DNA of 59,777 nt from Lachnospiraceae bacterium (GTDB lineage: Bacteria > Bacillota > Clostridia > Lachnospirales > Lachnospiraceae): NCBI GenBank assembly GCA_011958945.1, contig BLLT01000002.1:1-59777 (forward strand). Reading direction: 5' to 3'. The notes beneath the pieces were generated by a model. The model saw only the letters and a program-made list of their open reading frames with translations. It ran no database searches and was not told the origin of the DNA. How positions within the stretch are numbered: position 1 is the first letter of the stretch; every line of letters starts with the position of its first letter. A program made the translations under genes and the position numbers. Below, piece by piece: positions 1-59,777 of the stretch.

Positions 1-6
1 GGGCAC

Positions 7-24
7 AAAAGCTGCGCAGAAATG
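7..24 (+). repeat. Interspersed repeat, right-end copy 1
   Basis: AAAAGCTGCGCAGAAATG, 10 bases before the start codon at 34. The same 18-base core, with one to three changes, occurs at 2406-2423, 18043-18060 and 30437-30454, each shortly before a start codon. The left part of this copy lies outside the window. Confidence 0.55.
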
Positions 25-33
25 GAGTAAAAA

Positions 34-1215
34 ATGGACAGACCGGTTCGGGTACTGCATGTGCTGGGGGGCTTAAGCCTGGGGGGCGCGGAAAGCCGTA
101 TTATGGATTTATACCGCTGTATGGACAGGGAGAAGGTGCAGTTTGATTTTTTGGTTCATCAGGATGGTGGAGAGATGGGCCGTATCCCCGAATTTTATGA
201 TGAGGAAGTAGGAAAGCTGGGCGGGAAAATTTATACTCTGCCCAAGTTCAGGGGATATAATTATTTCGGATATAAAAAGGCAGTAAAGGAGTTCTTCAGG
301 GAACACCATGAATTTGCGGCGGTACAGGGGCATATGACCAGTACGGCAGCGATTTACCTTCCGGAGGCGGCAAAAGCCGGGATTTTGGTGCGGGCCGCCC
401 ATGCCAGGAGCGCGGGGGTGGATAAAGGGGTCAAGGGGGTTCTTACCAGACTGCTGCGTTTGCCGTTGTTAAAGAAGGCGGACTACTGTTTTGCCTGTTC
501 TAAAGAGGCGGGCGAATCGGTGTTTGGGAGGAAATGGATAGATTCGTCCAAGGCTTTTGTGATTCCAAACGCAGTGGATGCGCGGAAATTCACGTATCGG
601 GAAGATGTGAGAAAAGAAGTGAGGGAAGAACTGGGAATCTCCGATTGTTTTGTGGTTGGGCACGTTGGGCGGTTTCATTATGCAAAAAATCATGAATTTC
701 TGTTGGAGGTCTTTGAGGATTTGCATAGCAGACTTCTCAAAGATGAAAAAAGCAAGCCACAAGGAGAAGGGGGAAAAGAGGGAAAGCGGTCTGTGCTAAT
801 CCTTCTCGGGGAAGGCTCCGGGATGGAGGGTGCAAAAGAACAGGCTAAAAGAATGGACATCGCCCAGGATGTATTTTTTCTAGGAAATCGGAAAGATGTG
901 TGGAAGTATTACCAGGCTATGGACTTTTTCGTATTCCCTTCCCGGTTTGAGGGTTTGCCGGGAACGGTGGTGGAAGCCCAGGCGGCGGGCCTGCAATGCC
1001 TGATTTCGGATAGGATTACGAGGGAAGTGGGATTCAGCGAACTGGTGCATTATGAAGGCATAGAGACGGCGCCGGAGAAATGGGCAGAATATATCATAAA
1101 TCATATGTTCTACGAAAGAAAAGATATGTGTGCTGGAGTGGAAGCGGCAGGCTTTGATGTGAGGGCTCAGGCAGAGCGGATGGAAAAATTTTATGTGACC
1201 GGCAAGATGGAATAA
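34..1215 (+). CDS. GT4 family glycosyltransferase
   Basis: A 393-residue GT-B retaining glycosyltransferase of family GT4 that would add a sugar from a nucleotide donor to a lipid-linked glycan at the cytoplasmic membrane face. The N-terminal Rossmann domain opens with a glycine-rich loop and GGAES (about residues 17-21). The donor domain starts near VGHVGRF (about 209) and carries the family E-x7-E in EGLPGTVVE (about 309-317). A lysine/glycine/glutamate-rich stretch at about residues 235-250 looks like a loop insert. The ATG follows a GGAG at 25-28. Just upstream, positions 7-24 match the right end of a small repeat found elsewhere in the window. The next gene starts 16 bases downstream, so they are probably co-transcribed. 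Donor and acceptor cannot be told from sequence. Confidence 0.9.
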   Translation: MDRPVRVLHVLGGLSLGGAESRIMDLYRCMDREKVQFDFLVHQDGGEMGRIPEFYDEEVGKLGGKIYTLPKFRGYNYFGYKKAVKEFFREHHEFAAVQGHMTSTAAIYLPEAAKAGILVRAAHARSAGVDKGVKGVLTRLLRLPLLKKADYCFACSKEAGESVFGRKWIDSSKAFVIPNAVDARKFTYREDVRKEVREELGISDCFVVGHVGRFHYAKNHEFLLEVFEDLHSRLLKDEKSKPQGEGGKEGKRSVLILLGEGSGMEGAKEQAKRMDIAQDVFFLGNRKDVWKYYQAMDFFVFPSRFEGLPGTVVEAQAAGLQCLISDRITREVGFSELVHYEGIETAPEKWAEYIINHMFYERKDMCAGVEAAGFDVRAQAERMEKFYVTGKME

Positions 1216-1231
1216 AAAGGGGAGATTAGTG

Positions 1232-2362
1232 ATGAAAAAAAAGATAATGTTAATTGTTCCGATGCTTCACCAGGGGGGCTTTGAGAGGGTTTGTGTGGCA
1301 ACGGCAAGGTTATTGGAGCCCCATTTTGATGTGTGCATTGTGATGTTCGACTCCAGGGATATTGCTTATGACATTAAAGGCCTGGACGTGACAGACCTTC
1401 ATATGGGCGTTCGGCCAGGGAAACTGGCCAAGGTATTTAATGTGATAAAAAGAAGTATGGCTGTCAGAAAGCTGAAAAAAGAGAGGGGAATCGATATTGC
1501 TTACAGCTTTGGCCCTTCCGCCAATATGGTCAATGTGTTTTCGAAAACGGAAGCAAAAATATGGGTGGGAATCCGCAGCTATATGGACATGGATAACCAT
1601 TTTCTGCTCCGCCTGTTTGCCGGGAGGGCGGATAAGATTCTGTGCTGCACCAAGAGAATAGAAGAGGAAATCGGGGAAAGGTACCGCTGTTCCAAAGCGG
1701 TTACCTTGTATAATCCGTTGGACGGCGAAGCCTTGAAAAAATCAGCCGAAGAAGCCATAAGGCTGCCATGGGATGAGAAGGAAAATATAATAGTATCCAT
1801 GGGGCGGGAAGACGATGTGAAGGGTTTTTGGCATTTGATAAAAAGCTTTTCTTTGGTGAGGGCGGATATTCCCGATGCGAAACTGATGATTATAGGGGAT
1901 GGGGAGTTTGAAGAGTACAAAGTTTTGGCGAAGCAATTGGGAATTGGGGATGATGTCTATTTCACAGGGCTGAAAAAGAATCCTTTTCCTTATTTGAAGG
2001 CGGCGAAACTCTATGTACTGACCTCTTACCGGGAAGGGTTTCCCAACGCTTTGATAGAAGCTATGTCCTTTGGCATTCCGGTAATTGCCGCTGACTGCCC
2101 CACCGGTCCTGACGAAATCCTGAGAAAAGGCGATAGTTTGTATGGAGTTCTCATTCCCAACATGAGCCCGGAGAAAAACCTGGATGCCGCGGCAATCAGT
2201 GAGGAAGAAAAAGGGCTGGCGGATGAAATGAAAAGGATGATAACGGATAGGGCATACTACGAAAAATACGGAAGGGCGTCTGCCAAGAGGGCGCAGGATT
2301 TTAATAATGAGAGTTATGCGGAGAGGTTGATGGGGTGGATAGTGGATTGCGCTGATGAGTAA
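1232..2362 (+). CDS. GT4 family glycosyltransferase
   Basis: A 376-residue GT4 enzyme. The N-terminus (KIMLIVPMLHQGGFERV) is the usual GT-B first strand and loop. The donor half shows SMGREDDVKG (about 190-200) and the E-x7-E motif EGFPNALIE (about 269-277), then a DCPTGPDE segment shared with WabH-like GT4 enzymes. The ATG at 1232 lies 7 bases after AAGGGGAG (1217-1224); the GTG at 1229 is a less likely start. It lies 16 bases after the previous GT4 gene and is followed by about 380 bases holding only a gene remnant. Sugar specificity is unknown. Confidence 0.9.
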   Translation: MKKKIMLIVPMLHQGGFERVCVATARLLEPHFDVCIVMFDSRDIAYDIKGLDVTDLHMGVRPGKLAKVFNVIKRSMAVRKLKKERGIDIAYSFGPSANMVNVFSKTEAKIWVGIRSYMDMDNHFLLRLFAGRADKILCCTKRIEEEIGERYRCSKAVTLYNPLDGEALKKSAEEAIRLPWDEKENIIVSMGREDDVKGFWHLIKSFSLVRADIPDAKLMIIGDGEFEEYKVLAKQLGIGDDVYFTGLKKNPFPYLKAAKLYVLTSYREGFPNALIEAMSFGIPVIAADCPTGPDEILRKGDSLYGVLIPNMSPEKNLDAAAISEEEKGLADEMKRMITDRAYYEKYGRASAKRAQDFNNESYAERLMGWIVDCADE

Positions 2363-2405
2363 GCTCGCCATCAATTTTCTGACGATAAATGGTGGCATAT
2401 GACAT

Positions 2406-2423
2406 AAGAACTGTGCAGAAATG
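2406..2423 (+). repeat. Interspersed repeat, right-end copy 2
   Basis: AAGAACTGTGCAGAAATG followed by AGGTAAAAT, which looks like the ribosome binding site of the remnant reading frame beginning TTG at 2434. It is related to the copies at 7, 18043 and 30437. Confidence 0.5.
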
Positions 2424-2433
2424 AGGTAAAATA

Positions 2434-2605
2434 TTGAAGATTCGTACGATTACTATAAAAAATTATAGATGTTTCGAAGAAATAACCCTCTCTTTGGGAG
2501 ATTATATGCACGAAAGAGGCAAAGTATGGGGCGATAGACGATGAAAAGGTAGAAAGTGCAGAAAGGTATTTGGAACAGCTCGGAATCCAACGCCCAAGGA
2601 AATAA
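2434..2605 (+). pseudogene. Remnant of a RecF/OLD-like AAA ATPase gene
   Basis: The frame starting at TTG 2434 reads MKIRTITIKNYRCFEEITLS, a typical first strand of RecF/SMC/OLD-like ATPases (K-I-x-N-[YF]-R-x-[FL]). It stops at 2544 after 36 residues, before any Walker A motif. An overlapping shifted frame (about 2498-2605) ends ERYLEQLGIQRPRK before a TAA and resembles a normal protein C-terminus. The simplest reading is that only the two ends of one gene, or ends of two genes, survive after a large deletion with the join near 2500-2520. The rest of the 2363-2746 gap shows nothing I recognise. Confidence 0.5.
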
Positions 2606-2746
2606 TTTGCGATTCCCCTTTTAATATGTTAGACTATAAAAGTATATAACCAGTTTTTTCCTAATAGGCTTTCGAAATTTTTCAGCCCGGCTGTGGAGGG
2701 GGAATCCGGGAGGCTATCCTAAAATAAGGATGAATGGAGCGGCGGA

Positions 2747-3859
2747 ATGAAGCGTAAAATAGCATTTCATTTAAACTGTCTGGAACAGGGGGGAGCGGAG
2801 CGGGTGGTATCCAATCTGGCGAACCAGTTTGCCAGGGAAGGATATGAAGTCCTTTTGGCTACGGAATGGTACGGGGAGAATGAATTTTCCATTGACAGGG
2901 AAGTTCGCCGGGTGCATGTAGGCCTGCGGGAGGGGGATGAAAAGAAATCCCGTATCGCCCAGTTTTTGCTCAGGGTGAAGTACCTGCGGGAATTTATGAA
3001 AACGGAAAGGCCGGATATTCTCATTGCATTTGCACAGCGGGCCAATTACCGGGCGTTGATGGCGGCTCCGGGAACGGGAATCCCTGTGCTGATATCTATT
3101 CGCACAGACCCGGTGGGGCATTATGATGCTTTGTCCGATAAAATACAGATTCCCTTGCTGTTTCCAAGGGCGGCGGGATGCGTGTTTCAGACAGAAGGGC
3201 AGAGGGATTTTTTCGCACCCTATCTGCAGGAAAATTCCAGGGTTATTTTGAACCCTGTTCACGATAAATATTTGGATGTGCCGGAACCGGTGGAGAGAAA
3301 AAAGGAAGTGGTCCAGTCCGGCAGGCTTGTGGATTTTAAGAATCAGCCTATGCTTTTGCATGCGTTTATGGAGGTGCATAAGAAGCATCCGGATTATATT
3401 TTAAAGATTTATGGCGGAGATTCTTTTGACGGAACGAAGGAAATATTGGAAGATATTATAGAAAAGAACAATGCGGGGAGCTATATCAGGCTGATGGGAG
3501 CCAGCGACAGCCTGGAAAAAGATTTAGTGGATGCGGCGGTCTATGCTTTTTCCTCTGATTGGGAAGGGCTTCCTAATGCGCTGTTGGAAGCGATGGCGCT
3601 TGGGCTTCCGATTGTGGCCACCGATTGTCCTTGCGGAGGCCCCCGTACGGTGATGGAGGATGGGGTCAATGGAGTGCTGATTCCAATAAAAGATCCGAAG
3701 GCGTTGGAGGAGGGGATTAATCGGTTAATTGAAAATCCAGGGCTGGGAGAGCAGCTTGGAAGGAATGCGCGGAAGATAGGGGAGATCGCTAATGGGGCGG
3801 CTATTTTTAGGCAGTGGAGGGATTATATTGAGGAGATTGTGGGGGGAGGTAGGGGATGA
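2747..3859 (+). CDS. GT4 family glycosyltransferase
   Basis: A 370-residue GT4 transferase. It begins KIAFHLNCLEQGGAERVVSN with the GGAER loop at about residues 15-19. The donor domain shows VQSGRLVDFKNQ (about 188-199), E-x7-E as EGLPNALLE (about 273-281) and DCPCGGPR (about 292-299). The DCPCGGP stretch is shared with the GT4 at 6915, so these two are probably close relatives acting on similar substrates. A GGAGCGG stretch (2735-2741) precedes the ATG at 2747. The next gene begins 53 bases downstream on the same strand. Confidence 0.9.
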   Translation: MKRKIAFHLNCLEQGGAERVVSNLANQFAREGYEVLLATEWYGENEFSIDREVRRVHVGLREGDEKKSRIAQFLLRVKYLREFMKTERPDILIAFAQRANYRALMAAPGTGIPVLISIRTDPVGHYDALSDKIQIPLLFPRAAGCVFQTEGQRDFFAPYLQENSRVILNPVHDKYLDVPEPVERKKEVVQSGRLVDFKNQPMLLHAFMEVHKKHPDYILKIYGGDSFDGTKEILEDIIEKNNAGSYIRLMGASDSLEKDLVDAAVYAFSSDWEGLPNALLEAMALGLPIVATDCPCGGPRTVMEDGVNGVLIPIKDPKALEEGINRLIENPGLGEQLGRNARKIGEIANGAAIFRQWRDYIEEIVGGGRG

Positions 3860-3912
3860 GTGTTTGGAGGATAAGTGTTTATTGGTTTGGATGAGAGAAA
3901 GGATAGAGTGGG

Positions 3913-4665
3913 ATGTTTTCGTATGATGATTATAGGGAAATAATAAGGATTATTAAGGCTGCGGGGCTGCAGGCGGATTATGGGAGTGCTTTGCATAGGG
4001 ATAAGTTTATAATTATGCGGCATGATGTGGAATATAGTGTGGAAAGGGCGTATGCCCTGGCGAAGGTGGAGTCCAGTATGGATTTTACTTCTACTTTCTT
4101 TTTTCAGTGGACGAATAATTCTTATAACTTGTTGTCCAGGAAAAACAGGGATTTGATTTGCGATATGCATGAGAGGGGGCAGAATATCGGCCTCCATTTT
4201 GCGTTAAACGGGATGACGGATATGCAGGAGGTGCGTAAGCAGATTATTAAGGAGATGCATATGCTTAGTGAGATGCTGGGATTCCAGATTTCTGAGTTTT
4301 CTATACATCGCCCTTCACCGGCAGTATTGGCGGAGAATATTAAGCTGCCCGGGATTATTAATGCGTATCAGGATGAATTTTTTACTTTTGCGGAGAATGT
4401 GACGCAGGAGTCGAAGCTGGGCGTGAAGTATATGTCGGATGCGAATCATATATGGAGGTACGGCTATCCGGATGAAAAGAATATTCTGGGAAATGATAAA
4501 GTACAGATATTGACCCACCCTTTTGCCTGGACGAAAAAGGGTTATGATAATTATGAGAACTTCAAAAGCCTTGTGAAGGAAAAATATGTGGAGTTGATTG
4601 ATAGTATTGATAATGAATGCAAGGATTTTGGGGAATATAAGGATTCTTTCTTGGAACTTTTGTAG
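3913..4665 (+). CDS. Polysaccharide deacetylase-like (WbmS-type) protein
   Basis: A 250-residue protein with the outline of a CE4-type NodB-like barrel. MRHDVE (about 36-41) stands where CE4 enzymes have their first Asp motif. IGLHFALNG (about 88-96) gives the metal-binding His region, and SIHRPSP (about 132-138) corresponds to a later conserved motif. RHD in place of TFDDG is characteristic of WbmS-like members found in glycan loci. It would remove an acetyl group from a sugar intermediate in the cytoplasm, as there is no signal peptide. The function is inferred from these motifs and the neighbours. It sits between a GT4 and the first AsnB-like gene. Confidence 0.65.
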   Translation: MFSYDDYREIIRIIKAAGLQADYGSALHRDKFIIMRHDVEYSVERAYALAKVESSMDFTSTFFFQWTNNSYNLLSRKNRDLICDMHERGQNIGLHFALNGMTDMQEVRKQIIKEMHMLSEMLGFQISEFSIHRPSPAVLAENIKLPGIINAYQDEFFTFAENVTQESKLGVKYMSDANHIWRYGYPDEKNILGNDKVQILTHPFAWTKKGYDNYENFKSLVKEKYVELIDSIDNECKDFGEYKDSFLELL

Positions 4666-4805
4666 GATGAAGAACTGTGCCAGAGCGTGTTTGGAAGAAC
4701 CCGGCATAGGAGAATTATGATTTGGGAGACGGGTTCATACAGGATATTGACTGGAAAAATGGGTATTTTGGTTTCGTGTTAGGGAAGCGGCATGGAGGTA
4801 GTGCT

Positions 4806-6887
4806 ATGTGCGGTATTTGCGGTTATGTGTCGAAGAGGGATATTCGTCTGACACAGTTGAAAGAGATGAACGATACTATGTTTCATAGGGGGCCTGATGA
4901 CAGCGGGGAAGAAATCTATGAGATAGCAGGGGGCTACCGGGTGGGGTTCGCGCAAAGGAGGCTTTCTATTATAGATTTGTCGGCGCTGGGGCACCAGCCT
5001 ATGCACTCGGAGAACGGGCGGGTGAGCGTAGTTTATAACGGTGAAATTTATAATTTTCAGGATTTGAAAGAAGAACTTTCGGACTATCCTTTTCAATCCA
5101 ATTGCGATACCGAAGTGATTATAGCGGCCTATTTGAAGTGGGGGATTGGCTGCGTAGAGCGTTTTGCGGGGATGTATGCCATCGCTTTGCTGGACAGGGA
5201 AAGCGGGGAAGTGTATCTGGTGCGGGATTGCATTGGGAAGAAGCCCTTGTATTATTGGGTGGATGGGGAGAACTTGGTGTTTGCATCGGAACTTAAGCCG
5301 ATTATGGCCTGCCCGGGTTTTGAGAAAAATATTCGGAAAGATGTGATATCCCGTTTTTTATACCAGCAGTACATTAATGCCCCTGAAACAATATTTGAAA
5401 ATGTTTATAAGTTGGAGCCGGGAAGTCTTCTTACTTTTTCACCTAACGGGAAGCCGCGTGGCAAGACGGGTGAATTTACAAGTTCGCACCGCGAAGCTGC
5501 AGAGAATGCGAAGCTTTCTTCTTCCGCAGGGAAAATAACAATCCGGAAATATTGGGAAATTAAGGATGTTTATCATAGGCAGAAGGAAAATCCGGTAAGG
5601 GATTATGGACAGGCCAAAGAGGAACTGAAAGGGCTGCTGAAAAAAGCTACTGCTTACCGGATGATATCCGATGTGCCTTTGGGGGCTTTTTTGAGCGGTG
5701 GGTATGATTCTTCGCTGATAACGGCGATAGCCCAGGAGCATTCCAGGGAGCCGGTGAAAACTTTTTCCATTGGTTTTCATGAAGAAAGGTATAATGAGGC
5801 CAAGTATGCCAAACAGGTGGCGGATTATCTGGGAACGGATCATACGGAATTGTATATTGATGAGAAGCAGATGTTCGATTTGGTGGAAAGCATCCCCCAA
5901 TATTATGATGAGCCTTTTGCGGACAGTTCCCAGATTCCGTCTATGTTGGTGTCGGCCTTGGCAAGGGAAAAGGTGACGGTGGTCCTTTCCGGCGACGGCG
6001 GGGATGAATTTTACTGTGGATATAATATTTATGAAAACGTGGCTCAGGCACAGATGCTGGATATTCCGGGAGGGATTGTCCATGGCATTTGCCATCTGCC
6101 GCTGGTTCGGAATACAGGAATCGGGGGGAAGCTGCCTTTCCGGGTGAGGGTGATTGCGGAAAACCGCTGCAAAGAGACGAAAACTCAGTTCGGCGCAAGC
6201 AACTATATTGTGCGGGCGAGGAGAATGGTAAAGCATGACGGGCGTGGAGACGGGCAGCGGGACGGCAAACGGCAGCAGGGGAATGGGCAATACGGGAATC
6301 GGCAGTATGGAAGCGGACAGAATGGAAATGGACAATATGGGAATCCGGAAATGCTGCCCTGCCATTATGAAATAGAGAGCCGCTATGGGGAGAATAAATG
6401 GCAGATACGGCGTATGCTGCTGGATATGGATACCTATCTGCCGGGTGATATACTTTGCAAGGTGGACAGGGCTTCCATGAAGTATTCACTGGAGACACGA
6501 TGTCCGATTCTGGACAAGGATGTGATGGAGTATTCCTTCCGCATCCCCCATGAGTTTAAGTTTCACAAAGGGGATAAGAAGCATATCCTGAAGGACATCG
6601 CTTATGACTATATACCGAAGGAACTGCTGGATCGGCCCAAGGTAGGATTCGGCGTGCCGCTGGATAAATGGCTGAGGGGGCCGTTAAAAGAGCAGCTATT
6701 GGCCTACAGCGAAAAGGATTATCTGGAAAAGCAGGGGATATTCGATGGGGAATATGTCTCGGGGATGATACGGGACTATATCCGCACAGGGGATGGAGGG
6801 CCGGCTACAGGGGCAAACTATTCCAAACTGTCCTGGTCCTTCTTCATCTTTGAACAATGGTATCAGCATTTTTTCAATAGACAATAA
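4806..6887 (+). CDS. asnB: Asparagine synthase-like amidotransferase with repeat insert
   Basis: A class II glutamine amidotransferase: glutamine is hydrolysed at the N-terminal Cys2 (MCGICGY) and ammonia passes to an ATP-activated carboxylate. The N-terminal domain shows HRGPDD and NGEIYN. The synthase domain has the PP-loop SGGYDSSL (about residues 298-305) and the VVLSGDGGDEFYCGY block (about 391-405). The ATG at 4806 is used because Cys2 must be N-terminal after processing and GGAGG lies at 4795-4799. The protein is 693 residues, longer than the usual 610-630. The excess includes a linker near 220-245 and a Gly/Gln/Asn/Tyr-rich insert with four 5-residue repeats (494-513). In glycan loci such enzymes often amidate uronic acids, which is the likely role here; free asparagine synthesis is the alternative. 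Confidence 0.88.
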   Translation: MCGICGYVSKRDIRLTQLKEMNDTMFHRGPDDSGEEIYEIAGGYRVGFAQRRLSIIDLSALGHQPMHSENGRVSVVYNGEIYNFQDLKEELSDYPFQSNCDTEVIIAAYLKWGIGCVERFAGMYAIALLDRESGEVYLVRDCIGKKPLYYWVDGENLVFASELKPIMACPGFEKNIRKDVISRFLYQQYINAPETIFENVYKLEPGSLLTFSPNGKPRGKTGEFTSSHREAAENAKLSSSAGKITIRKYWEIKDVYHRQKENPVRDYGQAKEELKGLLKKATAYRMISDVPLGAFLSGGYDSSLITAIAQEHSREPVKTFSIGFHEERYNEAKYAKQVADYLGTDHTELYIDEKQMFDLVESIPQYYDEPFADSSQIPSMLVSALAREKVTVVLSGDGGDEFYCGYNIYENVAQAQMLDIPGGIVHGICHLPLVRNTGIGGKLPFRVRVIAENRCKETKTQFGASNYIVRARRMVKHDGRGDGQRDGKRQQGNGQYGNRQYGSGQNGNGQYGNPEMLPCHYEIESRYGENKWQIRRMLLDMDTYLPGDILCKVDRASMKYSLETRCPILDKDVMEYSFRIPHEFKFHKGDKKHILKDIAYDYIPKELLDRPKVGFGVPLDKWLRGPLKEQLLAYSEKDYLEKQGIFDGEYVSGMIRDYIRTGDGGPATGANYSKLSWSFFIFEQWYQHFFNRQ
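6285..6344 (+). repeat. Four 15-base in-frame repeats inside the first asnB-like gene
   Basis: Four consecutive 15-base units encode GQYGN, RQYGS, GQNGN and GQYGN. They sit inside a longer Gly/Gln/Arg/Asp-rich segment (about 6231-6350) that separates two conserved parts of the synthase domain. The second asnB-like gene of the window lacks such a stretch at the matching place. Confidence 0.85.
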
Positions 6888-6914
6888 ATACTTTTTTGCA
6901 TGAGAGGATTCATG

Positions 6915-8027
6915 ATGAAAAAAAAGCATATAGCCATGCTGATTAGCTCTTTGAATAAGGGCGGTTCGGAGCGGGTATTGGTGAATTTGGCCGAGTACTT
7001 TTATGGCCGGGGATATGAGGTTACCGTTGTTACCCAATACCGGACGGAGAATGAATATGAAATCAGCGGGGGAATCCGGAGAGTCTTTTCGGAGATTACG
7101 GAAGAAGAAAAAGGAAAAGGGAGGATTTCCAACTTCCTGAAACGGTTTTTTAAGCTGCGGGGTATCTGGAAGCGGGAAAAGCCGGATTTGATTCTTTCTT
7201 TTATCGGTAAAAATAATATGATGGCGATTATGACCTCCCGCTTTCTTGGAATCCCTACGATAGTATCGGTGAGGGGGGAACCGGCGGAAGAATATTATTC
7301 CAGGCTGCTGCGGGCAGCGGCGGCGGTGTTATTCCCTCTGGCGGACGGAGTAGTGCTTCCGGTGGAGAAAAGTGCAGAATTTTTTCCAAAGCCGGTCAGG
7401 CGCAAGGTCATTTGTCTGAAAAATCCGTTGAATCCTGCCTTCGTGCGTAAGAGATATGAGGGGGAGCGGGAAAAAAAGATTGTGGCAGTAGGGCGTGTGG
7501 ATGCCAACAAGAACCACGAAATGATTATCCGGGCCTTTGCGGAGGTGGCGGACAGATATCCGGACTATCGGCTGGAAATATATGGCGAGGGGGAATTGAG
7601 GACATCCTTGCAGGTATTGGTAAAGGAACTGGGGCTGGAAGGGCGTATAATTCTGCCGGGCAGCATTTCGGATGTGGCGGAGCATATTTACAGGGCTTCT
7701 ATATTCGTATTGTCTTCCTATTCGGAGGGGATGCCGAATACTTTGATAGAAGCCATGGCTTTAGGGATTCCGTCCGTTTCCACGGATTGTCCATGCGGGG
7801 GGCCGGCGGAATTGATTACAAATGGCGAAAATGGTTTCCTTATAGAGCCGGGGAATCAGGGAGAATTGCAGGATATCTTGCAAAAACTGATGGATGATGA
7901 CCACCTGGCGATGAAAGTGGGGAAAAATGCTGCAAAACTGCAGGAAGAATTAAATCCTGAAACTATCAATAAATTGTGGGAAGAATATTTTAGTAGGTTT
8001 ATTCCCGTGAGGAATGAGGTTATATAA
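6915..8027 (+). CDS. GT4 family glycosyltransferase
   Basis: A 370-residue GT4 enzyme. It begins MKKKHIAMLISSLNKGGSERV, with GGSER in the acceptor-side loop. The donor half contains VAVGRVDANKNHEM (about 189-202), E-x7-E as EGMPNTLIE and DCPCGGPAE. GAGAGGA (6902-6908) is a fair ribosome binding site for ATG 6915; ATGs at 6900 and 6912 are alternatives. It resembles the GT4 at 2747. Its stop codon is followed directly by the start of the next gene at 8028, which suggests translational coupling. Confidence 0.9.
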   Translation: MKKKHIAMLISSLNKGGSERVLVNLAEYFYGRGYEVTVVTQYRTENEYEISGGIRRVFSEITEEEKGKGRISNFLKRFFKLRGIWKREKPDLILSFIGKNNMMAIMTSRFLGIPTIVSVRGEPAEEYYSRLLRAAAAVLFPLADGVVLPVEKSAEFFPKPVRRKVICLKNPLNPAFVRKRYEGEREKKIVAVGRVDANKNHEMIIRAFAEVADRYPDYRLEIYGEGELRTSLQVLVKELGLEGRIILPGSISDVAEHIYRASIFVLSSYSEGMPNTLIEAMALGIPSVSTDCPCGGPAELITNGENGFLIEPGNQGELQDILQKLMDDDHLAMKVGKNAAKLQEELNPETINKLWEEYFSRFIPVRNEVI

Positions 8028-9110
8028 ATGACGCGTAAGCAGTTGGTACAGTCGATTATTTTCATAGTGTTATTTTTATATATTCTTATGACGGTGACTT
8101 ATATTATAAGGACCAATGGGGATGTGAAAGATAGGTTTACCGGTTTTTATGCGGAAAAGAAGGATACGGTGGACGTAGTGCTGGTGGGTTCCAGCCCGGT
8201 GTATCCATATTTTGCTACTCCTATGATGTGGGGGGAATACGGCATCCGGGCTTATCCCATATCCAGCAACCTCCAGCGCCCGGTGGCGGCCGTCGGCCTG
8301 CTGGAGGAAATTCGCAAAACCCAGTCACCTTCCCTCTATATATTTGAAATGCGTATGTATACGGCGAGGGATATGGATTTGACCAACAATATGGCTTATA
8401 CCAGGGGCGTAACGGACAACATGAAATATTCGTGGAACCGGGTGAAAACAATTAATGCCATGGTGGATGACGTTTCCGAAAGATATACGTATTATTTTGA
8501 TATTTTTAAATATCATTCCAACTGGAAGACGATGGTGCTGCCGGAACAGCTGGCCTGTTTCCGCTATGAGAAACCGGATGACCAGAAGGGCTATGTGATG
8601 ACCGATGAGGTAGGCCCTTGCGAGGCGGTGGATACTTCTGGCATTACGGAAAGGCTTCCCATGCCGGAATTTCAGGAAGAGTGCTTAAAAAATTTATTGG
8701 TGTATTTAAAAGAAAACGATTTACAGGCATTGTTTATTCTTTCCCCTACAGTGATGGAAGAAGAGAAGCAGAAGATGTATAATTATATAGAAGATATAGT
8801 AAATGCTTCCGGCTATGAGTTTTTGAATATGAATGATTATTATAGCGAATTAGGGCTGGATTTTGCAGCAGATTTCAGCGATTACGGCGGCCATGTGAAT
8901 GGAGTGGGGGCGCAGAAATGCACGGCATTTCTAAGCAGCTACATCGCAAAGAATTATGGTTTGGAGGATAAAAGGGGCGAAATGGGCTTCGAAAGCTGGG
9001 ATGCGGCCTATGAGCAGTGGAAACAGGAGTTGGAGGAAGCGAAAAAGACAATCGCAAAACATATAGAAGAAAAAGATTTCGCAGATGCCCCGGTGGAAGA
9101 ACCGGAATAA
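8028..9110 (+). CDS. Membrane-anchored SGNH/DltD-like protein
   Basis: A 360-residue protein with one N-terminal membrane helix (about residues 8-27) and the remainder probably outside the cell. VVLVGSSPVYPY (about 50-61) fits the first SGNH block, with Ser in the nucleophile position. DYGGHVNGVGA (about 285-295) fits the C-terminal Asp/His block. The C-terminus is a charged, probably helical tail. Comparable proteins are annotated as SGNH/GDSL hydrolases or DltD-like acyl-transfer partners. A role in adding or removing O-acyl groups on the exported glycan is likely but inferred from context. It starts right after the stop of the preceding GT4. I see no MBOAT acyl donor gene in the window. 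Confidence 0.6.
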   Translation: MTRKQLVQSIIFIVLFLYILMTVTYIIRTNGDVKDRFTGFYAEKKDTVDVVLVGSSPVYPYFATPMMWGEYGIRAYPISSNLQRPVAAVGLLEEIRKTQSPSLYIFEMRMYTARDMDLTNNMAYTRGVTDNMKYSWNRVKTINAMVDDVSERYTYYFDIFKYHSNWKTMVLPEQLACFRYEKPDDQKGYVMTDEVGPCEAVDTSGITERLPMPEFQEECLKNLLVYLKENDLQALFILSPTVMEEEKQKMYNYIEDIVNASGYEFLNMNDYYSELGLDFAADFSDYGGHVNGVGAQKCTAFLSSYIAKNYGLEDKRGEMGFESWDAAYEQWKQELEEAKKTIAKHIEEKDFADAPVEEPE

Positions 9111-9121
9111 GAGGATGAGTG

Positions 9122-9272
9122 GGGTGCTGGGAGCGGCGCTTGCGGAACTGGAGTAAGACTGGAAAACAGCAAGAGCCCGGACAGTGCCCCAGAGGTTTTA
9201 CGGACGCAAAGCGGCCGGAAAAACTCTGCGAGAAGAAAGGGTGCTGGGAGCGGCTCTTGCGGAACTGGAATA
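9122..9272 (+). repeat. Direct repeat pair in the leader of the second asnB-like gene
   Basis: Two 34-base copies, 9122-9155 and 9239-9272, differ at two positions and lie 117 bases apart, a whole number of codons. In one frame both encode VLGAALAELE followed by a stop. The first follows ATG 9115, giving a 13-codon mini-ORF. The second follows an open stretch from 9157. The second copy also supplies the AGGAG region just before the asnB-like start at 9284. It could be a decayed gene end that was partly duplicated, or a leader peptide region. Confidence 0.6.
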
Positions 9273-9283
9273 GGAGAAATAGG

Positions 9284-11170
9284 ATGTGCGGAATTGCGGG
9301 ATTTTGTAATCTGAAGGGCAATTGGGAAGAAAATATAAGGAAAATGAATGCTAGGATGAATCACAGGGGCCCTGACGGGGAGGGGATTTATATCTCAGAG
9401 GACGGCAGGGTAGCTCTTGGGCATAAACGTCTTTCTATAGTGGATTTATCGGCCAACGGGGCACAGCCTATGCATTCCCATAGCGGGAGATATGTCATCG
9501 CTTATAACGGGGAAATCTATAATTATAAAAAAATAGCGGCCAGGCTGATAGAAGAAAACAGGGTGACGGCATTCCGCGGAAGTTCGGATACGGAGGTGCT
9601 GTTGGAGGCCATAGAAGAATACGGGCTGGAAGCGGCTATAACAATGAGCAAGGGGATGTTTGCCATTGCTTTATATGATACGAAGGAACAGGAGTTATTC
9701 CTGCTAAGGGACAGGGTGGGGGAAAAGCCGCTCTATTATGGTTTTACCGGAGGGGGAACTTTCGCGTTCGCATCGGAAATCGGAACGATAGCGGCTTTGG
9801 AAGGTTTTGATAATGACATTAACAGGGAGGTACTGGATATTTATTTTACCCACGGATACATTCCGGCGCCCTATTCCATTTATCGTAACATCTATAAGCT
9901 GGAGCCGGGATGCATACTTCGGATAAAATGCCCTTATGGGAAGGATGACATTTCCATATCCCCCTTCTGGTCCATGCGGGAAGCGGCGAAAAACGGACAG
10001 GATCATTTATTTAAGGGAACTGAGGAAGAAGCTTCCCAGGAATTGGAGCGGCTGCTGAAAGAATCCATTAGAGAGCAGATGGTAGCGGATGTACCGGTGG
10101 GGGCATTCTTGTCCGCAGGAATTGACAGCAGTACGGTGGTGGCTCTGATGCAGTCTTTAAACAGCGGCAAAGTTCGCAGCTTTACAATAGGGATGGAGGA
10201 GAAGGGATATAATGAGGCGGCGGCAGCCAAAGAAATTGCCAGACATCTTGGTACGGAGCATACGGAATTATATATTACGGAGAAGGATGCGGTGGCAGTG
10301 ATTCCCAAATTAGCAGGCATGTTTGGCGAACCATTTGCAGATTCCTCCCAGATTCCTACTTATCTGGTGAGCAAAATGACCAGGGAGCATGTGACGGTAT
10401 CCCTTTCCGGCGATGGCGGGGACGAACTTTTTTGCGGGTATACTTCTTATGAGTCGGTGAGCCGCATATGGAATAAGATGAAAAATATACCCTATTTCAT
10501 CCGAAAGCCATGCAGCAGCCTGGTGCTGCACAGCCCGCTGGCGAAAAAGCAGATATACCGGACAAAGGGAACGCTTTTGGGGGCAAAGGGGCCGGGGCGG
10601 CTTTATGAAATTTCCTATGAGACCGACCCTCTTACGAAGAAAATCAGCAAAAGCCATGGGTATTGCCCGTATAAGTATAATCAGTATGAGGAAGGGTTTT
10701 TGGAAGAGGTCAACCATAATGTTATGCTGATGGACATGCTGATGTACCATCCGGACGATATCCTGGTGAAAGTGGATCGGGCGGCGATGGCGGTTTCGCT
10801 GGAAACGAGGGTGCCAATGCTGGATAAAGATGTGGTAGAATTCGCCTGGTCTCTTCCGGTGGAATATAAGAGAGAAGGCAGGACGGGAAAAAAAGTGCTG
10901 AGGGATGTGCTTTACCGGTATGTACCCAGGGAGATGATGGAACGCCCGAAGAAAGGCTTTAGCATTCCCATCGATAAATGGCTGTTAAAGCCGCAGCTGC
11001 GGGAGTGGGCGGAGAACTTGATTGACAGGAAAACGTTGGAACGGCAAGGGATATTGGATGCGGATGTGGTATGGCAGATTTGGAAAGATTTTACGGAAAG
11101 AGGAATTTGGCGGATTCAGATATGGTTTGTGTTGATGTTTCAACAGTGGCAGGAGATGGAGTTCCGCTAA
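9284..11170 (+). CDS. asnB: Asparagine synthase-like amidotransferase
   Basis: A 628-residue class II glutamine amidotransferase/asparagine synthase family protein. It begins MCGIAGFCN with the catalytic Cys at residue 2, then HRGPDGEG (about 25-32) and YNGEIYNYK. The synthase half has the PP-loop SAGIDSSTVVAL (about 281-292) and VSLSGDGGDELFCGY. ATG 9284 is chosen because the Cys must follow the initiator Met; AGGAG (9272-9276) is 7 bases away. This copy has normal family length, unlike the one at 4806. The likely role is ATP-dependent transfer of glutamine ammonia to a carboxyl group of a glycan precursor. Two such genes in one locus suggest two different amidated residues. Confidence 0.88.
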   Translation: MCGIAGFCNLKGNWEENIRKMNARMNHRGPDGEGIYISEDGRVALGHKRLSIVDLSANGAQPMHSHSGRYVIAYNGEIYNYKKIAARLIEENRVTAFRGSSDTEVLLEAIEEYGLEAAITMSKGMFAIALYDTKEQELFLLRDRVGEKPLYYGFTGGGTFAFASEIGTIAALEGFDNDINREVLDIYFTHGYIPAPYSIYRNIYKLEPGCILRIKCPYGKDDISISPFWSMREAAKNGQDHLFKGTEEEASQELERLLKESIREQMVADVPVGAFLSAGIDSSTVVALMQSLNSGKVRSFTIGMEEKGYNEAAAAKEIARHLGTEHTELYITEKDAVAVIPKLAGMFGEPFADSSQIPTYLVSKMTREHVTVSLSGDGGDELFCGYTSYESVSRIWNKMKNIPYFIRKPCSSLVLHSPLAKKQIYRTKGTLLGAKGPGRLYEISYETDPLTKKISKSHGYCPYKYNQYEEGFLEEVNHNVMLMDMLMYHPDDILVKVDRAAMAVSLETRVPMLDKDVVEFAWSLPVEYKREGRTGKKVLRDVLYRYVPREMMERPKKGFSIPIDKWLLKPQLREWAENLIDRKTLERQGILDADVVWQIWKDFTERGIWRIQIWFVLMFQQWQEMEFR

Positions 11171-11270
11171 GGCGGCGAAGGACGCCGCCTAAGGGGAAGT
11201 AACCATCTGAGGCTGAGGTGGGGGAAAGATGGGGGAATTCGTTGAATGGAAATACGGAAGGGGGAAGGGT

Positions 11271-12170
11271 ATGAATATAATTAGGATGTCTGGGGGGATT
11301 GGGAATCAGATGTTTCAGTATGCGTTGTATTTGAAGCTGGTTTCCCTTGGGAAAGATGTGAAATTTGATGATGTGACGGAATATGAGTTGGATAATGCAA
11401 GGCCGATTATGCTTTCGGTGTTTGGGATTGAGTATCCTAAGGCGACGAGGGAGGAATTGGTGGAGATGACGGATGCGTCTATGGATTTTCTTAGCCGGGT
11501 GAGGCGTAAGCTGCTTGGGAGGAAAAGCGGGGAGTATCATGAAGCATCCATTGATTATGATGAAAAGGTGCTGGAGGCGGAGGATGCTTATTTGTGCGGC
11601 TGTTTCCAGAGTGAGAGGTATTTTAAGGATATCGAATGTGAGGTGCGGGAGGCGTATCGGTTTCGGAATGTGGAAATTTCGGGGGATATACGGGAGCAGA
11701 TAGAGGAGTATGGGAGGCAGATTAGGGAGAGTGAGTCTGTGAGCATACATATTCGGCGGGGGGATTATCTGGATGCTGCCGATGTGTATGGGGGGATTTG
11801 TACGGATGCCTATTATAATAAGGCGATTCGTTATATGATGGAAAAATATGAGAATCCCCATTTCTTTGTTTTTACCAATGATAGTTTTTGGGCGGAAAAA
11901 TGGTGTGAGGTAAGGGAGAGGGAGTTGGGGAAGCCATTCGTTACCATTAAGGGTACCAGTGAGGAGACAGGGTACATTGATTTGATGCTGATGAGTCAGT
12001 GTAAGGCTCATATTATAGCCAACAGCAGCTTTAGCTGGTGGGGGGCATGGCTGGATGATTCGCCGCAAAAATGTGTAGTGGCTCCTGTGAAGTGGCTGAA
12101 TACTTGCGAGTGCCATGATATCTATACGCCGGATATGGTAAGAATCAGCGCGTCCGGGAAGATAGATTGA
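11271..12170 (+). CDS. GT11 alpha-1,2-fucosyltransferase
   Basis: A 299-residue GT11 enzyme, which transfers L-fucose from GDP-fucose, usually to O-2 of galactose. The N-terminal MSGGIGNQMFQYALYLKL is the family GDP-binding loop. SIHIRRGDYL (about 158-167) is the HxRxGDY motif. NSSFSWWGAWL (about 249-259) is the C-terminal conserved block. ATG 11271 follows a GGGGGAAGGG stretch; an upstream in-frame ATG at 11229 would add 14 residues not seen in the family. It is one of three GT11-type proteins in the window. GDP-fucose synthesis genes are not evident here except possibly the reductase-like gene at 32999. Confidence 0.9.
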   Translation: MNIIRMSGGIGNQMFQYALYLKLVSLGKDVKFDDVTEYELDNARPIMLSVFGIEYPKATREELVEMTDASMDFLSRVRRKLLGRKSGEYHEASIDYDEKVLEAEDAYLCGCFQSERYFKDIECEVREAYRFRNVEISGDIREQIEEYGRQIRESESVSIHIRRGDYLDAADVYGGICTDAYYNKAIRYMMEKYENPHFFVFTNDSFWAEKWCEVRERELGKPFVTIKGTSEETGYIDLMLMSQCKAHIIANSSFSWWGAWLDDSPQKCVVAPVKWLNTCECHDIYTPDMVRISASGKID

Positions 12171-12182
12171 TAGATTGCTATT

Positions 12183-12266
12183 GCAAGCCGGCAGACGAAT
12201 TTATTCGTCTTGTAAATATTGTGCCTGCTCAATTTCTATTATATAGGAATGCATGTGGCACATGCA
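12183..12266 (+). other. Two inverted repeats between a fucosyltransferase and a GT2 gene
   Basis: The gap 12171-12349 holds AGACGAAT/ATTCGTCT (around 12194-12211) and a near-perfect palindrome TGCATGTG-G-CACATGCA at 12250-12266. Neither is followed by a clear T-run, so a terminator is unproven. The second could be a binding site for a dimeric regulator. Confidence 0.35.
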
Positions 12267-12271
12267 TGAAA

Positions 12272-12301
12272 GTTTGCAGGCTATGGGAAGGGCATGGTTA
12301 T
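12272..12301 (+). repeat. 30-base segment duplicated upstream of two GT2 genes (copy 1)
   Basis: Positions 12272-12301 match 26304-26333 at 28 of 30 bases. Both lie just upstream of a GT2-type gene. The shared core includes GCAGGCT and AGGGCATGGTTAT. Confidence 0.6.
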
Positions 12302-12349
12302 TAGTACAACAACAGTTTGGCCAGACAGCCTGGCCAGAGGGGTAAAACA

Positions 12350-13372
12350 GTGGAAGAAAAATTGGTTTCCGTGATTGTAGCGGTATATAATATAGAAGAA
12401 TATCTGCCGCGGTGTATAGAATCCATTATGCACCAGACTTACAGGAAGCTGGAGATAATCCTGGTGGATGACGGTTCTACGGATGGTTCAGGGGATATCT
12501 GCGATGAGTATGCCGGGAAAGATGACAGGATACTGGTGATCCATAAGAAGAACGGCGGGCTGTCCGATGCGCGGAATGCGGGGCTGGAGCGGGCCTCGGG
12601 GGATTATATCGGTTTTGTGGACGGGGATGACTGGATAGAGGAAGGAATGTACCGGGCCATGTACGAAGCCTGTGAGAGGGAAAAGGCCCAAGTGGCGGTA
12701 TGCCGTTATAAACAAATTACGAAATCGGGCGTTATTGACGCTTCTGCCGGTAATAGTGTATCATTATCAAAGACAGAAGCGCTGGAAGTATATATTTGCG
12801 GGAACGAGCGCTATTTGATATATAATTCGGTTTGGAGCAAACTGTTTGAGAAAACGCTCATCCAGGGGATGCGTTTTCCGGTTGGAAAAAATTCGGAAGA
12901 TATTATGTTTACCACAAAAGCTTTCTGTAAAATGGAGCGGCTGGCCTATCTGGACAAGGCATATTATAATTATGTGCTGGACAGGGAGGGCAGTATCATG
13001 AACGAGAAGGCAGGGGAACGGAGGATGAAGGATGAGATTCCTTTTTGGAGGGAGCAGATTGCCTATATCAGGGAAGCGGGCATGCCTCAATTATCAGATA
13101 AGGCGGCATATCATTTTTACAGGCGTCTTCTGTTTTACTATATAGATTTTATGGAGAAGAAAGAGACAAGGATATTCGCGGAGGAAATCGCCCGTCAACT
13201 GCGGGGGGAGAAGGAGAACATCCGCCGCATTTATGGGGAAAGTTATGTGGCAGCCGGAGATAAAGCGCGCATGAAGGTGATGCTGGCAATGCCAGGGGGA
13301 TATTATCGGATCGTGAAGTTATATGATAAGTTCATAATTCCGCTTCGAAATAGAAAAAGGAAGCATCCTTAA
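12350..13372 (+). CDS. GT2 family glycosyltransferase
   Basis: A 340-residue inverting GT-A transferase of family GT2. The N-terminal domain has SVIVAVYNIEEYL, the UDP-binding VDDGSTDGSGDICDEY (about 39-54), NGGLSDARNAG and the metal-binding FVDGDDW (about 92-98). The C-terminal third is variable and probably contacts acceptor or membrane. The start is GTG at 12350, 7 bases after AGAGGGG (12336-12342); starting further upstream would add residues unlike the family. A tandem TGGCCAGA/CTGGCCA motif overlaps the leader. The ABC flippase gene follows 42 bases downstream. Confidence 0.88.
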   Translation: MEEKLVSVIVAVYNIEEYLPRCIESIMHQTYRKLEIILVDDGSTDGSGDICDEYAGKDDRILVIHKKNGGLSDARNAGLERASGDYIGFVDGDDWIEEGMYRAMYEACEREKAQVAVCRYKQITKSGVIDASAGNSVSLSKTEALEVYICGNERYLIYNSVWSKLFEKTLIQGMRFPVGKNSEDIMFTTKAFCKMERLAYLDKAYYNYVLDREGSIMNEKAGERRMKDEIPFWREQIAYIREAGMPQLSDKAAYHFYRRLLFYYIDFMEKKETRIFAEEIARQLRGEKENIRRIYGESYVAAGDKARMKVMLAMPGGYYRIVKLYDKFIIPLRNRKRKHP

Positions 13373-13414
13373 GGATGCGGGAAAAGATAAGGATGAAAGA
13401 GGACAGATGATTAT

Positions 13415-15154
13415 ATGAAATTAATCAAAAGAGTAATTGCAATTTTAACGGAAAGGCAGAGAAAGCTGCTTGTCTTTATGCTTCTGATGATGTTAGTGGG
13501 GGCGGGGCTGGAAACGGCGGGAACGTCGTTGCTCATTCCCTTTATTACCATTGCCATGGAGCCGGACAGCGTGTTCCAGAATGAATACTTGAAATATTTT
13601 TATGATTTGATGCATTTAACCAGTGTGAACGGGTTTTTGGTTATGCTCTCCATTGTGTTAAGCGCTGTATTTGTCCTGAAAAATATTTATCTTTACTTTA
13701 TGTATTATGTACAATACCGTTTTATTTACAACGGTCAGTTCAATACTTCCAGAAGCCTGTTCAAAGATTATGTGCGGCGCCCATATGAGTTCTATTTAGA
13801 TGCCAGCACGCCTGTGGTGATGCGGCATATTATGAGCGATGTAAACGGCTCTTATAATCTGCTGCTGACGTTTTTGCAGTTGTTTACGGAGCTATTCATT
13901 TTTGCGGCTCTCCTTGTTCTGGCCCTGGTGTACAGCCCGGCTATGACATTGGTGATGTGCGCCGTGCTGGGCATTATTTTACTGGCCAATAAAATGATAT
14001 TAGGCCCTATCCTGCGCCGCTTCGGCCATGAGGTGCAGACCAACAGCGCCCTCACCACCAAGTGGATTATGCAGGCAGTGAACGGTATGAAGGAGACAAA
14101 GGTTTTAAATAAAGAACGTTATTTCGTGGAGCAGTACGAAAAAAGCGCGGACAAGCTCAATACCATCCAGAAAAGGCAAAACTCCATGCAAAATATTCCC
14201 CGGCTTATGATAGAAACCGTATGCATGTGCGGAATCCTTTTGGTAATGGCGGTGTTCCTTTCCATCGGCAATAACTTAAACGAAATGATAACCCAGCTGG
14301 GCGTATTGGCCGTGGTGGCCATCAAACTGATGCCCAGTGCCAATAAACTTTCCACTTATATCAATAATATTGCATATTATGAGCCGTCCCTTACTGCGGT
14401 GGAAGACATCATTATCCGCAGCCATCAAAAAGATGTGGATACGGACATACTTTTCCTGAAAAAGGAAATCGAGCCCATGGATTTTTCAAAAGAGGTGAAG
14501 CTGGAAAATATTACTTACCGTTATCCAAACACAGAGGTGAACATACTGGAAAATGCCAGTGTTTCCATCCCTATTGGCAAATCCATCGGCTTTATCGGCC
14601 CGTCAGGGGCAGGCAAATCCACTACGGTGGATATTCTGCTTGGATTGCTGGAACCCCAGAAAGGAAAGGTAACGGTGGACGGCATTGACATACGCACTAA
14701 CCTGCCGGGGTGGTATGCCAGAATCGGCTATGTGCCCCAGATGATATTCATGCTTGATGATACGATACGGAATAATGTGGCCTATGGTGTGGACGAGAAA
14801 GATATTGATGAAGAACAGGTCTGGTATGCTTTGCGGGAAGCTCAGATGGATGAATTCGTAAGGGGGCTTCCGGATGGGCTGGATACCAGTATCGGGGAGC
14901 GCGGTGTGCGCATTTCCGGCGGTCAGCGGCAAAGGCTGGGCATTGCCCGGGCATTGTATACCGAGCCGGAGATTATGATATTCGATGAAGCAACGTCTGC
15001 GTTGGATAACGATACCGAGTCCGCGATTATGGAAGCGATAGAACGTCTGCATGGGAAGAAAACCCTGGTCATCATTGCCCACAGGCTGACTACGATTGAA
15101 AAATGCGATGCAGTCTACCGGGTGGAGGAACTGGGATTCCATAAAGAAAGGTGA
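13415..15154 (+). CDS. ABC-type lipid-linked glycan flippase (PglK/MsbA-like)
   Basis: A 579-residue type IV ABC half-transporter with fused membrane and ATPase domains. About six helices occupy residues 18-310. The ATPase domain shows Walker A GPSGAGKST (about 396-404), the Q-loop region GYVPQM, signature ISGGQRQR (about 501-508), Walker B IMIFDEATSALD (about 519-530) and the H-loop IAHRLTT. It would work as a homodimer. In glycan loci such proteins flip undecaprenyl-linked oligosaccharides, as PglK does, which is the inferred role here. It stands among transferase genes and precedes a DUF5672 gene by 88 bases. It is one of four candidate export routes in the window. Confidence 0.85.
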   Translation: MKLIKRVIAILTERQRKLLVFMLLMMLVGAGLETAGTSLLIPFITIAMEPDSVFQNEYLKYFYDLMHLTSVNGFLVMLSIVLSAVFVLKNIYLYFMYYVQYRFIYNGQFNTSRSLFKDYVRRPYEFYLDASTPVVMRHIMSDVNGSYNLLLTFLQLFTELFIFAALLVLALVYSPAMTLVMCAVLGIILLANKMILGPILRRFGHEVQTNSALTTKWIMQAVNGMKETKVLNKERYFVEQYEKSADKLNTIQKRQNSMQNIPRLMIETVCMCGILLVMAVFLSIGNNLNEMITQLGVLAVVAIKLMPSANKLSTYINNIAYYEPSLTAVEDIIIRSHQKDVDTDILFLKKEIEPMDFSKEVKLENITYRYPNTEVNILENASVSIPIGKSIGFIGPSGAGKSTTVDILLGLLEPQKGKVTVDGIDIRTNLPGWYARIGYVPQMIFMLDDTIRNNVAYGVDEKDIDEEQVWYALREAQMDEFVRGLPDGLDTSIGERGVRISGGQRQRLGIARALYTEPEIMIFDEATSALDNDTESAIMEAIERLHGKKTLVIIAHRLTTIEKCDAVYRVEELGFHKER

Positions 15155-15198
15155 CGGGAATTTGGACCGGTGAAACATAAAGGAGTCTGTAAAACAAA

Positions 15199-15222
15199 CA
15201 TTTGTGCAAAAACGCACAAATG
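15199..15222 (+). promoter_or_regulatory. Hairpin just upstream of a ribosome binding site
   Basis: CATTTGTGC (15199-15207) and GCACAAATG (15214-15222) are a perfect 9-base inverted repeat around a 6-base loop AAAAAC. The GGAAAGGA ribosome binding site of the next gene begins 2-3 bases later. There is no T-run, so it more likely affects translation or RNA stability than termination. Confidence 0.45.
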
Positions 15223-15242
15223 CCGGAAAGGAACAGATAAAC

Positions 15243-15935
15243 ATGAGCGAATATAAGAACGGGCGGCTGCAGCTGCCGAATGTAACTTTAGCTGCGGTGG
15301 ACAGCGTACGGGTCAGGGCTTCCGTGAAAGCTTTGCAATACAGCATGAGAGAGATAGACTTTGGTGAAGTGCTTATGATTACCCACAGAAAGCCGCTGTT
15401 TTTGCCAAAGGGAATCACCTATCGCCATATCGATAAGCTAAAAAATATCGATGCTTTTAATTATAGCATGATTTATAAAATCCATGAGTATATACACACC
15501 GATTTTATGCTCCTGGTGCATTATGACGGTTTTGTGGTAAATCCGGATATGTGGCGGGATGAATTTTTGGATTATGATTATATCGGGTCACCGTTTCCGC
15601 TGCCAAAGGATGATTTTTCCTACCGGGATATAAATGGGAATATCTGCAGGGTAGGAAACAGCGTATCTATCCGGAGCAAAAGGCTGTTGGAGTTTCCTTC
15701 CAAGACGGGCATACCCTTCGAAGCGGATCACGGTTTTTTTAATGAAGACGGATTTATCTGTTGTAAAAACAGACATTTGTTCGAAGGGGCGGGAATGAAG
15801 TATGCGCCCTTGGAAGTAGCAAAATATTTTGGGCACGAATCAATGATACCCGAGGTGGAAGGAATCCGCCCCTTTGTTTTCCATAAATGGGCGGGAACCA
15901 ATGGGGAGTATCCGAAATTTTACTCCCGCGGGTAA
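15243..15935 (+). CDS. DUF5672 family putative glycosyltransferase
   Basis: A 230-residue protein matching the DUF5672 pattern: an N-terminal LPNVTLAAVDSV strand, MITHRKP, then IHTDFMLLVHYDGFVVNP (about residues 79-96), YDYIGSPFP, a GNSVSIRSKRLLE block and a C-terminal PFVFHKWAG. This family occurs in glycan clusters and looks like a GT-A fold in which HYDGF replaces the DxD motif, so a transferase role is likely but not shown. ATG 15243 follows GGAAAGGA at 15224-15231. A 9-base hairpin precedes the ribosome binding site. The 162 bases to the next gene hold only GC-rich small hairpins. Confidence 0.7.
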   Translation: MSEYKNGRLQLPNVTLAAVDSVRVRASVKALQYSMREIDFGEVLMITHRKPLFLPKGITYRHIDKLKNIDAFNYSMIYKIHEYIHTDFMLLVHYDGFVVNPDMWRDEFLDYDYIGSPFPLPKDDFSYRDINGNICRVGNSVSIRSKRLLEFPSKTGIPFEADHGFFNEDGFICCKNRHLFEGAGMKYAPLEVAKYFGHESMIPEVEGIRPFVFHKWAGTNGEYPKFYSRG

Positions 15936-16097
15936 CGGGTCAAGCTGCCGGATTTGTGCGGATATCTGGCGGCTGCCGCGAGGCTGTCTGTTTTTCGAAG
16001 AAGGGGAGATGCCGCCCCGGTGAGAGGGCAATGCCCAGCTGCCTGCAGGGGTTGCTGCCTGAATATTTTGGACAAGTTCGCAGGTTGAGAGAAAGGT

Positions 16098-16973
16098 ATG
16101 GTTATTGGAATGGTATACGATAGTTTTCAGTTTTTTAATGAATTGGATATATTGCTGCTGAGAATGCATATTTTAAATGATGTGGTGGACCGGTTCGTTA
16201 TCAGCGAATCTACGGTTACGTTTTCCGGGGATAAGAAGCCGCTTTTTTATGAGGAAAATAAGGGGATGTTCAAGGAGTTTGAGCATAAGATTATCCACAA
16301 TGTGGTGGACGATACGCCTATGGACTGCGATGCGTTTACAAGGGATCATCATCAGAAGTGTGCGGTGGCCAGGGGCTTAAAAGGCTGTAAGCCGGAGGAT
16401 ATTGTGATTTTCAGCGATGTGGATGAGATTCCCAATCCTGTCACATTGAAAAAACTGCTTCCCCAGGTGGAGGATGGGAAAATTTATATGCTGGCCCAGA
16501 GGCTGTTTTACTGTTACCTGGATATGGAAGAGGTTTCCGGAAGGCTTCTTTCGGTAACCGGGGAATTTGATGGGGTGGACAAGCCGATGTGGCTTGGAAC
16601 GAAGGTCTGCCGCTATCATATGCTGGATCAATATACTACCGAAGAACTGCGGAACAAAGAGCAGAAGGCAGTAGGCGTGCGCGTGCCGGATGGAGGATGG
16701 CATTTCAGCTATATGGGGGGCGGAAAGAACCAGCCGGTGGAGGAACGGGTAAAATATAAGATAAAAAGCGCGGCGCATCAGGAATATAATAACCGCTCTA
16801 CTCTGTCAAAGGTGAGAAAGAATATCAGGAATCATGCGGATATTTTCGGCAGGGATGCCCAAATGATCCAGGTGAAAATAGATGAGACGTTTCCGCAGTA
16901 CCTGAGGGAAAATATCGACAAATACCAGTATCTGCTTTATCCGAAAAAGAAGTGGTTTGAATTTTGGAAATAG
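16098..16973 (+). CDS. GT17-like N-acetylglucosaminyltransferase
   Basis: A 291-residue protein of the GT17 type, whose eukaryotic relative MGAT3 adds a beta-1,4-GlcNAc. Family features are YDSFQFFNELDILLLRMHIL (about residues 7-26), FVISESTVTFSGDKKPL, FSDVDEIPNP (about 104-113) with the acidic cluster, and GGWHFSYMG near residue 195. Bacterial members sit in capsule and exopolysaccharide loci; the exact donor is not known from sequence. AGAGAAAGG precedes the ATG by 2 bases; a second in-frame ATG at 16110 is possible. The gene is followed 43 bases later by the DUF3431-like gene. Confidence 0.8.
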   Translation: MVIGMVYDSFQFFNELDILLLRMHILNDVVDRFVISESTVTFSGDKKPLFYEENKGMFKEFEHKIIHNVVDDTPMDCDAFTRDHHQKCAVARGLKGCKPEDIVIFSDVDEIPNPVTLKKLLPQVEDGKIYMLAQRLFYCYLDMEEVSGRLLSVTGEFDGVDKPMWLGTKVCRYHMLDQYTTEELRNKEQKAVGVRVPDGGWHFSYMGGGKNQPVEERVKYKIKSAAHQEYNNRSTLSKVRKNIRNHADIFGRDAQMIQVKIDETFPQYLRENIDKYQYLLYPKKKWFEFWK

Positions 16974-17016
16974 AGGCTGATGCAGGGCTTGAAAGTATGG
17001 GGGGAGGAAGGGGGAT

Positions 17017-17991
17017 ATGGAAGAAATGGATGATATTACTACAAAAATGAATGGAATTTCCACGAAATTAAACGATATTTTCCCGAAAGAAGATGACATT
17101 TTCTTGAAAACAAGCAATATTTTTCAGAAAACGGATAATTTTTTCCTGATTCATAATTTTAATACAGTTCCGGAAGAACTTCTCGCTTATTGTAAGGATT
17201 ACTTGATTGTGGATGCTTCCACGGATGAGGGAACGGTAAGGACATTGCAGGAAAAAGGGCTGCATTTTATTCATGTGGAAAATACGGGACACAATATAAC
17301 CACCTATTTTACGTATTTTGCGCAGCATTATGCGGAACTGCCGGAGGTAATATGCATCTGTAAGGGAAATATGCTGGAGCGGCATTGCTCCAAGGAGTAC
17401 TTCGATAGAGTGTATGATAACTCTTATTTTACTTACCTCTATGAAGACAAGGAAAGCAGGCCAAAGTTTTCCAAAGTGAAGAACGAGGAAGGGGATGGGG
17501 GAGGGAAAAGCAGTGGAAATGAAGTCGCAATAAGCAGTATTTCCAGCCTTGTTTCCGAGAGCCAGTATATAGAAGAAAATACCTCATGGTATGTGGATTC
17601 GCCCAGCCATCCGCACAGGTATTTTGATGATTTCGATGATTTGCTTCAGTTTATTTATAAAAATCCGGTGATTCCCCGGTATTGCCTTTTTTCGCCGGGG
17701 GCTTGCTATATTGTAAGGCGGGAGCAGATAAGGAAAAATTCGCCGGAATTTTATCTGAATTTGAACAAGATTATGAATTATGCCCTGGAGCCGAATTTCC
17801 CGGCGGAGGCGCATATGGTGGAACGGATGCTGCCGCTTATTTTTGAATCGGCCTATGAAGTGAACGGCTGGATGGAGGACGGTGAGGCCTTTGACAGGAA
17901 ACTGGAAGAGCGGGCGGAGATTATCCGGAAAAAAGATGAATGGAACGGCAAACGCTTTAAACGGCTGCGCCGCCTGTTGGGAAAAGGGTAA
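17017..17991 (+). CDS. DUF3431-like protein with an N-terminal heptad repeat
   Basis: A 324-residue protein. From about residue 43 it resembles DUF3431: LIVDASTDEGTVRTL, HVENTGHNITTYFTYFAQHYAELPEVICICKGN, and a C-terminal part with GACYIVRREQI. DUF3431 is thought to be glycosyltransferase-related, but I cannot assign chemistry. The first 40 residues are unusual: five 7-residue units from Asp6 to Asp40, pattern [DGN]-[I]-x-x-K-x-x. A Gly/Glu/Ser-rich insert (about 152-170) interrupts the middle. Its ATG follows GGAGGAAGGGGG. It lies among transferase genes, which favours a role in glycan assembly. Confidence 0.55.
   Translation: MEEMDDITTKMNGISTKLNDIFPKEDDIFLKTSNIFQKTDNFFLIHNFNTVPEELLAYCKDYLIVDASTDEGTVRTLQEKGLHFIHVENTGHNITTYFTYFAQHYAELPEVICICKGNMLERHCSKEYFDRVYDNSYFTYLYEDKESRPKFSKVKNEEGDGGGKSSGNEVAISSISSLVSESQYIEENTSWYVDSPSHPHRYFDDFDDLLQFIYKNPVIPRYCLFSPGACYIVRREQIRKNSPEFYLNLNKIMNYALEPNFPAEAHMVERMLPLIFESAYEVNGWMEDGEAFDRKLEERAEIIRKKDEWNGKRFKRLRRLLGKG
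17032..17136 (+). repeat. Five in-frame 21-base degenerate repeats
   Basis: Five consecutive units encode DITTKMN, GISTKLN, DIFPKED, DIFLKTS and NIFQKTD, with a partial sixth NFFLIHN. Ile at position 2 and Lys at position 5 are kept in all five units while the DNA has diverged, so the protein pattern rather than recent slippage appears to be maintained. Confidence 0.75.
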
Positions 17992-18062
17992 AGTGTGAGA
18001 AGGCTTTCCGGGTTCGCAGAACCCGTCGACTCTGCCATGTGTAAAAGCCGTGCAGAAACGTG
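17990..18062 (+). repeat. Small interspersed element, full copy A
   Basis: It begins at the stop codon of the preceding gene with AAAGTGTGAGAAGGCTTTCC, has a central 7-base hairpin (CGGGTTC 18009-18015, GAACCCG 18019-18025), and ends with AAAAGCCGTGCAGAAACG (18043-18060), 24 bases before the next start. The copy at 30378-30456 has the same two ends and another hairpin in the middle. Confidence 0.6.
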
Positions 18063-18084
18063 AAAAAGTGAGGGATGATACCGC

Positions 18085-19086
18085 ATGATTGGAACTGAGT
18101 TTATAAAAGGGCAGGGACTGGGGAATCAGCTGTTTAGCTATGTATCGGCAAGGTGCATTGCCAGGGATCTGGGATATGGATTTGGAACGGCAGGGCAGGA
18201 GCAGCTGGCGGTGAATATCCACAGCAAAAAGGGCATGTACTTTATGGATATGGATTTGGGAGTGCCCATAACGGATAAAGGGCAGTATCAAATCTATCAG
18301 GAAAAGGAAGACAGGCTGTATCTGAAAACCTGTGTCCATGATATGACGCATGGGTGCTATGTGGCGGATGCAGATGAAGATTTATATAATATCGGCGACC
18401 AGACGCTGATTTATGGAAACCTTCAGGCAGAAAAGTATTTCCGGGCGCACAAAGAGGCGGTAAAGGAATGGCTGAAGGTGAAAAAGGAATACGATTCCTA
18501 TCAATATACGAAAGACAACCTGTGTATCATTAATATCCGGGGCGGGGAATATACGGGTAACAGAGCCTTATTCCTCCGCAGGAAATATTGGCTGGATGCC
18601 ATGAAGAATATGCGCAGCATCAGGGCGGACATGGAATTTATGATTGTCACGGATGATGTGAAGGCGGCGGGGCGTATCCTGCCCGGCCTTGCGGTAAGCC
18701 ATGGGGAACTGGCGCAAGACTATGTAACGATAAAGAACGCCAGATATTTAATCTTGTCCAATTCTTCCTTCGCCTTTTTCCCTGCCTATACAAGCGAAAC
18801 GGTGGTGAAAATTATCGCCCCAAAGTATTGGGCCAGGCATAATGTATCGGACGGCTATTGGGCTTCCGGACAGAATATCTACGAGGGTTTTTCCTATCAG
18901 GACAGGCAGGGGAGGCTTTTTAATGGGGAAGAATGCAGAAGAGAATGGGAAAACTACAAAAAACGGGCAAATTTTACCCTGGGAGAGAAAAAATATACAC
19001 AGCAGGAAGTGAAACGGCAAGGCCAAAAAGACAGGGCGCTGTACTGGGCGGATAAAGTGGCCGGGCGGCTTAAAAGAATGCTTTGA
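18085..19086 (+). CDS. GT11-related fucosyltransferase-like protein
   Basis: A 333-residue protein with the GT11 outline. GQGLGNQLFSYVSARCIA (about residues 9-26) is the N-terminal loop, IINIRGGEY (about 147-155) stands where GT11 enzymes have HxRxGDY, and LSNSSFAFFPAY (about 225-236) matches the C-terminal SSFSWW block. The motif His is replaced by Asn and the Asp by Glu, so donor handling may differ or activity may be reduced. By analogy it would use GDP-fucose. The ATG is preceded by GTGAGGGATG. A small interspersed element fills the gap to the previous gene. Confidence 0.65.
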   Translation: MIGTEFIKGQGLGNQLFSYVSARCIARDLGYGFGTAGQEQLAVNIHSKKGMYFMDMDLGVPITDKGQYQIYQEKEDRLYLKTCVHDMTHGCYVADADEDLYNIGDQTLIYGNLQAEKYFRAHKEAVKEWLKVKKEYDSYQYTKDNLCIINIRGGEYTGNRALFLRRKYWLDAMKNMRSIRADMEFMIVTDDVKAAGRILPGLAVSHGELAQDYVTIKNARYLILSNSSFAFFPAYTSETVVKIIAPKYWARHNVSDGYWASGQNIYEGFSYQDRQGRLFNGEECRREWENYKKRANFTLGEKKYTQQEVKRQGQKDRALYWADKVAGRLKRML

Positions 19087-19134
19087 GGGAACTGCGTTTT
19101 CAAGTTCGAAGTTTGCATATAGCAGAGGGGGCAG

Positions 19135-20001
19135 ATGGTCCATATGATGAAAGTATCAATTTGTATCCCGGCTTATAATAATGAACCATCGGTGAGACGG
19201 CTGCTGGAATCCATTGAAAGGCAGAACTTTAAGGACTATGAAGTGATAATCACCGATGATTCCGTCACAGATGGAATAAAGAAGCTGGCAGAGGAAAAAA
19301 GCTATGTAAAATATTATAAGAATCCGCAATGCCTTGGCGCGGCGGCCAATTGGAATGCCGCAATTTCCAAAGCCCGGGGGGAATATATAAAAATCATGCA
19401 TCATGATGACTGGTTCACCGATGAAAACAGCTTAAGGGAATTCGTTAACATGCTGGAAGAACACCCGGAAGCCTGCCTTGGCTTTTCGGGCAGCAGGCAG
19501 GAGGAAAAAGAAAAAAGCTATGAACGCCACATCGCTCCGGAGGATGCCGCATTCATAGCCCAGGACTATAGAAACCTTTACCTGGGCAATACCATCGGCG
19601 CACCAAGTGCGGTGATTGTCAGAGGAAGTATAATGGCGGAATACGATGAAAAGCTGACCTGGCTGGTGGATATGGAGTACTATATGAACCTGCTAAAACA
19701 TACCCCGCATTTTATATATACCGAAAAGCCATTGGTCTCCATAGGGGTAGGCGATGACCAGCTCACAGAAGCCTGCCGCGACAATAAAGAACTGAATGTC
19801 TTTGAATATGGCTATATTTATAAAAAATACCATTTGGAAAGCCAGGAAAAATACCGTCAGAAGCTTCTCATGATTTTGCTGGATGCAGGAAAAAGCGAAG
19901 AAGAAGTTACGGCTTATGGATTTCCAAAAGGCGTATACCGAAGAGAAATGAGAAAAAAACTTTTCAGTAAAATAAAATGGAAACTAACCCACCGCATCTG
20001 A
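19135..20001 (+). CDS. GT2 family glycosyltransferase
   Basis: A 288-residue GT-A enzyme. [20 protein letters not shown] is the first strand and helix; ITDDSVTDG (about 38-46) binds the nucleotide; [18 protein letters not shown] follows; HHDDWF (about 84-89) is the metal-binding motif. AGAGGGGG (19124-19131) precedes three in-frame ATGs at 19135, 19144 and 19147; the first is given. The end overlaps the polymerase gene by 25 bases in another frame, so the two are probably translated together. The substrate is unknown. Confidence 0.85.
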
Positions 20002-21332
20002 AGGGGAATCAGCCTACAGCATCTGAAAGGAAAACACAATTGAAACCGAACCGGCAATCCGAAGAAAGATTCCAATTAAAAGGAACAAATAATCCAAAAG
20101 AAGCGAAAGCCCCGGCCCAAGTGTCCAAAATAGACAAAATCGGCCTATATCTTCTGTATTTTAGCGTGACATTGGAAATCATAATTGTTATCATAGACAA
20201 AAGCAACTACACTAACCCGCTGGAAGGCCAGCTGTTTCGTATTACCTTTCTGCTGGCAGCAGGAAAAGTGCTTTGCACAAAGTATTCGCTGAAAGAATGG
20301 GCAGCGCTGATTATGTTCGGGCTTCTGGGCCTGATATCTTATAAGATAACTGGAAGGAATGAAATCCTGCGTATCATCGCATTTGTGGCCGCATGCAAAG
20401 GAACGGATGTAAAAAAGCTGTTAAAATATGTTTTTTACCTGACAACGGCAGGCTGCCTTCTGCTCGTCTTCCTATCGGTTACAGGGATTTACGGCGGGCT
20501 GGCATTGGAGACGGATTTCGGCAGAGGATACCGTCAGGTAAGGTACTGCCTGGGGTTGGGCCATCCCAATGCCCTCCACTGTATGTTTATGATGTTGGTG
20601 CTGCTGGGGCTTTATTTGTACCATGAAAAGATGAAATGGTATGGATATCTGGTTTTACTGGGCATGAATTACGGGCTATATCTTTTAACGGATTCCAATA
20701 CGGGGATGCTGATAACTGCCTGTGGAATTATTGGCGGGGCTATCCTGTATTTCTGGAAGGGTTTAAACGGGAAGAAATGGGCATATTTTGCCGGGGCTGC
20801 ATTGCTGTTGGCCTGTGCGGGCTTTTCGGCGATGGCGGCAGACGCCGGGCTGGCTAAGCCAAGCAAGGCGGAAACAGCCGATCAGAGAAAGTTTGGCAAT
20901 CCTCTGATTCAGGCGGCGGAAGAGCATCTGAACGGAAGGATTATAGATTTGCACTATGGTTCGGTAAGGCAGGAGGGAACAACCGCCACATGGACGTTGT
21001 TTTCCCGCCCGGAGAATGACTATTATTTCGATATGGGGTTTGTCAGGATTTTTTATTGGTATGGGGTGATACCGGGTATTCTCTGTATTTTGCTGCTGCT
21101 TCTTTTGCTGAGGCAGCTTTATAAGGAAAAGGATGGCATGGGGCTGGTAATGATATCGGTGCTGGCCGTTTATACAATAGTAGAGGCCCATCTGGTATCC
21201 GTATATATCGGGAGAAATTATATATTGTTTTTAGCGGGAATGTATGGCAGCAGTATGCTTGGCCTTAGCGGCGTGAAGGAAGAGTATCTGTGGAAGGCAT
21301 ACCGTCTGCTTGGGAAAATGGAGCGTTTATGA
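19977..21332 (+). CDS. Wzy-like O-antigen/exopolysaccharide polymerase
   Basis: A 451-residue integral membrane protein with a hydrophilic N-terminus of about 45 residues and about ten hydrophobic segments. A large outside loop is likely around residues 280-340, and the hallmark [19 protein letters not shown] (about 181-199) resembles the conserved RHSFGFGHPN stretch of Wzy-type polymerases of Gram-positive bacteria. It would join lipid-linked repeat units on the outer membrane face. It overlaps the preceding GT2 gene by 25 bases and shares an ATGA overlap with the initiating transferase, tightly linking initiation and polymerisation. A later in-frame start within the first 60 bases cannot be excluded. 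Confidence 0.75.
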
Positions 21333-22741
21333 AACAGAAGAACAAGATCGTAGAAGTATATGGTATATGGTTTTTAGATTTGGTGAGCATTCTTGTGTCA
21401 TTTATTGTCGGCACTTATATTCGATTTGGGAATTTCAGGGATATGGGAGACCGGAATGTGCATTTTTTGGTTTGCCTTTGCCTCATGCTTTTCTGTACGA
21501 TATACAGTTTCTTTTTTGACTGGAACAGGAATTTTTTGAAAAGAAATATCTGGAAGGAAGGAATTGCGGTTTTTCAGTATAATGCCATTATGCTATTGGT
21601 GGTAAACTTATTGATGACAATGATGAAATGGGCGGATGTTTTTTCCCGTCTCGTATTGCTTTACTTCTTCATATTGAACATAATATTGTCGCTTGTGATT
21701 CATCTTAGCGTAAAAAAAACGATGTATACTTACTATTCTTCGGAGCAGAATTCCATAAAGGTGATGGTAGTTACCCAGGGGAATTTGATTGATGAGACGC
21801 TGGACAGGCTGGAGCAGGATTTGGATATTTATTATCAGATTGTGGCGCTGGCCTGTCTGGATTACAATATGGAGGGGAAAAAGATACGGGATATTCCGGT
21901 GGTGGCCGGAAAGGAAGATTTGATTGAAGTGGCAACACAGATGGCGTTGGATGAAGTATTTTTAAACCTTCCGGGTATTTCCCAAAGCAATATGGAGAAG
22001 ATGATACGCGGTTTTAAAGAAATGGGCGTGGACTGCCATTACAGCCTGGAACTGCCGGGGATGGATGCCAACAGCAGCAAGGTGGAAAGTTTTGGAAATT
22101 ATACAGTCATCACTTATACCACATTCCAGAGCAGTTATAAGCGGATGATGATTAAGCGTGTGATGGACATCGCAGGCGGACTGGTGGGAATGCTGATTAC
22201 TTTGCTTTTTTTGCCTTTTGTGGCATTAGCCATTAAACTGGATTCTAAAGGGCCGGTGCTGTTTTCCCAAATCCGTATTGGCAGGAATGGGAGGCGCTTT
22301 AAAATATATAAATTCCGTTCCATGTATATAGATGCCGAAGAGAGGAAGAAGGAACTGGAAAAGGAGAATGAAATCAAGGGGCTTATGTTTAAAATAGAAA
22401 ATGACCCCAGGGTTACAAAGGTGGGGGCATTTTTGCGGAAAACAAGTATCGATGAACTTCCCCAGTTTTATAATGTTTTTAAAGGGGATATGAGCCTGGT
22501 GGGCACCAGGCCGCCTACTGCGGATGAATTTGAAAAGTATAATCAATACTACAGGAGAAGAATCAGTATGACGCCGGGGCTGACAGGTATGTGGCAGGTG
22601 AGCGGAAGAAGCGATATTGAGGACTTCGACGATGTGGTAAAATACGATCTGATGTATATTGACAATTGGACTTTGCGTCTGGATATTAAGATTCTGTTCC
22701 AGACCATAGGGGTGGTACTGTTTGGAAAGGGAGCAAAATAA
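21329..22741 (+). CDS. Initiating polyprenyl-phosphate sugar-phosphate transferase
   Basis: A 470-residue polyisoprenyl-phosphate hexose-1-phosphate transferase of the WbaP/CpsE type, which starts repeat-unit synthesis by moving a sugar phosphate to undecaprenyl phosphate. Four to five N-terminal helices (about 12-145) precede a Rossmann-like central part and a fifth helix near 290-310. The catalytic C-terminal domain has GPVLFSQIRIGRNG, FKIYKFRSMYIDAE, TSIDELPQFYNVFKGDMSLVG (about 378-398), TRPPT and TGMWQVSGRS. ATG 21329 overlaps the previous stop as ATGA. The next gene starts at its last base. Sugar identity (Glc, Gal or GalNAc type) cannot be read from this alone. Confidence 0.92.
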   Translation: MKQKNKIVEVYGIWFLDLVSILVSFIVGTYIRFGNFRDMGDRNVHFLVCLCLMLFCTIYSFFFDWNRNFLKRNIWKEGIAVFQYNAIMLLVVNLLMTMMKWADVFSRLVLLYFFILNIILSLVIHLSVKKTMYTYYSSEQNSIKVMVVTQGNLIDETLDRLEQDLDIYYQIVALACLDYNMEGKKIRDIPVVAGKEDLIEVATQMALDEVFLNLPGISQSNMEKMIRGFKEMGVDCHYSLELPGMDANSSKVESFGNYTVITYTTFQSSYKRMMIKRVMDIAGGLVGMLITLLFLPFVALAIKLDSKGPVLFSQIRIGRNGRRFKIYKFRSMYIDAEERKKELEKENEIKGLMFKIENDPRVTKVGAFLRKTSIDELPQFYNVFKGDMSLVGTRPPTADEFEKYNQYYRRRISMTPGLTGMWQVSGRSDIEDFDDVVKYDLMYIDNWTLRLDIKILFQTIGVVLFGKGAK

Positions 22742-24015
22742 TGAATTTAGTGATAGACTGTTTTAAGCAAGTGAAAGGGGCGGGGAAAAGCATCGGCATC
22801 TATAACCTGGCTTTGAGTATAACGCGCCATTTGGGGGAGCGGGTGCAGGAACAGATGAAGGTACAGGAGGAATCCGGCAGGCGAGCGGGCGGTGAGAGCG
22901 GCATCGGGCCGGACGAAAACGGCGGAAGAAAATGGAATGGAAGCAATGGGGAAAGGACGGGCAGAAACAGCGGGGGAGAACAGGACACCATCATTGTGCT
23001 GGGAAATGCATATAATAGGGAAGAATTCGATGTGCCAGGCGTTACATTTGTGGAAGTGGACGGGAATCCGTTAAATAAATTGTACTGTGTTTTGTGGGAA
23101 CTTTGGCTGGTAAAAAAATATGCCGCGAATTATCAGGCGGACAGGGTTCTCTTTCCCAGGGGATACCGCCCGATAAGCCGGAATGGAAATATCGGAAAAT
23201 GCAAAGGGGGCAGGAAAATCAGGGATACTATTATTATCCATGATTTAATCCCATTCTATTATGACAAACATTATCCGGGATTTTTTAATAAGCTGGAAAA
23301 TGCCTATATTATGAGCCGTCTGAAAACTTCCATGAAGAAGGCGGGGAGGATTATCACCATTTCGGAAGCCTCCAGGAAGGATATATTGGATAAAGTTCCC
23401 GGATGCGGCGGGAAGATAGCAGTGATTAACAATGGGCTTAATGATGTGTCCTTTGACAGGAAAAGGGAAGGCTTAGCTGGGGGGAATGGAGGAGGACCCT
23501 ACATCGTAGCGATGACTTCCACTCTGCCCCATAAGAACGCGAAAGGGGTTTTGAAAGCTTACGAGGAATATTATAAAAAGGCGGAGAAACCGCTGCGCCT
23601 TGTGGTAATCGGCATAGAAAATACTTCTTTGTATAAGGAGATGGAAAAAGAGGCTGCAGCACATGTGACATGCCATAAGTTCTTTCAGGGCTTCGATGAA
23701 GTATGCCGGGTAGTGTCCGGAGCCAGGGCATATTTATTCCTGTCTTATGTGGAGGGCTTCGGTTTTCCGCCGCTGGAAGCGATGCAACTGGGTGTGCCGG
23801 TGGTATGCTCCGGCCGGAGCAGCCTGCCGGAAATCGTGCAGGATGCTGGGATTCTGGTAGAGCCGGACGACCTGGGGGCGGTGGCCAATGCGCTGATTAA
23901 CGTAACGGAAAAGGAAGAAGTGAGGGAGGAACTGATAGAAAAAGGATACCGTAATATCCAACGCTTTTCCTGGGAAAGCAGGACTGAATTATACTGGAAG
24001 GAATTGTTTGAGTGA
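22741..24015 (+). CDS. GT4 family glycosyltransferase (MtfB-like)
   Basis: A 424-residue GT4 enzyme. DCFKQVKGAGKSIGIYNL is the N-terminal loop. RDTIIIHDLIPFYYDKHYPG (about 161-180) and TISEASRKDIL are typical of mannosyl/rhamnosyl-type GT4 enzymes. E-x7-E is EGFGFPPLE (about 337-345), followed by SGRSSLPE. Residues about 45-80 form a Gly/Asn/Glu/Arg-rich insert not expected in the family. The ATG shares its A with the TAA of the initiating transferase, so it may add the second sugar. It is linked to the next gene by a GTGA overlap. Confidence 0.88.
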   Translation: MNLVIDCFKQVKGAGKSIGIYNLALSITRHLGERVQEQMKVQEESGRRAGGESGIGPDENGGRKWNGSNGERTGRNSGGEQDTIIVLGNAYNREEFDVPGVTFVEVDGNPLNKLYCVLWELWLVKKYAANYQADRVLFPRGYRPISRNGNIGKCKGGRKIRDTIIIHDLIPFYYDKHYPGFFNKLENAYIMSRLKTSMKKAGRIITISEASRKDILDKVPGCGGKIAVINNGLNDVSFDRKREGLAGGNGGGPYIVAMTSTLPHKNAKGVLKAYEEYYKKAEKPLRLVVIGIENTSLYKEMEKEAAAHVTCHKFFQGFDEVCRVVSGARAYLFLSYVEGFGFPPLEAMQLGVPVVCSGRSSLPEIVQDAGILVEPDDLGAVANALINVTEKEEVREELIEKGYRNIQRFSWESRTELYWKELFE

Positions 24016-25193
24016 GCAGGCTATTTATATATGATACTTCTAATTTCATAGATTTTCCTATCGGGGGGCAGTTGACAAGTATCGGCAATTTTCTCCGTTT
24101 TATCTGCGAAGAGCATCCGGAACGGACGGAAGATATTGTGCTGGTAGGAGTGACGCTTTGCCAGGGTGAGATAGGGAAAATAAAGAAAATAAACCTTTAT
24201 GGAAGGCAGATTTCCTTCCTGCCTGTTACAACGGCAGAAAAAGATTTGGGGAATACGGCCAGTTCCCTTCGGCTGAGATATGTAAAAGGGCTGTTAAAGT
24301 GCAGGAAATTGTTGAAAATAGCAAAAAGGGACTGCAATTATGTACATTCGCCGGAAGCATACGGAATCGTGAAGCTTTTTTGCCCTGTGGCACGATGCGT
24401 TATTTTTTCCCATGGCAGTTATTTTAATATGGAAAGGGGATTCCGGTTTTTCCAAAAAAATCTGTTGGTGAAAAAAGGGTTTGTCCTTTATCTGAAATGG
24501 GTGCTTAGAAGCGCCAATTTGATTTTGCTGCTGGACAAGGACAGCTTAAGGGATTATAAACCATATAACTCTAATCTGGTGCAGGTGGGAAATTCTATTA
24601 TCTGCCCGGAACTTCCGGAAGGAAGGCATGTGTTAAGGGAAGGCAAAGTCAGGGAAATACTCTTTGTGGGACGCCTTTCCAAGGACAAACGGGTGGAGCC
24701 GATTATCCGGGCGGTGGAGGGTATGGGAAAAGCAGGATTTGGGGAGGAAGGCAGCGGAATGGATGGAAGTGAGATTCGCCTGACTATCGTAGGAGACGGC
24801 GAGGAATACCACAACCTTATACCTTATGCCGGCGAGCGCATCCGCTTCGTAGGTGCAGTGCCGCCTAAAGAGGTGAAAGAATATATGCAAAATTCCGATA
24901 TCCTGGTGATGAATTCCTCCTTTGAGGGGGTTCCCATGACAATTCTGGAGGCGATCAGCTATGGGCTTCCGGTGGTCAGCACGAATGTGGGAGGGATTGG
25001 CGAAGCGCTTCATTTCGGGCAGGATTCGGAAGAAACGGATGGAACGGCGGAAGGCATACAGGCCGCAATCAGGCGGATAGAAGCCCATTACGATGTATAT
25101 TCAAGAAATGCTTATGAGAATTCCAAGGCATATGACTACCGCACTTTAAACAGGAAAGTGTACGATTTGCTTTGCGGATACTGGGGATGTTAG
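24012..25193 (+). CDS. GT4 family glycosyltransferase
   Basis: A 393-residue GT4 enzyme. The N-terminal loop is FPIGGQLTSIGNFL. The donor domain contains ILFVGRLSKDKRVEPI (about 216-231), a short Gly/Glu/Ser-rich insert (about 239-253), TIVGDGEEYHNL, and E-x7-E as EGVPMTILE (about 305-313) with NVGGIGE. The start is GTG at 24012, overlapping the previous TGA as GTGA. It belongs to the tight block of overlapping genes that starts with the polymerase at 19977. Donor and linkage are unknown. Confidence 0.85.
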   Translation: MSRLFIYDTSNFIDFPIGGQLTSIGNFLRFICEEHPERTEDIVLVGVTLCQGEIGKIKKINLYGRQISFLPVTTAEKDLGNTASSLRLRYVKGLLKCRKLLKIAKRDCNYVHSPEAYGIVKLFCPVARCVIFSHGSYFNMERGFRFFQKNLLVKKGFVLYLKWVLRSANLILLLDKDSLRDYKPYNSNLVQVGNSIICPELPEGRHVLREGKVREILFVGRLSKDKRVEPIIRAVEGMGKAGFGEEGSGMDGSEIRLTIVGDGEEYHNLIPYAGERIRFVGAVPPKEVKEYMQNSDILVMNSSFEGVPMTILEAISYGLPVVSTNVGGIGEALHFGQDSEETDGTAEGIQAAIRRIEAHYDVYSRNAYENSKAYDYRTLNRKVYDLLCGYWGC

Positions 25194-25202
25194 GAGAAGA
25201 GT

Positions 25203-26222
25203 ATGGGGAACAGGAAGATTAGCATTATCGTGCCGGTATACCGGACGCAGGAATATTTGGGGCGGTGTGTGGACAGCCTGGTGAATCAGACATACCGGGA
25301 GACGGAAATTGTCCTGGTGGATGACGGTTCACCGGACAAATGTCCGAAAATATGTGATGACTATGGGGAACGAGATAAAAGAATCCGGGTAGTCCATAAG
25401 GAAAACGGCGGCCTGGTCAGCGCTTGGCAGGCAGGGGTAAAGGCAAGTACCGGGGAGTATCTGTGTTTTGTGGACAGCGATGACTGGGTGGAAGGGGATA
25501 TGCTGGAGAAAATGGCAGCATTTCTTTCGGAAGGGGAAGACGACAAAAAAGAAATCATTTGCTGTAATTTTGTAATCAACCGGCCAGGAAAAGAGACGGA
25601 GCATTTCCACGGGCTGAAACCTGGGATTTATGAGGGGGAGTATTTGCAGGGGGAAATAAAAGATAATCTGCTTGGGCATGAAAACCGGAAAATTTCCATG
25701 TCCCGCTGCATGAAGCTTTTTTCCAGGAGTCTGATAGAAGATAATATCAAATATTCCAATCCCCGCATCACTATGGCGGAAGACGTGAATATCGTTCTTC
25801 CGGCGCTATTGGATTGTAAGCGGGTGGTGATTATGGAGGGGGCGTTGTTCTATCACTATTTTTATAATGATGTCTCCATGGTGCACAAATATGACAGCAA
25901 AATGTATGAAGGAATAAAGACCCTATATCGGACAATCAAGGAAATCTATAAGGCCAAGGGCAGGGTAAGCGGCGCAGGGCAGGCGGATAGGGAATACATT
26001 TACCTGTTGCTGTTAGCCCTTAAAAATGAAATACGGGGCGGGGAGAAAGGATATGGAAACAGGGTGAAAAGTATCTGCCAGGAAACAGAAAACCGGGAAG
26101 TCATCGGTTCAAACCGGGTTTCCGTGCTGGATAAGGGAAACCGCCTGCTGTATTTCTTGCTGAGGCATCCCTGGGGATGGGCCATAGCAGGGGTTCGGAT
26201 GGGGTTTTTGATGAAGAAATGA
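25203..26222 (+). CDS. GT2 family glycosyltransferase
   Basis: A 339-residue GT-A enzyme with KISIIVPVYRTQEYLGRCV, VDDGSPDKCPKICDDY (about 39-54), NGGLVSAWQAG and FVDSDDWVEGD (about 93-103). The C-terminal part has PRITMAEDVNIVLPALLDC (about 182-200), a stretch common in capsule GT2 enzymes. The ATG lies 5 bases after GGAGAAGA, and the gap to the previous gene is 9 bases. The gap to the next gene (26223-26336) holds imprecise repeats of GCGAAATCA/GCGGAATCA and the second copy of a 30-base duplicated segment. Confidence 0.88.
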   Translation: MGNRKISIIVPVYRTQEYLGRCVDSLVNQTYRETEIVLVDDGSPDKCPKICDDYGERDKRIRVVHKENGGLVSAWQAGVKASTGEYLCFVDSDDWVEGDMLEKMAAFLSEGEDDKKEIICCNFVINRPGKETEHFHGLKPGIYEGEYLQGEIKDNLLGHENRKISMSRCMKLFSRSLIEDNIKYSNPRITMAEDVNIVLPALLDCKRVVIMEGALFYHYFYNDVSMVHKYDSKMYEGIKTLYRTIKEIYKAKGRVSGAGQADREYIYLLLLALKNEIRGGEKGYGNRVKSICQETENREVIGSNRVSVLDKGNRLLYFLLRHPWGWAIAGVRMGFLMKK

Positions 26223-26303
26223 ATTGAGGCGAAATCATTTTTCGAGATGAAGTTTCGTTAAAGATGCAGAATAAGCAGTTCAAGTGAAGCGGAATCACTT
26301 TTG

Positions 26304-26333
26304 GTTTGCAGGCTTTGGAAAGGGCATGGTTAT
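26304..26333 (+). repeat. 30-base segment duplicated upstream of two GT2 genes (copy 2)
   Basis: It matches 12272-12301 at 28 of 30 positions and ends 3 bases before the chosen start of the GT2-pyruvyltransferase fusion gene. Confidence 0.6.
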
Positions 26334-26336
26334 GGT

Positions 26337-28598
26337 ATGCAGGGATATGGAGGGAGAAAAATAAGCATAATAGTGCCCGTATACAACGGTGCAGCGTATA
26401 TAAAACGGTGCATGGAGGGCTTGTTGGCGCAGACTTATCCCAATATGGAAATTTTGCTTATTGATGACGGATCTACGGATGGGAGCGGCAGGATATGCGA
26501 TGATTTTGCAGATAAATACAGCCAGGTGAAGGCATACCATGTAAAAAATGCAGGCGTTTCGGCGGCCAGGAATAAGGGGATAGAGGAATGCAGCGGAGAA
26601 TATGTGGGTTTTGTGGATGTAGATGACTATTTACTGGAGGATATGACGGAACATCTGGCCAGGATGCTGGAGGAAACAGGCAGCGATGTAGCCGGGTGCG
26701 GATTTTTTGAATTTGGGGGAAAAATGGAAGAGGGTGCGGAGGCGGCAAGGGCTGACGCTGTAGGGCGGTGTGCAGGTAAAAAAGCGGATGTACCCCAAAC
26801 GGAAGGGCTAGAAATCCTGTCGGGAAAGGAATTTATTGAAAAAGGAATCCTTAGGAGCGATACCAGATGCTGGAGCAAGCTTTACAGGAAGTCGGCGATA
26901 GGGGAGTTACGGTTTGCCGAAGGGCTGACCATCGGTGAGGATATGCTTTTTTTGCTGGAACTGGCGAGGATGGGAAAGCAGTTTTGCCGAAGCAGCTACC
27001 AGGGATACGGCTACTATACCAATGAAGAAGGTGCAATGCGCAAAGGGTTTAAGGACAGCTATATGGACCAGATTGTCTGTTGGCAGAAGGCTTTGGCATA
27101 TATGGAAAAAGAATTGCCCCAGCTGGCCGACAGGTCGGCATCTATCCTGCTGATTTCCGTAATGCTGGTGGTGGGAAAGCTGGCCATTCTTTCCGGAAAA
27201 GAGAGAAAGGCGAAGAAAGAATATGGGGATAAATGTTACCGGCTGGTGAAGGAGTACAGAAGATATGGGAAGGCATATCAGGGATTGGACGCAGGATACC
27301 GGTTGAAAGTGACGCTGTATCTGTATGCGCCGGGGGTGTATATGTGGCTGTATCATTGGAAGGGCAAGAAATTGCAAATCCGTAGTGTTACCAGAAAGGA
27401 CATCATTATGCCAAAGGATAAAATTATTTTATATATGCATGCCGGGAGCGGCAACCATGGCTGTGAAGCAATTGTGAACAGCTTATGCCATATGTTGAAT
27501 GAAAAACCGCTGGTACTCACCAACAGCGCGGAGGAGGATAGGAAATATTCCCTTGTTCCGGCTTCCGGGGAGGCCTTATGCGAACTGGCTCAGGAACAGC
27601 ATTTTTCCAGACATAAGGTGGCCCATGTGCTGTATTATCTATGGAGGAAAATAACAAAAGATGCAGAGTCATTTATCCGTTACCGCTACCAGGCGGTATT
27701 TCGCCATCCGCTGGAAGGGAAAGTGGCGGTTTCCATCGGCGGGGATAACTATTGCTATGACATGATGATAAAGGATTTGATGCTGGCCAACCGTGCTTTC
27801 CATGATAAGGGGGCCAGGACAATCCTGCTTGGCTGTTCTATCGAGCCGGCATTGCTCACAGCAAGAACCGCTGAAGGCCTGATAGAAGATATGAATCGAT
27901 ACGATTTAATCATTGCCAGGGAGTCTATCACCTACGAGGCATTAAAAAAGGTAGTTCCGGAAGAAAAACTCCGTCTTATCCCGGACCCTGCCTTTACATT
28001 AAGGAGTAAGAAGCTGCCTCTGCCGGAAGGATTTTCAGAAGGCAATACGGTGGGAGTGAATGTAAGCCCCATGATTCAGGATAATGAAGCGGAAGCGGGA
28101 ATTACCATGTCTAATTATAAGGCATTGATAGAGCATATTATTCGGACTACGGATATGCAGATTGCCCTGATCCCCCATGTTATCTGGGCGAGAAATGATG
28201 ACAGGAGGCCGATAGGGGAATTGTATGAGGCATTTAAAGATACCGGGCGGGTAGTCCGGGTTGAGGATGCATCCTGTGAGGAACTGAAAGGCTTTATTGG
28301 CAGATGCCGTATGTTTATCGGGGCGAGAACCCATGCAACGATAGCGGCATATTCTTCCCTGGTACCCACCCTTACAGTGGGGTATTCGGTAAAGGCCAAG
28401 GGGATTGCAAAAGATTTGTTCGGCACTTATGAAAATTATGTGCTTCCCGTACAACAGCTTCAGGAGAAAGAGGATTTAATTGGCGCGTTCGAATGGCTCA
28501 GGGATTATGAGCAGGATATCCGTAAGGATTTGAGCAATGTGATGCCTGCATATAAGGAGCGTGCGTTGTCCATTGGAAGGGAAATAGAAAGTTTGTAA
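26337..28598 (+). CDS. Fused GT2 glycosyltransferase and pyruvyltransferase-like protein
   Basis: A 753-residue two-domain protein. Residues about 6-345 are a GT2 transferase (SIIVPVYNGAAYIKRCM, IDDGSTDGSGRICDDF, FVDVDDYLLED). Residues about 360-750 are a polysaccharide pyruvyltransferase domain (PF04230 type): YMHAGSGNHGCEAIV, VSIGGDNYCYD (about 464-474), LGCSIEP, DLIIARESITYEAL, LIPDPAFTL, VNVSPM and GARTHATIAAYSSLVPT (about 661-677). It could add a sugar and then put a pyruvate ketal on it or on a neighbour. A Met at about residue 358 (MPKDKIILYM) suggests two once-separate genes joined by loss of a stop. The start at 26337 is uncertain; TTG at 26301 would add 12 residues. A Glu/Ala/Gly-rich insert lies near 130-155. 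Confidence 0.85.
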   Translation: MQGYGGRKISIIVPVYNGAAYIKRCMEGLLAQTYPNMEILLIDDGSTDGSGRICDDFADKYSQVKAYHVKNAGVSAARNKGIEECSGEYVGFVDVDDYLLEDMTEHLARMLEETGSDVAGCGFFEFGGKMEEGAEAARADAVGRCAGKKADVPQTEGLEILSGKEFIEKGILRSDTRCWSKLYRKSAIGELRFAEGLTIGEDMLFLLELARMGKQFCRSSYQGYGYYTNEEGAMRKGFKDSYMDQIVCWQKALAYMEKELPQLADRSASILLISVMLVVGKLAILSGKERKAKKEYGDKCYRLVKEYRRYGKAYQGLDAGYRLKVTLYLYAPGVYMWLYHWKGKKLQIRSVTRKDIIMPKDKIILYMHAGSGNHGCEAIVNSLCHMLNEKPLVLTNSAEEDRKYSLVPASGEALCELAQEQHFSRHKVAHVLYYLWRKITKDAESFIRYRYQAVFRHPLEGKVAVSIGGDNYCYDMMIKDLMLANRAFHDKGARTILLGCSIEPALLTARTAEGLIEDMNRYDLIIARESITYEALKKVVPEEKLRLIPDPAFTLRSKKLPLPEGFSEGNTVGVNVSPMIQDNEAEAGITMSNYKALIEHIIRTTDMQIALIPHVIWARNDDRRPIGELYEAFKDTGRVVRVEDASCEELKGFIGRCRMFIGARTHATIAAYSSLVPTLTVGYSVKAKGIAKDLFGTYENYVLPVQQLQEKEDLIGAFEWLRDYEQDIRKDLSNVMPAYKERALSIGREIESL

Positions 28599-28843
28599 AA
28601 TGGAATCTTAAATTTGAAATTGTGATTTGAAATTATAATTTGAATTATTGCCTAATTTTTAAAAATATATTTGATTTTTTAAAAATATACTCGAAGAATT
28701 TAAATGAATTTTAAATACAACATATATAATTTAAGATATAATTTAGAAAATAAAATGAAATCCAAGAATAATAACAATTCCGATGAAAAAATTAAAAAGA
28801 AATTTGTTTTCCCCTATATTTTTAAATATATTTTTTGTATTTG
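28599..28843. other. Very AT-rich spacer with short direct repeats
   Basis: No gene seen. Two 60-base lines counted by hand (28621 and 28681) each have 8 G or C. TTTTTAAAAATATA occurs at 28656-28669 and again at 28676-28689. ATTTGAAATT-type units recur at 28611-28621, 28625-28634, about 28637-28646 and about 28870-28879. It may be a recombination scar, curved DNA, or silencer/UP-element DNA for the promoter that follows. Confidence 0.6.
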
Positions 28844-28872
28844 TTGAATTATTTTAAAATATATGGTAAAAT
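28844..28872 (+). promoter_or_regulatory. Sigma-A-type promoter with extended -10
   Basis: TTGAAT (28844-28849), 17-base spacer, TAAAAT (28867-28872) preceded by TGG, which gives a TGn extended -10. The coding start at 28913 lies 40 bases downstream. It suggests that the AlbA-type gene begins a new transcription unit. Confidence 0.6.
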
Positions 28873-28912
28873 TTGAAATATAGATGTAAAGCAATATAGA
28901 AGCGGGGGAAAA

Positions 28913-30364
28913 ATGACAGCGGACGAATTACTGGAAAAATTAAAAGAAATTCAGAAAATGAAATGCGAAACTCAAACGATAGAACTAAAAAAGGCCAAAG
29001 AAGGCTGTCCAAAGCGCCTATATGATACATTATCCAGTTTTTCCAATCAGGATGAAGGCGGGATAATTTTATTTGGGATAGACGAGGAAGACGGCTACCG
29101 GGAAACAGGGGTATATGATGCCCAGGATTTGCAAAAGAAGGTGAACGAGCAGTGCCTTCAGATGGAACCGGTTGTGCGGCCTTTATTGACTGTTGCAGAA
29201 AAAGAGGGGAAAAATTTTGTGTCAGCCGAAATACCGGCGATAGACCTTTCGGAACGACCATGTTATTATAGAGGCCATGGAAGGATAAAAGGCTCTTATA
29301 CCCGCATCGGCGACAGTGATGAGCCGATGACGGATTATGAGATATACAGTTATGAAGCTTTCCGTAAAAAATATCAGGACGATATACGGGAAGTGGAGAG
29401 GGCGGCTTTTTCTTCTTTGGATTCGGAAGAACTGGGAACATATATGAAAAAACTGAAAACAGGGAAACCCAATCTGGCAGGGCTTACAGACAGGGAAATT
29501 TGTGAATTGATGAGCATCACGAGGAATTCCCATGTCACATTAAGTGCAGTTATGCTGTTTTCATTATATCCCCAGGCATATTTTCCCCAGCTATGCATCC
29601 TTGCCACCGTAATTCCCGGTGTGGAAATTGGGGAAACGGGTATAATGGGGGAGCGGTTTTTGGATAATCAAAGGATAGAAGGAAGTATTCCGGAGATGCT
29701 TCAAGCCACCATGCAGTTCGTGCGTAAAAATATGAAGACAAAAACAATTATCAGCAATGAGACAGGGGAGAGGGAAGACAGGACAGAATATCCTCTGGCA
29801 GCGGTGAGGGAAGCGATTTTAAATGCGCTGGTGCATCGTGATTACAGTATCCATACGGAGGGTATGCCGATTCAGCTGCTTATGTTTGAAGACAGGATGG
29901 AAATTCATAATCCGGGAGGAATTTACGGGAGAATGAAGATGGATCAGTTGGGTAAAGTGCAACCGGATACAAGGAATCCTGTGCTGGCAGTGGCATTGGA
30001 AAATCTGGGAATTACAGAAAACCGGTATTCAGGAATTCCTACTATGAGGAGGGAATTTCACAGATTTGGGCTGAAGCCTCCCGAATTTCTGGATCAGAGG
30101 GGAAGATTTATTGTAAGGTTTTATAATCAAGTGCAGGAAAAAGAGGATATAGGGAAAAGGGCAGAGGGTGAAGGAAATAGTCTGCTTGTATTTTGCAGGA
30201 CACCTCGGACGAGGAAAGAAATTAGTGAATATTTGGGGCTGTCTTCGGTCACCTATGCAATACAGACACATGTGATGCCGCTTGTGGAAAGCGGTTTGAT
30301 TCATTTAAGCATTCCGGATAAACCGCAAAGTCCAAAGCAGCTGTTTTACAGCGGCAAAATTTAA
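28913..30364 (+). CDS. AlbA_2/Schlafen-type putative transcriptional regulator
   Basis: A 483-residue protein with an N-terminal AlbA_2 (Schlafen-like) domain: TIELKKAKEGCPKRLYDTLSSFSNQDEGGIILFGID (about residues 22-58), ending near YTRIGDSDEPMTDYEI. An ATPase-like C-terminal part follows, with AVREAILNALVHRDYS (about 300-315) and IHNPGGIYG (about 330-338). The end looks like a winged helix (RTRKEISEYLGLSSVTYAI). Such proteins are annotated as ATP-binding or regulatory proteins with limited experimental support. GCGGGGG lies before the ATG. It has its own promoter in an AT-rich spacer and may be an insertion or a local regulator of the glycan genes; neither is shown. Confidence 0.75.
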   Translation: MTADELLEKLKEIQKMKCETQTIELKKAKEGCPKRLYDTLSSFSNQDEGGIILFGIDEEDGYRETGVYDAQDLQKKVNEQCLQMEPVVRPLLTVAEKEGKNFVSAEIPAIDLSERPCYYRGHGRIKGSYTRIGDSDEPMTDYEIYSYEAFRKKYQDDIREVERAAFSSLDSEELGTYMKKLKTGKPNLAGLTDREICELMSITRNSHVTLSAVMLFSLYPQAYFPQLCILATVIPGVEIGETGIMGERFLDNQRIEGSIPEMLQATMQFVRKNMKTKTIISNETGEREDRTEYPLAAVREAILNALVHRDYSIHTEGMPIQLLMFEDRMEIHNPGGIYGRMKMDQLGKVQPDTRNPVLAVALENLGITENRYSGIPTMRREFHRFGLKPPEFLDQRGRFIVRFYNQVQEKEDIGKRAEGEGNSLLVFCRTPRTRKEISEYLGLSSVTYAIQTHVMPLVESGLIHLSIPDKPQSPKQLFYSGKI

Positions 30365-30377
30365 GGCCGGAAGCAGG

Positions 30378-30456
30378 AAAGTGTGAGAAAACTTTCCATG
30401 GTTTGTTTGTGCTGCCGTAGGCGGCATGCTGGCCACAAAAGCTGTGCAGAAATGAG
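30378..30456 (+). repeat. Small interspersed element, full copy B
   Basis: The left end GGAAAGTGTGAGAAAACTTTCC core (30376-30397) forms a hairpin. The middle has GCTGCC/GGCGGC (about 30411-30424). The right end AAAAGCTGTGCAGAAATG is at 30437-30454, directly followed by AGAGGA, the ribosome binding site of the flippase gene. It shares both ends with 17990-18062. Confidence 0.6.
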
Positions 30457-30463
30457 AGGATTT

Positions 30464-31990
30464 ATGGGAAGAGTAAAATATGCGGCAAAAAATATAACGT
30501 TCGGCTGGATTGGAAACATTACCACCCTATTGTTGGGGGCATTGCTTCGGCAAACCTTTATCAACCATTTGGGGGATGCCTTGCTGGGGGTCAACGATTA
30601 TTACACCAATATTCTGACAGTGCTTTCCCTGGCGGAACTGGGAATCGGAACTGCATTTAACTTCAGTTTATACGGGCCGGTGGCCAGGAATGAAGTTGAA
30701 AAAGTGAAGTCCTATATGGGATTGTACAAAAAAGCTTACCGCACCATCGCCTGTGTGATTGCGCTAATCGGTACAGCGATTGCCCCCTTCCTGCGCTATC
30801 TGGTAAAAGAGCCGGGCAGCACCTCCTGGAGAGATATTACTGTTTGCTATTTTATCGTTCTGTTCAATACGGTCAGCAGTTATTTTGTGGCTTATAAATA
30901 CAGCCTTGTAAATGCGCAGCAGAAAAATTATATTCAGACAAACATTATTACTATCACAAAGGTCATTACAATGTCGCTGCAGATTTTGGGGCTGCTGTTA
31001 ATTCCCAGCTTTTATCTGTTCCTCATCACAGCTATGGTGGTTGAACTGGCTCAGAAGATTTTTGTCAGCGCATATCTGGACAGGATGTACCCCTATTTAA
31101 AAGAGAAAAATGTGCAAAAACTTTCCAAAGAGGAAATTGGGGAGATTGCCGGACAGACGAAGGCTTTGGTGTTCCACAAAGTAGGGGATATGGCAAGGCT
31201 GCAGACCGACACGATTATTATTGGCGCTTTCATTAATGTTACTACAGTCAGCTTTGTGGGCCATTATAATTATGTGATTTCTTCCGTATCGAATTTTGTA
31301 AATATCATCTTTAATTCGGTCCTGTCCAGCTTTGGGAATTTAATCGCTACGGAAAACAAGGAGAAGCAGTATAAGATGTTCCGGGTTTACCGGTTTGCGG
31401 CCTGCTGGATTTATGGATTTTCAGCCATTGGTTTTTATTTGATGCTTACACCGTTAATCACCTTGTGGCTGGGGGCAAGCCACACCCTCCCCGATATCGT
31501 CATCGGCTGTATTATGATTGACTATTATTTTAAAGGAGAGCGCATCGTGCTGTCTAATTTCAAAACGGCGGCAGGGGTTTTTGAGCAGGATAAATACCTG
31601 GCGCTGATCCAGGGGGCGGTCAACCTGGTCATCTCCATCGTACTGGTGCAGAAAATCGGCCTTACGGGCATCTATGTCGGCACGATTGTCTCGGGGATGA
31701 TTGCCAATATCACCAAACCGTTTATCATTTATAAAGTATGCTTTGGCAAAGGGGCGCTGGATTATTTCAAGGAATCCGTGAAATATGTGTCGGTCAATCT
31801 GGCAGCGCTTGTATTGCTGCTGTTCATGCAAAGGATGGTGATGACATCGGTATCCATCCTTATGTTTATAGCAATGGTAGCATTGATCACAGTGGGGTAT
31901 AACGGGCTGTTCTTGCTGGTATTCGCAAGATGTGAGGAATTTAAGTATGTGTGGGGGTTGGTGGAAGAGAAGGTGAAAATGAAAAGGTAA
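30464..31990 (+). CDS. Wzx-type polysaccharide flippase
   Basis: A 508-residue membrane protein with about 12-14 hydrophobic segments, the size and pattern of PST/MATE-like oligosaccharide flippases. Typical features are WIGNITTLLLGALLRQTFINHLG at the first helix, LAELGIGTAF, a hydrophilic loop before the middle helices (KNVQKLSKEEIGEIAGQTKAL), and RLQTDTIIIGAFINVTTVSFVGHY. It would move the lipid-linked repeat unit across the membrane for a Wzy polymerase. ATG 30464 follows GAGAGGA closely (30454-30460); ATG 30452 is possible. The gene ends in a strong hairpin about 110 bases downstream, shared with the convergent minus-strand pair. Confidence 0.88.
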   Translation: MGRVKYAAKNITFGWIGNITTLLLGALLRQTFINHLGDALLGVNDYYTNILTVLSLAELGIGTAFNFSLYGPVARNEVEKVKSYMGLYKKAYRTIACVIALIGTAIAPFLRYLVKEPGSTSWRDITVCYFIVLFNTVSSYFVAYKYSLVNAQQKNYIQTNIITITKVITMSLQILGLLLIPSFYLFLITAMVVELAQKIFVSAYLDRMYPYLKEKNVQKLSKEEIGEIAGQTKALVFHKVGDMARLQTDTIIIGAFINVTTVSFVGHYNYVISSVSNFVNIIFNSVLSSFGNLIATENKEKQYKMFRVYRFAACWIYGFSAIGFYLMLTPLITLWLGASHTLPDIVIGCIMIDYYFKGERIVLSNFKTAAGVFEQDKYLALIQGAVNLVISIVLVQKIGLTGIYVGTIVSGMIANITKPFIIYKVCFGKGALDYFKESVKYVSVNLAALVLLLFMQRMVMTSVSILMFIAMVALITVGYNGLFLLVFARCEEFKYVWGLVEEKVKMKR

Positions 31991-32101
31991 AATGAGATTC
32001 AGTTTAGAAAAGATGGCACTACCTCATTAAAATTAAAGGCATTACCTAAATTAGTTCATTTATTACGTTTGTTCCAAAATCCAGATAAATCAAAATAAGG
32101 G

Positions 32102-32142
32102 GCTGTGAAAAATGGAGTAAAGATTTTTTCATTTTTCACAGC
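32102..32142 (+). terminator. Intrinsic terminator between convergent genes
   Basis: GCTGTGAAAAATG (32102-32114) and CATTTTTCACAGC (32130-32142) form a perfect 13-base stem with a 15-base loop, followed by TTTT. It lies between the plus-strand flippase and the minus-strand GT2 gene. An A-rich left flank gives a weaker terminator for the minus strand. Confidence 0.75.
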
Positions 32143-32184
32143 TTTTCGCTCATACTGGAACATATAAACAAGTTATCGCAAACG

Positions 32185-32991
32185 TTAGACCCCCGTCAAT
32201 TTGCTCCGCTGCAGCCCGGCCGCGTTTTCTGCATGCAATTGAGGCTGGGGTTCGGAAACCAGGATATCCGATTTTTTCATAAAGCGGACATGCCATGCGG
32301 TAGGGAAGTACTTAAAATTAGCCCAGAAGGAGTTCTGGGATACCCCTTCCGTCCTGGCCTGCCATTTGACCGGTATTTCGATAAATTTCACGCCGAGGCG
32401 CAATGGTTTCAAAGCGGTTTCCAGGAAAAAAGGATGCTTCAATTCTTCCCAGCGGATAGACTGCATGAGTTCCTTGGGAAAAATACGGTACGCATAGGTA
32501 ATATCCGATAAATTAACCCAGAACAGACAGGCGATGAGCCTCTGGAAAATACAGTTGGCAACTAATTTTACCTTATTATAGCCCTGGAATCCGCCGCCCT
32601 TTTTCCACCTTGTGGCAGTAACGATTTTTTCAGGGTTTTTCTTTTCAATCCGGATGAACTCCTGGATAAGATGCGGGTCAGTTTCTAAGTCGGAGGACAT
32701 TAAAACCACATGGGAGCCTTGCGCCATGGCAATGCCTTCCTGCACGGCACCTCCCACAAAAGGTTTTTGCTGTTTATGTATGGTGACTGGTATGATATCG
32801 CTGTACTTGTCTTCGATTTGTTTTGCGGCAGTGATACAATCTTTGGTGCTTCTGTCGCATATGACAATGATGATTTCTGCCAAGTCTTCCCGGCGGCAAG
32901 TCTCCATGATAATATCTGCCGTCTGCACCAGCGAATAAGTCTCATCCATCGCCGGCAAAATAATGGATAAATTATAAAAATTCTTTTGCAT
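32185..32991 (-). CDS. GT2 family (DPM1-like) glycosyltransferase
   Basis: A 268-residue GT-A enzyme of the polyprenyl-phosphate mannose synthase-like group: LSIILPAMDETYSLVQTADII, VICDRSTKDCI (about 44-54), VGGAVQEGIAMAQGSHVVLMSSDLETDP (about 79-106), with SSDLETD in the metal-binding place. MQKNFYNLSI is taken as the start because GGAAGGATTTAG precedes it on the minus strand. It begins 7 bases after the stop of the epimerase gene, so the two form an operon. Loss of the usual DDGS (here CDRS) is a slight deviation. It probably makes a lipid-linked sugar or adds one to the glycan. Confidence 0.82.
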   Translation of the reverse strand: MQKNFYNLSIILPAMDETYSLVQTADIIMETCRREDLAEIIIVICDRSTKDCITAAKQIEDKYSDIIPVTIHKQQKPFVGGAVQEGIAMAQGSHVVLMSSDLETDPHLIQEFIRIEKKNPEKIVTATRWKKGGGFQGYNKVKLVANCIFQRLIACLFWVNLSDITYAYRIFPKELMQSIRWEELKHPFFLETALKPLRLGVKFIEIPVKWQARTEGVSQNSFWANFKYFPTAWHVRFMKKSDILVSEPQPQLHAENAAGLQRSKLTGV

Positions 32992-32998
32992 ATTAATA

Positions 32999-33952
32999 CT
33001 AAATCCTTCCCAGCCAATCTTCAAATACATCTCTTAAAGTATCTTCCATTTGGTATCTTTGTTTGAAGCCAAGGGCAGTGATTTTACTGTTGTCGCCTAA
33101 CAAAAGCGGTTCATCACCGGCCCTCATCAGCTGTTGGTCAATAATTACTTTCGCGTCAGTGCCGGATATTTCCACCAGCATGCGGAGGATATCCGAGATT
33201 TTATAAGCTTTTCCGGTACATATATTGATTGGCTCGCCTGGGTTTCCCTTTTCGAGGAGCAGACGCATAGCGGCTACGCCATCGCGCACATCAATGAAGT
33301 CACGGGCGCTTTCCAGATTGCCTACATGGATTTCCGGAGGGATCTTTCCTGCTTTAATCAGGGCCAGCTGGCGGGCAAAATTCTGTATGGCCGTAGCCGG
33401 AGGATGCCCTGTTCCCACATGGATGAACATTCTGGGAAGGAATACCTTTAGCCCATAATTGGCAAAATACTGATAGCCCAGCATTTCCACGCCGGCTTTG
33501 GATACGCCGTAGGGGGTATGGGGCTTTAACATCCTGTTCTCTATAAGAGGGCAGTCCTCCGGCCGGATATCTCCGTACTCAGCGCTGGAACAGGCTAACA
33601 ATACTTTCAAATCCTTGCGCCTGGCCAGTTCCCTGGCACAGTAGAGGACATTCAAAGTACCCTGATAGTTGGTCATGTGGGTAGTATATTCATAATCCCA
33701 GGAAGCGCCGTTAAATGCTTGGGCGGCCATATGTATGATAATGTCCGGTTCGATTTTCATAATATGCTTCATTAGGGCATCCCGCTCCAGGATATCGCAT
33801 CGGATTACGGAAGGGTCCTGTATGGCCTCATTCCTGCTGGATGCGGAAAATCTGGCGATTCCCCAGACCTGATAACCGTCCTTACGGAAACTGGCTGCAA
33901 AATGCTGTCCGACCATTCCCGTAATTCCTGTAATTAGTACATTTTGACTCAT
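32999..33952 (-). CDS. NAD-dependent epimerase/dehydratase (GMD/RMD-like)
   Basis: A 317-residue extended short-chain dehydrogenase. NVLITGITGMVGQHFA is the GxxGxxG dinucleotide loop (about residues 8-14). DIIIHMAAQAF, SSAEYG (about 119-124) and YGVSK (about 139-143) provide the Ser and Tyr-x3-Lys catalytic residues. RDFIDVRDGVAAM is typical of GDP-mannose 4,6-dehydratase and GDP-4-keto-6-deoxymannose reductase enzymes. It probably makes a GDP-deoxyhexose; three GT11-type genes nearby would need GDP-fucose, but a full set for that is not present here. AGGAGA precedes the start on the minus strand. It runs divergent from the HipA-like gene across a 246-base gap. Confidence 0.82.
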   Translation of the reverse strand: MSQNVLITGITGMVGQHFAASFRKDGYQVWGIARFSASSRNEAIQDPSVIRCDILERDALMKHIMKIEPDIIIHMAAQAFNGASWDYEYTTHMTNYQGTLNVLYCARELARRKDLKVLLACSSAEYGDIRPEDCPLIENRMLKPHTPYGVSKAGVEMLGYQYFANYGLKVFLPRMFIHVGTGHPPATAIQNFARQLALIKAGKIPPEIHVGNLESARDFIDVRDGVAAMRLLLEKGNPGEPINICTGKAYKISDILRMLVEISGTDAKVIIDQQLMRAGDEPLLLGDNSKITALGFKQRYQMEDTLRDVFEDWLGRI

Positions 33953-34040
33953 AACGATTCTCCTATATGATATATAAATTGTAACTATCTTACCATACTT
34001 TTGAGAAATAGTATAGGAGGAAATAATTTACACACGGAAA

Positions 34041-34069
34041 TTGATGTTGTGCGGCTGTTCTTATATACG
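34041..34069 (+). promoter_or_regulatory. Possible promoter for the HipA-like gene
   Basis: TTGATG (34041-34046), 17 bases, TATACG (34064-34069) in the divergent region 33953-34198. The -10 match is only moderate. On the minus strand, TGGTAAGAT around 33990-33998 could serve as an extended -10 for the epimerase gene. No operator was recognised. Confidence 0.3.
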
Positions 34070-34198
34070 TAATCTTTTAGATAAACTCGAATAAACCGGA
34101 AACTCTTGCCAGCCAGAAGTTTAAGTGTTATCCTTTTCGTAAAAGATTGTATGGCAAAAGGGCTTGAAAGCCTATATAAAAAGGAAAGGAATGTCCGG

Positions 34199-35290
34199 AT
34201 GCAGAAAATCATATATGAAATCATGCACACGAACAGAAAAGTGGCCAGGATAGATACTTCCGGGCACTGTAAAATATACTTTAAATCATTTATGCCTTAT
34301 AGTTTATATTTGGAAGAATATGAAGATATAGATACTTTGATAAACAATATAACCAATTTTTATTACTGGTGTGCATCCAGGGTTTTAACCCTGGACAGGA
34401 AGTATGCGAAAGAAATATTAAACAGTATCGGCATGCCCCAGGCCGTAACTGACAGGGAGCGGGCCATGGTGGCCTTGTCATACCGCTGTGCATCTTTGAC
34501 GGATGTATTTTGGGTAAGGGAAAAGGGAGAAAAAGTTCTTTTCGAGGATATCAATTTATATGATAATCATTTGGGCAAGATATTTATAGATATTTCGTTA
34601 AAAGGGCGGCAATATACGGTAGAAAACAAATATTTGGCCAGGGATTTGTCAACAGGAGGCTGCTTCCCCAAAGCATGGCAGCGCACCGGCCATGGCTTCC
34701 GGCTGTTGAAGGGCGGCGAGGGAGAAGCAGTAGAAAGGGAACTGCTGGCAAGCCGGATTAGCAGGTGCTTTCGTATTTCACAAGTTTTGTATGAGGAAGG
34801 CTATTTTGATGGGGAAAAAGTTTCCGTCAGCAACAATTTTACATCCAAGGAGTTTTCCCTCGCCTCTATGGAAGCTTTTACTGTTTTTTTGCAAAATGAA
34901 GGGAAAGATGTCAAAAAATATATATTAAAATTGGATGCGTATAACTATTATATGATGAATGTAGTTGATTATTTGGTGGGCAATACGGATCGGCACTGGG
35001 GGAATTGGGGTGTTTTGGTTGACAATTCCAATAATAAGGCGAAATGCCTGCATAAATTGATGGATTTTAATCAGGCGTTCCATGCTTATGATAATTTGGA
35101 AGGGGCAAACTGCCAGACTGTATTTTGTTCCGGCCTGACACAGAGGGAGGCGGCCGTGATGGCTGTGGAAAATGTAGGGCTAAACCAGATACGGGAGGTA
35201 GAACAGGAAGTATTTTCGTGTTTGCCGCAATATTATGATATGTTTATGATGAGGCTGGGGGTGCTTAGGGAGGCTGTGAAAGTTTTCTGA
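34199..35290 (+). CDS. HipA-like kinase-fold protein
   Basis: A 363-residue protein with C-terminal features of the HipA kinase fold: NYYMMNVVDYLVGNTDRHWGNWGVLVDN, with NTDRHWGN at about residues 262-269 as the catalytic loop, and LMDFNQAFHAYD (about 288-299) as the metal-binding Asp motif. SYRCASLTDVFWVREKGE (about 99-116) is typical of this group in clostridia. No HipB-like helix-turn-helix partner lies next to it, so it need not be a toxin. ATG 34199 is chosen because AAGGAAAGGA (34181-34190) stands 8 bases before it. Why it sits between an epimerase and a glycoside hydrolase in a glycan locus is unclear. Confidence 0.7.
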   Translation: MQKIIYEIMHTNRKVARIDTSGHCKIYFKSFMPYSLYLEEYEDIDTLINNITNFYYWCASRVLTLDRKYAKEILNSIGMPQAVTDRERAMVALSYRCASLTDVFWVREKGEKVLFEDINLYDNHLGKIFIDISLKGRQYTVENKYLARDLSTGGCFPKAWQRTGHGFRLLKGGEGEAVERELLASRISRCFRISQVLYEEGYFDGEKVSVSNNFTSKEFSLASMEAFTVFLQNEGKDVKKYILKLDAYNYYMMNVVDYLVGNTDRHWGNWGVLVDNSNNKAKCLHKLMDFNQAFHAYDNLEGANCQTVFCSGLTQREAAVMAVENVGLNQIREVEQEVFSCLPQYYDMFMMRLGVLREAVKVF

Positions 35291-35373
35291 GGATACTCCA
35301 AATACCCGCATGGTTTCATTGATTCGATGCCCCGTTGTTGGCAGTGGGAGTGTTGGCTGGCCTGGAAAGGAGA

Positions 35374-36609
35374 ATGGCTGTAAAATTGGAAGAAAAAATA
35401 ATGAAGAAGCGACTGCAGCATATGGAAGAAGAGGCAGTAAATGAGATGCTGCATTATCATGAAAAAAATGGGAAACAGAAGATAAAGGACTTCATAAAAC
35501 GGGCAGCAGGGCGCTATGTGGAGCCCAAGGATATGATTTTCTGGCATACGGCATTGATTGTAAACAGCCTGACGGAATGGGGGGTGGAGGATAGATTCCT
35601 GCCGGATGTAAAGACGTATTTCGACCGGTGGATAGGGGTGGGGATGCCCATTTATTTTGTGGATGATGTCCTTGCAGGGGCTTCCCTTATTGATTTATAT
35701 GAAAAGACAGGAGAAGAAAAATATAAGCAGGGAGCGGACAAGCTGGCAGAATACCTTTTTGCGCTGGAGAAGGAGGAGGGGGATGAAAAGGGGGGGATAC
35801 CTTACCGGCCATCCCAGAAAAACGGCCATATATATGCGGATGGCATAGGGATGATATGTTCCTTTCTTATAAAATATGGGGTGAAATTTGAAAGTATTCA
35901 TGGGGTGGAACTGGGGCTGCAGCAAATGAGAAATATGATGGCCTTTGGTATGGATGCGAAAACAGGGCTGCCTTACCACGGCTTTCGGTATGCCGATGGG
36001 ATAAAGCATGGTATTATAGGCTGGGGACGGGCGGTGGGCTGGCTTTTTATAGGGATGGGAAGAAGCCTTGCCTGTTTGGGTTCCATGAAGAAAAAACGGG
36101 AGGAAAGCAAAGCGGGAGAACTGAAGGAAGGGCAGGAATTCTGCGAATGCTGCAGAAGGGCTTATGAGGAGTTAGAACGGGCATTCTGGCAGCTGTTTCG
36201 CGCCATAGAGCCATACCAGAAGAAAAACGGTTCCTTTGGGTGGCAGCTGGAAGCCTTGGAAGGCCCGGAAGACAGTTCGGCCACGGCGATGATTGCTTAT
36301 GGAACAGTGTTGGTTTTGAGGGGGCAGCAGGGGATGGGGAAAGCGGAATCTGCCAAGGAAGGCCAAAATCAGATAGAAGAAGTGGAAACCGCCGGGAAAT
36401 GTCCGGATCAGATGAGAGAAGCGGCCAGAAAGCTGGCGGAGCGGGCGGCGGAGTACCTGGTATCCTGCGAAAGGGGCGGAAAAATCTATAATTGCTCGGC
36501 GGAATGCATGGGATTTTCCGAGTATCCTCAGCAGTATAGTGCCTATCCCTGGTCTTTAGGGCCGGGGTTGGGGGTATTGCGCTGGTATGGGGAGGAAATT
36601 TGTGAATAG
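35374..36609 (+). CDS. GH88/GH105-like glycoside hydrolase
   Basis: A protein of about 411 residues with an alpha/alpha-barrel pattern like unsaturated glucuronyl/rhamnogalacturonyl hydrolases: YFVDDVLAGASLIDLYEKTG, HIYADGIGMICSFL (about 150-163), WGRAVGWLFIGMG (about 217-229) and the C-terminal QYSAYPWSLGPGLGVLRW. No signal peptide is seen, so it would act in the cytoplasm. Two hydrophilic inserts interrupt it (around 240-258 and 320-350, rich in Lys, Glu, Gln and Gly). The start is uncertain: ATG 35374 is very close to AAAGGAG (35366-35372) and ATG 35401 is an alternative. Hydrolases of this type normally degrade polyuronides, so one in a biosynthesis locus is unusual. Confidence 0.7.
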   Translation: MAVKLEEKIMKKRLQHMEEEAVNEMLHYHEKNGKQKIKDFIKRAAGRYVEPKDMIFWHTALIVNSLTEWGVEDRFLPDVKTYFDRWIGVGMPIYFVDDVLAGASLIDLYEKTGEEKYKQGADKLAEYLFALEKEEGDEKGGIPYRPSQKNGHIYADGIGMICSFLIKYGVKFESIHGVELGLQQMRNMMAFGMDAKTGLPYHGFRYADGIKHGIIGWGRAVGWLFIGMGRSLACLGSMKKKREESKAGELKEGQEFCECCRRAYEELERAFWQLFRAIEPYQKKNGSFGWQLEALEGPEDSSATAMIAYGTVLVLRGQQGMGKAESAKEGQNQIEEVETAGKCPDQMREAARKLAERAAEYLVSCERGGKIYNCSAECMGFSEYPQQYSAYPWSLGPGLGVLRWYGEEICE

Positions 36610-36688
36610 CAGGGATTGCAGAAATCGGAAAGCAGCAAGAATTATTCTAAAAAACTGAAATAGGACTGAAACAGAAAGGTAAAAATTC

Positions 36689-37585
36689 ATGATTATTATA
36701 CAGATGGCAGGCGGACTGGGGAATCAGATGCAGCAGTACGCTCTGTACCGGAAACTGGTAAGCCTTGGGAAAGAGGCAAAGCTGGATATTTCCTGGTTTG
36801 AGCAGGCGGACAGGCAGGAGAGGGTTTACGCGAAGCGGGAACTGGAGTTAAATTATTTTGAAAATCTGAAGTATCAGGTATGCACGGAAGACGAAAAAAA
36901 GGTGTTAGCGGGAAACGGAAGCCTGGCCGGGAAGCTTAAGGGGAAACTCTTTCCGGGGACAAAAAAGGTTTTTCAGGAATCGGGAATGTATCATCCGGAA
37001 ATTTTTGATTTTGATGATAAATATGTATGCGGGTATTTTGCATGCGAAAAATATTACGGGGATATTATGGACATGCTGCGGGATGAATTTGCTTTCCCCA
37101 ATCCCAGCCAGGAGAACCGGAAGCTGGCGGAACAGATGAGAGGCGAGGAGTCGGTGAGCATCCATGTGCGCCATGGGGACTATCTGGATGAGGCGAATGA
37201 GGCGATGTTTGGCAATATCTGTACGGAGGAGTACTATGTGGGAGCCGTCCGGGAGATGAAACAGATTTACCCTGACGCTCATTTTTATATTTTTTCCGAT
37301 GATATTCCTTATGTGAGGGAAAAATATAAAGGGGAAGAATACACGGTGGTGGATTTGAACCGGGGGAAGGACAGCTTTTATGATATTTGGCTTATGAGCA
37401 GCTGTAAACATAATATCTGCGCAAATTCCACCTTTAGTTTTTGGGGGGCGCGGCTGAACCCGAACAGGGAAAAGGTGATGATACGGCCATCCATTCATAA
37501 AAATTCGCAAAAGTTTGAACCGGAGAAGATGCACGAATGGTGGAAGGACTGGGTATTGTTGGATAATAAAGGGAACGTGGTGTAG
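36689..37585 (+). CDS. GT11 alpha-1,2-fucosyltransferase
   Basis: A 298-residue GT11 enzyme: MIIIQMAGGLGNQMQQYALY loop, SVSIHVRHGDYL (about residues 154-165) as HxRxGDY, YDIWLMSSCKHNICANSTFSFWGARLN (about 231-257) as the C-terminal block. It is clearly related to the GT11 at 11271 and should transfer fucose from GDP-fucose. GAAAGG precedes the ATG. It is followed 59 bases later by the second Wzy-like polymerase gene. Confidence 0.9.
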   Translation: MIIIQMAGGLGNQMQQYALYRKLVSLGKEAKLDISWFEQADRQERVYAKRELELNYFENLKYQVCTEDEKKVLAGNGSLAGKLKGKLFPGTKKVFQESGMYHPEIFDFDDKYVCGYFACEKYYGDIMDMLRDEFAFPNPSQENRKLAEQMRGEESVSIHVRHGDYLDEANEAMFGNICTEEYYVGAVREMKQIYPDAHFYIFSDDIPYVREKYKGEEYTVVDLNRGKDSFYDIWLMSSCKHNICANSTFSFWGARLNPNREKVMIRPSIHKNSQKFEPEKMHEWWKDWVLLDNKGNVV

Positions 37586-37644
37586 CGGGATAGTTATACA
37601 GGCGGCATGGCCAAAACTTGACGGGCTTTTAAGAAAGGGCATAA

Positions 37645-39816
37645 ATGGATATTGGAATGACAAAAAACAGGGCGAAGGAATTAGGCTATTATTTATTTTT
37701 CGGGATTATGGTTTTGGCAAAAGGTATCGGCCTGGACAGCGGGAGGAAGAGTTATTATGTTTTAAGCGCCGTTGCGTGCATTTGTATTTTTTGTAAGCTG
37801 ATTCTCACAAAATACAATATCCGCCAGATATTGGCTGTGGGGTTTTTATGCCTGCTGGCATTTGTGGCGTATAGAAATTCGGGAAGGATGGGAATATTAC
37901 TTACGGTGCTGGCCATTATCGGGATAAAAGATATGGATGTAAAAAAATTATTTCGCATAGGACTGGCCATTTATGGATGTTCGTTTGCTTTTACGGTTAT
38001 TGCGGCAAAGCTTGGATTGATTTATAACCCTATGGCAGTGCACGAAAAAGGCGGCATGGAACTGATTCGGTGGGGGATGGGATACAGCACAGGGAATATT
38101 TTCCATGTGTCGTACTTTATGCTGACCGTCTTCTTGTGCTATACATGGGGGAGAAAATATAATTTTAAAAAGATGTTAGTACTGATGGCAGGGAATCTGG
38201 CAGTTTTCTTTTATTCGTTAAGCTATACGGGGATTGCGGTGACAGCGTTTTACCTGCTGATTAGCCTGTATGCGGCGGGGAAGGAGAAGGCGTTTGAAAG
38301 GGAAGGCCGCCCAGGGGAATGTATGCAAGAGGGGGGCGCAGAAAAGTGCAGTGAAGGGAAAATCAGTATGGGGGAGCGCATCCTGTGTCAGCTGCCATTG
38401 CCTTTATGCCTGTTGTTTTCCTTTGGAGGGCCTTTTCTATTGGATTACCCTTTTATGCAGAAGCTGAATGTGCTGCTGCAGGCGCGGCTTTCTTTTTCCG
38501 CCTATTATTTAAAAAACCAGCCTATTACCCTACTGGGAACCAGGATGAAAAATGTTCCAAATTTCTGGATTATCATGGATAATGGCTATGTATATTTTAT
38601 GATGACATTTGGCCTGGTGGCTTTCGGCCTGTTTTGTGCGGGCTATGCCATATTGATTGCACGGTATAGCAAAAAAGGAAGGCTGCCGGAATTGGCGATG
38701 ATTTTTTCATTCCTGCTGTATGGGATTATGGAGCAGTTCATTTCCAATGCGTTTATGAACCTGTCGCTGCTGTTTATGGGGGAGGTTTTGTTTGGCCCGC
38801 AGGAGCAAGGGTGGATGTCCGGCGGAAGGGAACGGACTTTGTTTGAGTTATTTAAGAGGGAAGAAGACGGACTGGAAAAGAAGAAACCTATTCCGGAGGA
38901 AAAGAGTAAGGTTGGGGCGAACCGTTTACTGAAGGGGGAGGACGGAACGGAAAGAAGTGTCAGCAGGAAAAGACCAGGAGAAATGATAGGGAATGAAAGA
39001 GGGGGCTTTAGGCTGTGGCTCACGGGTCTGGTTATAGGAATCGGAGTCACGGGGCTTTACTTGGCTTTGGTACCCATGAAAGAATATGTGACTGCCAGGT
39101 TAGATACCGTATTATATGTGGATGCACAAAGTGTTCAAATAGGATTGGAAAATGAGGGGAATACAGAAGAAGGGCTGACGGAAGGGATGGAATATTTCCG
39201 GGAACTGGTGACTGAAAAGGACAGATTGGAAAGGGCTGTCATTCAAGCCGGGCTGGAAAACAGGATTTCGGCAGAGGAATTGGCAGCGGCCATGGAATTT
39301 TCGATTCCGGTTGCGGTGCAGGGGAGCGGGCAATGGGATACTTTCAGGATGCGGCTTCTGGAACTGTATTATGATATATCGGATGAGGAATACGGCAGAC
39401 TGCTGGAAGGGATATTGGGGTATGCAGGAATGTCTTGGAGTGAGGCCGCATCGCAGCAGGAGTCTGTACAAGGGCAGGATTCGGGATCGCAGGAGAACCC
39501 CGCATCATTGCAGGAGTCCGTACCAGGGCAGGATTCGGAATTGCAGGGAAACCCCGCATCGCAGCAGATAATGGAAGATGGGGGCTATACGATAAAGGGC
39601 GGTATATATGCGGAGCGGGTAGGCAAAAGCTTCGGGGAGGACAGGATAGAGCATATCAGCGGAAAAGATAGATATTTCATAGAGAAAACGGGAAGCATTG
39701 CGGCGCTGGAGCATTACAGGGATGGGGTGTTCTGGGGGATTGCAGCGGCAGCTGTGTGGTTTGTTATATATCTGGTAAATATGCATTTCCCGATTTTGAA
39801 AGGAGCAAAAAGATAA
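37645..39816 (+). CDS. Wzy-like polymerase with C-terminal two-helix extension
   Basis: A 723-residue membrane protein. Residues 1-380 have about ten hydrophobic segments and look like an exopolysaccharide polymerase; a Gly/Glu-rich loop lies near 210-245. A charged stretch (about 385-450) then leads to an extra membrane helix (about 455-475), an extracellular-looking part of about 210 residues with two 18-residue repeats, and a final helix (about 694-716). Two helices around an outside domain is the topology of Wzz-type chain-length regulators, but I see no sequence match to Wzz, so this is only a suggestion. AGAAAGGG precedes the ATG. The GT4 gene at 39819 begins 2 bases after its stop. Confidence 0.7.
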   Translation: MDIGMTKNRAKELGYYLFFGIMVLAKGIGLDSGRKSYYVLSAVACICIFCKLILTKYNIRQILAVGFLCLLAFVAYRNSGRMGILLTVLAIIGIKDMDVKKLFRIGLAIYGCSFAFTVIAAKLGLIYNPMAVHEKGGMELIRWGMGYSTGNIFHVSYFMLTVFLCYTWGRKYNFKKMLVLMAGNLAVFFYSLSYTGIAVTAFYLLISLYAAGKEKAFEREGRPGECMQEGGAEKCSEGKISMGERILCQLPLPLCLLFSFGGPFLLDYPFMQKLNVLLQARLSFSAYYLKNQPITLLGTRMKNVPNFWIIMDNGYVYFMMTFGLVAFGLFCAGYAILIARYSKKGRLPELAMIFSFLLYGIMEQFISNAFMNLSLLFMGEVLFGPQEQGWMSGGRERTLFELFKREEDGLEKKKPIPEEKSKVGANRLLKGEDGTERSVSRKRPGEMIGNERGGFRLWLTGLVIGIGVTGLYLALVPMKEYVTARLDTVLYVDAQSVQIGLENEGNTEEGLTEGMEYFRELVTEKDRLERAVIQAGLENRISAEELAAAMEFSIPVAVQGSGQWDTFRMRLLELYYDISDEEYGRLLEGILGYAGMSWSEAASQQESVQGQDSGSQENPASLQESVPGQDSELQGNPASQQIMEDGGYTIKGGIYAERVGKSFGEDRIEHISGKDRYFIEKTGSIAALEHYRDGVFWGIAAAAVWFVIYLVNMHFPILKGAKR
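39448..39567 (+). repeat. 54-base in-frame tandem repeat (2.2 units)
   Basis: Units 39448-39501 and 39502-39555 plus 12 bases of a third encode 18-residue blocks with core ASxQESVxGQDS. They lie in the predicted outside part of the C-terminal extension of the polymerase. Confidence 0.9.
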
Positions 39817-39818
39817 CC

Positions 39819-41030
39819 ATGAGAATAGCAATCGATCTGACTTCCCTGGCGGATAATTTTTCAGGGATAGAGCGTTATGCTATGAGCATAGCCAAGGAAC
39901 TTATCGAGATGGACGCCGAGGGAAAGGATACTTATATTTTACTTTTTAAAAGGAAAATCCACCCGGCATTTCAGCAGTACAAGGGTAGGAAAAATATTAT
40001 TTTTAAAGTCTTCCAGGGGCAGAATAAGCTGCTGTTTGCCCAAGTGCGGCTGCCCTTCCACCTCTATGGGATAAAGGCGGATGTTTTCCTGTTTCTGGCT
40101 TTTCAGGGGCCGATTCTGTTCCGCCGCAGGGGCATTTACAATATGATTCCGGATTTAGTGTGCTGGGACTGTCCGCAGACGATGAAGAAACATATGGAAT
40201 GGTATTTTAAGCTGTCTATACTGAACGCATTGTGGGCCAGCGAGGGAATCATAACTATCTCTAAATTTACCAGACGCCGAATTATAGAAAAGCTGCACTA
40301 CCCCAAGGAGAAGCTTACCGTGGCATACTGCGGAATTTCGGATGTATTCATGGATTATGTGAAGCAACAGCCGGGCAGCGGGGATATGGACGTGGCGAAG
40401 AAAGAAGATGCCCTTAGAAACAGGGCTTTGGATGTAAGGCATAAATATCATCTGCCGGAACAGTACCTCCTTTGCCTTGCTACGCTGGAACCGAGGAAAA
40501 ACCTGGCTTTCCTGGTGGAGGCTTATCTGGAACTGCTAAAGGAAGGAAAACTGAACATTCCGTTAGTGCTGGCCGGGAGGAAAGGCTGGAAAATGGATGA
40601 GTTCCTGGAGAAGGTGGAAAACGAGCATAAACAGAAAATTATCGTGACTGGTTTTATCGAGGACGAGGACTTGCCTTACGTGTACCATATGGCGGATTGC
40701 TTTATTTTTCCTTCCATTTACGAAGGCTTCGGCATGCCGCCGTTAGAGGCGATGGCGGTAGGTACAATGACCATTTCTTCGGATGCAGCATCCCTTCCGG
40801 AGGTGCTGGGGAAGGCGGCATCTTATTTCCATCTGGGGGATAAGGCAGAACTGAAGGAAAAAATGTGCCAGGGAATCAGACAGGAATGCGGAGACGTAAC
40901 GGTGGAAGAAATCCGGAAGCGGGTGGATAGATTCCAGTGGAGGAAATCGGCAAGGGTGATATATCGGGTGATAAGAAAGGAGAAGGGAAGGTATGGGGGT
41001 ATATTTAAATCCGGGAAGCGGAAGGTTTGA
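39819..41030 (+). CDS. GT4 family glycosyltransferase (MtfB-like)
   Basis: A 403-residue GT4 enzyme: IAIDLTSLADNFSGIERYAMSIA loop, IYNMIPDLVCWDCPQTM (about residues 106-122), TISKFTRRRI, LATLEPRKNLAFL (about 218-230) and E-x7-E as EGFGMPPLE (about 301-309) with SDAASLPEVLG. AAAGGAG (39799-39805) precedes the ATG. Its last 13 codons (from 40993) run in another frame over the start of a degenerate ATPase gene, so its natural end may have been replaced when that gene arrived. It probably closes the left glycan unit. Confidence 0.85.
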   Translation: MRIAIDLTSLADNFSGIERYAMSIAKELIEMDAEGKDTYILLFKRKIHPAFQQYKGRKNIIFKVFQGQNKLLFAQVRLPFHLYGIKADVFLFLAFQGPILFRRRGIYNMIPDLVCWDCPQTMKKHMEWYFKLSILNALWASEGIITISKFTRRRIIEKLHYPKEKLTVAYCGISDVFMDYVKQQPGSGDMDVAKKEDALRNRALDVRHKYHLPEQYLLCLATLEPRKNLAFLVEAYLELLKEGKLNIPLVLAGRKGWKMDEFLEKVENEHKQKIIVTGFIEDEDLPYVYHMADCFIFPSIYEGFGMPPLEAMAVGTMTISSDAASLPEVLGKAASYFHLGDKAELKEKMCQGIRQECGDVTVEEIRKRVDRFQWRKSARVIYRVIRKEKGRYGGIFKSGKRKV

Positions 41031-41522
41031 AGAATCCATTGCATCGGAGATTTATGTGGATAAGACAAAGCTGATAGAATATACGAATTTATAGCCCTAA
41101 ATCTGTTGTTTCGGCCATGAGGTCGGGGCGTTTTGGTACTTATTGGAATAAAACAGAAACCTTTGAGGCCTTAAGAGATTATATCAATATGAATTTTAAT
41201 GGACTGAAAGATTCTGTGGTTGGACTTCTGGCAGGGGTAAGGAAAAAAATCGACATTGGAACTTTTGCTAATGATATGACTAGTCTCGAAACGGCGGATG
41301 ATGTGCTGACATTGCTGATACATCTGGGTTATTTGGGGTATGATCCAGTATTAGAAGAAGTGTATATTCCTAATACTGAAGTAGCAACTGAGTTTGTTAA
41401 TGCGGTGAAAAGTGCGGGATGGGACGAAGTAGTCCGGGCGGTGAAAAATTCTGAGGATAGGAATTAACTATGATAAAAATAGCAAGAAACATCAATGTGT
41501 GATTGAAAAGGTATTGACATAG
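40993..41522 (+). pseudogene. Internally deleted AAA-ATPase/PD-(D/E)XK family gene
   Basis: Three in-order remnants of one known type of gene. 40993-41094 encodes MGVYLNPGSGRF and SEIYVDKTKLIEYTN, the usual N-terminus of the AAA-ATPase-like (PF09820) family, then a stop. 41096-41467 encodes PKSVVSAMRSG and TADDVLTLLIHLGYLGYD, which in intact proteins lies in the middle and before the nuclease domain. 41469-41522 encodes YDKNSKKHQCVIEK and a stop, typical of the family's last residues. Walker motifs and the nuclease core are gone. It is related in type to the intact gene at 42341. Confidence 0.75.
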
Positions 41523-41573
41523 ATAGCTTCTCCGAATCTCTCCCGTACCTGGTTAGCAATAAAGGAGAAAAAT

Positions 41574-41603
41574 TTGCCGCACCACTGGAAAACCAATGGT
41601 GCG
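41574..41603 (-). terminator. Terminator of the first Spo0A-C-like gene
   Basis: GCCGCACCACTGG (41574-41586), loop AAAA, CCAATGGTGCGGC (41591-41603): 12 pairs with one mismatch. On the minus strand the stem is followed by AAATTTTT, as expected for an intrinsic terminator downstream of the gene ending at 41673. Confidence 0.65.
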
Positions 41604-41672
41604 GCGATTTATAATTCAATAAGGGGATGCTGTATCATTTGTCAATTCCATAATATATGGAATCAGTAAGCC

Positions 41673-42014
41673 CTACCTTTTCCCAGCCGGATGCCTGAAA
41701 TGATAGTCCACAAGCATTGCGATAAAGTCCTTAGGCGGAAGCGGTACTGTGCCCTTATATCCGGTAATGCGCCGGAAGTTTTCACCATTTCCATATGCCC
41801 AGTAAACTCTCAGAAATGTACGTATCCCTTGCTGGATAGAATCCGGCGAGGTGTGGTAATGCTGTGCGGCATCCACATAAAAATCTTTGATGCGAAATGG
41901 TGTAGGTTCGTTGTTTTGTGCGACAATCCGGTCGATAATGTAGGCCAGATAATGATACCCCTTATAAGAAGAGGCTGCTCCGAGGTGGGATAATAGGTCA
42001 TAAGTTTGTTGCAT
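41673..42014 (-). CDS. Stand-alone Spo0A C-terminal domain protein (A)
   Basis: A 113-residue protein made almost entirely of a Spo0A C-terminal (DNA-binding) domain: LLSHLGAASSYKGYHYLAYIIDRIV, then KDFYVDAAQHYHTSPDSIQQGIRTFLRVYW (about residues 44-73), which parallels the Spo0A recognition helix region ([24 protein letters not shown]). The receiver domain of true Spo0A is missing, so it cannot be switched by phosphorylation in the usual way. The C-terminal 35 residues (NFRRITGYKGTVPLPPKDFIAML) are shared by all three paralogues here. AAGGAGGTATGAAAACA precedes the start, and an out-of-frame ATG sits right after the AAGGAGG. Confidence 0.75.
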   Translation of the reverse strand: MQQTYDLLSHLGAASSYKGYHYLAYIIDRIVAQNNEPTPFRIKDFYVDAAQHYHTSPDSIQQGIRTFLRVYWAYGNGENFRRITGYKGTVPLPPKDFIAMLVDYHFRHPAGKR

Positions 42015-42113
42015 TTGTTTTCATACCTCCTTGTATAAATGATGCTCCGCAGGAAGCAGGCGTCAGGCGAAAAAGTATGGCTTTTGCCTTTTGGCTGGTT
42101 CTGCGGATAAATA

Positions 42114-42142
42114 ATAGTATCAAGAGAATGTTATACGGTAAA
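42114..42142 (-). promoter_or_regulatory. Promoter candidate for Spo0A-C-like gene A
   Basis: Read on the minus strand: TTTACC (42142-42137), 17 bases, TACTAT (42119-42114). It lies about 100 bases before the start at 42014. No clear Spo0A box (TGTCGAA) was found by eye in the divergent region 42015-42340, which also holds a plus-strand promoter. Confidence 0.4.
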
Positions 42143-42291
42143 GGCAGGGGAGGAGAAGGGGGGAATGTAAATTTTATTAAAAAATTGTAAATTTGTCATT
42201 CATTGGCTGCTAACCGCGCAGCAAGTGCGCAGTTGCAGGCTGAACTGTTGCGATTTCCCTGTGTCCCTGTGAAATTCCCTTGCCAGTTAAA

Positions 42292-42319
42292 TTGCAAAGT
42301 GTTATTATTTTTGTATAGA
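42292..42319 (+). promoter_or_regulatory. Promoter candidate for the AAA-ATPase gene
   Basis: TTGCAA (42292-42297), 16 bases, TATAGA (42314-42319), 22 bases before the start at 42341. Confidence 0.5.
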
Positions 42320-42340
42320 GAAGATAATAGGAGCGGAGGC

Positions 42341-44041
42341 ATGCCAAGAACAGTAGCGATAGGGGTACAGGATTTCAGTGTTATCAGAGAAAAAAATTAT
42401 TTTTATATAGATAAAACATCTTTCATCAAGGAATGGTGGGAGGGAGGGGACAATGTAACATTGATTACCCGCCCCCGTCGTTTTGGAAAAACTTTGATGA
42501 TGAGTACGGTGGAGCAGTTTTTCTCTGTAAAGTATGCTGGCCGCGGAGAACTGTTTGAAGGGTTGGAAATATGGAAGGAAGAGGAATACTGCAGGATACA
42601 GGGAACTTATCCGGTAATAAGCATTTCATTTGCAAATGTTAAAGAAAAGAATTTCCAAGCCACAAAAGAGCGTGTATATCAGATTCTTACAGATTTATAT
42701 TCGCAATATTCCTTTTTAAAAGAATGGGATAAATTATCGGACACGGAAAGAGAATATTTTGACAGGGTTTCTTTGAGGATGAGGGAAAGCGATGCAACTT
42801 ATGCATTGCATAAATTATCCCAGCTTTTGGCCGCATATTATGGGAAAAAGGTGATTATCCTGCTGGATGAATATGATACTCCGATGCAAGAGGCATATGT
42901 GGGCGGATATTGGGATGAAATGACGGGATTTTTCAGGAGCATGTTTAACGCCGCTTTTAAAACAAATTCATGGATGGAAAGGGGAATCCTGACGGGGATT
43001 ACCCGTATAAGCAGGGAATCCGTGTTTTCCGATTTGAACCATTTGGAGGTAATCTCGGCTACTTCTGCCAAATATGCGGCAATGTTTGGATTTACACAGG
43101 AGGAAGTATTTGCAGCGTTGGATGAATTCGGGCTGAAAAGCAGGAGGGAAGTAAAAGAATGGTATGACGGATTTACTTTTGGAGAAAGGGAAGATATCTA
43201 TAACCCATGGTCCATTATCAATTTTCTGGATAAACGAAAACTGGCGTCATATTGGGCGAATACAAGTTCTAACGGACTGGTCAGCAAACTTATTCGCGAG
43301 GCAAATAAGAATATTAAACTGGAGTTTGAAAGGCTGATGCAGGGTGGGCATTTGCTTGCCTCCCTTGATGAACAGATTGTGTATGACCAGTTGGAGGATA
43401 ACGATGAAGCGATTTGGAGCCTTTTGCTTGCCTGCGGATATTTAAAGGTTGTTCATGGAACAACGGCGAAAGAAGGGGAAGATACGTCTTGCCTGGAGCA
43501 AGGGTACGAACTGGCATTGACTAACTATGAAGTGAAACGGATGTTTTCGGGGCTCATACGAGGATGGTTTGGAAAGGTATCCTATGACTATAATGATTTT
43601 GTAAAGGCACTCTTGACAGGGGATATAAAAGCAATGAATGCTTATATGAACCGCATTACCATGACGATGTTTAGCTTCTTTGATACAGGAAAACGGCCTT
43701 CAGGGGCAGAACCGGAACGCTTTTATCATGGGTTTGTGTTGGGGCTGCTGGTGGAATTGGAAAACCGCTACAGGATTAGTTCAAATAGAGAAAGCGGCTT
43801 TGGAAGGTATGACGTTATGATGGAGCCGTATTCAGATAAGGATTGGGCGATTATACTGGAATTTAAGGTATATGACCCAAAGAAAGAGGATGGATTAGAG
43901 GATACCATAAAGGCGGCGCTGCTCCAGATAGAAGTAAAAAAATACGAAGCGGAATTCATGGCCAGAGGCATAAAAAAGGAGCGGGTTCGGAAGTATGGAT
44001 TTGCTTTTGCAGGAAAGGCAGTTTTAATTGGGGAAGGTTAA
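42341..44041 (+). CDS. AAA-ATPase with C-terminal PD-(D/E)XK nuclease-like domain
   Basis: A 566-residue protein of the AAA-ATPase-like (PF09820) plus PD-(D/E)XK_9 (PF08011) family. IGVQDFSVIREKNYFYIDKTSFI starts it; ITRPRRFGKTLMMSTV (about residues 41-56) is the Walker A region; VIILLDEYDTPM (about 172-183) is Walker B; LTGITRISRESVFSDLNHL follows. The C-terminal part has GRYDVMMEP and WAIILEFKVYD (about 503-513), giving the Asp and Glu-x-Lys of a PD-(D/E)XK core. Such genes are abundant and often multicopy in gut Clostridia and Bacteroides; mobile or defence roles are suspected, not proven. ATG 42341 follows AGCGGAGG. It stands between minus-strand Spo0A-C-like genes, with its own promoter. 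Confidence 0.88.
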   Translation: MPRTVAIGVQDFSVIREKNYFYIDKTSFIKEWWEGGDNVTLITRPRRFGKTLMMSTVEQFFSVKYAGRGELFEGLEIWKEEEYCRIQGTYPVISISFANVKEKNFQATKERVYQILTDLYSQYSFLKEWDKLSDTEREYFDRVSLRMRESDATYALHKLSQLLAAYYGKKVIILLDEYDTPMQEAYVGGYWDEMTGFFRSMFNAAFKTNSWMERGILTGITRISRESVFSDLNHLEVISATSAKYAAMFGFTQEEVFAALDEFGLKSRREVKEWYDGFTFGEREDIYNPWSIINFLDKRKLASYWANTSSNGLVSKLIREANKNIKLEFERLMQGGHLLASLDEQIVYDQLEDNDEAIWSLLLACGYLKVVHGTTAKEGEDTSCLEQGYELALTNYEVKRMFSGLIRGWFGKVSYDYNDFVKALLTGDIKAMNAYMNRITMTMFSFFDTGKRPSGAEPERFYHGFVLGLLVELENRYRISSNRESGFGRYDVMMEPYSDKDWAIILEFKVYDPKKEDGLEDTIKAALLQIEVKKYEAEFMARGIKKERVRKYGFAFAGKAVLIGEG

Positions 44042-44053
44042 AAAAGACAGAAA

Positions 44054-44088
44054 CTGCCGCACCATTTAATGCTTAATGGATGCGGCAG
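44054..44088. terminator. Terminator-like hairpin after the AAA-ATPase gene
   Basis: CTGCCGCA-CCATT (44054-44066) pairs with AATGG-A-TGCGGCAG (44075-44088), one bulge, loop of 8. It resembles 41574-41603 (shared CCGCACCA). The right flank lacks T; on the minus strand the A-run at 44041-44046 becomes a T-run, so it may serve the minus-strand gene ending at 44194. Confidence 0.5.
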
Positions 44089-44133
44089 CTGCATAGCTGC
44101 TGGCAGGCGAAATCCAATCGACACAGCAGCCCT

Positions 44134-44164
44134 GTAATCCTTCAGCAGCAGGCTGAAGGATTAC
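44134..44164. other. Perfect 13-base inverted repeat
   Basis: GTAATCCTTCAGC (44134-44146), 5-base loop AGCAG, GCTGAAGGATTAC (44152-44164). It lies between the AAA-ATPase gene and Spo0A-C-like gene B. No T-run on either side; it may be RNA structure or a site for a dimeric DNA-binding protein. Confidence 0.5.
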
Positions 44165-44193
44165 GCGGTTTCTGCTCCGGCCAACATTTCTGC

Positions 44194-44529
44194 TTAGCCG
44201 GGGTTTCTCCTCAGATAATCAGAGAGGACAGCAATAAATTCTTTTGGCGGCAGCGGTCCGGCATTAGGGTATCCGGTAACATTACGGAAGTATTTGCCGT
44301 TATCCTGTCCCCAGTATGTATCCAGGATAGTCCGTATGCTATGCTGGATGGCATCGGGCGATACATGATAATGTTCGGCGGCATTCTGATACAGGGCTTT
44401 GCTGGTTAGAAAAGGGCCGTTCGCATCCGTGGCAGCATGATGGATGATGTGGACCAGAAAGGGATATCCACGGTAGGACGGATTGATGCCAATCCTGATT
44501 AACATTTCGGAAACATAATTCTTTTCCAT
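44194..44529 (-). CDS. Stand-alone Spo0A C-terminal domain protein (B)
   Basis: A 111-residue paralogue of A and C: LIRIGINPSYRGYPFLVHIIHHAA, then KALYQNAAEHYHVSPDAIQHSIRTILDTYW (about residues 43-72), then NVTGYPNAGPLPPKEFIAVLSDYL. It lacks a receiver domain. It is the most divergent of the three (MLIRIGINPSY in place of LLSHLGAASSY). AAGGAGG lies 8 bases before ATG on the minus strand. A TGCTATTAT at 44577-44569 could be an extended -10 with no good -35. The nearby hairpins at 44054 and 44134 are downstream of it. Confidence 0.72.
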   Translation of the reverse strand: MEKNYVSEMLIRIGINPSYRGYPFLVHIIHHAATDANGPFLTSKALYQNAAEHYHVSPDAIQHSIRTILDTYWGQDNGKYFRNVTGYPNAGPLPPKEFIAVLSDYLRRNPG

Positions 44530-44654
44530 AGTATTTTCCTCCTTAGTAAAAGTTGATTTTATTATCTAATAATAGCATAATATATTGGGAGAAAATTCCA
44601 ATAAAAAAGAGTTAAAAAGACAAAAAAGGACGAAAAAAGAAGAAAAAAGAAACG

Positions 44655-44782
44655 CAGCCAGGCTTTATTCCCACACACAAGGTGTGTCCTTTAGGGTAGT
44701 TGGCAAATTTGCAAAGGTATTTGCAGCTTTTGGCATTACCCACTTGGCTCGTTGCTCGCAGGGCGGGAATAAAGCCCAGCTG
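44655..44782. other. 128-base palindromic element
   Basis: CAGCCAGGCTTTATTCCC (44655-44672) and GGGAATAAAGCCCAGCTG (44765-44782) are inverted copies at 16 of 18 positions. Inside, ACACA/TGTGT and GCAAATTTGC add smaller stems. It fills most of the gap between Spo0A-C-like genes B and C and ends 17 bases from the stop of C. It may be a terminator, a MITE-like repeat or a structured RNA. The rest of 44530-44798 shows an A-rich stretch and nothing else recognised. Confidence 0.55.
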
Positions 44783-44798
44783 TTATAGAACCATTATA

Positions 44799-45143
44799 CT
44801 ATATCCTTGCCGAATTCCTTAAAAGATAGTCCACAAGCACTGTTATGAAGTCCTTGGGCGGAATCGGCACTGCACCTCTATAGCCTGTAACTTTCTGGAA
44901 ATGCTTGCCATTTTCAAGCATCCAGTAGTTCTTAAGGAAAGTGCGTATACTTTGCTGGATGGAGTCCGGTGTCGTGTGGAAACGCTGTGAGGCATCCGCA
45001 TAATAGTCCTTCATGAGGAAGGGGGAGGGCCCATTGCTCTGCTCCACAATCCGGCAGACAATATACGCCAGATAATGGCATCCCTTATAAGAAGGGCTTG
45101 CCCCGATATGGGACAATAGTTCATAAATTTGTTCTGTACACAT
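44799..45143 (-). CDS. Stand-alone Spo0A C-terminal domain protein (C)
   Basis: A 114-residue paralogue very close to A: YELLSHIGASPSYKGCHYLAYIVCRIV, KDYYADASQRFHTTPDSIQQSIRTFLKNYW (about residues 45-74), KVTGYRGAVPIPPKDFITVLVDYL. A lone DNA-binding effector domain without receiver suggests that it competes with, or partners, Spo0A or binds its own sites. Its leader (AAGGAGGTATGAAAACATG) is nearly identical to that of A, which supports a recent duplication of gene plus control region. A promoter candidate lies at 45241-45213. Confidence 0.75.
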   Translation of the reverse strand: MCTEQIYELLSHIGASPSYKGCHYLAYIVCRIVEQSNGPSPFLMKDYYADASQRFHTTPDSIQQSIRTFLKNYWMLENGKHFQKVTGYRGAVPIPPKDFITVLVDYLLRNSARI

Positions 45144-45212
45144 GTTTTCATACCTCCTTGAATGAATGATTTTCCCCTTGGTGTTTAGTTGGTTGGGGAA
45201 GATTTATATGTG

Positions 45213-45241
45213 TATATATTATCTTTCGGCAAAATTTGCAA
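45213..45241 (-). promoter_or_regulatory. Promoter candidate for Spo0A-C-like gene C
   Basis: On the minus strand: TTGCAA (45241-45236), 17 bases, TATATA (45218-45213). It faces away from the plus-strand promoter at 45303, so the two units are divergent. Confidence 0.45.
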
Positions 45242-45302
45242 TTGAGTTATAGTTTAAGGCAATGAATTTTAAAGGAATTTTTAAGAGGGGCTTCGTAATT
45301 AC

Positions 45303-45331
45303 TTGTATCTATTGCCTATGTATGCTATAAT
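45303..45331 (+). promoter_or_regulatory. Strong promoter of the ABC-exported glycan unit
   Basis: TTGTAT (45303-45308), 17 bases, TATAAT (45326-45331) preceded by TGC, a consensus extended -10. The first gene starts 33 bases later at 45364. Confidence 0.75.
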
Positions 45332-45363
45332 TTCCCAAAACACAGCGGCCAAAGGAAAAGAAT

Positions 45364-46593
45364 ATGTTATTTCAACAGATAGCCAAAGAGATGGCAAAAA
45401 GAATGTTGTCTGATGATATGAAAATAAAGGTCAGAAACGTAGCAGCAAAGTACCGGAATAGGGAGATGCTTCAAAAGCATGCACAAACGCAACCATATCA
45501 GGAAGGCGCTTACCCCACAGGCATAAATTTAATCGGAGATATCAGTGCGGAGACGGGACTGGGACAGAGTATGAGGATATTGGCATCTATAATGGAAAAT
45601 GGCAATATCCCTTTTTGTGTAAAACAAGTGAATTTGCATGGACAGTTAGAGCATAATGATATTTCATGGAAGCATAAGTTGGTGGATTCTCCTATGTATG
45701 CTATAAATGTGATAAATTTAATTCCAGAAAATTGGGCATCAGATTATTGTTGCTTGGATAAGGATATATTAGATAAAAGATATAATATTGCCTATTGGCC
45801 TTGGGAACTGGAAGAATTTCCAGCCAGATGGGTACCATGTATAGAGACTGTGGATGAGATTTGGACTCCATCAGAGTTTACTAGCAATAGTCTCCGGAAA
45901 AAGACGAGTAAGCCAGTGATAACTGTTCCGCATATTGTGGAAGCGCAAGGACATTATGGGAGAAAATATTTTGACCTACCGGAAGAAAAATTTCTTTTTC
46001 TCATGATATATGATTTTATCAGTATCAGTGAGCGGAAAAATCCGCAGGCTGTTATTGAGGCATACAAAAAGGCATTCCCGTCAGAAGAAGAGAATGTGGG
46101 TCTGATTATCAAAGTGAATCATGGGGATGAAAAAAAGCTGACACAGTTAAGGGAACAGCTAAGAAATTATAAAAATATATACTTTTTTACTACAAATATG
46201 ACGAGGGAAGAAGTAGATTCTTTGATGGACAATGCAAATGTTCTTGTTTCCCTTCACCGTTCAGAAGGGTTTGGGCTGCCTGTAGCCGAGGCCATGTCGC
46301 TGGGTAAACCAGTCATATCCACTAATTGGTCAGCGACAGCAGAGTTTACGGATGAAACATGCGCCTGCCCGGTGGATTATAGATTGATAAAGATTGAAAA
46401 AAGTGTTGGCCCATATGAAAAAGGTAATTATTGGGCGGATGCGGATACTTCCCACGCGGCATCTTATATGAGACATCTTTGGGAAGATGAGGCTTATGTG
46501 CGTAAGATAGGGGAGAATGCAAAAAAATATATCAAAGAAAATTTGACATATGAAATTGCAGCTAATATAGTGAAGGACAGGCTAAAACGATGA
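45364..46593 (+). CDS. GT4 family glycosyltransferase
   Basis: A 409-residue GT4 enzyme. A basic N-terminus of about 50 residues precedes GINLIGDISAETGLGQSMR (about 53-71), the acceptor-side loop. VDEIWTPSEFTSNSLRKK follows, then VNHGDEKKLTQLREQ. The E-x7-E motif is EGFGLPVAE (about 301-309) with SLGKPVISTNWSATAEF. It is the first gene after a strong promoter. Its stop overlaps the Wzm start by 4 bases (ATGA), tying it to the ABC exporter. Donor unknown. Confidence 0.88.
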   Translation: MLFQQIAKEMAKRMLSDDMKIKVRNVAAKYRNREMLQKHAQTQPYQEGAYPTGINLIGDISAETGLGQSMRILASIMENGNIPFCVKQVNLHGQLEHNDISWKHKLVDSPMYAINVINLIPENWASDYCCLDKDILDKRYNIAYWPWELEEFPARWVPCIETVDEIWTPSEFTSNSLRKKTSKPVITVPHIVEAQGHYGRKYFDLPEEKFLFLMIYDFISISERKNPQAVIEAYKKAFPSEEENVGLIIKVNHGDEKKLTQLREQLRNYKNIYFFTTNMTREEVDSLMDNANVLVSLHRSEGFGLPVAEAMSLGKPVISTNWSATAEFTDETCACPVDYRLIKIEKSVGPYEKGNYWADADTSHAASYMRHLWEDEAYVRKIGENAKKYIKENLTYEIAANIVKDRLKR

Positions 46594-47366
46594 AAACAAT
46601 AAAAGAATTGTATGATTATAGAGAAATGATTATCAGCTTAGTGCGCAGGGAATTAAGGGGAAAATATAAAGGATCCATACTTGGTTTTTTATGGGCATTT
46701 ATTAATCCGTTGCTTCAATTGGTGGTATATACTATTGTTTTTACTTTTATTACGAGAAATAATATGGAGGACTTTTATTTATATTTGTTTGTAGCCCTTA
46801 TTCCATGGATATATATCGGTTTTTGTATGACGGGCGGGGCTACCAGCGTTACTAGCCAGACAGAGATGGTAAAAAAGATATATTTCCCCCGTCTCGTACT
46901 TCCCATATCCTATGCAACGAGCCAGTTTGTAAATATGCTGCTTTCATTTGTAGTGATATTTATTGTTTTGATTTTATCAGGAAAGGGAATCAGCCTAAAG
47001 GCAATTATTTATCTTCCGCTTATTATGCTGATTGAATATGTATTCGGGATGGCAATCGCCATATTATTTTCGTGCATTAACGTATATCTTAGGGATTTGG
47101 AACAAGTATCGGGTGTTTTATCTATGGCATGGCAGTTTCTTTCCCCTGTGCTTTATTCGGTGGAAGTTATACCAGAACAGTACAGGAATATCTATATGCT
47201 GAATCCCATTGCCCCTATGGTAGTGATATACAGGGAGATTCTATATTATAAAAGGGTTCCCGATATCAGTATGTTTTGGAATCCGCTGTTTTTTGCAACA
47301 GTATTGTTTATTGTGAGCTGCATTACATTTTCCAAATTAAAGAAGCATTTTGCGGAGGAGTTATAA
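46590..47366 (+). CDS. wzm: ABC-2 polysaccharide export permease
   Basis: A 258-residue ABC-2 type membrane protein with about six helices, the usual size of Wzm/TagG-type permeases. LVRRELRGKYKGSILGFLWAFINPLLQLVVYTIVF (about residues 17-51) is the hallmark N-terminal region, and LNPIAPMVVIYREILYY (about 208-224) is the conserved segment near the C-terminus. With the ATPase at 47405 it would export a finished lipid-linked chain. It overlaps the preceding GT4 by 4 bases. Confidence 0.92.
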   Translation: MKTIKELYDYREMIISLVRRELRGKYKGSILGFLWAFINPLLQLVVYTIVFTFITRNNMEDFYLYLFVALIPWIYIGFCMTGGATSVTSQTEMVKKIYFPRLVLPISYATSQFVNMLLSFVVIFIVLILSGKGISLKAIIYLPLIMLIEYVFGMAIAILFSCINVYLRDLEQVSGVLSMAWQFLSPVLYSVEVIPEQYRNIYMLNPIAPMVVIYREILYYKRVPDISMFWNPLFFATVLFIVSCITFSKLKKHFAEEL

Positions 47367-47404
47367 ATTGCAGTAAAATGTTTTGACATGGAGGATTGAT
47401 AACG

Positions 47405-48769
47405 ATGGAATCAGGAAATGCCATTGAAGTACGGGATATTACAAAGTCTTTTAAAATATATATGGATAAAGGCAGTACATTTAAGGAAAAGGTAATTTTC
47501 CGGAACAGGCGCAGATATGAGGAACGCCCGGTTTTGAAAGGAATTTCTTTTGATGTAAAGCGGGGAGAAGCTATTGGATTAATAGGGCATAACGGATGTG
47601 GAAAAAGTACAACGTTAAAATTACTGACCAGAATTATGTATCCCGATTCTGGGAGCATAGAAATTAAAGGTCGTGTGTCTAGCCTAATTGAATTGGGAGC
47701 AGGGTTTCATCCGGATATGAGCGGCAGGGAAAACATATATATTAATGCTTCTATTTTCGGACTGACAAAGAAAGAGATTGACAGAAGAGTGAACGATATC
47801 ATTACCTTTTCTGAACTGGAAGATTTTATTGATAATCCAGTGAGGACTTATTCATCGGGAATGTATATGAGGCTGGCTTTTTCTGTGGCCATTAACGTGG
47901 ACGCGGAAGTATTGCTGATTGATGAAATACTAGCAGTAGGTGACGTGAATTTTCAGCAGAAGTGTTTTGAAAAACTGAAGGAAATAAAGAGAGAGGGAAC
48001 AACTATCGTCATTGTTTCCCATTCCCTTTCCCAAATTGAGCAAATATGTGAACGGTCCATATGGATAGATAAAGGGAAAATAAAGGAGGAGGGACGTCCC
48101 AAAGAGGTTCATGAAAAATATCTTTCCACAATGGAACAGGAAAGGATGAACCGGATAGAAGAAGAGGAGAAAAGAAAAGAAGAGGAATGGCAAAAGGCAG
48201 GAAGGGAAGAAAATACAGCTGGGAAAGAAAACGAAAAAAGCCAGGGCGAAGCGGTTAACAGAGATAGGAGCAAAGAAGGAGAACTGAAAAAAATCCCTTC
48301 TTTTTGCAACAGTAATGCGATACGGAGAGGAAACCAGAAAATTGAATTTACGAATATATATATCTTAAATCATCAGCAAGAGAAGAAAAAACTGGTTCGT
48401 ACAGGGGAAGAGATGAAGCTGATGATAGAATATCGGTGCGCGTCTCAAATAACGGAAGGAACATTTGGGATTGGTATATATAAGGAAGATGGGTTATACT
48501 GTTACGGAACGAATACAGATATTGAATTGAAGAAAGCGCTGCCTATAGAGGAACAGGGCTTTCTGGAAATCACAATACCCAGACTTCAGCTGCTGGCAGG
48601 GAAATACAATGTGAATGTGGCGGTACATTCCAAAGACGCTGTGGAAATTTATGATTATATATGGAATGTAATCGAATTTCAGGTCTTTAATACAAAAGGG
48701 GATGACGGGCTGTATAGAATGGATACCGTATGGGTATATAATGGGAAAGAAATTATAGATAATCGGTAG
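47405..48769 (+). CDS. wzt: ABC polysaccharide export ATPase with carbohydrate-binding domain
   Basis: A 454-residue ATPase. Walker A GHNGCGKSTTLKLL (about residues 57-70), signature YSSGMYMRLAFSVAI (about 143-157), Walker B VLLIDEILAVGD (about 162-173). After about residue 245 comes a Glu/Lys/Arg-rich stretch to about 300, then a beta-rich domain (about 310-450) like Wzt C-terminal domains that recognise the capped non-reducing end. ATG 47405 lies 10 bases after GGAGG (47390-47394). The C-terminal domain and the neighbouring methyltransferase suggest that export is tied to chain capping, as established for O9a-type systems. Confidence 0.92.
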   Translation: MESGNAIEVRDITKSFKIYMDKGSTFKEKVIFRNRRRYEERPVLKGISFDVKRGEAIGLIGHNGCGKSTTLKLLTRIMYPDSGSIEIKGRVSSLIELGAGFHPDMSGRENIYINASIFGLTKKEIDRRVNDIITFSELEDFIDNPVRTYSSGMYMRLAFSVAINVDAEVLLIDEILAVGDVNFQQKCFEKLKEIKREGTTIVIVSHSLSQIEQICERSIWIDKGKIKEEGRPKEVHEKYLSTMEQERMNRIEEEEKRKEEEWQKAGREENTAGKENEKSQGEAVNRDRSKEGELKKIPSFCNSNAIRRGNQKIEFTNIYILNHQQEKKKLVRTGEEMKLMIEYRCASQITEGTFGIGIYKEDGLYCYGTNTDIELKKALPIEEQGFLEITIPRLQLLAGKYNVNVAVHSKDAVEIYDYIWNVIEFQVFNTKGDDGLYRMDTVWVYNGKEIIDNR

Positions 48770-48820
48770 GATTAGATGCATAAAAACAGGTGCGCAGCGA
48801 AAGATAAAAGGTAGAAACTT

Positions 48821-50314
48821 ATGGAAAACAAGTTAAGAGAAAGTATTGAGGAGCTGGGAACGATTGTGGATAGGATTGATTGGAACCATATGGGATGGAA
48901 ATCCATATTCAGAAGAAAAAAATATGCAAACCTGAAATTCGCCCATAGTGTGAAAAATATTGTGGCAATGCAGCAGGAGATTATAGAATACTTATCGGAA
49001 GAAATGGAAAAAAGCTGGCAACAGCTAGAAAAAAGTCGGCAGCAGCTGAAAAAATGCGCCTTGGATATTGAAGAGATGAAGCAGCAACAGAAAGAGCAGG
49101 AAAAAGAATGGGAGAAAGAGAGGGGGGAAGAGCGGGAAGAAGATAAAAAATACAAGGAGCAGCTGGAAAAACAATTAGGCGCTACATCGCGCCAGTTGAT
49201 GAAGATAAAATGGCATTTGATTGACGAGGAATGTAAATATCTGGAAAAGCCGGAAGACATTCTGCATTGTAAAATCTGCGGATACGAATCGGAACGTAAG
49301 AACTATGAAACAAAGGAGACAGAATGCCGTTTCAATGGCGGGAAACTGGTCAGATATGTTTGCCCTGGGTGTGGGGTTATCTTTGGACCTACTAAATTTT
49401 CTGCATTGACTCAGGACGAGATTAATGATGATTATACAACCCATTATTTGGGATTCCATGAAGGAGATTCCACGCAAAAAGAGTTGGATGCCTTCTATAT
49501 GCTGAAACCGGATAAAAAGAAAATATACCTCAATTATGGCTGTGGAAGCTGGTCTAAATCATTAGAATTTTTGCGGGAGCAGGGTTATCAGGTATTTGGG
49601 TATGAGCCATATGCGCCGGAGACGGATAACCCATATATGATTACCAGAAGAGATGCCATACAAAAAATGCGTTTTGACGGGATTTACTCCAATGATGTGA
49701 TTGAACACTTCGTCACACCCGTAGAAGATTTCATATTTATGAGAGAACTTTTGAAGGACAGATATTCCACAATGGCGCATAGCACTTCCTGCTACATCTA
49801 TAAACATGAAGTGACAAGATTCCATACACATTTTTTTACAGGAAAATCCATAGAGGTCTTGTGCGAAAGGGCAGGATTTGATATTATAGAACGCGTGAAT
49901 GAGGTGGATACCAAGGATTTTATCTGTTATGTATATCGACCGAAGATGGTAGACATGGATTATACCAGCAAATTATGCGGATTAAAAAGGAATGAAAATA
50001 GGGCAAAAGATAAAGCGGAAAAAAGAAGCGATTATATATTAGAACCGGAAGGAACGATGTATGGCCCTTATCTAACGCTAGGGGGCGGGCATTACCGCTG
50101 GCAGCTGCAGTTGGAGGGTATAGTGGACGGAACGTGCAGGATTACAGAGCAAGCGGGCAAGGAAACGCTGAAAACCGTGAAAGTTACAGATGGAAATAAT
50201 ATTATCGAAATAGATATACCTCAAATTATTATAGACTTGGAGTTTGTAATTGATAATCATACAGGAAGAGAAATTGTGGTGAAGAAATTAGAGATGCTTA
50301 GCACAGAGGAATAG
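48821..50314 (+). CDS. Coiled-coil, zinc-binding SAM methyltransferase (possible chain cap)
   Basis: A 497-residue protein in four parts. Residues about 40-135 are a long Gln/Glu/Lys-rich coiled coil. CKICGYE (about 151-157) and CPGCGVIFGP (about 185-194) form a zinc-ribbon. YLNYGCGSWSKSLEFL (about 231-246), FDGIYSNDVIEHF (about 286-298) and HFFTGKSIEVLCERAGF make a Methyltransf_23 domain. The last 90 residues look beta-rich, possibly a carbohydrate-binding end. Placed after Wzm/Wzt, it may methylate the growing chain end to stop elongation; the coiled coil could act as a ruler, as in WbdD, though there the order of parts differs. The start is ATG 48821, after GATAAAAGGTAG. Confidence 0.72.
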   Translation: MENKLRESIEELGTIVDRIDWNHMGWKSIFRRKKYANLKFAHSVKNIVAMQQEIIEYLSEEMEKSWQQLEKSRQQLKKCALDIEEMKQQQKEQEKEWEKERGEEREEDKKYKEQLEKQLGATSRQLMKIKWHLIDEECKYLEKPEDILHCKICGYESERKNYETKETECRFNGGKLVRYVCPGCGVIFGPTKFSALTQDEINDDYTTHYLGFHEGDSTQKELDAFYMLKPDKKKIYLNYGCGSWSKSLEFLREQGYQVFGYEPYAPETDNPYMITRRDAIQKMRFDGIYSNDVIEHFVTPVEDFIFMRELLKDRYSTMAHSTSCYIYKHEVTRFHTHFFTGKSIEVLCERAGFDIIERVNEVDTKDFICYVYRPKMVDMDYTSKLCGLKRNENRAKDKAEKRSDYILEPEGTMYGPYLTLGGGHYRWQLQLEGIVDGTCRITEQAGKETLKTVKVTDGNNIIEIDIPQIIIDLEFVIDNHTGREIVVKKLEMLSTEE

Positions 50315-50381
50315 TGTCACAGACATCAAAAGATATACAGATGTGGAAAATAGATAATACCGCATAGAAACGGAGTAAAAC

Positions 50382-51797
50382 ATGGACAGAATGGATAACT
50401 TACAGAAAGATATTGAATTGCTACAGGACAATTTATTGACAATGCAGGAACTATGGGATTTGAGAGAGCCTGATTTGAACTGGAGAAGGAATCCTGCGAA
50501 ATATCCATTTCAGTTATTCAAAAAGTTTCTTAGGAGAATAATCCGTTGGATTTTGCGGCCAGATTATCAGATGCAGATAGAATTTAATGGGGCTGCTGTG
50601 AGGGCAGTTGGGGATATTTCACGTATTCAAAATAGTATCTTGGCATTGGTGGATGGCAGTATGGAGCAGATACAGAAAGATGTTCTACAGGAATCTGATT
50701 TACCAAGGGTTATCCAGATAGTCTCCTGTCTTAACTTTGGTGATGCGGTGGGCAATGATGTGATGGCAATAAAAAATGCATTGAAGGCCAAAGGTATTGT
50801 TACGGAGATTTATACATCTGTGATTCATAAAAAAATACCAGAGGGAATGGCGAGAAACATTCGCAGGTTACCGGAACTGAAGGAAGATGATATTGTTATC
50901 TATCATTTTGCCGCAGAAGACCCATTAGCAGAGATGATAAAGGAACTGAAATGTAAGAAAGTGTTGAGATATCATAATGTTACGCCTCCGGAGTTTTTTA
51001 AAGACTATGACAGCAGCGTGGAGAAGAATACCAGTAATGGGTTAAAACAGGTTCGGGAATTAAGGGATTCTATTGACTATGTTATGACGGTTTCAGAATT
51101 TAATAAACATGATTTGCAGAATATGGGTTATTGCTGTCCGATGTTTGTTGTTCCCATCTTGATTCAGTTCGAGGATTATGCTCAGAAACCATCAGAAGAA
51201 ATCATGAATAGATATTCTGATGGAATAAAGAATATTGTTTTTGTGGGTAGAATTGCACCGAATAAAAAAATAGAAGATGTAATAGAGGCATTTGATTATT
51301 ATAATAAAAATGTAGATGGAAATACTCGTTTGATTATTGTGGGTTCTTACGATATAAGGAACAAATATTATCGATATTTGCAAAAAAGAATAAAAAAACT
51401 ATCGGCAAATAATGTAATTTTTACTGGACACATTGCTTTTAATGAAATTTTGGGGTATTATAAAGTGGCTGATGCATTTTTATGTATGAGCGAGCATGAA
51501 GGTTTCTGTGTTCCTTTAGTGGAAGCCATGTACTTTAAAGTGCCGATTGTGGCTTATTCCAGTACCGCGATTCCGGATACTTTAAATGGATGCGGTATTT
51601 TGCTGGGAGATAAAAGGCCGGAAAACGTGGCAAAAGGGCTGGAGATGGTATTAAAGGATGCAAATGCTTCTGAAAGAATTATAAAAGGTGAAGAAGAGCG
51701 CCTGAAAGACTTTGATAATGAAATTGTGAAAAAACAAATGCTGAAAGTACTTCAAATGATTTCTGAGGGACAGGACGCTTGCGCAGACAAGGAGTGA
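50382..51797 (+). CDS. GT4 family glycosyltransferase with long N-terminal extension
   Basis: A 471-residue protein. The first 105 residues are helical and basic (RNPAKYPFQLFKKFLRRIIRWIL), perhaps membrane-associated. The GT4 body follows: VIQIVSCLNFGDAVGNDVMAI, YHFAAEDPL, VLRYHNVTPPEFF, TVSEFNKHDLQNMGY, IVFVGRIAPNKKIEDVIEAF (about 285-304), and EGFCVPLVE (about 374-382). The start context GAAACGGAGTAAAACATGGACAG resembles that of the gene at 34. It probably adds backbone or side-chain sugars to the ABC-exported chain. It is 3 bases from the next gene. Confidence 0.85.
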   Translation: MDRMDNLQKDIELLQDNLLTMQELWDLREPDLNWRRNPAKYPFQLFKKFLRRIIRWILRPDYQMQIEFNGAAVRAVGDISRIQNSILALVDGSMEQIQKDVLQESDLPRVIQIVSCLNFGDAVGNDVMAIKNALKAKGIVTEIYTSVIHKKIPEGMARNIRRLPELKEDDIVIYHFAAEDPLAEMIKELKCKKVLRYHNVTPPEFFKDYDSSVEKNTSNGLKQVRELRDSIDYVMTVSEFNKHDLQNMGYCCPMFVVPILIQFEDYAQKPSEEIMNRYSDGIKNIVFVGRIAPNKKIEDVIEAFDYYNKNVDGNTRLIIVGSYDIRNKYYRYLQKRIKKLSANNVIFTGHIAFNEILGYYKVADAFLCMSEHEGFCVPLVEAMYFKVPIVAYSSTAIPDTLNGCGILLGDKRPENVAKGLEMVLKDANASERIIKGEEERLKDFDNEIVKKQMLKVLQMISEGQDACADKE

Positions 51798-51800
51798 AGG

Positions 51801-52532
51801 ATGAGCATATATGATGAAAAGCTGTCAATTGTTATGCCGGCGTATAACGAAGGAAAGAAGATTTATAATAATTTGCTGAAAACAGTAGAGATTGTGGGCG
51901 GTTTTCATAAGAATTTTGAAATTGTCGCGGTGAACGATGGCAGTGTGGATAATACGGAGAAAGAGATAAAACGTGCGGAAGAAGCGGACAGGCACATCAT
52001 AGCCGTGAGTTATACCCCAAATGGAGGGAAGGGGAAGGCTATCAAAGAGGGAGTGCTGAAGGCCACCGGGGATTACATAGCTTTTTTGGATTCTGATTTG
52101 GATTTGTCGCCGAACCATTTGGATTTGTTTCTTTCGAAGATGGAAGAAACTGGAGCGGAGGCGGTGATTGGGTCAAAACTTCATAAGGACTCGCGGGTGG
52201 ATTATCCAAAAAGAAGAAAGGTTATGAGTGTAGGGTATTACGTTATTCTGGTGATTTTGTTTCATTTGCCGGTGAAAGATACACAGACTGGGGTGAAGTT
52301 GTTTAGGGGGGATATACTAAAGCGAATCATTCCGAAAGTACATAGTACGGGTTATGCTTATGATATAGAGATATTAGCCAATATTTCTAGATTGGGCGGG
52401 AAAATAGAGGAGATGCCGATTGTGTTGGAATTTCAGAGGGAAAATCGTTGGGGAAGAATTCGAATGAAAGATATTTGGCAGGTAACTGAAGATACTATAA
52501 AAGTATTTAAGGCGATACATAGAAAGCGATAA
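51801..52532 (+). CDS. GT2 family (DPM1-like) glycosyltransferase
   Basis: A 243-residue enzyme of the DPM1 group, which makes polyprenyl-phosphate-linked sugars: LSIVMPAYNEGKKIYNNLL, VNDGSVDNTEKEI (about residues 44-56), NGGKGKAIKEGVLKATGDYIAFLDSDLDLSP (about 74-104) with the metal-binding DSDLD, and KDTQTGVKLFRGD (about 157-169). No C-terminal membrane helices are seen. Short spacing (3 bases before, 6 after) puts it in the operon. The region from here on is visibly AT-richer. Confidence 0.88.
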   Translation: MSIYDEKLSIVMPAYNEGKKIYNNLLKTVEIVGGFHKNFEIVAVNDGSVDNTEKEIKRAEEADRHIIAVSYTPNGGKGKAIKEGVLKATGDYIAFLDSDLDLSPNHLDLFLSKMEETGAEAVIGSKLHKDSRVDYPKRRKVMSVGYYVILVILFHLPVKDTQTGVKLFRGDILKRIIPKVHSTGYAYDIEILANISRLGGKIEEMPIVLEFQRENRWGRIRMKDIWQVTEDTIKVFKAIHRKR

Positions 52533-52538
52533 ATTAGC

Positions 52539-53825
52539 ATGAAGAAAATACAGGAATTTGAAAAAAATAGCCTTATATTGTTCATTCTGATGATGGTTTC
52601 CAATGTGTGTAATTATATATTTCAGATTACAGTTGGGAATATGATGACAGTAGAGGATTATGGAATAGTGAATACGGTATTGGGAATTGTGGGTATATTA
52701 ACTATTCCAACAACTATTATTGCAATGATATCTGCTAGATATATTGCCTTAAGTGCAACTATAGGGAATGAGGATGAAATAGTCTCGGTATTACAGTTGC
52801 TTGTACGGTTTGTGGCGGCAGTTGGTGTGATTTTGCTATGCGCTGGTTTTGTAGGTATTGAAGGTATTACTAGGATATTTAGTTTAGGCTCAAAGAATTA
52901 TGTGATAGGAGCATTGCTGATAGCGATTGTAAATTTATTTTTTTCGGTAACTTCAGGAACATTGCAAGGATTAAAGAAATTTTTCCCATATGGAATTCAA
53001 ACTGTTTTAACTTCAGGGGGGAAGCTTTTTTTCAGTATAGTGTTTATTATAATTGGGTGGAGAGTATATGGTGTAATTGCTGCGCTAATATGTGGAGTAT
53101 TTTTGTCCATTTTGTATGGGATGTATCATACAAAAGTTTATATAAAGAGAACATTTAGCTATAAAGGAAAATGTGTTATAGATATTAAAGAATTTTGTAA
53201 ATATGCAGTAGGAGCCATTGTGGCTCAAAGTTGTGTCATAGCATTTACGAACGGGGATATTCTCTTGGTAAAGGCTTTCTTTTCGGATATGGAGGCTGGA
53301 ATTTACTCTTCGGCGATGGTAATTGGGAAAATAGCTATGTATGTATCCACAGCTGTTATTGCGACCTTATTCCCTTTAGTAGTAGAACAAGAACAAAAAG
53401 GGGAAACAACAGTTCCATTGCTTAAAAAAGCCTTATTTTATGGGGGAGGAATGGCATTAGTTTGTGCTATTGGAATGATTACATTAGGAAAATATGTGAT
53501 CGGAATATTATTTGGAGAAAGATATAAAGCAGCAATTATTTACTTGCCATATGTGTGTTTATTTGTGATTCCTTTGATTTTTATAACCATTTTAATGAAT
53601 TATGTATTGGCGATAGGAAAAACAAAGTTTTTTGGTATTTCTATTGTTATTGGTTTAGGAACTATCATAGGAGTATGTGGAATAATGCACGATACAATTC
53701 CGCATATTATGACAATATGCGGAGCTATACTGACAATAGTGTTTTTATGCAATTTATTATACTTGTGGTTTCTAAACCAAAAAAATAAAAATGTAATTGA
53801 TTTGGAGAATAGCAATGAAGATTAG
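52539..53825 (+). CDS. Wzx-like polysaccharide flippase
   Basis: A 428-residue membrane protein with about 12 helices and a MATE/PST-like outline: ICNYIFQITVGNMMTVEDYGIVNTVLGIVGILTIP, FFSVTSGTLQGLKKFFPYG, NGDILLVKAFFSDMEAGIYSSAMVIGKIAMY (about 232-262). It is AT-rich (21 G or C in the 60 bases from 52621). A flippase next to Wzm/Wzt is unexpected, because ABC-exported chains do not need one; it may flip a side-chain or another lipid-linked glycan. It overlaps the next gene by 11 bases. Confidence 0.85.
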   Translation: MKKIQEFEKNSLILFILMMVSNVCNYIFQITVGNMMTVEDYGIVNTVLGIVGILTIPTTIIAMISARYIALSATIGNEDEIVSVLQLLVRFVAAVGVILLCAGFVGIEGITRIFSLGSKNYVIGALLIAIVNLFFSVTSGTLQGLKKFFPYGIQTVLTSGGKLFFSIVFIIIGWRVYGVIAALICGVFLSILYGMYHTKVYIKRTFSYKGKCVIDIKEFCKYAVGAIVAQSCVIAFTNGDILLVKAFFSDMEAGIYSSAMVIGKIAMYVSTAVIATLFPLVVEQEQKGETTVPLLKKALFYGGGMALVCAIGMITLGKYVIGILFGERYKAAIIYLPYVCLFVIPLIFITILMNYVLAIGKTKFFGISIVIGLGTIIGVCGIMHDTIPHIMTICGAILTIVFLCNLLYLWFLNQKNKNVIDLENSNED

Positions 53826-54984
53826 TGGGAAACTGTCAGAAGATAATAGGGTTACAATACTGGCGCTATCATGGAGAGATATTAAAGCTCCTACAGCAGG
53901 GGGCGCGGAAGTTCATACACATGAAATGCTGAAGCGATTGAATCATAATAAATATCGGGTTATTCATTTTGCACCGCTATATAAAGGCGAAGAGCGTGAG
54001 GAAGCGATAGATGGCGTTCAGTATATTCGAAAAGGGAATATTATTAGTGTAATATGGTATGCATTTTTATATTATAAAAAGAATCGTAAAAAGATAAAGT
54101 ATGTGATTGACCAGTGCAATACTCATCGTTTTTTTACTCCGCTTTGGGTAGAGCATAAAAAGAGAATATTTTATATTCATCAATTGACAAGAGAAATATG
54201 GGATATAAATTTAAAATTTCCATTTAGTAAAATTGGGAAAGCTTTGGAAAGTGTATTTTTAAGATTGAATCGAAAAGACTATGCCATAACCGTATCCGAG
54301 TCTACCAGGCAGGAACTTGTAGATTTAGGCTTTGACAGAAATAAAATTATCATAGTTCACAATGGAATATCCTTTGAGCCGTGGTTTGAAGAACAGATGT
54401 ATGAGAAAGAAGAAATTCCCACTTTTATTTATGTAGGAAGGTATGCTTATTATAAGGGAATTGATGCTGCAGTAATGGCGATTGGGAAATTGCATCAGCA
54501 ACATATAAATGCATGTTTATGGATATTAGGAAAAAAGAATGAGGAATATGTAGAAAAAAAATTAAAACCTATTTGTGAAAAATATAATCTTAAATGGGGA
54601 GATGGTGAAAAAGGATGTGATAAAGATATTATTAGCTGGGGATTTGTATCGGAAGAGAAGAAACTGGAATTACTAAGTAGGGCTACGGCATTATTGTTTC
54701 CTTCTATACGTGAGGGCTGGGGAATACCAATTACAGAAGCAGGGGTGGTAGGAACTCCGAGCATTGTGTATAATTCTCCTGGGATTAGAGATGCAGTTGA
54801 TGGAGGCAAGGCAGGATACTTATGCCAGTCAAATAGTGTGGAGGAATTGATGGAGATGATGAGATTATCAATAGATGATGCAGCATTATATCAAGAGAAG
54901 AAGCAATGGGCATATGATTTTTCAAAAGAATTCCGATGGGATAAGACCGGAAAAGTACTAGAACAGTTTTTGGATAATAAATAA
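53815..54984 (+). CDS. GT4 family glycosyltransferase
   Basis: A 389-residue GT4 enzyme: TILALSWRDIKAPTAGGAEVHTHEML (about residues 14-39), VIDQCNTHRFFTPLW, FIYVGRYAYYKGID, and E-x7-E as EGWGIPITE (about 302-310) with NSPGIRDAV. ATG 53815 is used; GGAGA stands 6 bases earlier, and the start overlaps the end of the flippase. After its stop, 155 bases hold a hairpin and related repeats before the next gene. Confidence 0.87.
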   Translation: MKISGKLSEDNRVTILALSWRDIKAPTAGGAEVHTHEMLKRLNHNKYRVIHFAPLYKGEEREEAIDGVQYIRKGNIISVIWYAFLYYKKNRKKIKYVIDQCNTHRFFTPLWVEHKKRIFYIHQLTREIWDINLKFPFSKIGKALESVFLRLNRKDYAITVSESTRQELVDLGFDRNKIIIVHNGISFEPWFEEQMYEKEEIPTFIYVGRYAYYKGIDAAVMAIGKLHQQHINACLWILGKKNEEYVEKKLKPICEKYNLKWGDGEKGCDKDIISWGFVSEEKKLELLSRATALLFPSIREGWGIPITEAGVVGTPSIVYNSPGIRDAVDGGKAGYLCQSNSVEELMEMMRLSIDDAALYQEKKQWAYDFSKEFRWDKTGKVLEQFLDNK

Positions 54985-55012
54985 GGAATAATATATAAAT
55001 ATGGGATTCAAT

Positions 55013-55037
55013 AAAGGATAATGCCGTATTATCCTTT
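55013..55037 (+). terminator. Hairpin between glycosyltransferase genes
   Basis: AAAGGATAAT (55013-55022) and ATTATCCTTT (55028-55037) with loop GCCGT. The tail is AGATATAAAT, so it is a weak terminator at best. TTATCC-CTTTAGATAT recurs about 40 bases downstream. The TTTAGATATAAA-type copies may reflect duplication. Confidence 0.4.
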
Positions 55038-55139
55038 AGATATAAATGTAATAGATAATAAGGGATTATCCTCTTTAGATATTTATAGCTTTTTCATATG
55101 TAATTTAAAAAAATAATTTTGATATAGAGAGGAATAAAT

Positions 55140-56147
55140 ATGGATACTAAATGTCTTATATATAGCATTATCATGCCAACATTTAATTCGGAAAGAACAC
55201 TGGATGAAGCTTTGAATGCGATACGAAGTCAAAATTTCAATCAGGATGAGATAGAAATTTTAGTTGTGGATGGAGGTTCAACAGATAATACACGTAAGAT
55301 AGCGGAAAAATATAATTGCATTATTATTGATAATCCTGAACGGCTGCCGGAACCCGCAAAAAAATATGGCATGATGTATGCAAAAGGAAAATATGTTTGC
55401 ATCATGGGTTCGGATGAAATCTTGACTGAAAAAAATCAATTACTGGAAAGATACCAAATATTAGAGAAACATCCCGACATTCATTGTTTGATTTGTAGTT
55501 TGTATGCGCCAAAAGATTATGCTCCATTATGCGCCTACATAAATGCTGTTGGTGACCCGTTCACATGTTTCGTATATCAAACCTATAGTAATAAAATCAG
55601 CAATCTTCGTAAAAATTTATATAAAAAAGATGGGCATGCTTATATATTTAAGTTTGCTCCCGACGATATCACTCCTATTGGGGATGGTGGCACTGTACTG
55701 GACTTGGAATTTATTAGGAAAAATTATGAAAAAGAAGCAGATGAGTTAGAATCGTCTTTATTATTCGACATAGTTTTGAGAGATACAAAATATTTAATTA
55801 TTTTGGATAACGATTGGGTTAAACATTTATCCAAAGCGGATTTTAAGACTTATTTAAACAAGGTAAAATTCCGTGTTGTAAATAATATTCATGATGTGGA
55901 AAAATCAGGGTTTGCCAATCGTGCGCAGATAAAACAGAAGCTTAATAGGCGAAAATATTTATATCCAATATACTGTCTGACAATCATTTGGCCATTAATG
56001 GACTCCATTAAAATGTGTATAAATTTTAAGAACAAAGTATTCATGTGTCATTTTATTTTCACCTATTATGTGATGATACAAGTTATATATGAATATGCCA
56101 AAAAGATTTTTGGCAAAAAAAGTACAATAACGGAATATGGAAAATAA
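55140..56147 (+). CDS. GT2 family glycosyltransferase
   Basis: A 335-residue GT-A enzyme: YSIIMPTFNSERTLDEALNAI, VDGGSTDNTRKIAEKY (about residues 39-54), PEPAKKYGMMYAKGKYVCIMGSDEI (about 66-90). MGSDE stands at the metal-binding place. The C-terminal 60 residues hold one or two hydrophobic stretches (YPIYCLTIIWPLMDSIKM, MCHFIFTYYVMIQVIYEYA) that may anchor it. GAGAGGAATAAAT precedes the ATG. It leads directly into the DegT gene 15 bases later. Confidence 0.85.
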   Translation: MDTKCLIYSIIMPTFNSERTLDEALNAIRSQNFNQDEIEILVVDGGSTDNTRKIAEKYNCIIIDNPERLPEPAKKYGMMYAKGKYVCIMGSDEILTEKNQLLERYQILEKHPDIHCLICSLYAPKDYAPLCAYINAVGDPFTCFVYQTYSNKISNLRKNLYKKDGHAYIFKFAPDDITPIGDGGTVLDLEFIRKNYEKEADELESSLLFDIVLRDTKYLIILDNDWVKHLSKADFKTYLNKVKFRVVNNIHDVEKSGFANRAQIKQKLNRRKYLYPIYCLTIIWPLMDSIKMCINFKNKVFMCHFIFTYYVMIQVIYEYAKKIFGKKSTITEYGK

Positions 56148-56162
56148 GAGGAGGGTATTATT

Positions 56163-57362
56163 ATGAAAGTTGAATTTTTAAATTTGAAAAGGCAGTATGC
56201 TAAAATTGCACCAGAATTGGAAAATGCAGTTCTAGAATGTTTAAGAAGTGGTGCTTATATCGAAGGACCTAAGGTAAAAGAACTGGAAAACAAGTTATCA
56301 AACTATTTAGGAGTATCGCATGTGATAACTTGTGGAAATGGAACAGATGCACTTATGTTGGCTCTGCAGGCGTCCGGCATTAAAGCTGGTGATGAAGTGA
56401 TAACAACTCCTTTCAGCTTTTTTGCAACTAGCGAAGCAATAGCAGCAGTAGGGGCAATTCCTGTATTTGTAGATGTGAGGAAGAACGATTATAATATTAA
56501 TCCAGATAAAATTGAGGAAAAGATTACTGATAAAACAAAAGCCATTTTGCCAGTCCACATATTTGGTATGTCAGCTGATATGGATATAATTAATAAAATT
56601 GCAGAAAAATATAATCTAGTAGTTATTGAAGATGCTGCTCAGGCGATAGGATGCAGCTATCATGGAAAGAAAGCGGGAAGCCTTGGAACGGTAGGTTGTT
56701 TTTCTTTCTATCCTACAAAAAATCTTGGAGCTTGCGGCGATGCAGGGATGGTTACTACTAATGACGAAAATATTGCAAATGCCGTACGGGCTTTTAAAGC
56801 ACATGCAGCTGGGAAAATAGGAGCAAAAGCATTTGAATACTTAGAAGATGAAAAAGCTGAATGCAGCGTAGGGGAGAGTGGGGCTACGAGCAGTGAATTA
56901 TATGACCCATACAAATACTATAATTATTTAATCGGCAGAAACTCAAGACTGGACAGTATACAGGCTGCTGTTTTGCTTGTAAAGTTTGAACATTTAGAGG
57001 AATATAATTCTGCGCGCTGTCGGATTGCCAATAAGTATAATTCTGCCCTAAATAAATTGCCCATACAGCTTCCTTCTTGTATCAATGAAGGGGAGTGCTG
57101 GCATCAATATGCTATTATGGTTCCTGATAGGGAAAAATTTGTTCAGCATATGTGCAAGTGCGAAATAGGAACAGGAGCATTCTATCCAGTTCCACTTCAT
57201 TTACAAAAGGCCTTTAAAGGATTAAAATATAAAAAAGGTGATTACCCTGTAGCTGAATGGTTATGTGAACATTCAGTGTGTCTCCCTGTTTTCCCCGAAC
57301 TTACGGAAGAAGAGCAGGATTATGTCATTGAAAGTATTGTAAAATATTTTGAGGTGAATTGA
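56163..57362 (+). CDS. DegT/DnrJ/EryC1/StrS sugar aminotransferase
   Basis: A 399-residue PLP enzyme that aminates a keto-sugar nucleotide. MKVEFLNLKRQYAKIAPELENAV opens it. YIEGPKVKELENKLSNYLGVSHVITCGNGTDALMLALQA, VIEDAAQAIGCSYHGKKAGSLGTVGCFSFYPTKNLG (Lys186 as the PLP lysine), GDAGMVTTND and GRNSRLDSIQAAVLLVK are family blocks. AGGAGG lies 7 bases before the ATG. Its TGA overlaps the next ATG by one base, so it works with the acetyltransferase: amination then N-acetylation of a 3- or 4-keto sugar. A matching ketoisomerase or dehydrogenase is not in the window. Confidence 0.92.
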   Translation: MKVEFLNLKRQYAKIAPELENAVLECLRSGAYIEGPKVKELENKLSNYLGVSHVITCGNGTDALMLALQASGIKAGDEVITTPFSFFATSEAIAAVGAIPVFVDVRKNDYNINPDKIEEKITDKTKAILPVHIFGMSADMDIINKIAEKYNLVVIEDAAQAIGCSYHGKKAGSLGTVGCFSFYPTKNLGACGDAGMVTTNDENIANAVRAFKAHAAGKIGAKAFEYLEDEKAECSVGESGATSSELYDPYKYYNYLIGRNSRLDSIQAAVLLVKFEHLEEYNSARCRIANKYNSALNKLPIQLPSCINEGECWHQYAIMVPDREKFVQHMCKCEIGTGAFYPVPLHLQKAFKGLKYKKGDYPVAEWLCEHSVCLPVFPELTEEEQDYVIESIVKYFEVN

Positions 57363-57898
57363 TGGATAGAAAAAATGTATATATTGATGAACATGCATAT
57401 GTGTCAAATGAAGCAATTATTGGGGAAAATTCAAAAATATGGATTAATTCCCAAATTAGGGAACGTGCTCAAATTGGACGTAATTGTATTATAAGCAAAG
57501 ATACATACATTGATTTTGATGTTATTATCGGCGACAATGTAAAAATTCAAAATGGGGTGTCCGTATATCATGGAGTGATTATTGAAGATGATGTATTCGT
57601 TGGGCCTAATGCAACTTTTACTAATGATTTTTATCCAAGAGCCTTTAGTGAAAATTGGAGTGTACGAAATACGTTAATTAAGAAGGGCGCATCTATTTGT
57701 GCTAATTCGACTATCGTATGCGGCAATACAATTGGTGAATATGCTATGGTAGCTGCGGGTAGCGTGGTAACACATGATGTAGAGCCATTTAGTTTAGTGG
57801 CGGGTAGCCCAGCTAGATGCATTGGACATGTTTGCAAATGTGGAAGGAAGCTTGATGGCAAAAAATGTCCGTCATGTGGATTTGAGATACCAGTTTAG
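57362..57898 (+). CDS. Hexapeptide-repeat sugar N-acetyltransferase with zinc-ribbon tail
   Basis: A 178-residue left-handed beta-helix acyltransferase of the WbpD/FdtC kind, with imperfect hexapeptides from about residue 10 to 145 (IIGENSKIWINSQI, AQIGRNCIISKDTYIDFDVIIGDNVKIQNGVSVY, VFVGPNATFTND). AGSPAR near the end of the helix is common to the family. The last 25 residues, CKCGRKLDGKKCPSCGFEI, form a small zinc-ribbon seen in some members. It would acetylate the amine made by the DegT enzyme, using acetyl-CoA. The start overlaps the DegT stop (TGATG). An IS110-family element follows. Confidence 0.88.
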   Translation: MDRKNVYIDEHAYVSNEAIIGENSKIWINSQIRERAQIGRNCIISKDTYIDFDVIIGDNVKIQNGVSVYHGVIIEDDVFVGPNATFTNDFYPRAFSENWSVRNTLIKKGASICANSTIVCGNTIGEYAMVAAGSVVTHDVEPFSLVAGSPARCIGHVCKCGRKLDGKKCPSCGFEIPV

Positions 57899-57978
57899 CC
57901 ATTTTTAGGAGCTTCCTGTATAATTCAAATATAGGGAATTCCAAGAAGGGTGGTTGATAAAAAAATACCTCAGAGTAA

Positions 57979-58017
57979 AATAAGATTACTGACTTGCAGG
58001 TTAGTGAAAATCTTATT
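57979..58017 (+). other. Hairpin in the left flank of the IS110-like element
   Basis: AATAAGATT (57979-57987) pairs with AATCTTATT (58009-58017), and inside it ACTGAC pairs with GTTAGT (one G-U) around loop TTGCAG. It stands 19 bases before the transposase start and could be part of a bridge RNA or a translation-control structure. Confidence 0.5.
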
Positions 58018-58036
58018 GAACAGGGAGGTATCCAAG

Positions 58037-59323
58037 ATGAATTATAACACACAGAACGCAAAAATTGCATCCATAACTGAAAAAACTCTGATTGTTGGAA
58101 TTGATGTAGGAAGTGAAACCCACTATGCCAGGGCATTCGACTGGCGCAACTATGAATATACCAGAAAGCCACTGGAATTCAGTAACACAGAGGCAGGTTT
58201 CCAGACATTCAAAGCATGGATGGAGGATATAGCGGCGAAACACGGTAAAACTGCTGTAATACCGGGCATGGAGCCAACAGGCCATTACTGGTTTGCCCTG
58301 GGGAAATTCCTGCAGGATACCGGAATGAAGCCGGTACATGTAAATCCCCACCATGTGAAGAAATCGAAAGAACTGGATGACAACAACCCCAACAAAAATG
58401 ACCGTAAAGACCCAAAGACGATCGCTGCGCTTGTCAATGAGGGACGGTTCTCGTACCCTTATATACCAACCGGTATCTATGCAGAGATCAGGAGCCTGTC
58501 AAACCTGCGCTTCCAGACGCAGGAGGAGCTTACGAGGATCAAGAACCGCCTGGCCAGATGGTTCGCCATCTACTTCCCTGAATATAAAGACGTTTATGGG
58601 GATTTGAAAGCGGTGAGCGGGAGGATGGTGCTGAAGGAGGCGCCGCTGCCGGAGGACATCAGAAAACTGGGGGTGGAAGGTGTGAACCGGATATGGAGGG
58701 GCGCAAAGCTAAGAGGCGCTGGAATGAAGAGGGCAAAGACCCTGGTAACAGCTGCGGAGCATAGCGTAGGAAGTACGGAAGCGCCGGAAGCCGCCCGAAT
58801 GGAACTGAAAAACCTTCTGGCTGACATGGATGTATATACAGCAAGGCAGGAGGAACTGCTCCGGAACATAGAAGAAAAGCTGAAAAAGATCCCATATATA
58901 GATAACCTGTTGTCGATTAAGGGAATTGGAATGGTGACGGTCAGCGGCTTTATAGCAGAAGTTGGGGACATTGGACGTTTTGACAATCCCAAACAGCTTC
59001 AGAAGCTGGCAGGATATGCCATTGTGGCAAATGATTCCGGAAAACATAATGGGGAAAGCCGGATCAGCTACCGTGGGCGGAAACGTCTGAGATATGTACT
59101 GTATGAGGCCGCGGTATCGCTGGTGGGGAAGAATGCAGAGTTTCGGGAGATACACGAGTATTACCGAACGAGGAAAGAGAACCCGCTCAAAAAGATGCAG
59201 TCAGTAGTGGCGGTAGCCTGCAAGATACTAAGAATATTTTATACGATTCTCACAAAAGGTGTAGAGTATGACCCGGAGAAGCTGCTGGGCGACATCAGGA
59301 GACCACAGGTACGGGCAGCATAA
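58037..59323 (+). CDS. IS110-family transposase
   Basis: A 428-residue DEDD transposase. Asp23 in VGIDVGSETH, Glu79 in PGMEPTGHYW, and Asp122 and Asp125 in NKNDRKDPKTIA form the RuvC-like acidic set. A coiled-coil middle (about residues 255-290) leads to LLSIKGIGMVTVSGFIAEVGDIGRF and SGKHNGESRISYRGRKRLRYVLYEAA, the C-terminal Tnp_20 domain carrying the catalytic serine. Members use a bridge RNA encoded by non-coding ends of the element to choose donor and target. ATG 58037 follows GGGAGGT (58023-58029). The gene is intact, so the element may be active. Confidence 0.93.
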   Translation: MNYNTQNAKIASITEKTLIVGIDVGSETHYARAFDWRNYEYTRKPLEFSNTEAGFQTFKAWMEDIAAKHGKTAVIPGMEPTGHYWFALGKFLQDTGMKPVHVNPHHVKKSKELDDNNPNKNDRKDPKTIAALVNEGRFSYPYIPTGIYAEIRSLSNLRFQTQEELTRIKNRLARWFAIYFPEYKDVYGDLKAVSGRMVLKEAPLPEDIRKLGVEGVNRIWRGAKLRGAGMKRAKTLVTAAEHSVGSTEAPEAARMELKNLLADMDVYTARQEELLRNIEEKLKKIPYIDNLLSIKGIGMVTVSGFIAEVGDIGRFDNPKQLQKLAGYAIVANDSGKHNGESRISYRGRKRLRYVLYEAAVSLVGKNAEFREIHEYYRTRKENPLKKMQSVVAVACKILRIFYTILTKGVEYDPEKLLGDIRRPQVRAA

Positions 59324-59777
59324 CAAACAACAGGAAAAACAGGCAATGCCCTGTCACAGTTGGACTGAGCCTCCGTCAGACACCGCCGGGAGCTGAATCC
59401 AGCGGTGACAGGAAAGCTGGGAGGTATGGGAAACCGGCCGGAAAAACGTCCGCCGCAAGGTGCCGGCCGTGGAAAACATACAGGTCAGTAAGACTTATAC
59501 AAAGAATGAGCCGGTAGCCGGCAGGAATATTTTCCATAGGGCATGACCCTGGTTAGGAGCTGAGCTGGCACCCTGGTTATGGACAGGCGGGACGAAGGAA
59601 GTTAGGACCCCGGCAGAGATGCAGGGTGATCCTGGTAGACACGGGAGGTTCGCTGCCATAGAAGGATGGGTATACACAAGGCCATGTAGAGCGAAAACCA
59701 AGACGTTCTACTTCGTGTACCCTTCACCCTCTATTTTCGTACCAGATACAGAGAAATGTCCATCTCCTTGGCTCATT
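59324..59777 (+). ncRNA. Structured non-coding right flank, candidate bridge RNA
   Basis: 454 bases after the transposase with no credible gene. CCTGTCAC (59350-59357) pairs with GTGACAGG (59405-59412) around a GC-rich loop region. Further down, CCGGCCGG and GCCGGCCG, then repeated CCCTGGTTA (about 59548 and 59571), suggest more stems and internal loops. IS1111-type members of IS110 carry their bridge RNA on this side, so this is a reasonable place for one, but ends and loops are not determined. Confidence 0.45.

Follow-up and report, generated by a model that had tools for sequence, protein, structure and literature searches.

Three minus-strand genes, called A, B and C here, encode proteins that consist of little more than the DNA-binding effector domain of Spo0A, the textbook phosphorelay output and master switch of sporulation. 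They lie in a surface-glycan locus of the window, the whole stretch of 59,777 nucleotides that we analysed. At about even chances, we read them as phosphorylation-independent, retargeted local regulators made from this effector domain, probably serving the glycan locus itself.

Three genes with a Spo0A effector domain and no receiver

The existence of three such genes was proposed in a preliminary description of the sequence, and the profile search bears it out. Gene A (41673..42014, 113 aa), gene B (44194..44529, 111 aa) and gene C (44799..45143, 114 aa) all match PF08769 above its cut-off of 25 bits, with 59.9 bits (E 2.7e-16), 62.6 bits (E 3.9e-17) and 52.3 bits (E 6.2e-14) respectively. 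Spo0A_C spans nearly the full 111-114 aa and a receiver domain is encoded in none of them. The TIGR02875 equivalog score (cut-off 200 bits) is missed by all three (34.8, 29.8 and 22.6 bits). A, B and C share the effector sequence, the fold and the R217 equivalent with Spo0A proper (TIGR02875; PF00072 + PF08769), but lack the receiver and have E213 and R214 replaced. Each gene has an ATG start and an AAGGAGG-like ribosome-binding site (RBS), the latter read by eye.

The suggested structural comparison gave the same answer for B, whose AF2 model, built from a 70-row alignment (A4), has six helices with mean pLDDT of 91.5 and pTM of 0.86. In Foldseek against PDB, 2 matches reached E<=0.001 (1fc3/1lq1), the top seven were all Spo0A-C chains, and the TM-score by query length was 0.72-0.83. 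A shared tail had been described as an addition to the domain; it is present in the three proteins, but it is no extra element, being the end of Spo0A_C itself (canonical ..GKPTNSEFIALIADK..).

All three genes appear intact and under purifying selection, judged from the A/A, B/B and C/C pairs of this genome and two relatives (G000-G002). Against the G001 and G002 orthologues, dN/dS is 0.19-0.20 for A (67-69% identity), 0.03-0.05 for B and 0.09-0.10 for C, values that are approximate because dS of several pairs is 0.6-1.3. A and C were thought to have been duplicated together with their control region. The duplication itself stands, with 72% likeness over 300 nt of gene and 88% over about 33 bp around the RBS, but farther upstream the two promoters differ.

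Two other genes accompany the array. An intact AAA-ATPase_like/PDDEXK_9 gene (42341..44041 from its likely ATG, plus strand; PF09820 and PF08011) lies between A and B, as had been described. The dead relative was also recovered: tblastn with 541-aa paralogues found three plus-strand pieces of another ATPase subfamily at about 40990..41510, which correspond to residues 8-40, 276-402 and 514-534 of a paralogue of that length. Pfam gave nothing in its one open piece.

An altered DNA-reading helix in a narrow family

A, B and C belong to one family of 15 members ("type-3"), which is found in only 8 of the 16 genomes of one Lachnospiraceae genus. The B type is the one with relatives in all 8 of these genomes. 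In the tree, type-3 forms one clade (SH-aLRT 95) with A and C nested inside it (99), and this A+C branch is confined to three of the genomes. With few columns in the alignment and one long-branch row that may be joined to type-3 falsely, we take from the tree no more than the type-3 clade and the A+C branch within it.

The residues Glu213 and Arg214 of Spo0A, which we take to be those that read the bases of the 0A box, are absent from the whole family: Glu213 is replaced by Gln and Arg214 by His or Gln in 15 of 15 type-3 proteins. With both replaced, type-3 proteins should not read normal 0A boxes. The R217 equivalent is invariant in 70 of 70 alignment rows, and the E213 position is E in 15 of 15 type-2 proteins. 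The 'short' receiverless Spo0A_C paralogues of Lachnospiraceae (L097-L136; 107-141 aa in 42 of 44) are also without receiver and have an IRT-like sequence after the helix, but unlike type-3 they keep E or D at 213 in 43 of 44 cases. Their neighbours include Mn-catalase-like genes, a two-component system and others. For the distant receiverless loci, a two-component system adjoins 9 of 40 and nucleotide-sugar genes are near 5 of 40, while most of these paralogues lie beside other genes.

The glycan neighbourhood

On one side of the array lies a conserved pair of plus-strand genes, namely a multi-TM protein without Pfam match (37645..39816), typed by eye as wzy-like, and a GT4 glycosyltransferase convergent with A (39828..41030, PF00534). 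On the other side, a glycosyltransferase divergent from C (45364..46593, plus strand, PF00534) starts the next glycan unit and is followed by a Wzm/Wzt-type polysaccharide ABC exporter (46590..48769, plus strand; PF01061, PF00005, PF14524).

It turned out that 7 of the 8 type-3 loci lie directly 3' of the wzy-like/GT4 pair, a synteny within one genus that reflects shared descent and is not independent evidence. In G008, the type-3 gene is about 770 kb from the pair. A homologous divergent glycosyltransferase is present on the other side in 3 loci, with that side cut by the contig end in G002, G003 and G013; homologues of the 45364 gene are divergent from type-3 genes in G001 and G012, while the divergent neighbour in G015 is a different gene (1020 aa, with a sub-threshold AAA_14 match). 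All 16 genus genomes have matches to the wzy-like gene, whose synteny holds for 6 of the 7 relatives' loci; each of the 16 also has a single GT4 match at E<=1e-60 (partial in G005). The earlier proposal of a regulatory switch for the flanking glycan units is plausible and gains some support from the synteny, but the pair occurs in 16 of 16 genomes and type-3 genes in 8 of 16, so the locus can do without type-3.

Promoter elements

The B promoter contains TTGG-N9-CCAAT, an inverted repeat of TTGG/CCAA (44584..44601, minus strand), which is a candidate autoregulatory operator. It is kept in 7 of 7 readable B-type promoters, in every case begins 71-73 bp upstream of the start codon, and is kept even in G008, where the gene sits elsewhere; left out of the promoter counts are C of G002, with only 39 nt upstream, and B1 and B2 of G013, whose upstream sequence is unreadable (23 nt; N run). 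The core pattern TTGGNNTTTTNNNCCAAT has one match in the 5.07-Mb genome and 0 for the reversed control. With one mismatch allowed, a 19-bp version of the element has 12 sites in the genome, compared with 3 for its reversed control, and because 9 of the 11 other near-matches fall inside ORFs, no regulon is claimed for it. The element was not found in the promoters of A, C or the window's glycan genes that were checked, so no common target is visible.

Between C and the glycan operon, the divergent promoter region (45144..45363) contains TTTTGCCGAAA (45224..45234, minus strand), which includes the 0A box consensus TGNCGAA as given in PMC4690370 and is a candidate site for the canonical receiverless Spo0A of the genus. 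TGCCGAA is also present upstream of C in G001. In the window as a whole, 0A-box-like matches are no commoner than chance (23 vs 19.7 in shuffles).

An intrinsic-terminator-like hairpin follows A (41576..41605, minus strand), and a related one (repeat I7), found by eye, follows B and lies at the end of the ATPase gene as well (44056..44086, minus strand). The promoter scan (9 vs 11.5 in shuffles) and the terminator scan (5 vs 4.1) were near shuffle expectation, and we rely on their hits only where a comparison backs them. The Rfam scan of the window returned 0 families.

The canonical Spo0A of the genus

The preliminary description assumed that Spo0A needs its receiver for control. This premise fails here, because the lineage's own canonical spo0A lacks a receiver in 16 of 16 genomes. 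Its VERAIRH helix is unchanged. Despite this loss, spoIVA and SASP genes remain in the genus. As the main Spo0A is receiverless too, the textbook switch appears rewired. The structure model of the receiver-deleted protein has a mean pLDDT of 75.5 with a low N-terminal part, for which reason we make no claim about its fold.

Receiverless Spo0A as such is already known from phages, as described by Schwartz et al. 2023 (PMC10294663). A literature search, with preprints and most subscription papers outside its scope, found nothing on receiver-deleted chromosomal Spo0A in Lachnospiraceae, and the available part of PMC6136694 has 0 occurrences of "Lachnospir".

Alternative explanations

It is unlikely, in our view, that the three proteins are competitors which occupy 0A boxes or mixed sites and either oppose or aid the canonical Spo0A in its control of sporulation. 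The common fold, the TGCCGAA box in the C promoter and the unchanged helix of the equally receiverless canonical protein would suit such a role, but both base-reading residues are replaced in every type-3 member, while the first of them stays E or D in nearly all other receiverless paralogues. The replacement also makes the plain Spo0A decoy of the preliminary description disfavoured. About as unlikely as competition, or marginally more so, is that A, B and C are no longer specific for DNA and modulate Spo0A through mixed dimers with it or with each other. Three diverged copies in one array and an otherwise well-kept domain would fit such partner proteins, as would the fact that phosphate-driven dimerisation is impossible without a receiver; the invariant R217 equivalent and the conserved B-promoter element speak against them.

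Domesticated phage genes of the kind described in PMC10294663, originally used against host sporulation, are a still less probable source. Phage-carried truncated spo0A (phrog_24603) likewise has the effector domain without receiver in about 110 aa, phrog_24603 matches A, B and C at 6e-17 to 1.4e-13, BFVD contains phage entries called Spo0A C terminal (E 0.006 to 0.05), and 5 gut phage records match B. However, these best phage matches are only 24-27% identical, and our genes are chromosomal, lie in a glycan locus and form a duplicated array. The neighbours scanned are glycan genes, no relative was confirmed in viral_contigs, and none of the 4 phage rows in the tree groups with type-3, though two of these (L160 and L161) have receivers and the branch of L159 is very long. 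Least credible by far is a mobile or defence module formed with the ATPase gene. The gene is physically interleaved with the array, a decayed second copy lies alongside, and G001 keeps a 38-bp match to its promoter-like edge; but PF09820 matches are dispersed, with 28 in this genome (fragments included), 33 in G002 and 0 in G008 and G012, both of which carry array-type genes nonetheless. In the loci of seven relatives, three of which are truncated by contig ends close to the genes, the ATPase gene was not found, and in G001 and G002 the array is compact and lacks it. PADLOC gave no match for A, B, C or the decayed piece, and one weak match for the ATPase (E 0.008, homing endonuclease). We rejected the ATPase partnership on the dispersed copies, the relatives' loci and the compact arrays; the recurring association that had been predicted was not seen, and the gene is judged incidental.

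Proposed mechanism and implications

As retargeted local regulators without receiver, A, B and C should have an activity set by the amount made, perhaps also by partner choice, and not by a kinase. With E213 changed to Q, R214 to H or Q, and R217 kept, the recognition helix would be retargeted, so that the proteins would recognise other sites than the 0A box. TTGG-N9-CCAAT is the site by which B probably governs its own promoter, while A and C, as a separate branch, may act as paralogous regulators. The most likely role of the set would be to tune the surface-glycan operons that flank it, at 37645-41030 and from 45364 onward.

On a wider scale, and with rather less assurance, it is possible that a large Lachnospiraceae group gave up phosphorylation control of Spo0A with the DNA-reading domain intact and the spore genes kept, and that receiverless paralogues, including the recoded A, B and C, spread and took over other surface and developmental loci. 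In the orthologous spo0A of this group (spoIVB-spo0A-glgA), a conserved mini-domain of some 36 aa, with KEFQIMITVPS as majority motif, would have taken the place of the receiver. If so, sporulation there would start by protein amount or by an unknown ligand or partner, and not by the phosphorelay. If the local reading is true as well, a gut lineage with no receiver-bearing Spo0A in its genome would show a master switch dismantled and its DNA-binding half reused, and the spore decision and surface-glycan change in such bacteria would become testable.

Domain, fold and duplication of the array genes

The window genome (5.07 Mb, 97.7% complete) is assembled in 709 contigs, of which C2 is the window. 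Three minus-strand genes, A (41673-42014), B (44194-44529) and C (44799-45143), lie where the preliminary description placed them, and Pfam domain search confirmed that each encodes a protein with the Spo0A_C domain only. The structure model of B (input alignment of 70 rows) reached a pLDDT of 91.5, and its seven best matches in the PDB are all Spo0A-C, both DNA-bound and DNA-free. The shared C-terminal motif had been regarded as an extra tail, while protein alignments place it at the end of the Spo0A_C domain itself. The leaders of A and C, said to be nearly identical, are indeed alike but only at 88% over 33 nt, and the DNA identity of the two genes is 72% over 300 nt.

Close relatives of the array exist in Lachnospiraceae bacterium strain 526-35, MAG S4_Bin4 and Lachnospiraceae bacterium 28-4. 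The window genome was compared pairwise with two genomes of the same genus, G001 and G002, and these with each other (Nei-Gojobori, own script): dN/dS spans 0.15-0.20 in A, 0.03-0.05 in B and 0.09-0.10 in C, approximate values because dS is 0.6-1.3. Judged from sequence, all three look like living genes. Besides, related GCCGCACCATT hairpins stand at the ends of A and B (41576-41605 and 44056-44086), and a similar sequence also stands before A in G002.

Distribution and genomic position

In the profile search, this family (type-3) accounted for 15 genes scoring above 170 bits, spread over 8 of the 16 genus genomes. The top score outside the genus was 76 bits among 397 family genomes, two from the genus included; within this sampling, type-3 is thus restricted to the genus. 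All three genes occur in the window genome, G001 and G002; the 65%-complete G013 contains two type-3 genes, and G003, G008, G012 and G015 contain a single gene of B type. In a quick-method tree of 84 rows and few columns, type-3 forms one clade (support 95) with an A+C clade nested inside (99), and this clade falls among many other short paralogues that lack a receiver; the deep forks are weak.

In 7 of 8 loci (window, G001, G002, G003, G012, G013 and G015), the type-3 genes lie immediately 3' of a gene pair, one wzy-like and one GT4 (37645-39816 and 39828-41030 in the window, both plus strand); the sole exception is G008. The pair itself was matched, close together on one contig, in all 16 genus genomes, indicating a core glycan locus with the type-3 genes as accessory genes at its end. 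On the divergent side, a homologous glycosyltransferase is found in the window, G001 and G012, followed in the window by genes for an ABC exporter that includes a Wzt_C domain (Pfam); G015 has a different gene (1020 aa) there, and in G002, G003 and G013 this side is interrupted by contig ends.

The PF09820/PF08011 ATPase gene between A and B (42341-44041, plus strand) had been considered a possible partner of the array, but no recurrent pairing was found. PF09820 has no match in 6 of 16 genus genomes, including G008 and G012, despite the array-type genes there; A, B and C are closely spaced without the ATPase gene in G001 and G002; and no ATPase protein match was obtained in the loci of seven relatives, three of which end at a contig edge near the genes. 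On this comparison of sequences, we take the ATPase to be a bystander. A 38-bp match in G001 to a promoter-like stretch at about 42280-42317 makes insertion in the window genome and loss in G001 both possible. The decayed relative at about 40990-41510 belongs to a different subfamily. PF09820 genes are greatly multiplied in some genus genomes (24-47 matches, many of them fragments), namely the window genome (28), G002 (33), G004 (47) and G009.

DNA-reading helix and promoters

All 15 type-3 proteins have Q at the position of Spo0A E213 and H or Q at that of R214, residues whose numbering and roles we assume here, while the R217 equivalent is invariant in 70 of 70 aligned proteins. In the alignment for the 213 position, which omitted one type-3 row (C of G002), E or D is kept in 43 of 44 short paralogues from other genera, and E in 15 of 15 type-2 proteins, a second receiverless paralogue. 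It is thus in the type-3 group that the reading residues were altered. This change points to new DNA targets and speaks against simple competition at the DNA sites of Spo0A (0A boxes).

For the promoters, TTGG-N9-CCAAT begins 71-73 bp before the ATG in all seven readable B-type promoters, G008 included, and this core pattern occurs once in the window genome (0 for the reversed control). The promoters of A and C are each conserved, distinct and unlike that of B. In the C promoter, TTTTGCCGAAA matches the 0A box TGNCGAA (PMC4690370), and TGCCGAA is retained upstream of C in G001. We infer a plausible wiring in which canonical Spo0A would act on C through this box and B would regulate its own promoter.

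Other receiverless Spo0A_C genes

Type-2 proteins (L047-L060; 127-153 aa), with canonical reading residues and a VERAIRN helix, exist in 14 of 16 genus genomes and were not found in the window genome or G005. A close relative of these lies on a 7-kb putative phage scaffold (L158).

From the best short-frame matches in the 397-genome search, we surveyed 40 loci with 44 focal genes in other parts of the family. In nine loci from nine genomes (L097, L101, L103, L107, L108, L111, L113, L126 and L127), the receiverless gene adjoins genes for an OmpR/PhoB-type response regulator and for a histidine kinase that is unusually long at 825-880 aa, directly divergent in eight and with an intervening ORF in one. 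Mn-catalase-like genes and nucleotide-sugar genes are each nearby in 5 of 40 loci, neighbours being partly judged by eye from protein starts; Pfam confirmed one of the sugar genes in each such locus. Receiverless Spo0A_C genes appear to be a class of small regulators that extends across the family. G425 and G115, both of genus g101, have 10 and 7 A3 matches, on several contigs or far apart (L114-L116, L118, L119 and L124).

Truncated receiverless spo0A is known from gut phages (PMC10294663), and phage forms are also represented by phrog_24603 and in BFVD. Our literature search did not turn up the chromosomal class, the altered reading helix, the glycan-locus array or a receiver-deleted canonical Spo0A.

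Receiver-deleted canonical Spo0A

The window genome has only four Spo0A_C matches. Its canonical spo0A (L001:1480-2004, contig C40; A5 alignment) sits between spoIVB and glgA, named from their protein sequences, and the product has no Pfam Response_reg match, which a receiver-bearing relative (L029) does have. What is left of the receiver is a conserved N-terminal stretch of about 36 aa, with the majority sequence KEFQIMITVPS at its end; a variable linker joins it to the effector domain, which is intact. All 16 genus genomes share this layout, as do one g4 genome and 19 others from 17 genera. In G275 the deletion differs and keeps the last receiver segment (L138:1279-1839), apparently an independent event.

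Among the 150 stronger Spo0A matches listed across the family, which by a count made by eye come from 148 genomes, 23 have frames below 230 aa, and most of the receiver is missing in all 23 (the window genome, G003, G018 and 20 others). In G008, G011 and G014, assembled in 1-3 contigs, the longest Spo0A_C frame is at most 198 aa, so an assembly gap does not explain the absence of a receiver-bearing Spo0A there. G007 and G010 each encode an additional Spo0A-like protein that is divergent and falls on a very long tree branch, with a receiver shown by Pfam in L045 and by likeness in L046.

The spoIVA and SASP genes were found in all 16 genus genomes, so these spore genes at least are retained. 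In the wider setting of Spo0A, the loss of the receiver is a greater surprise than the array itself.
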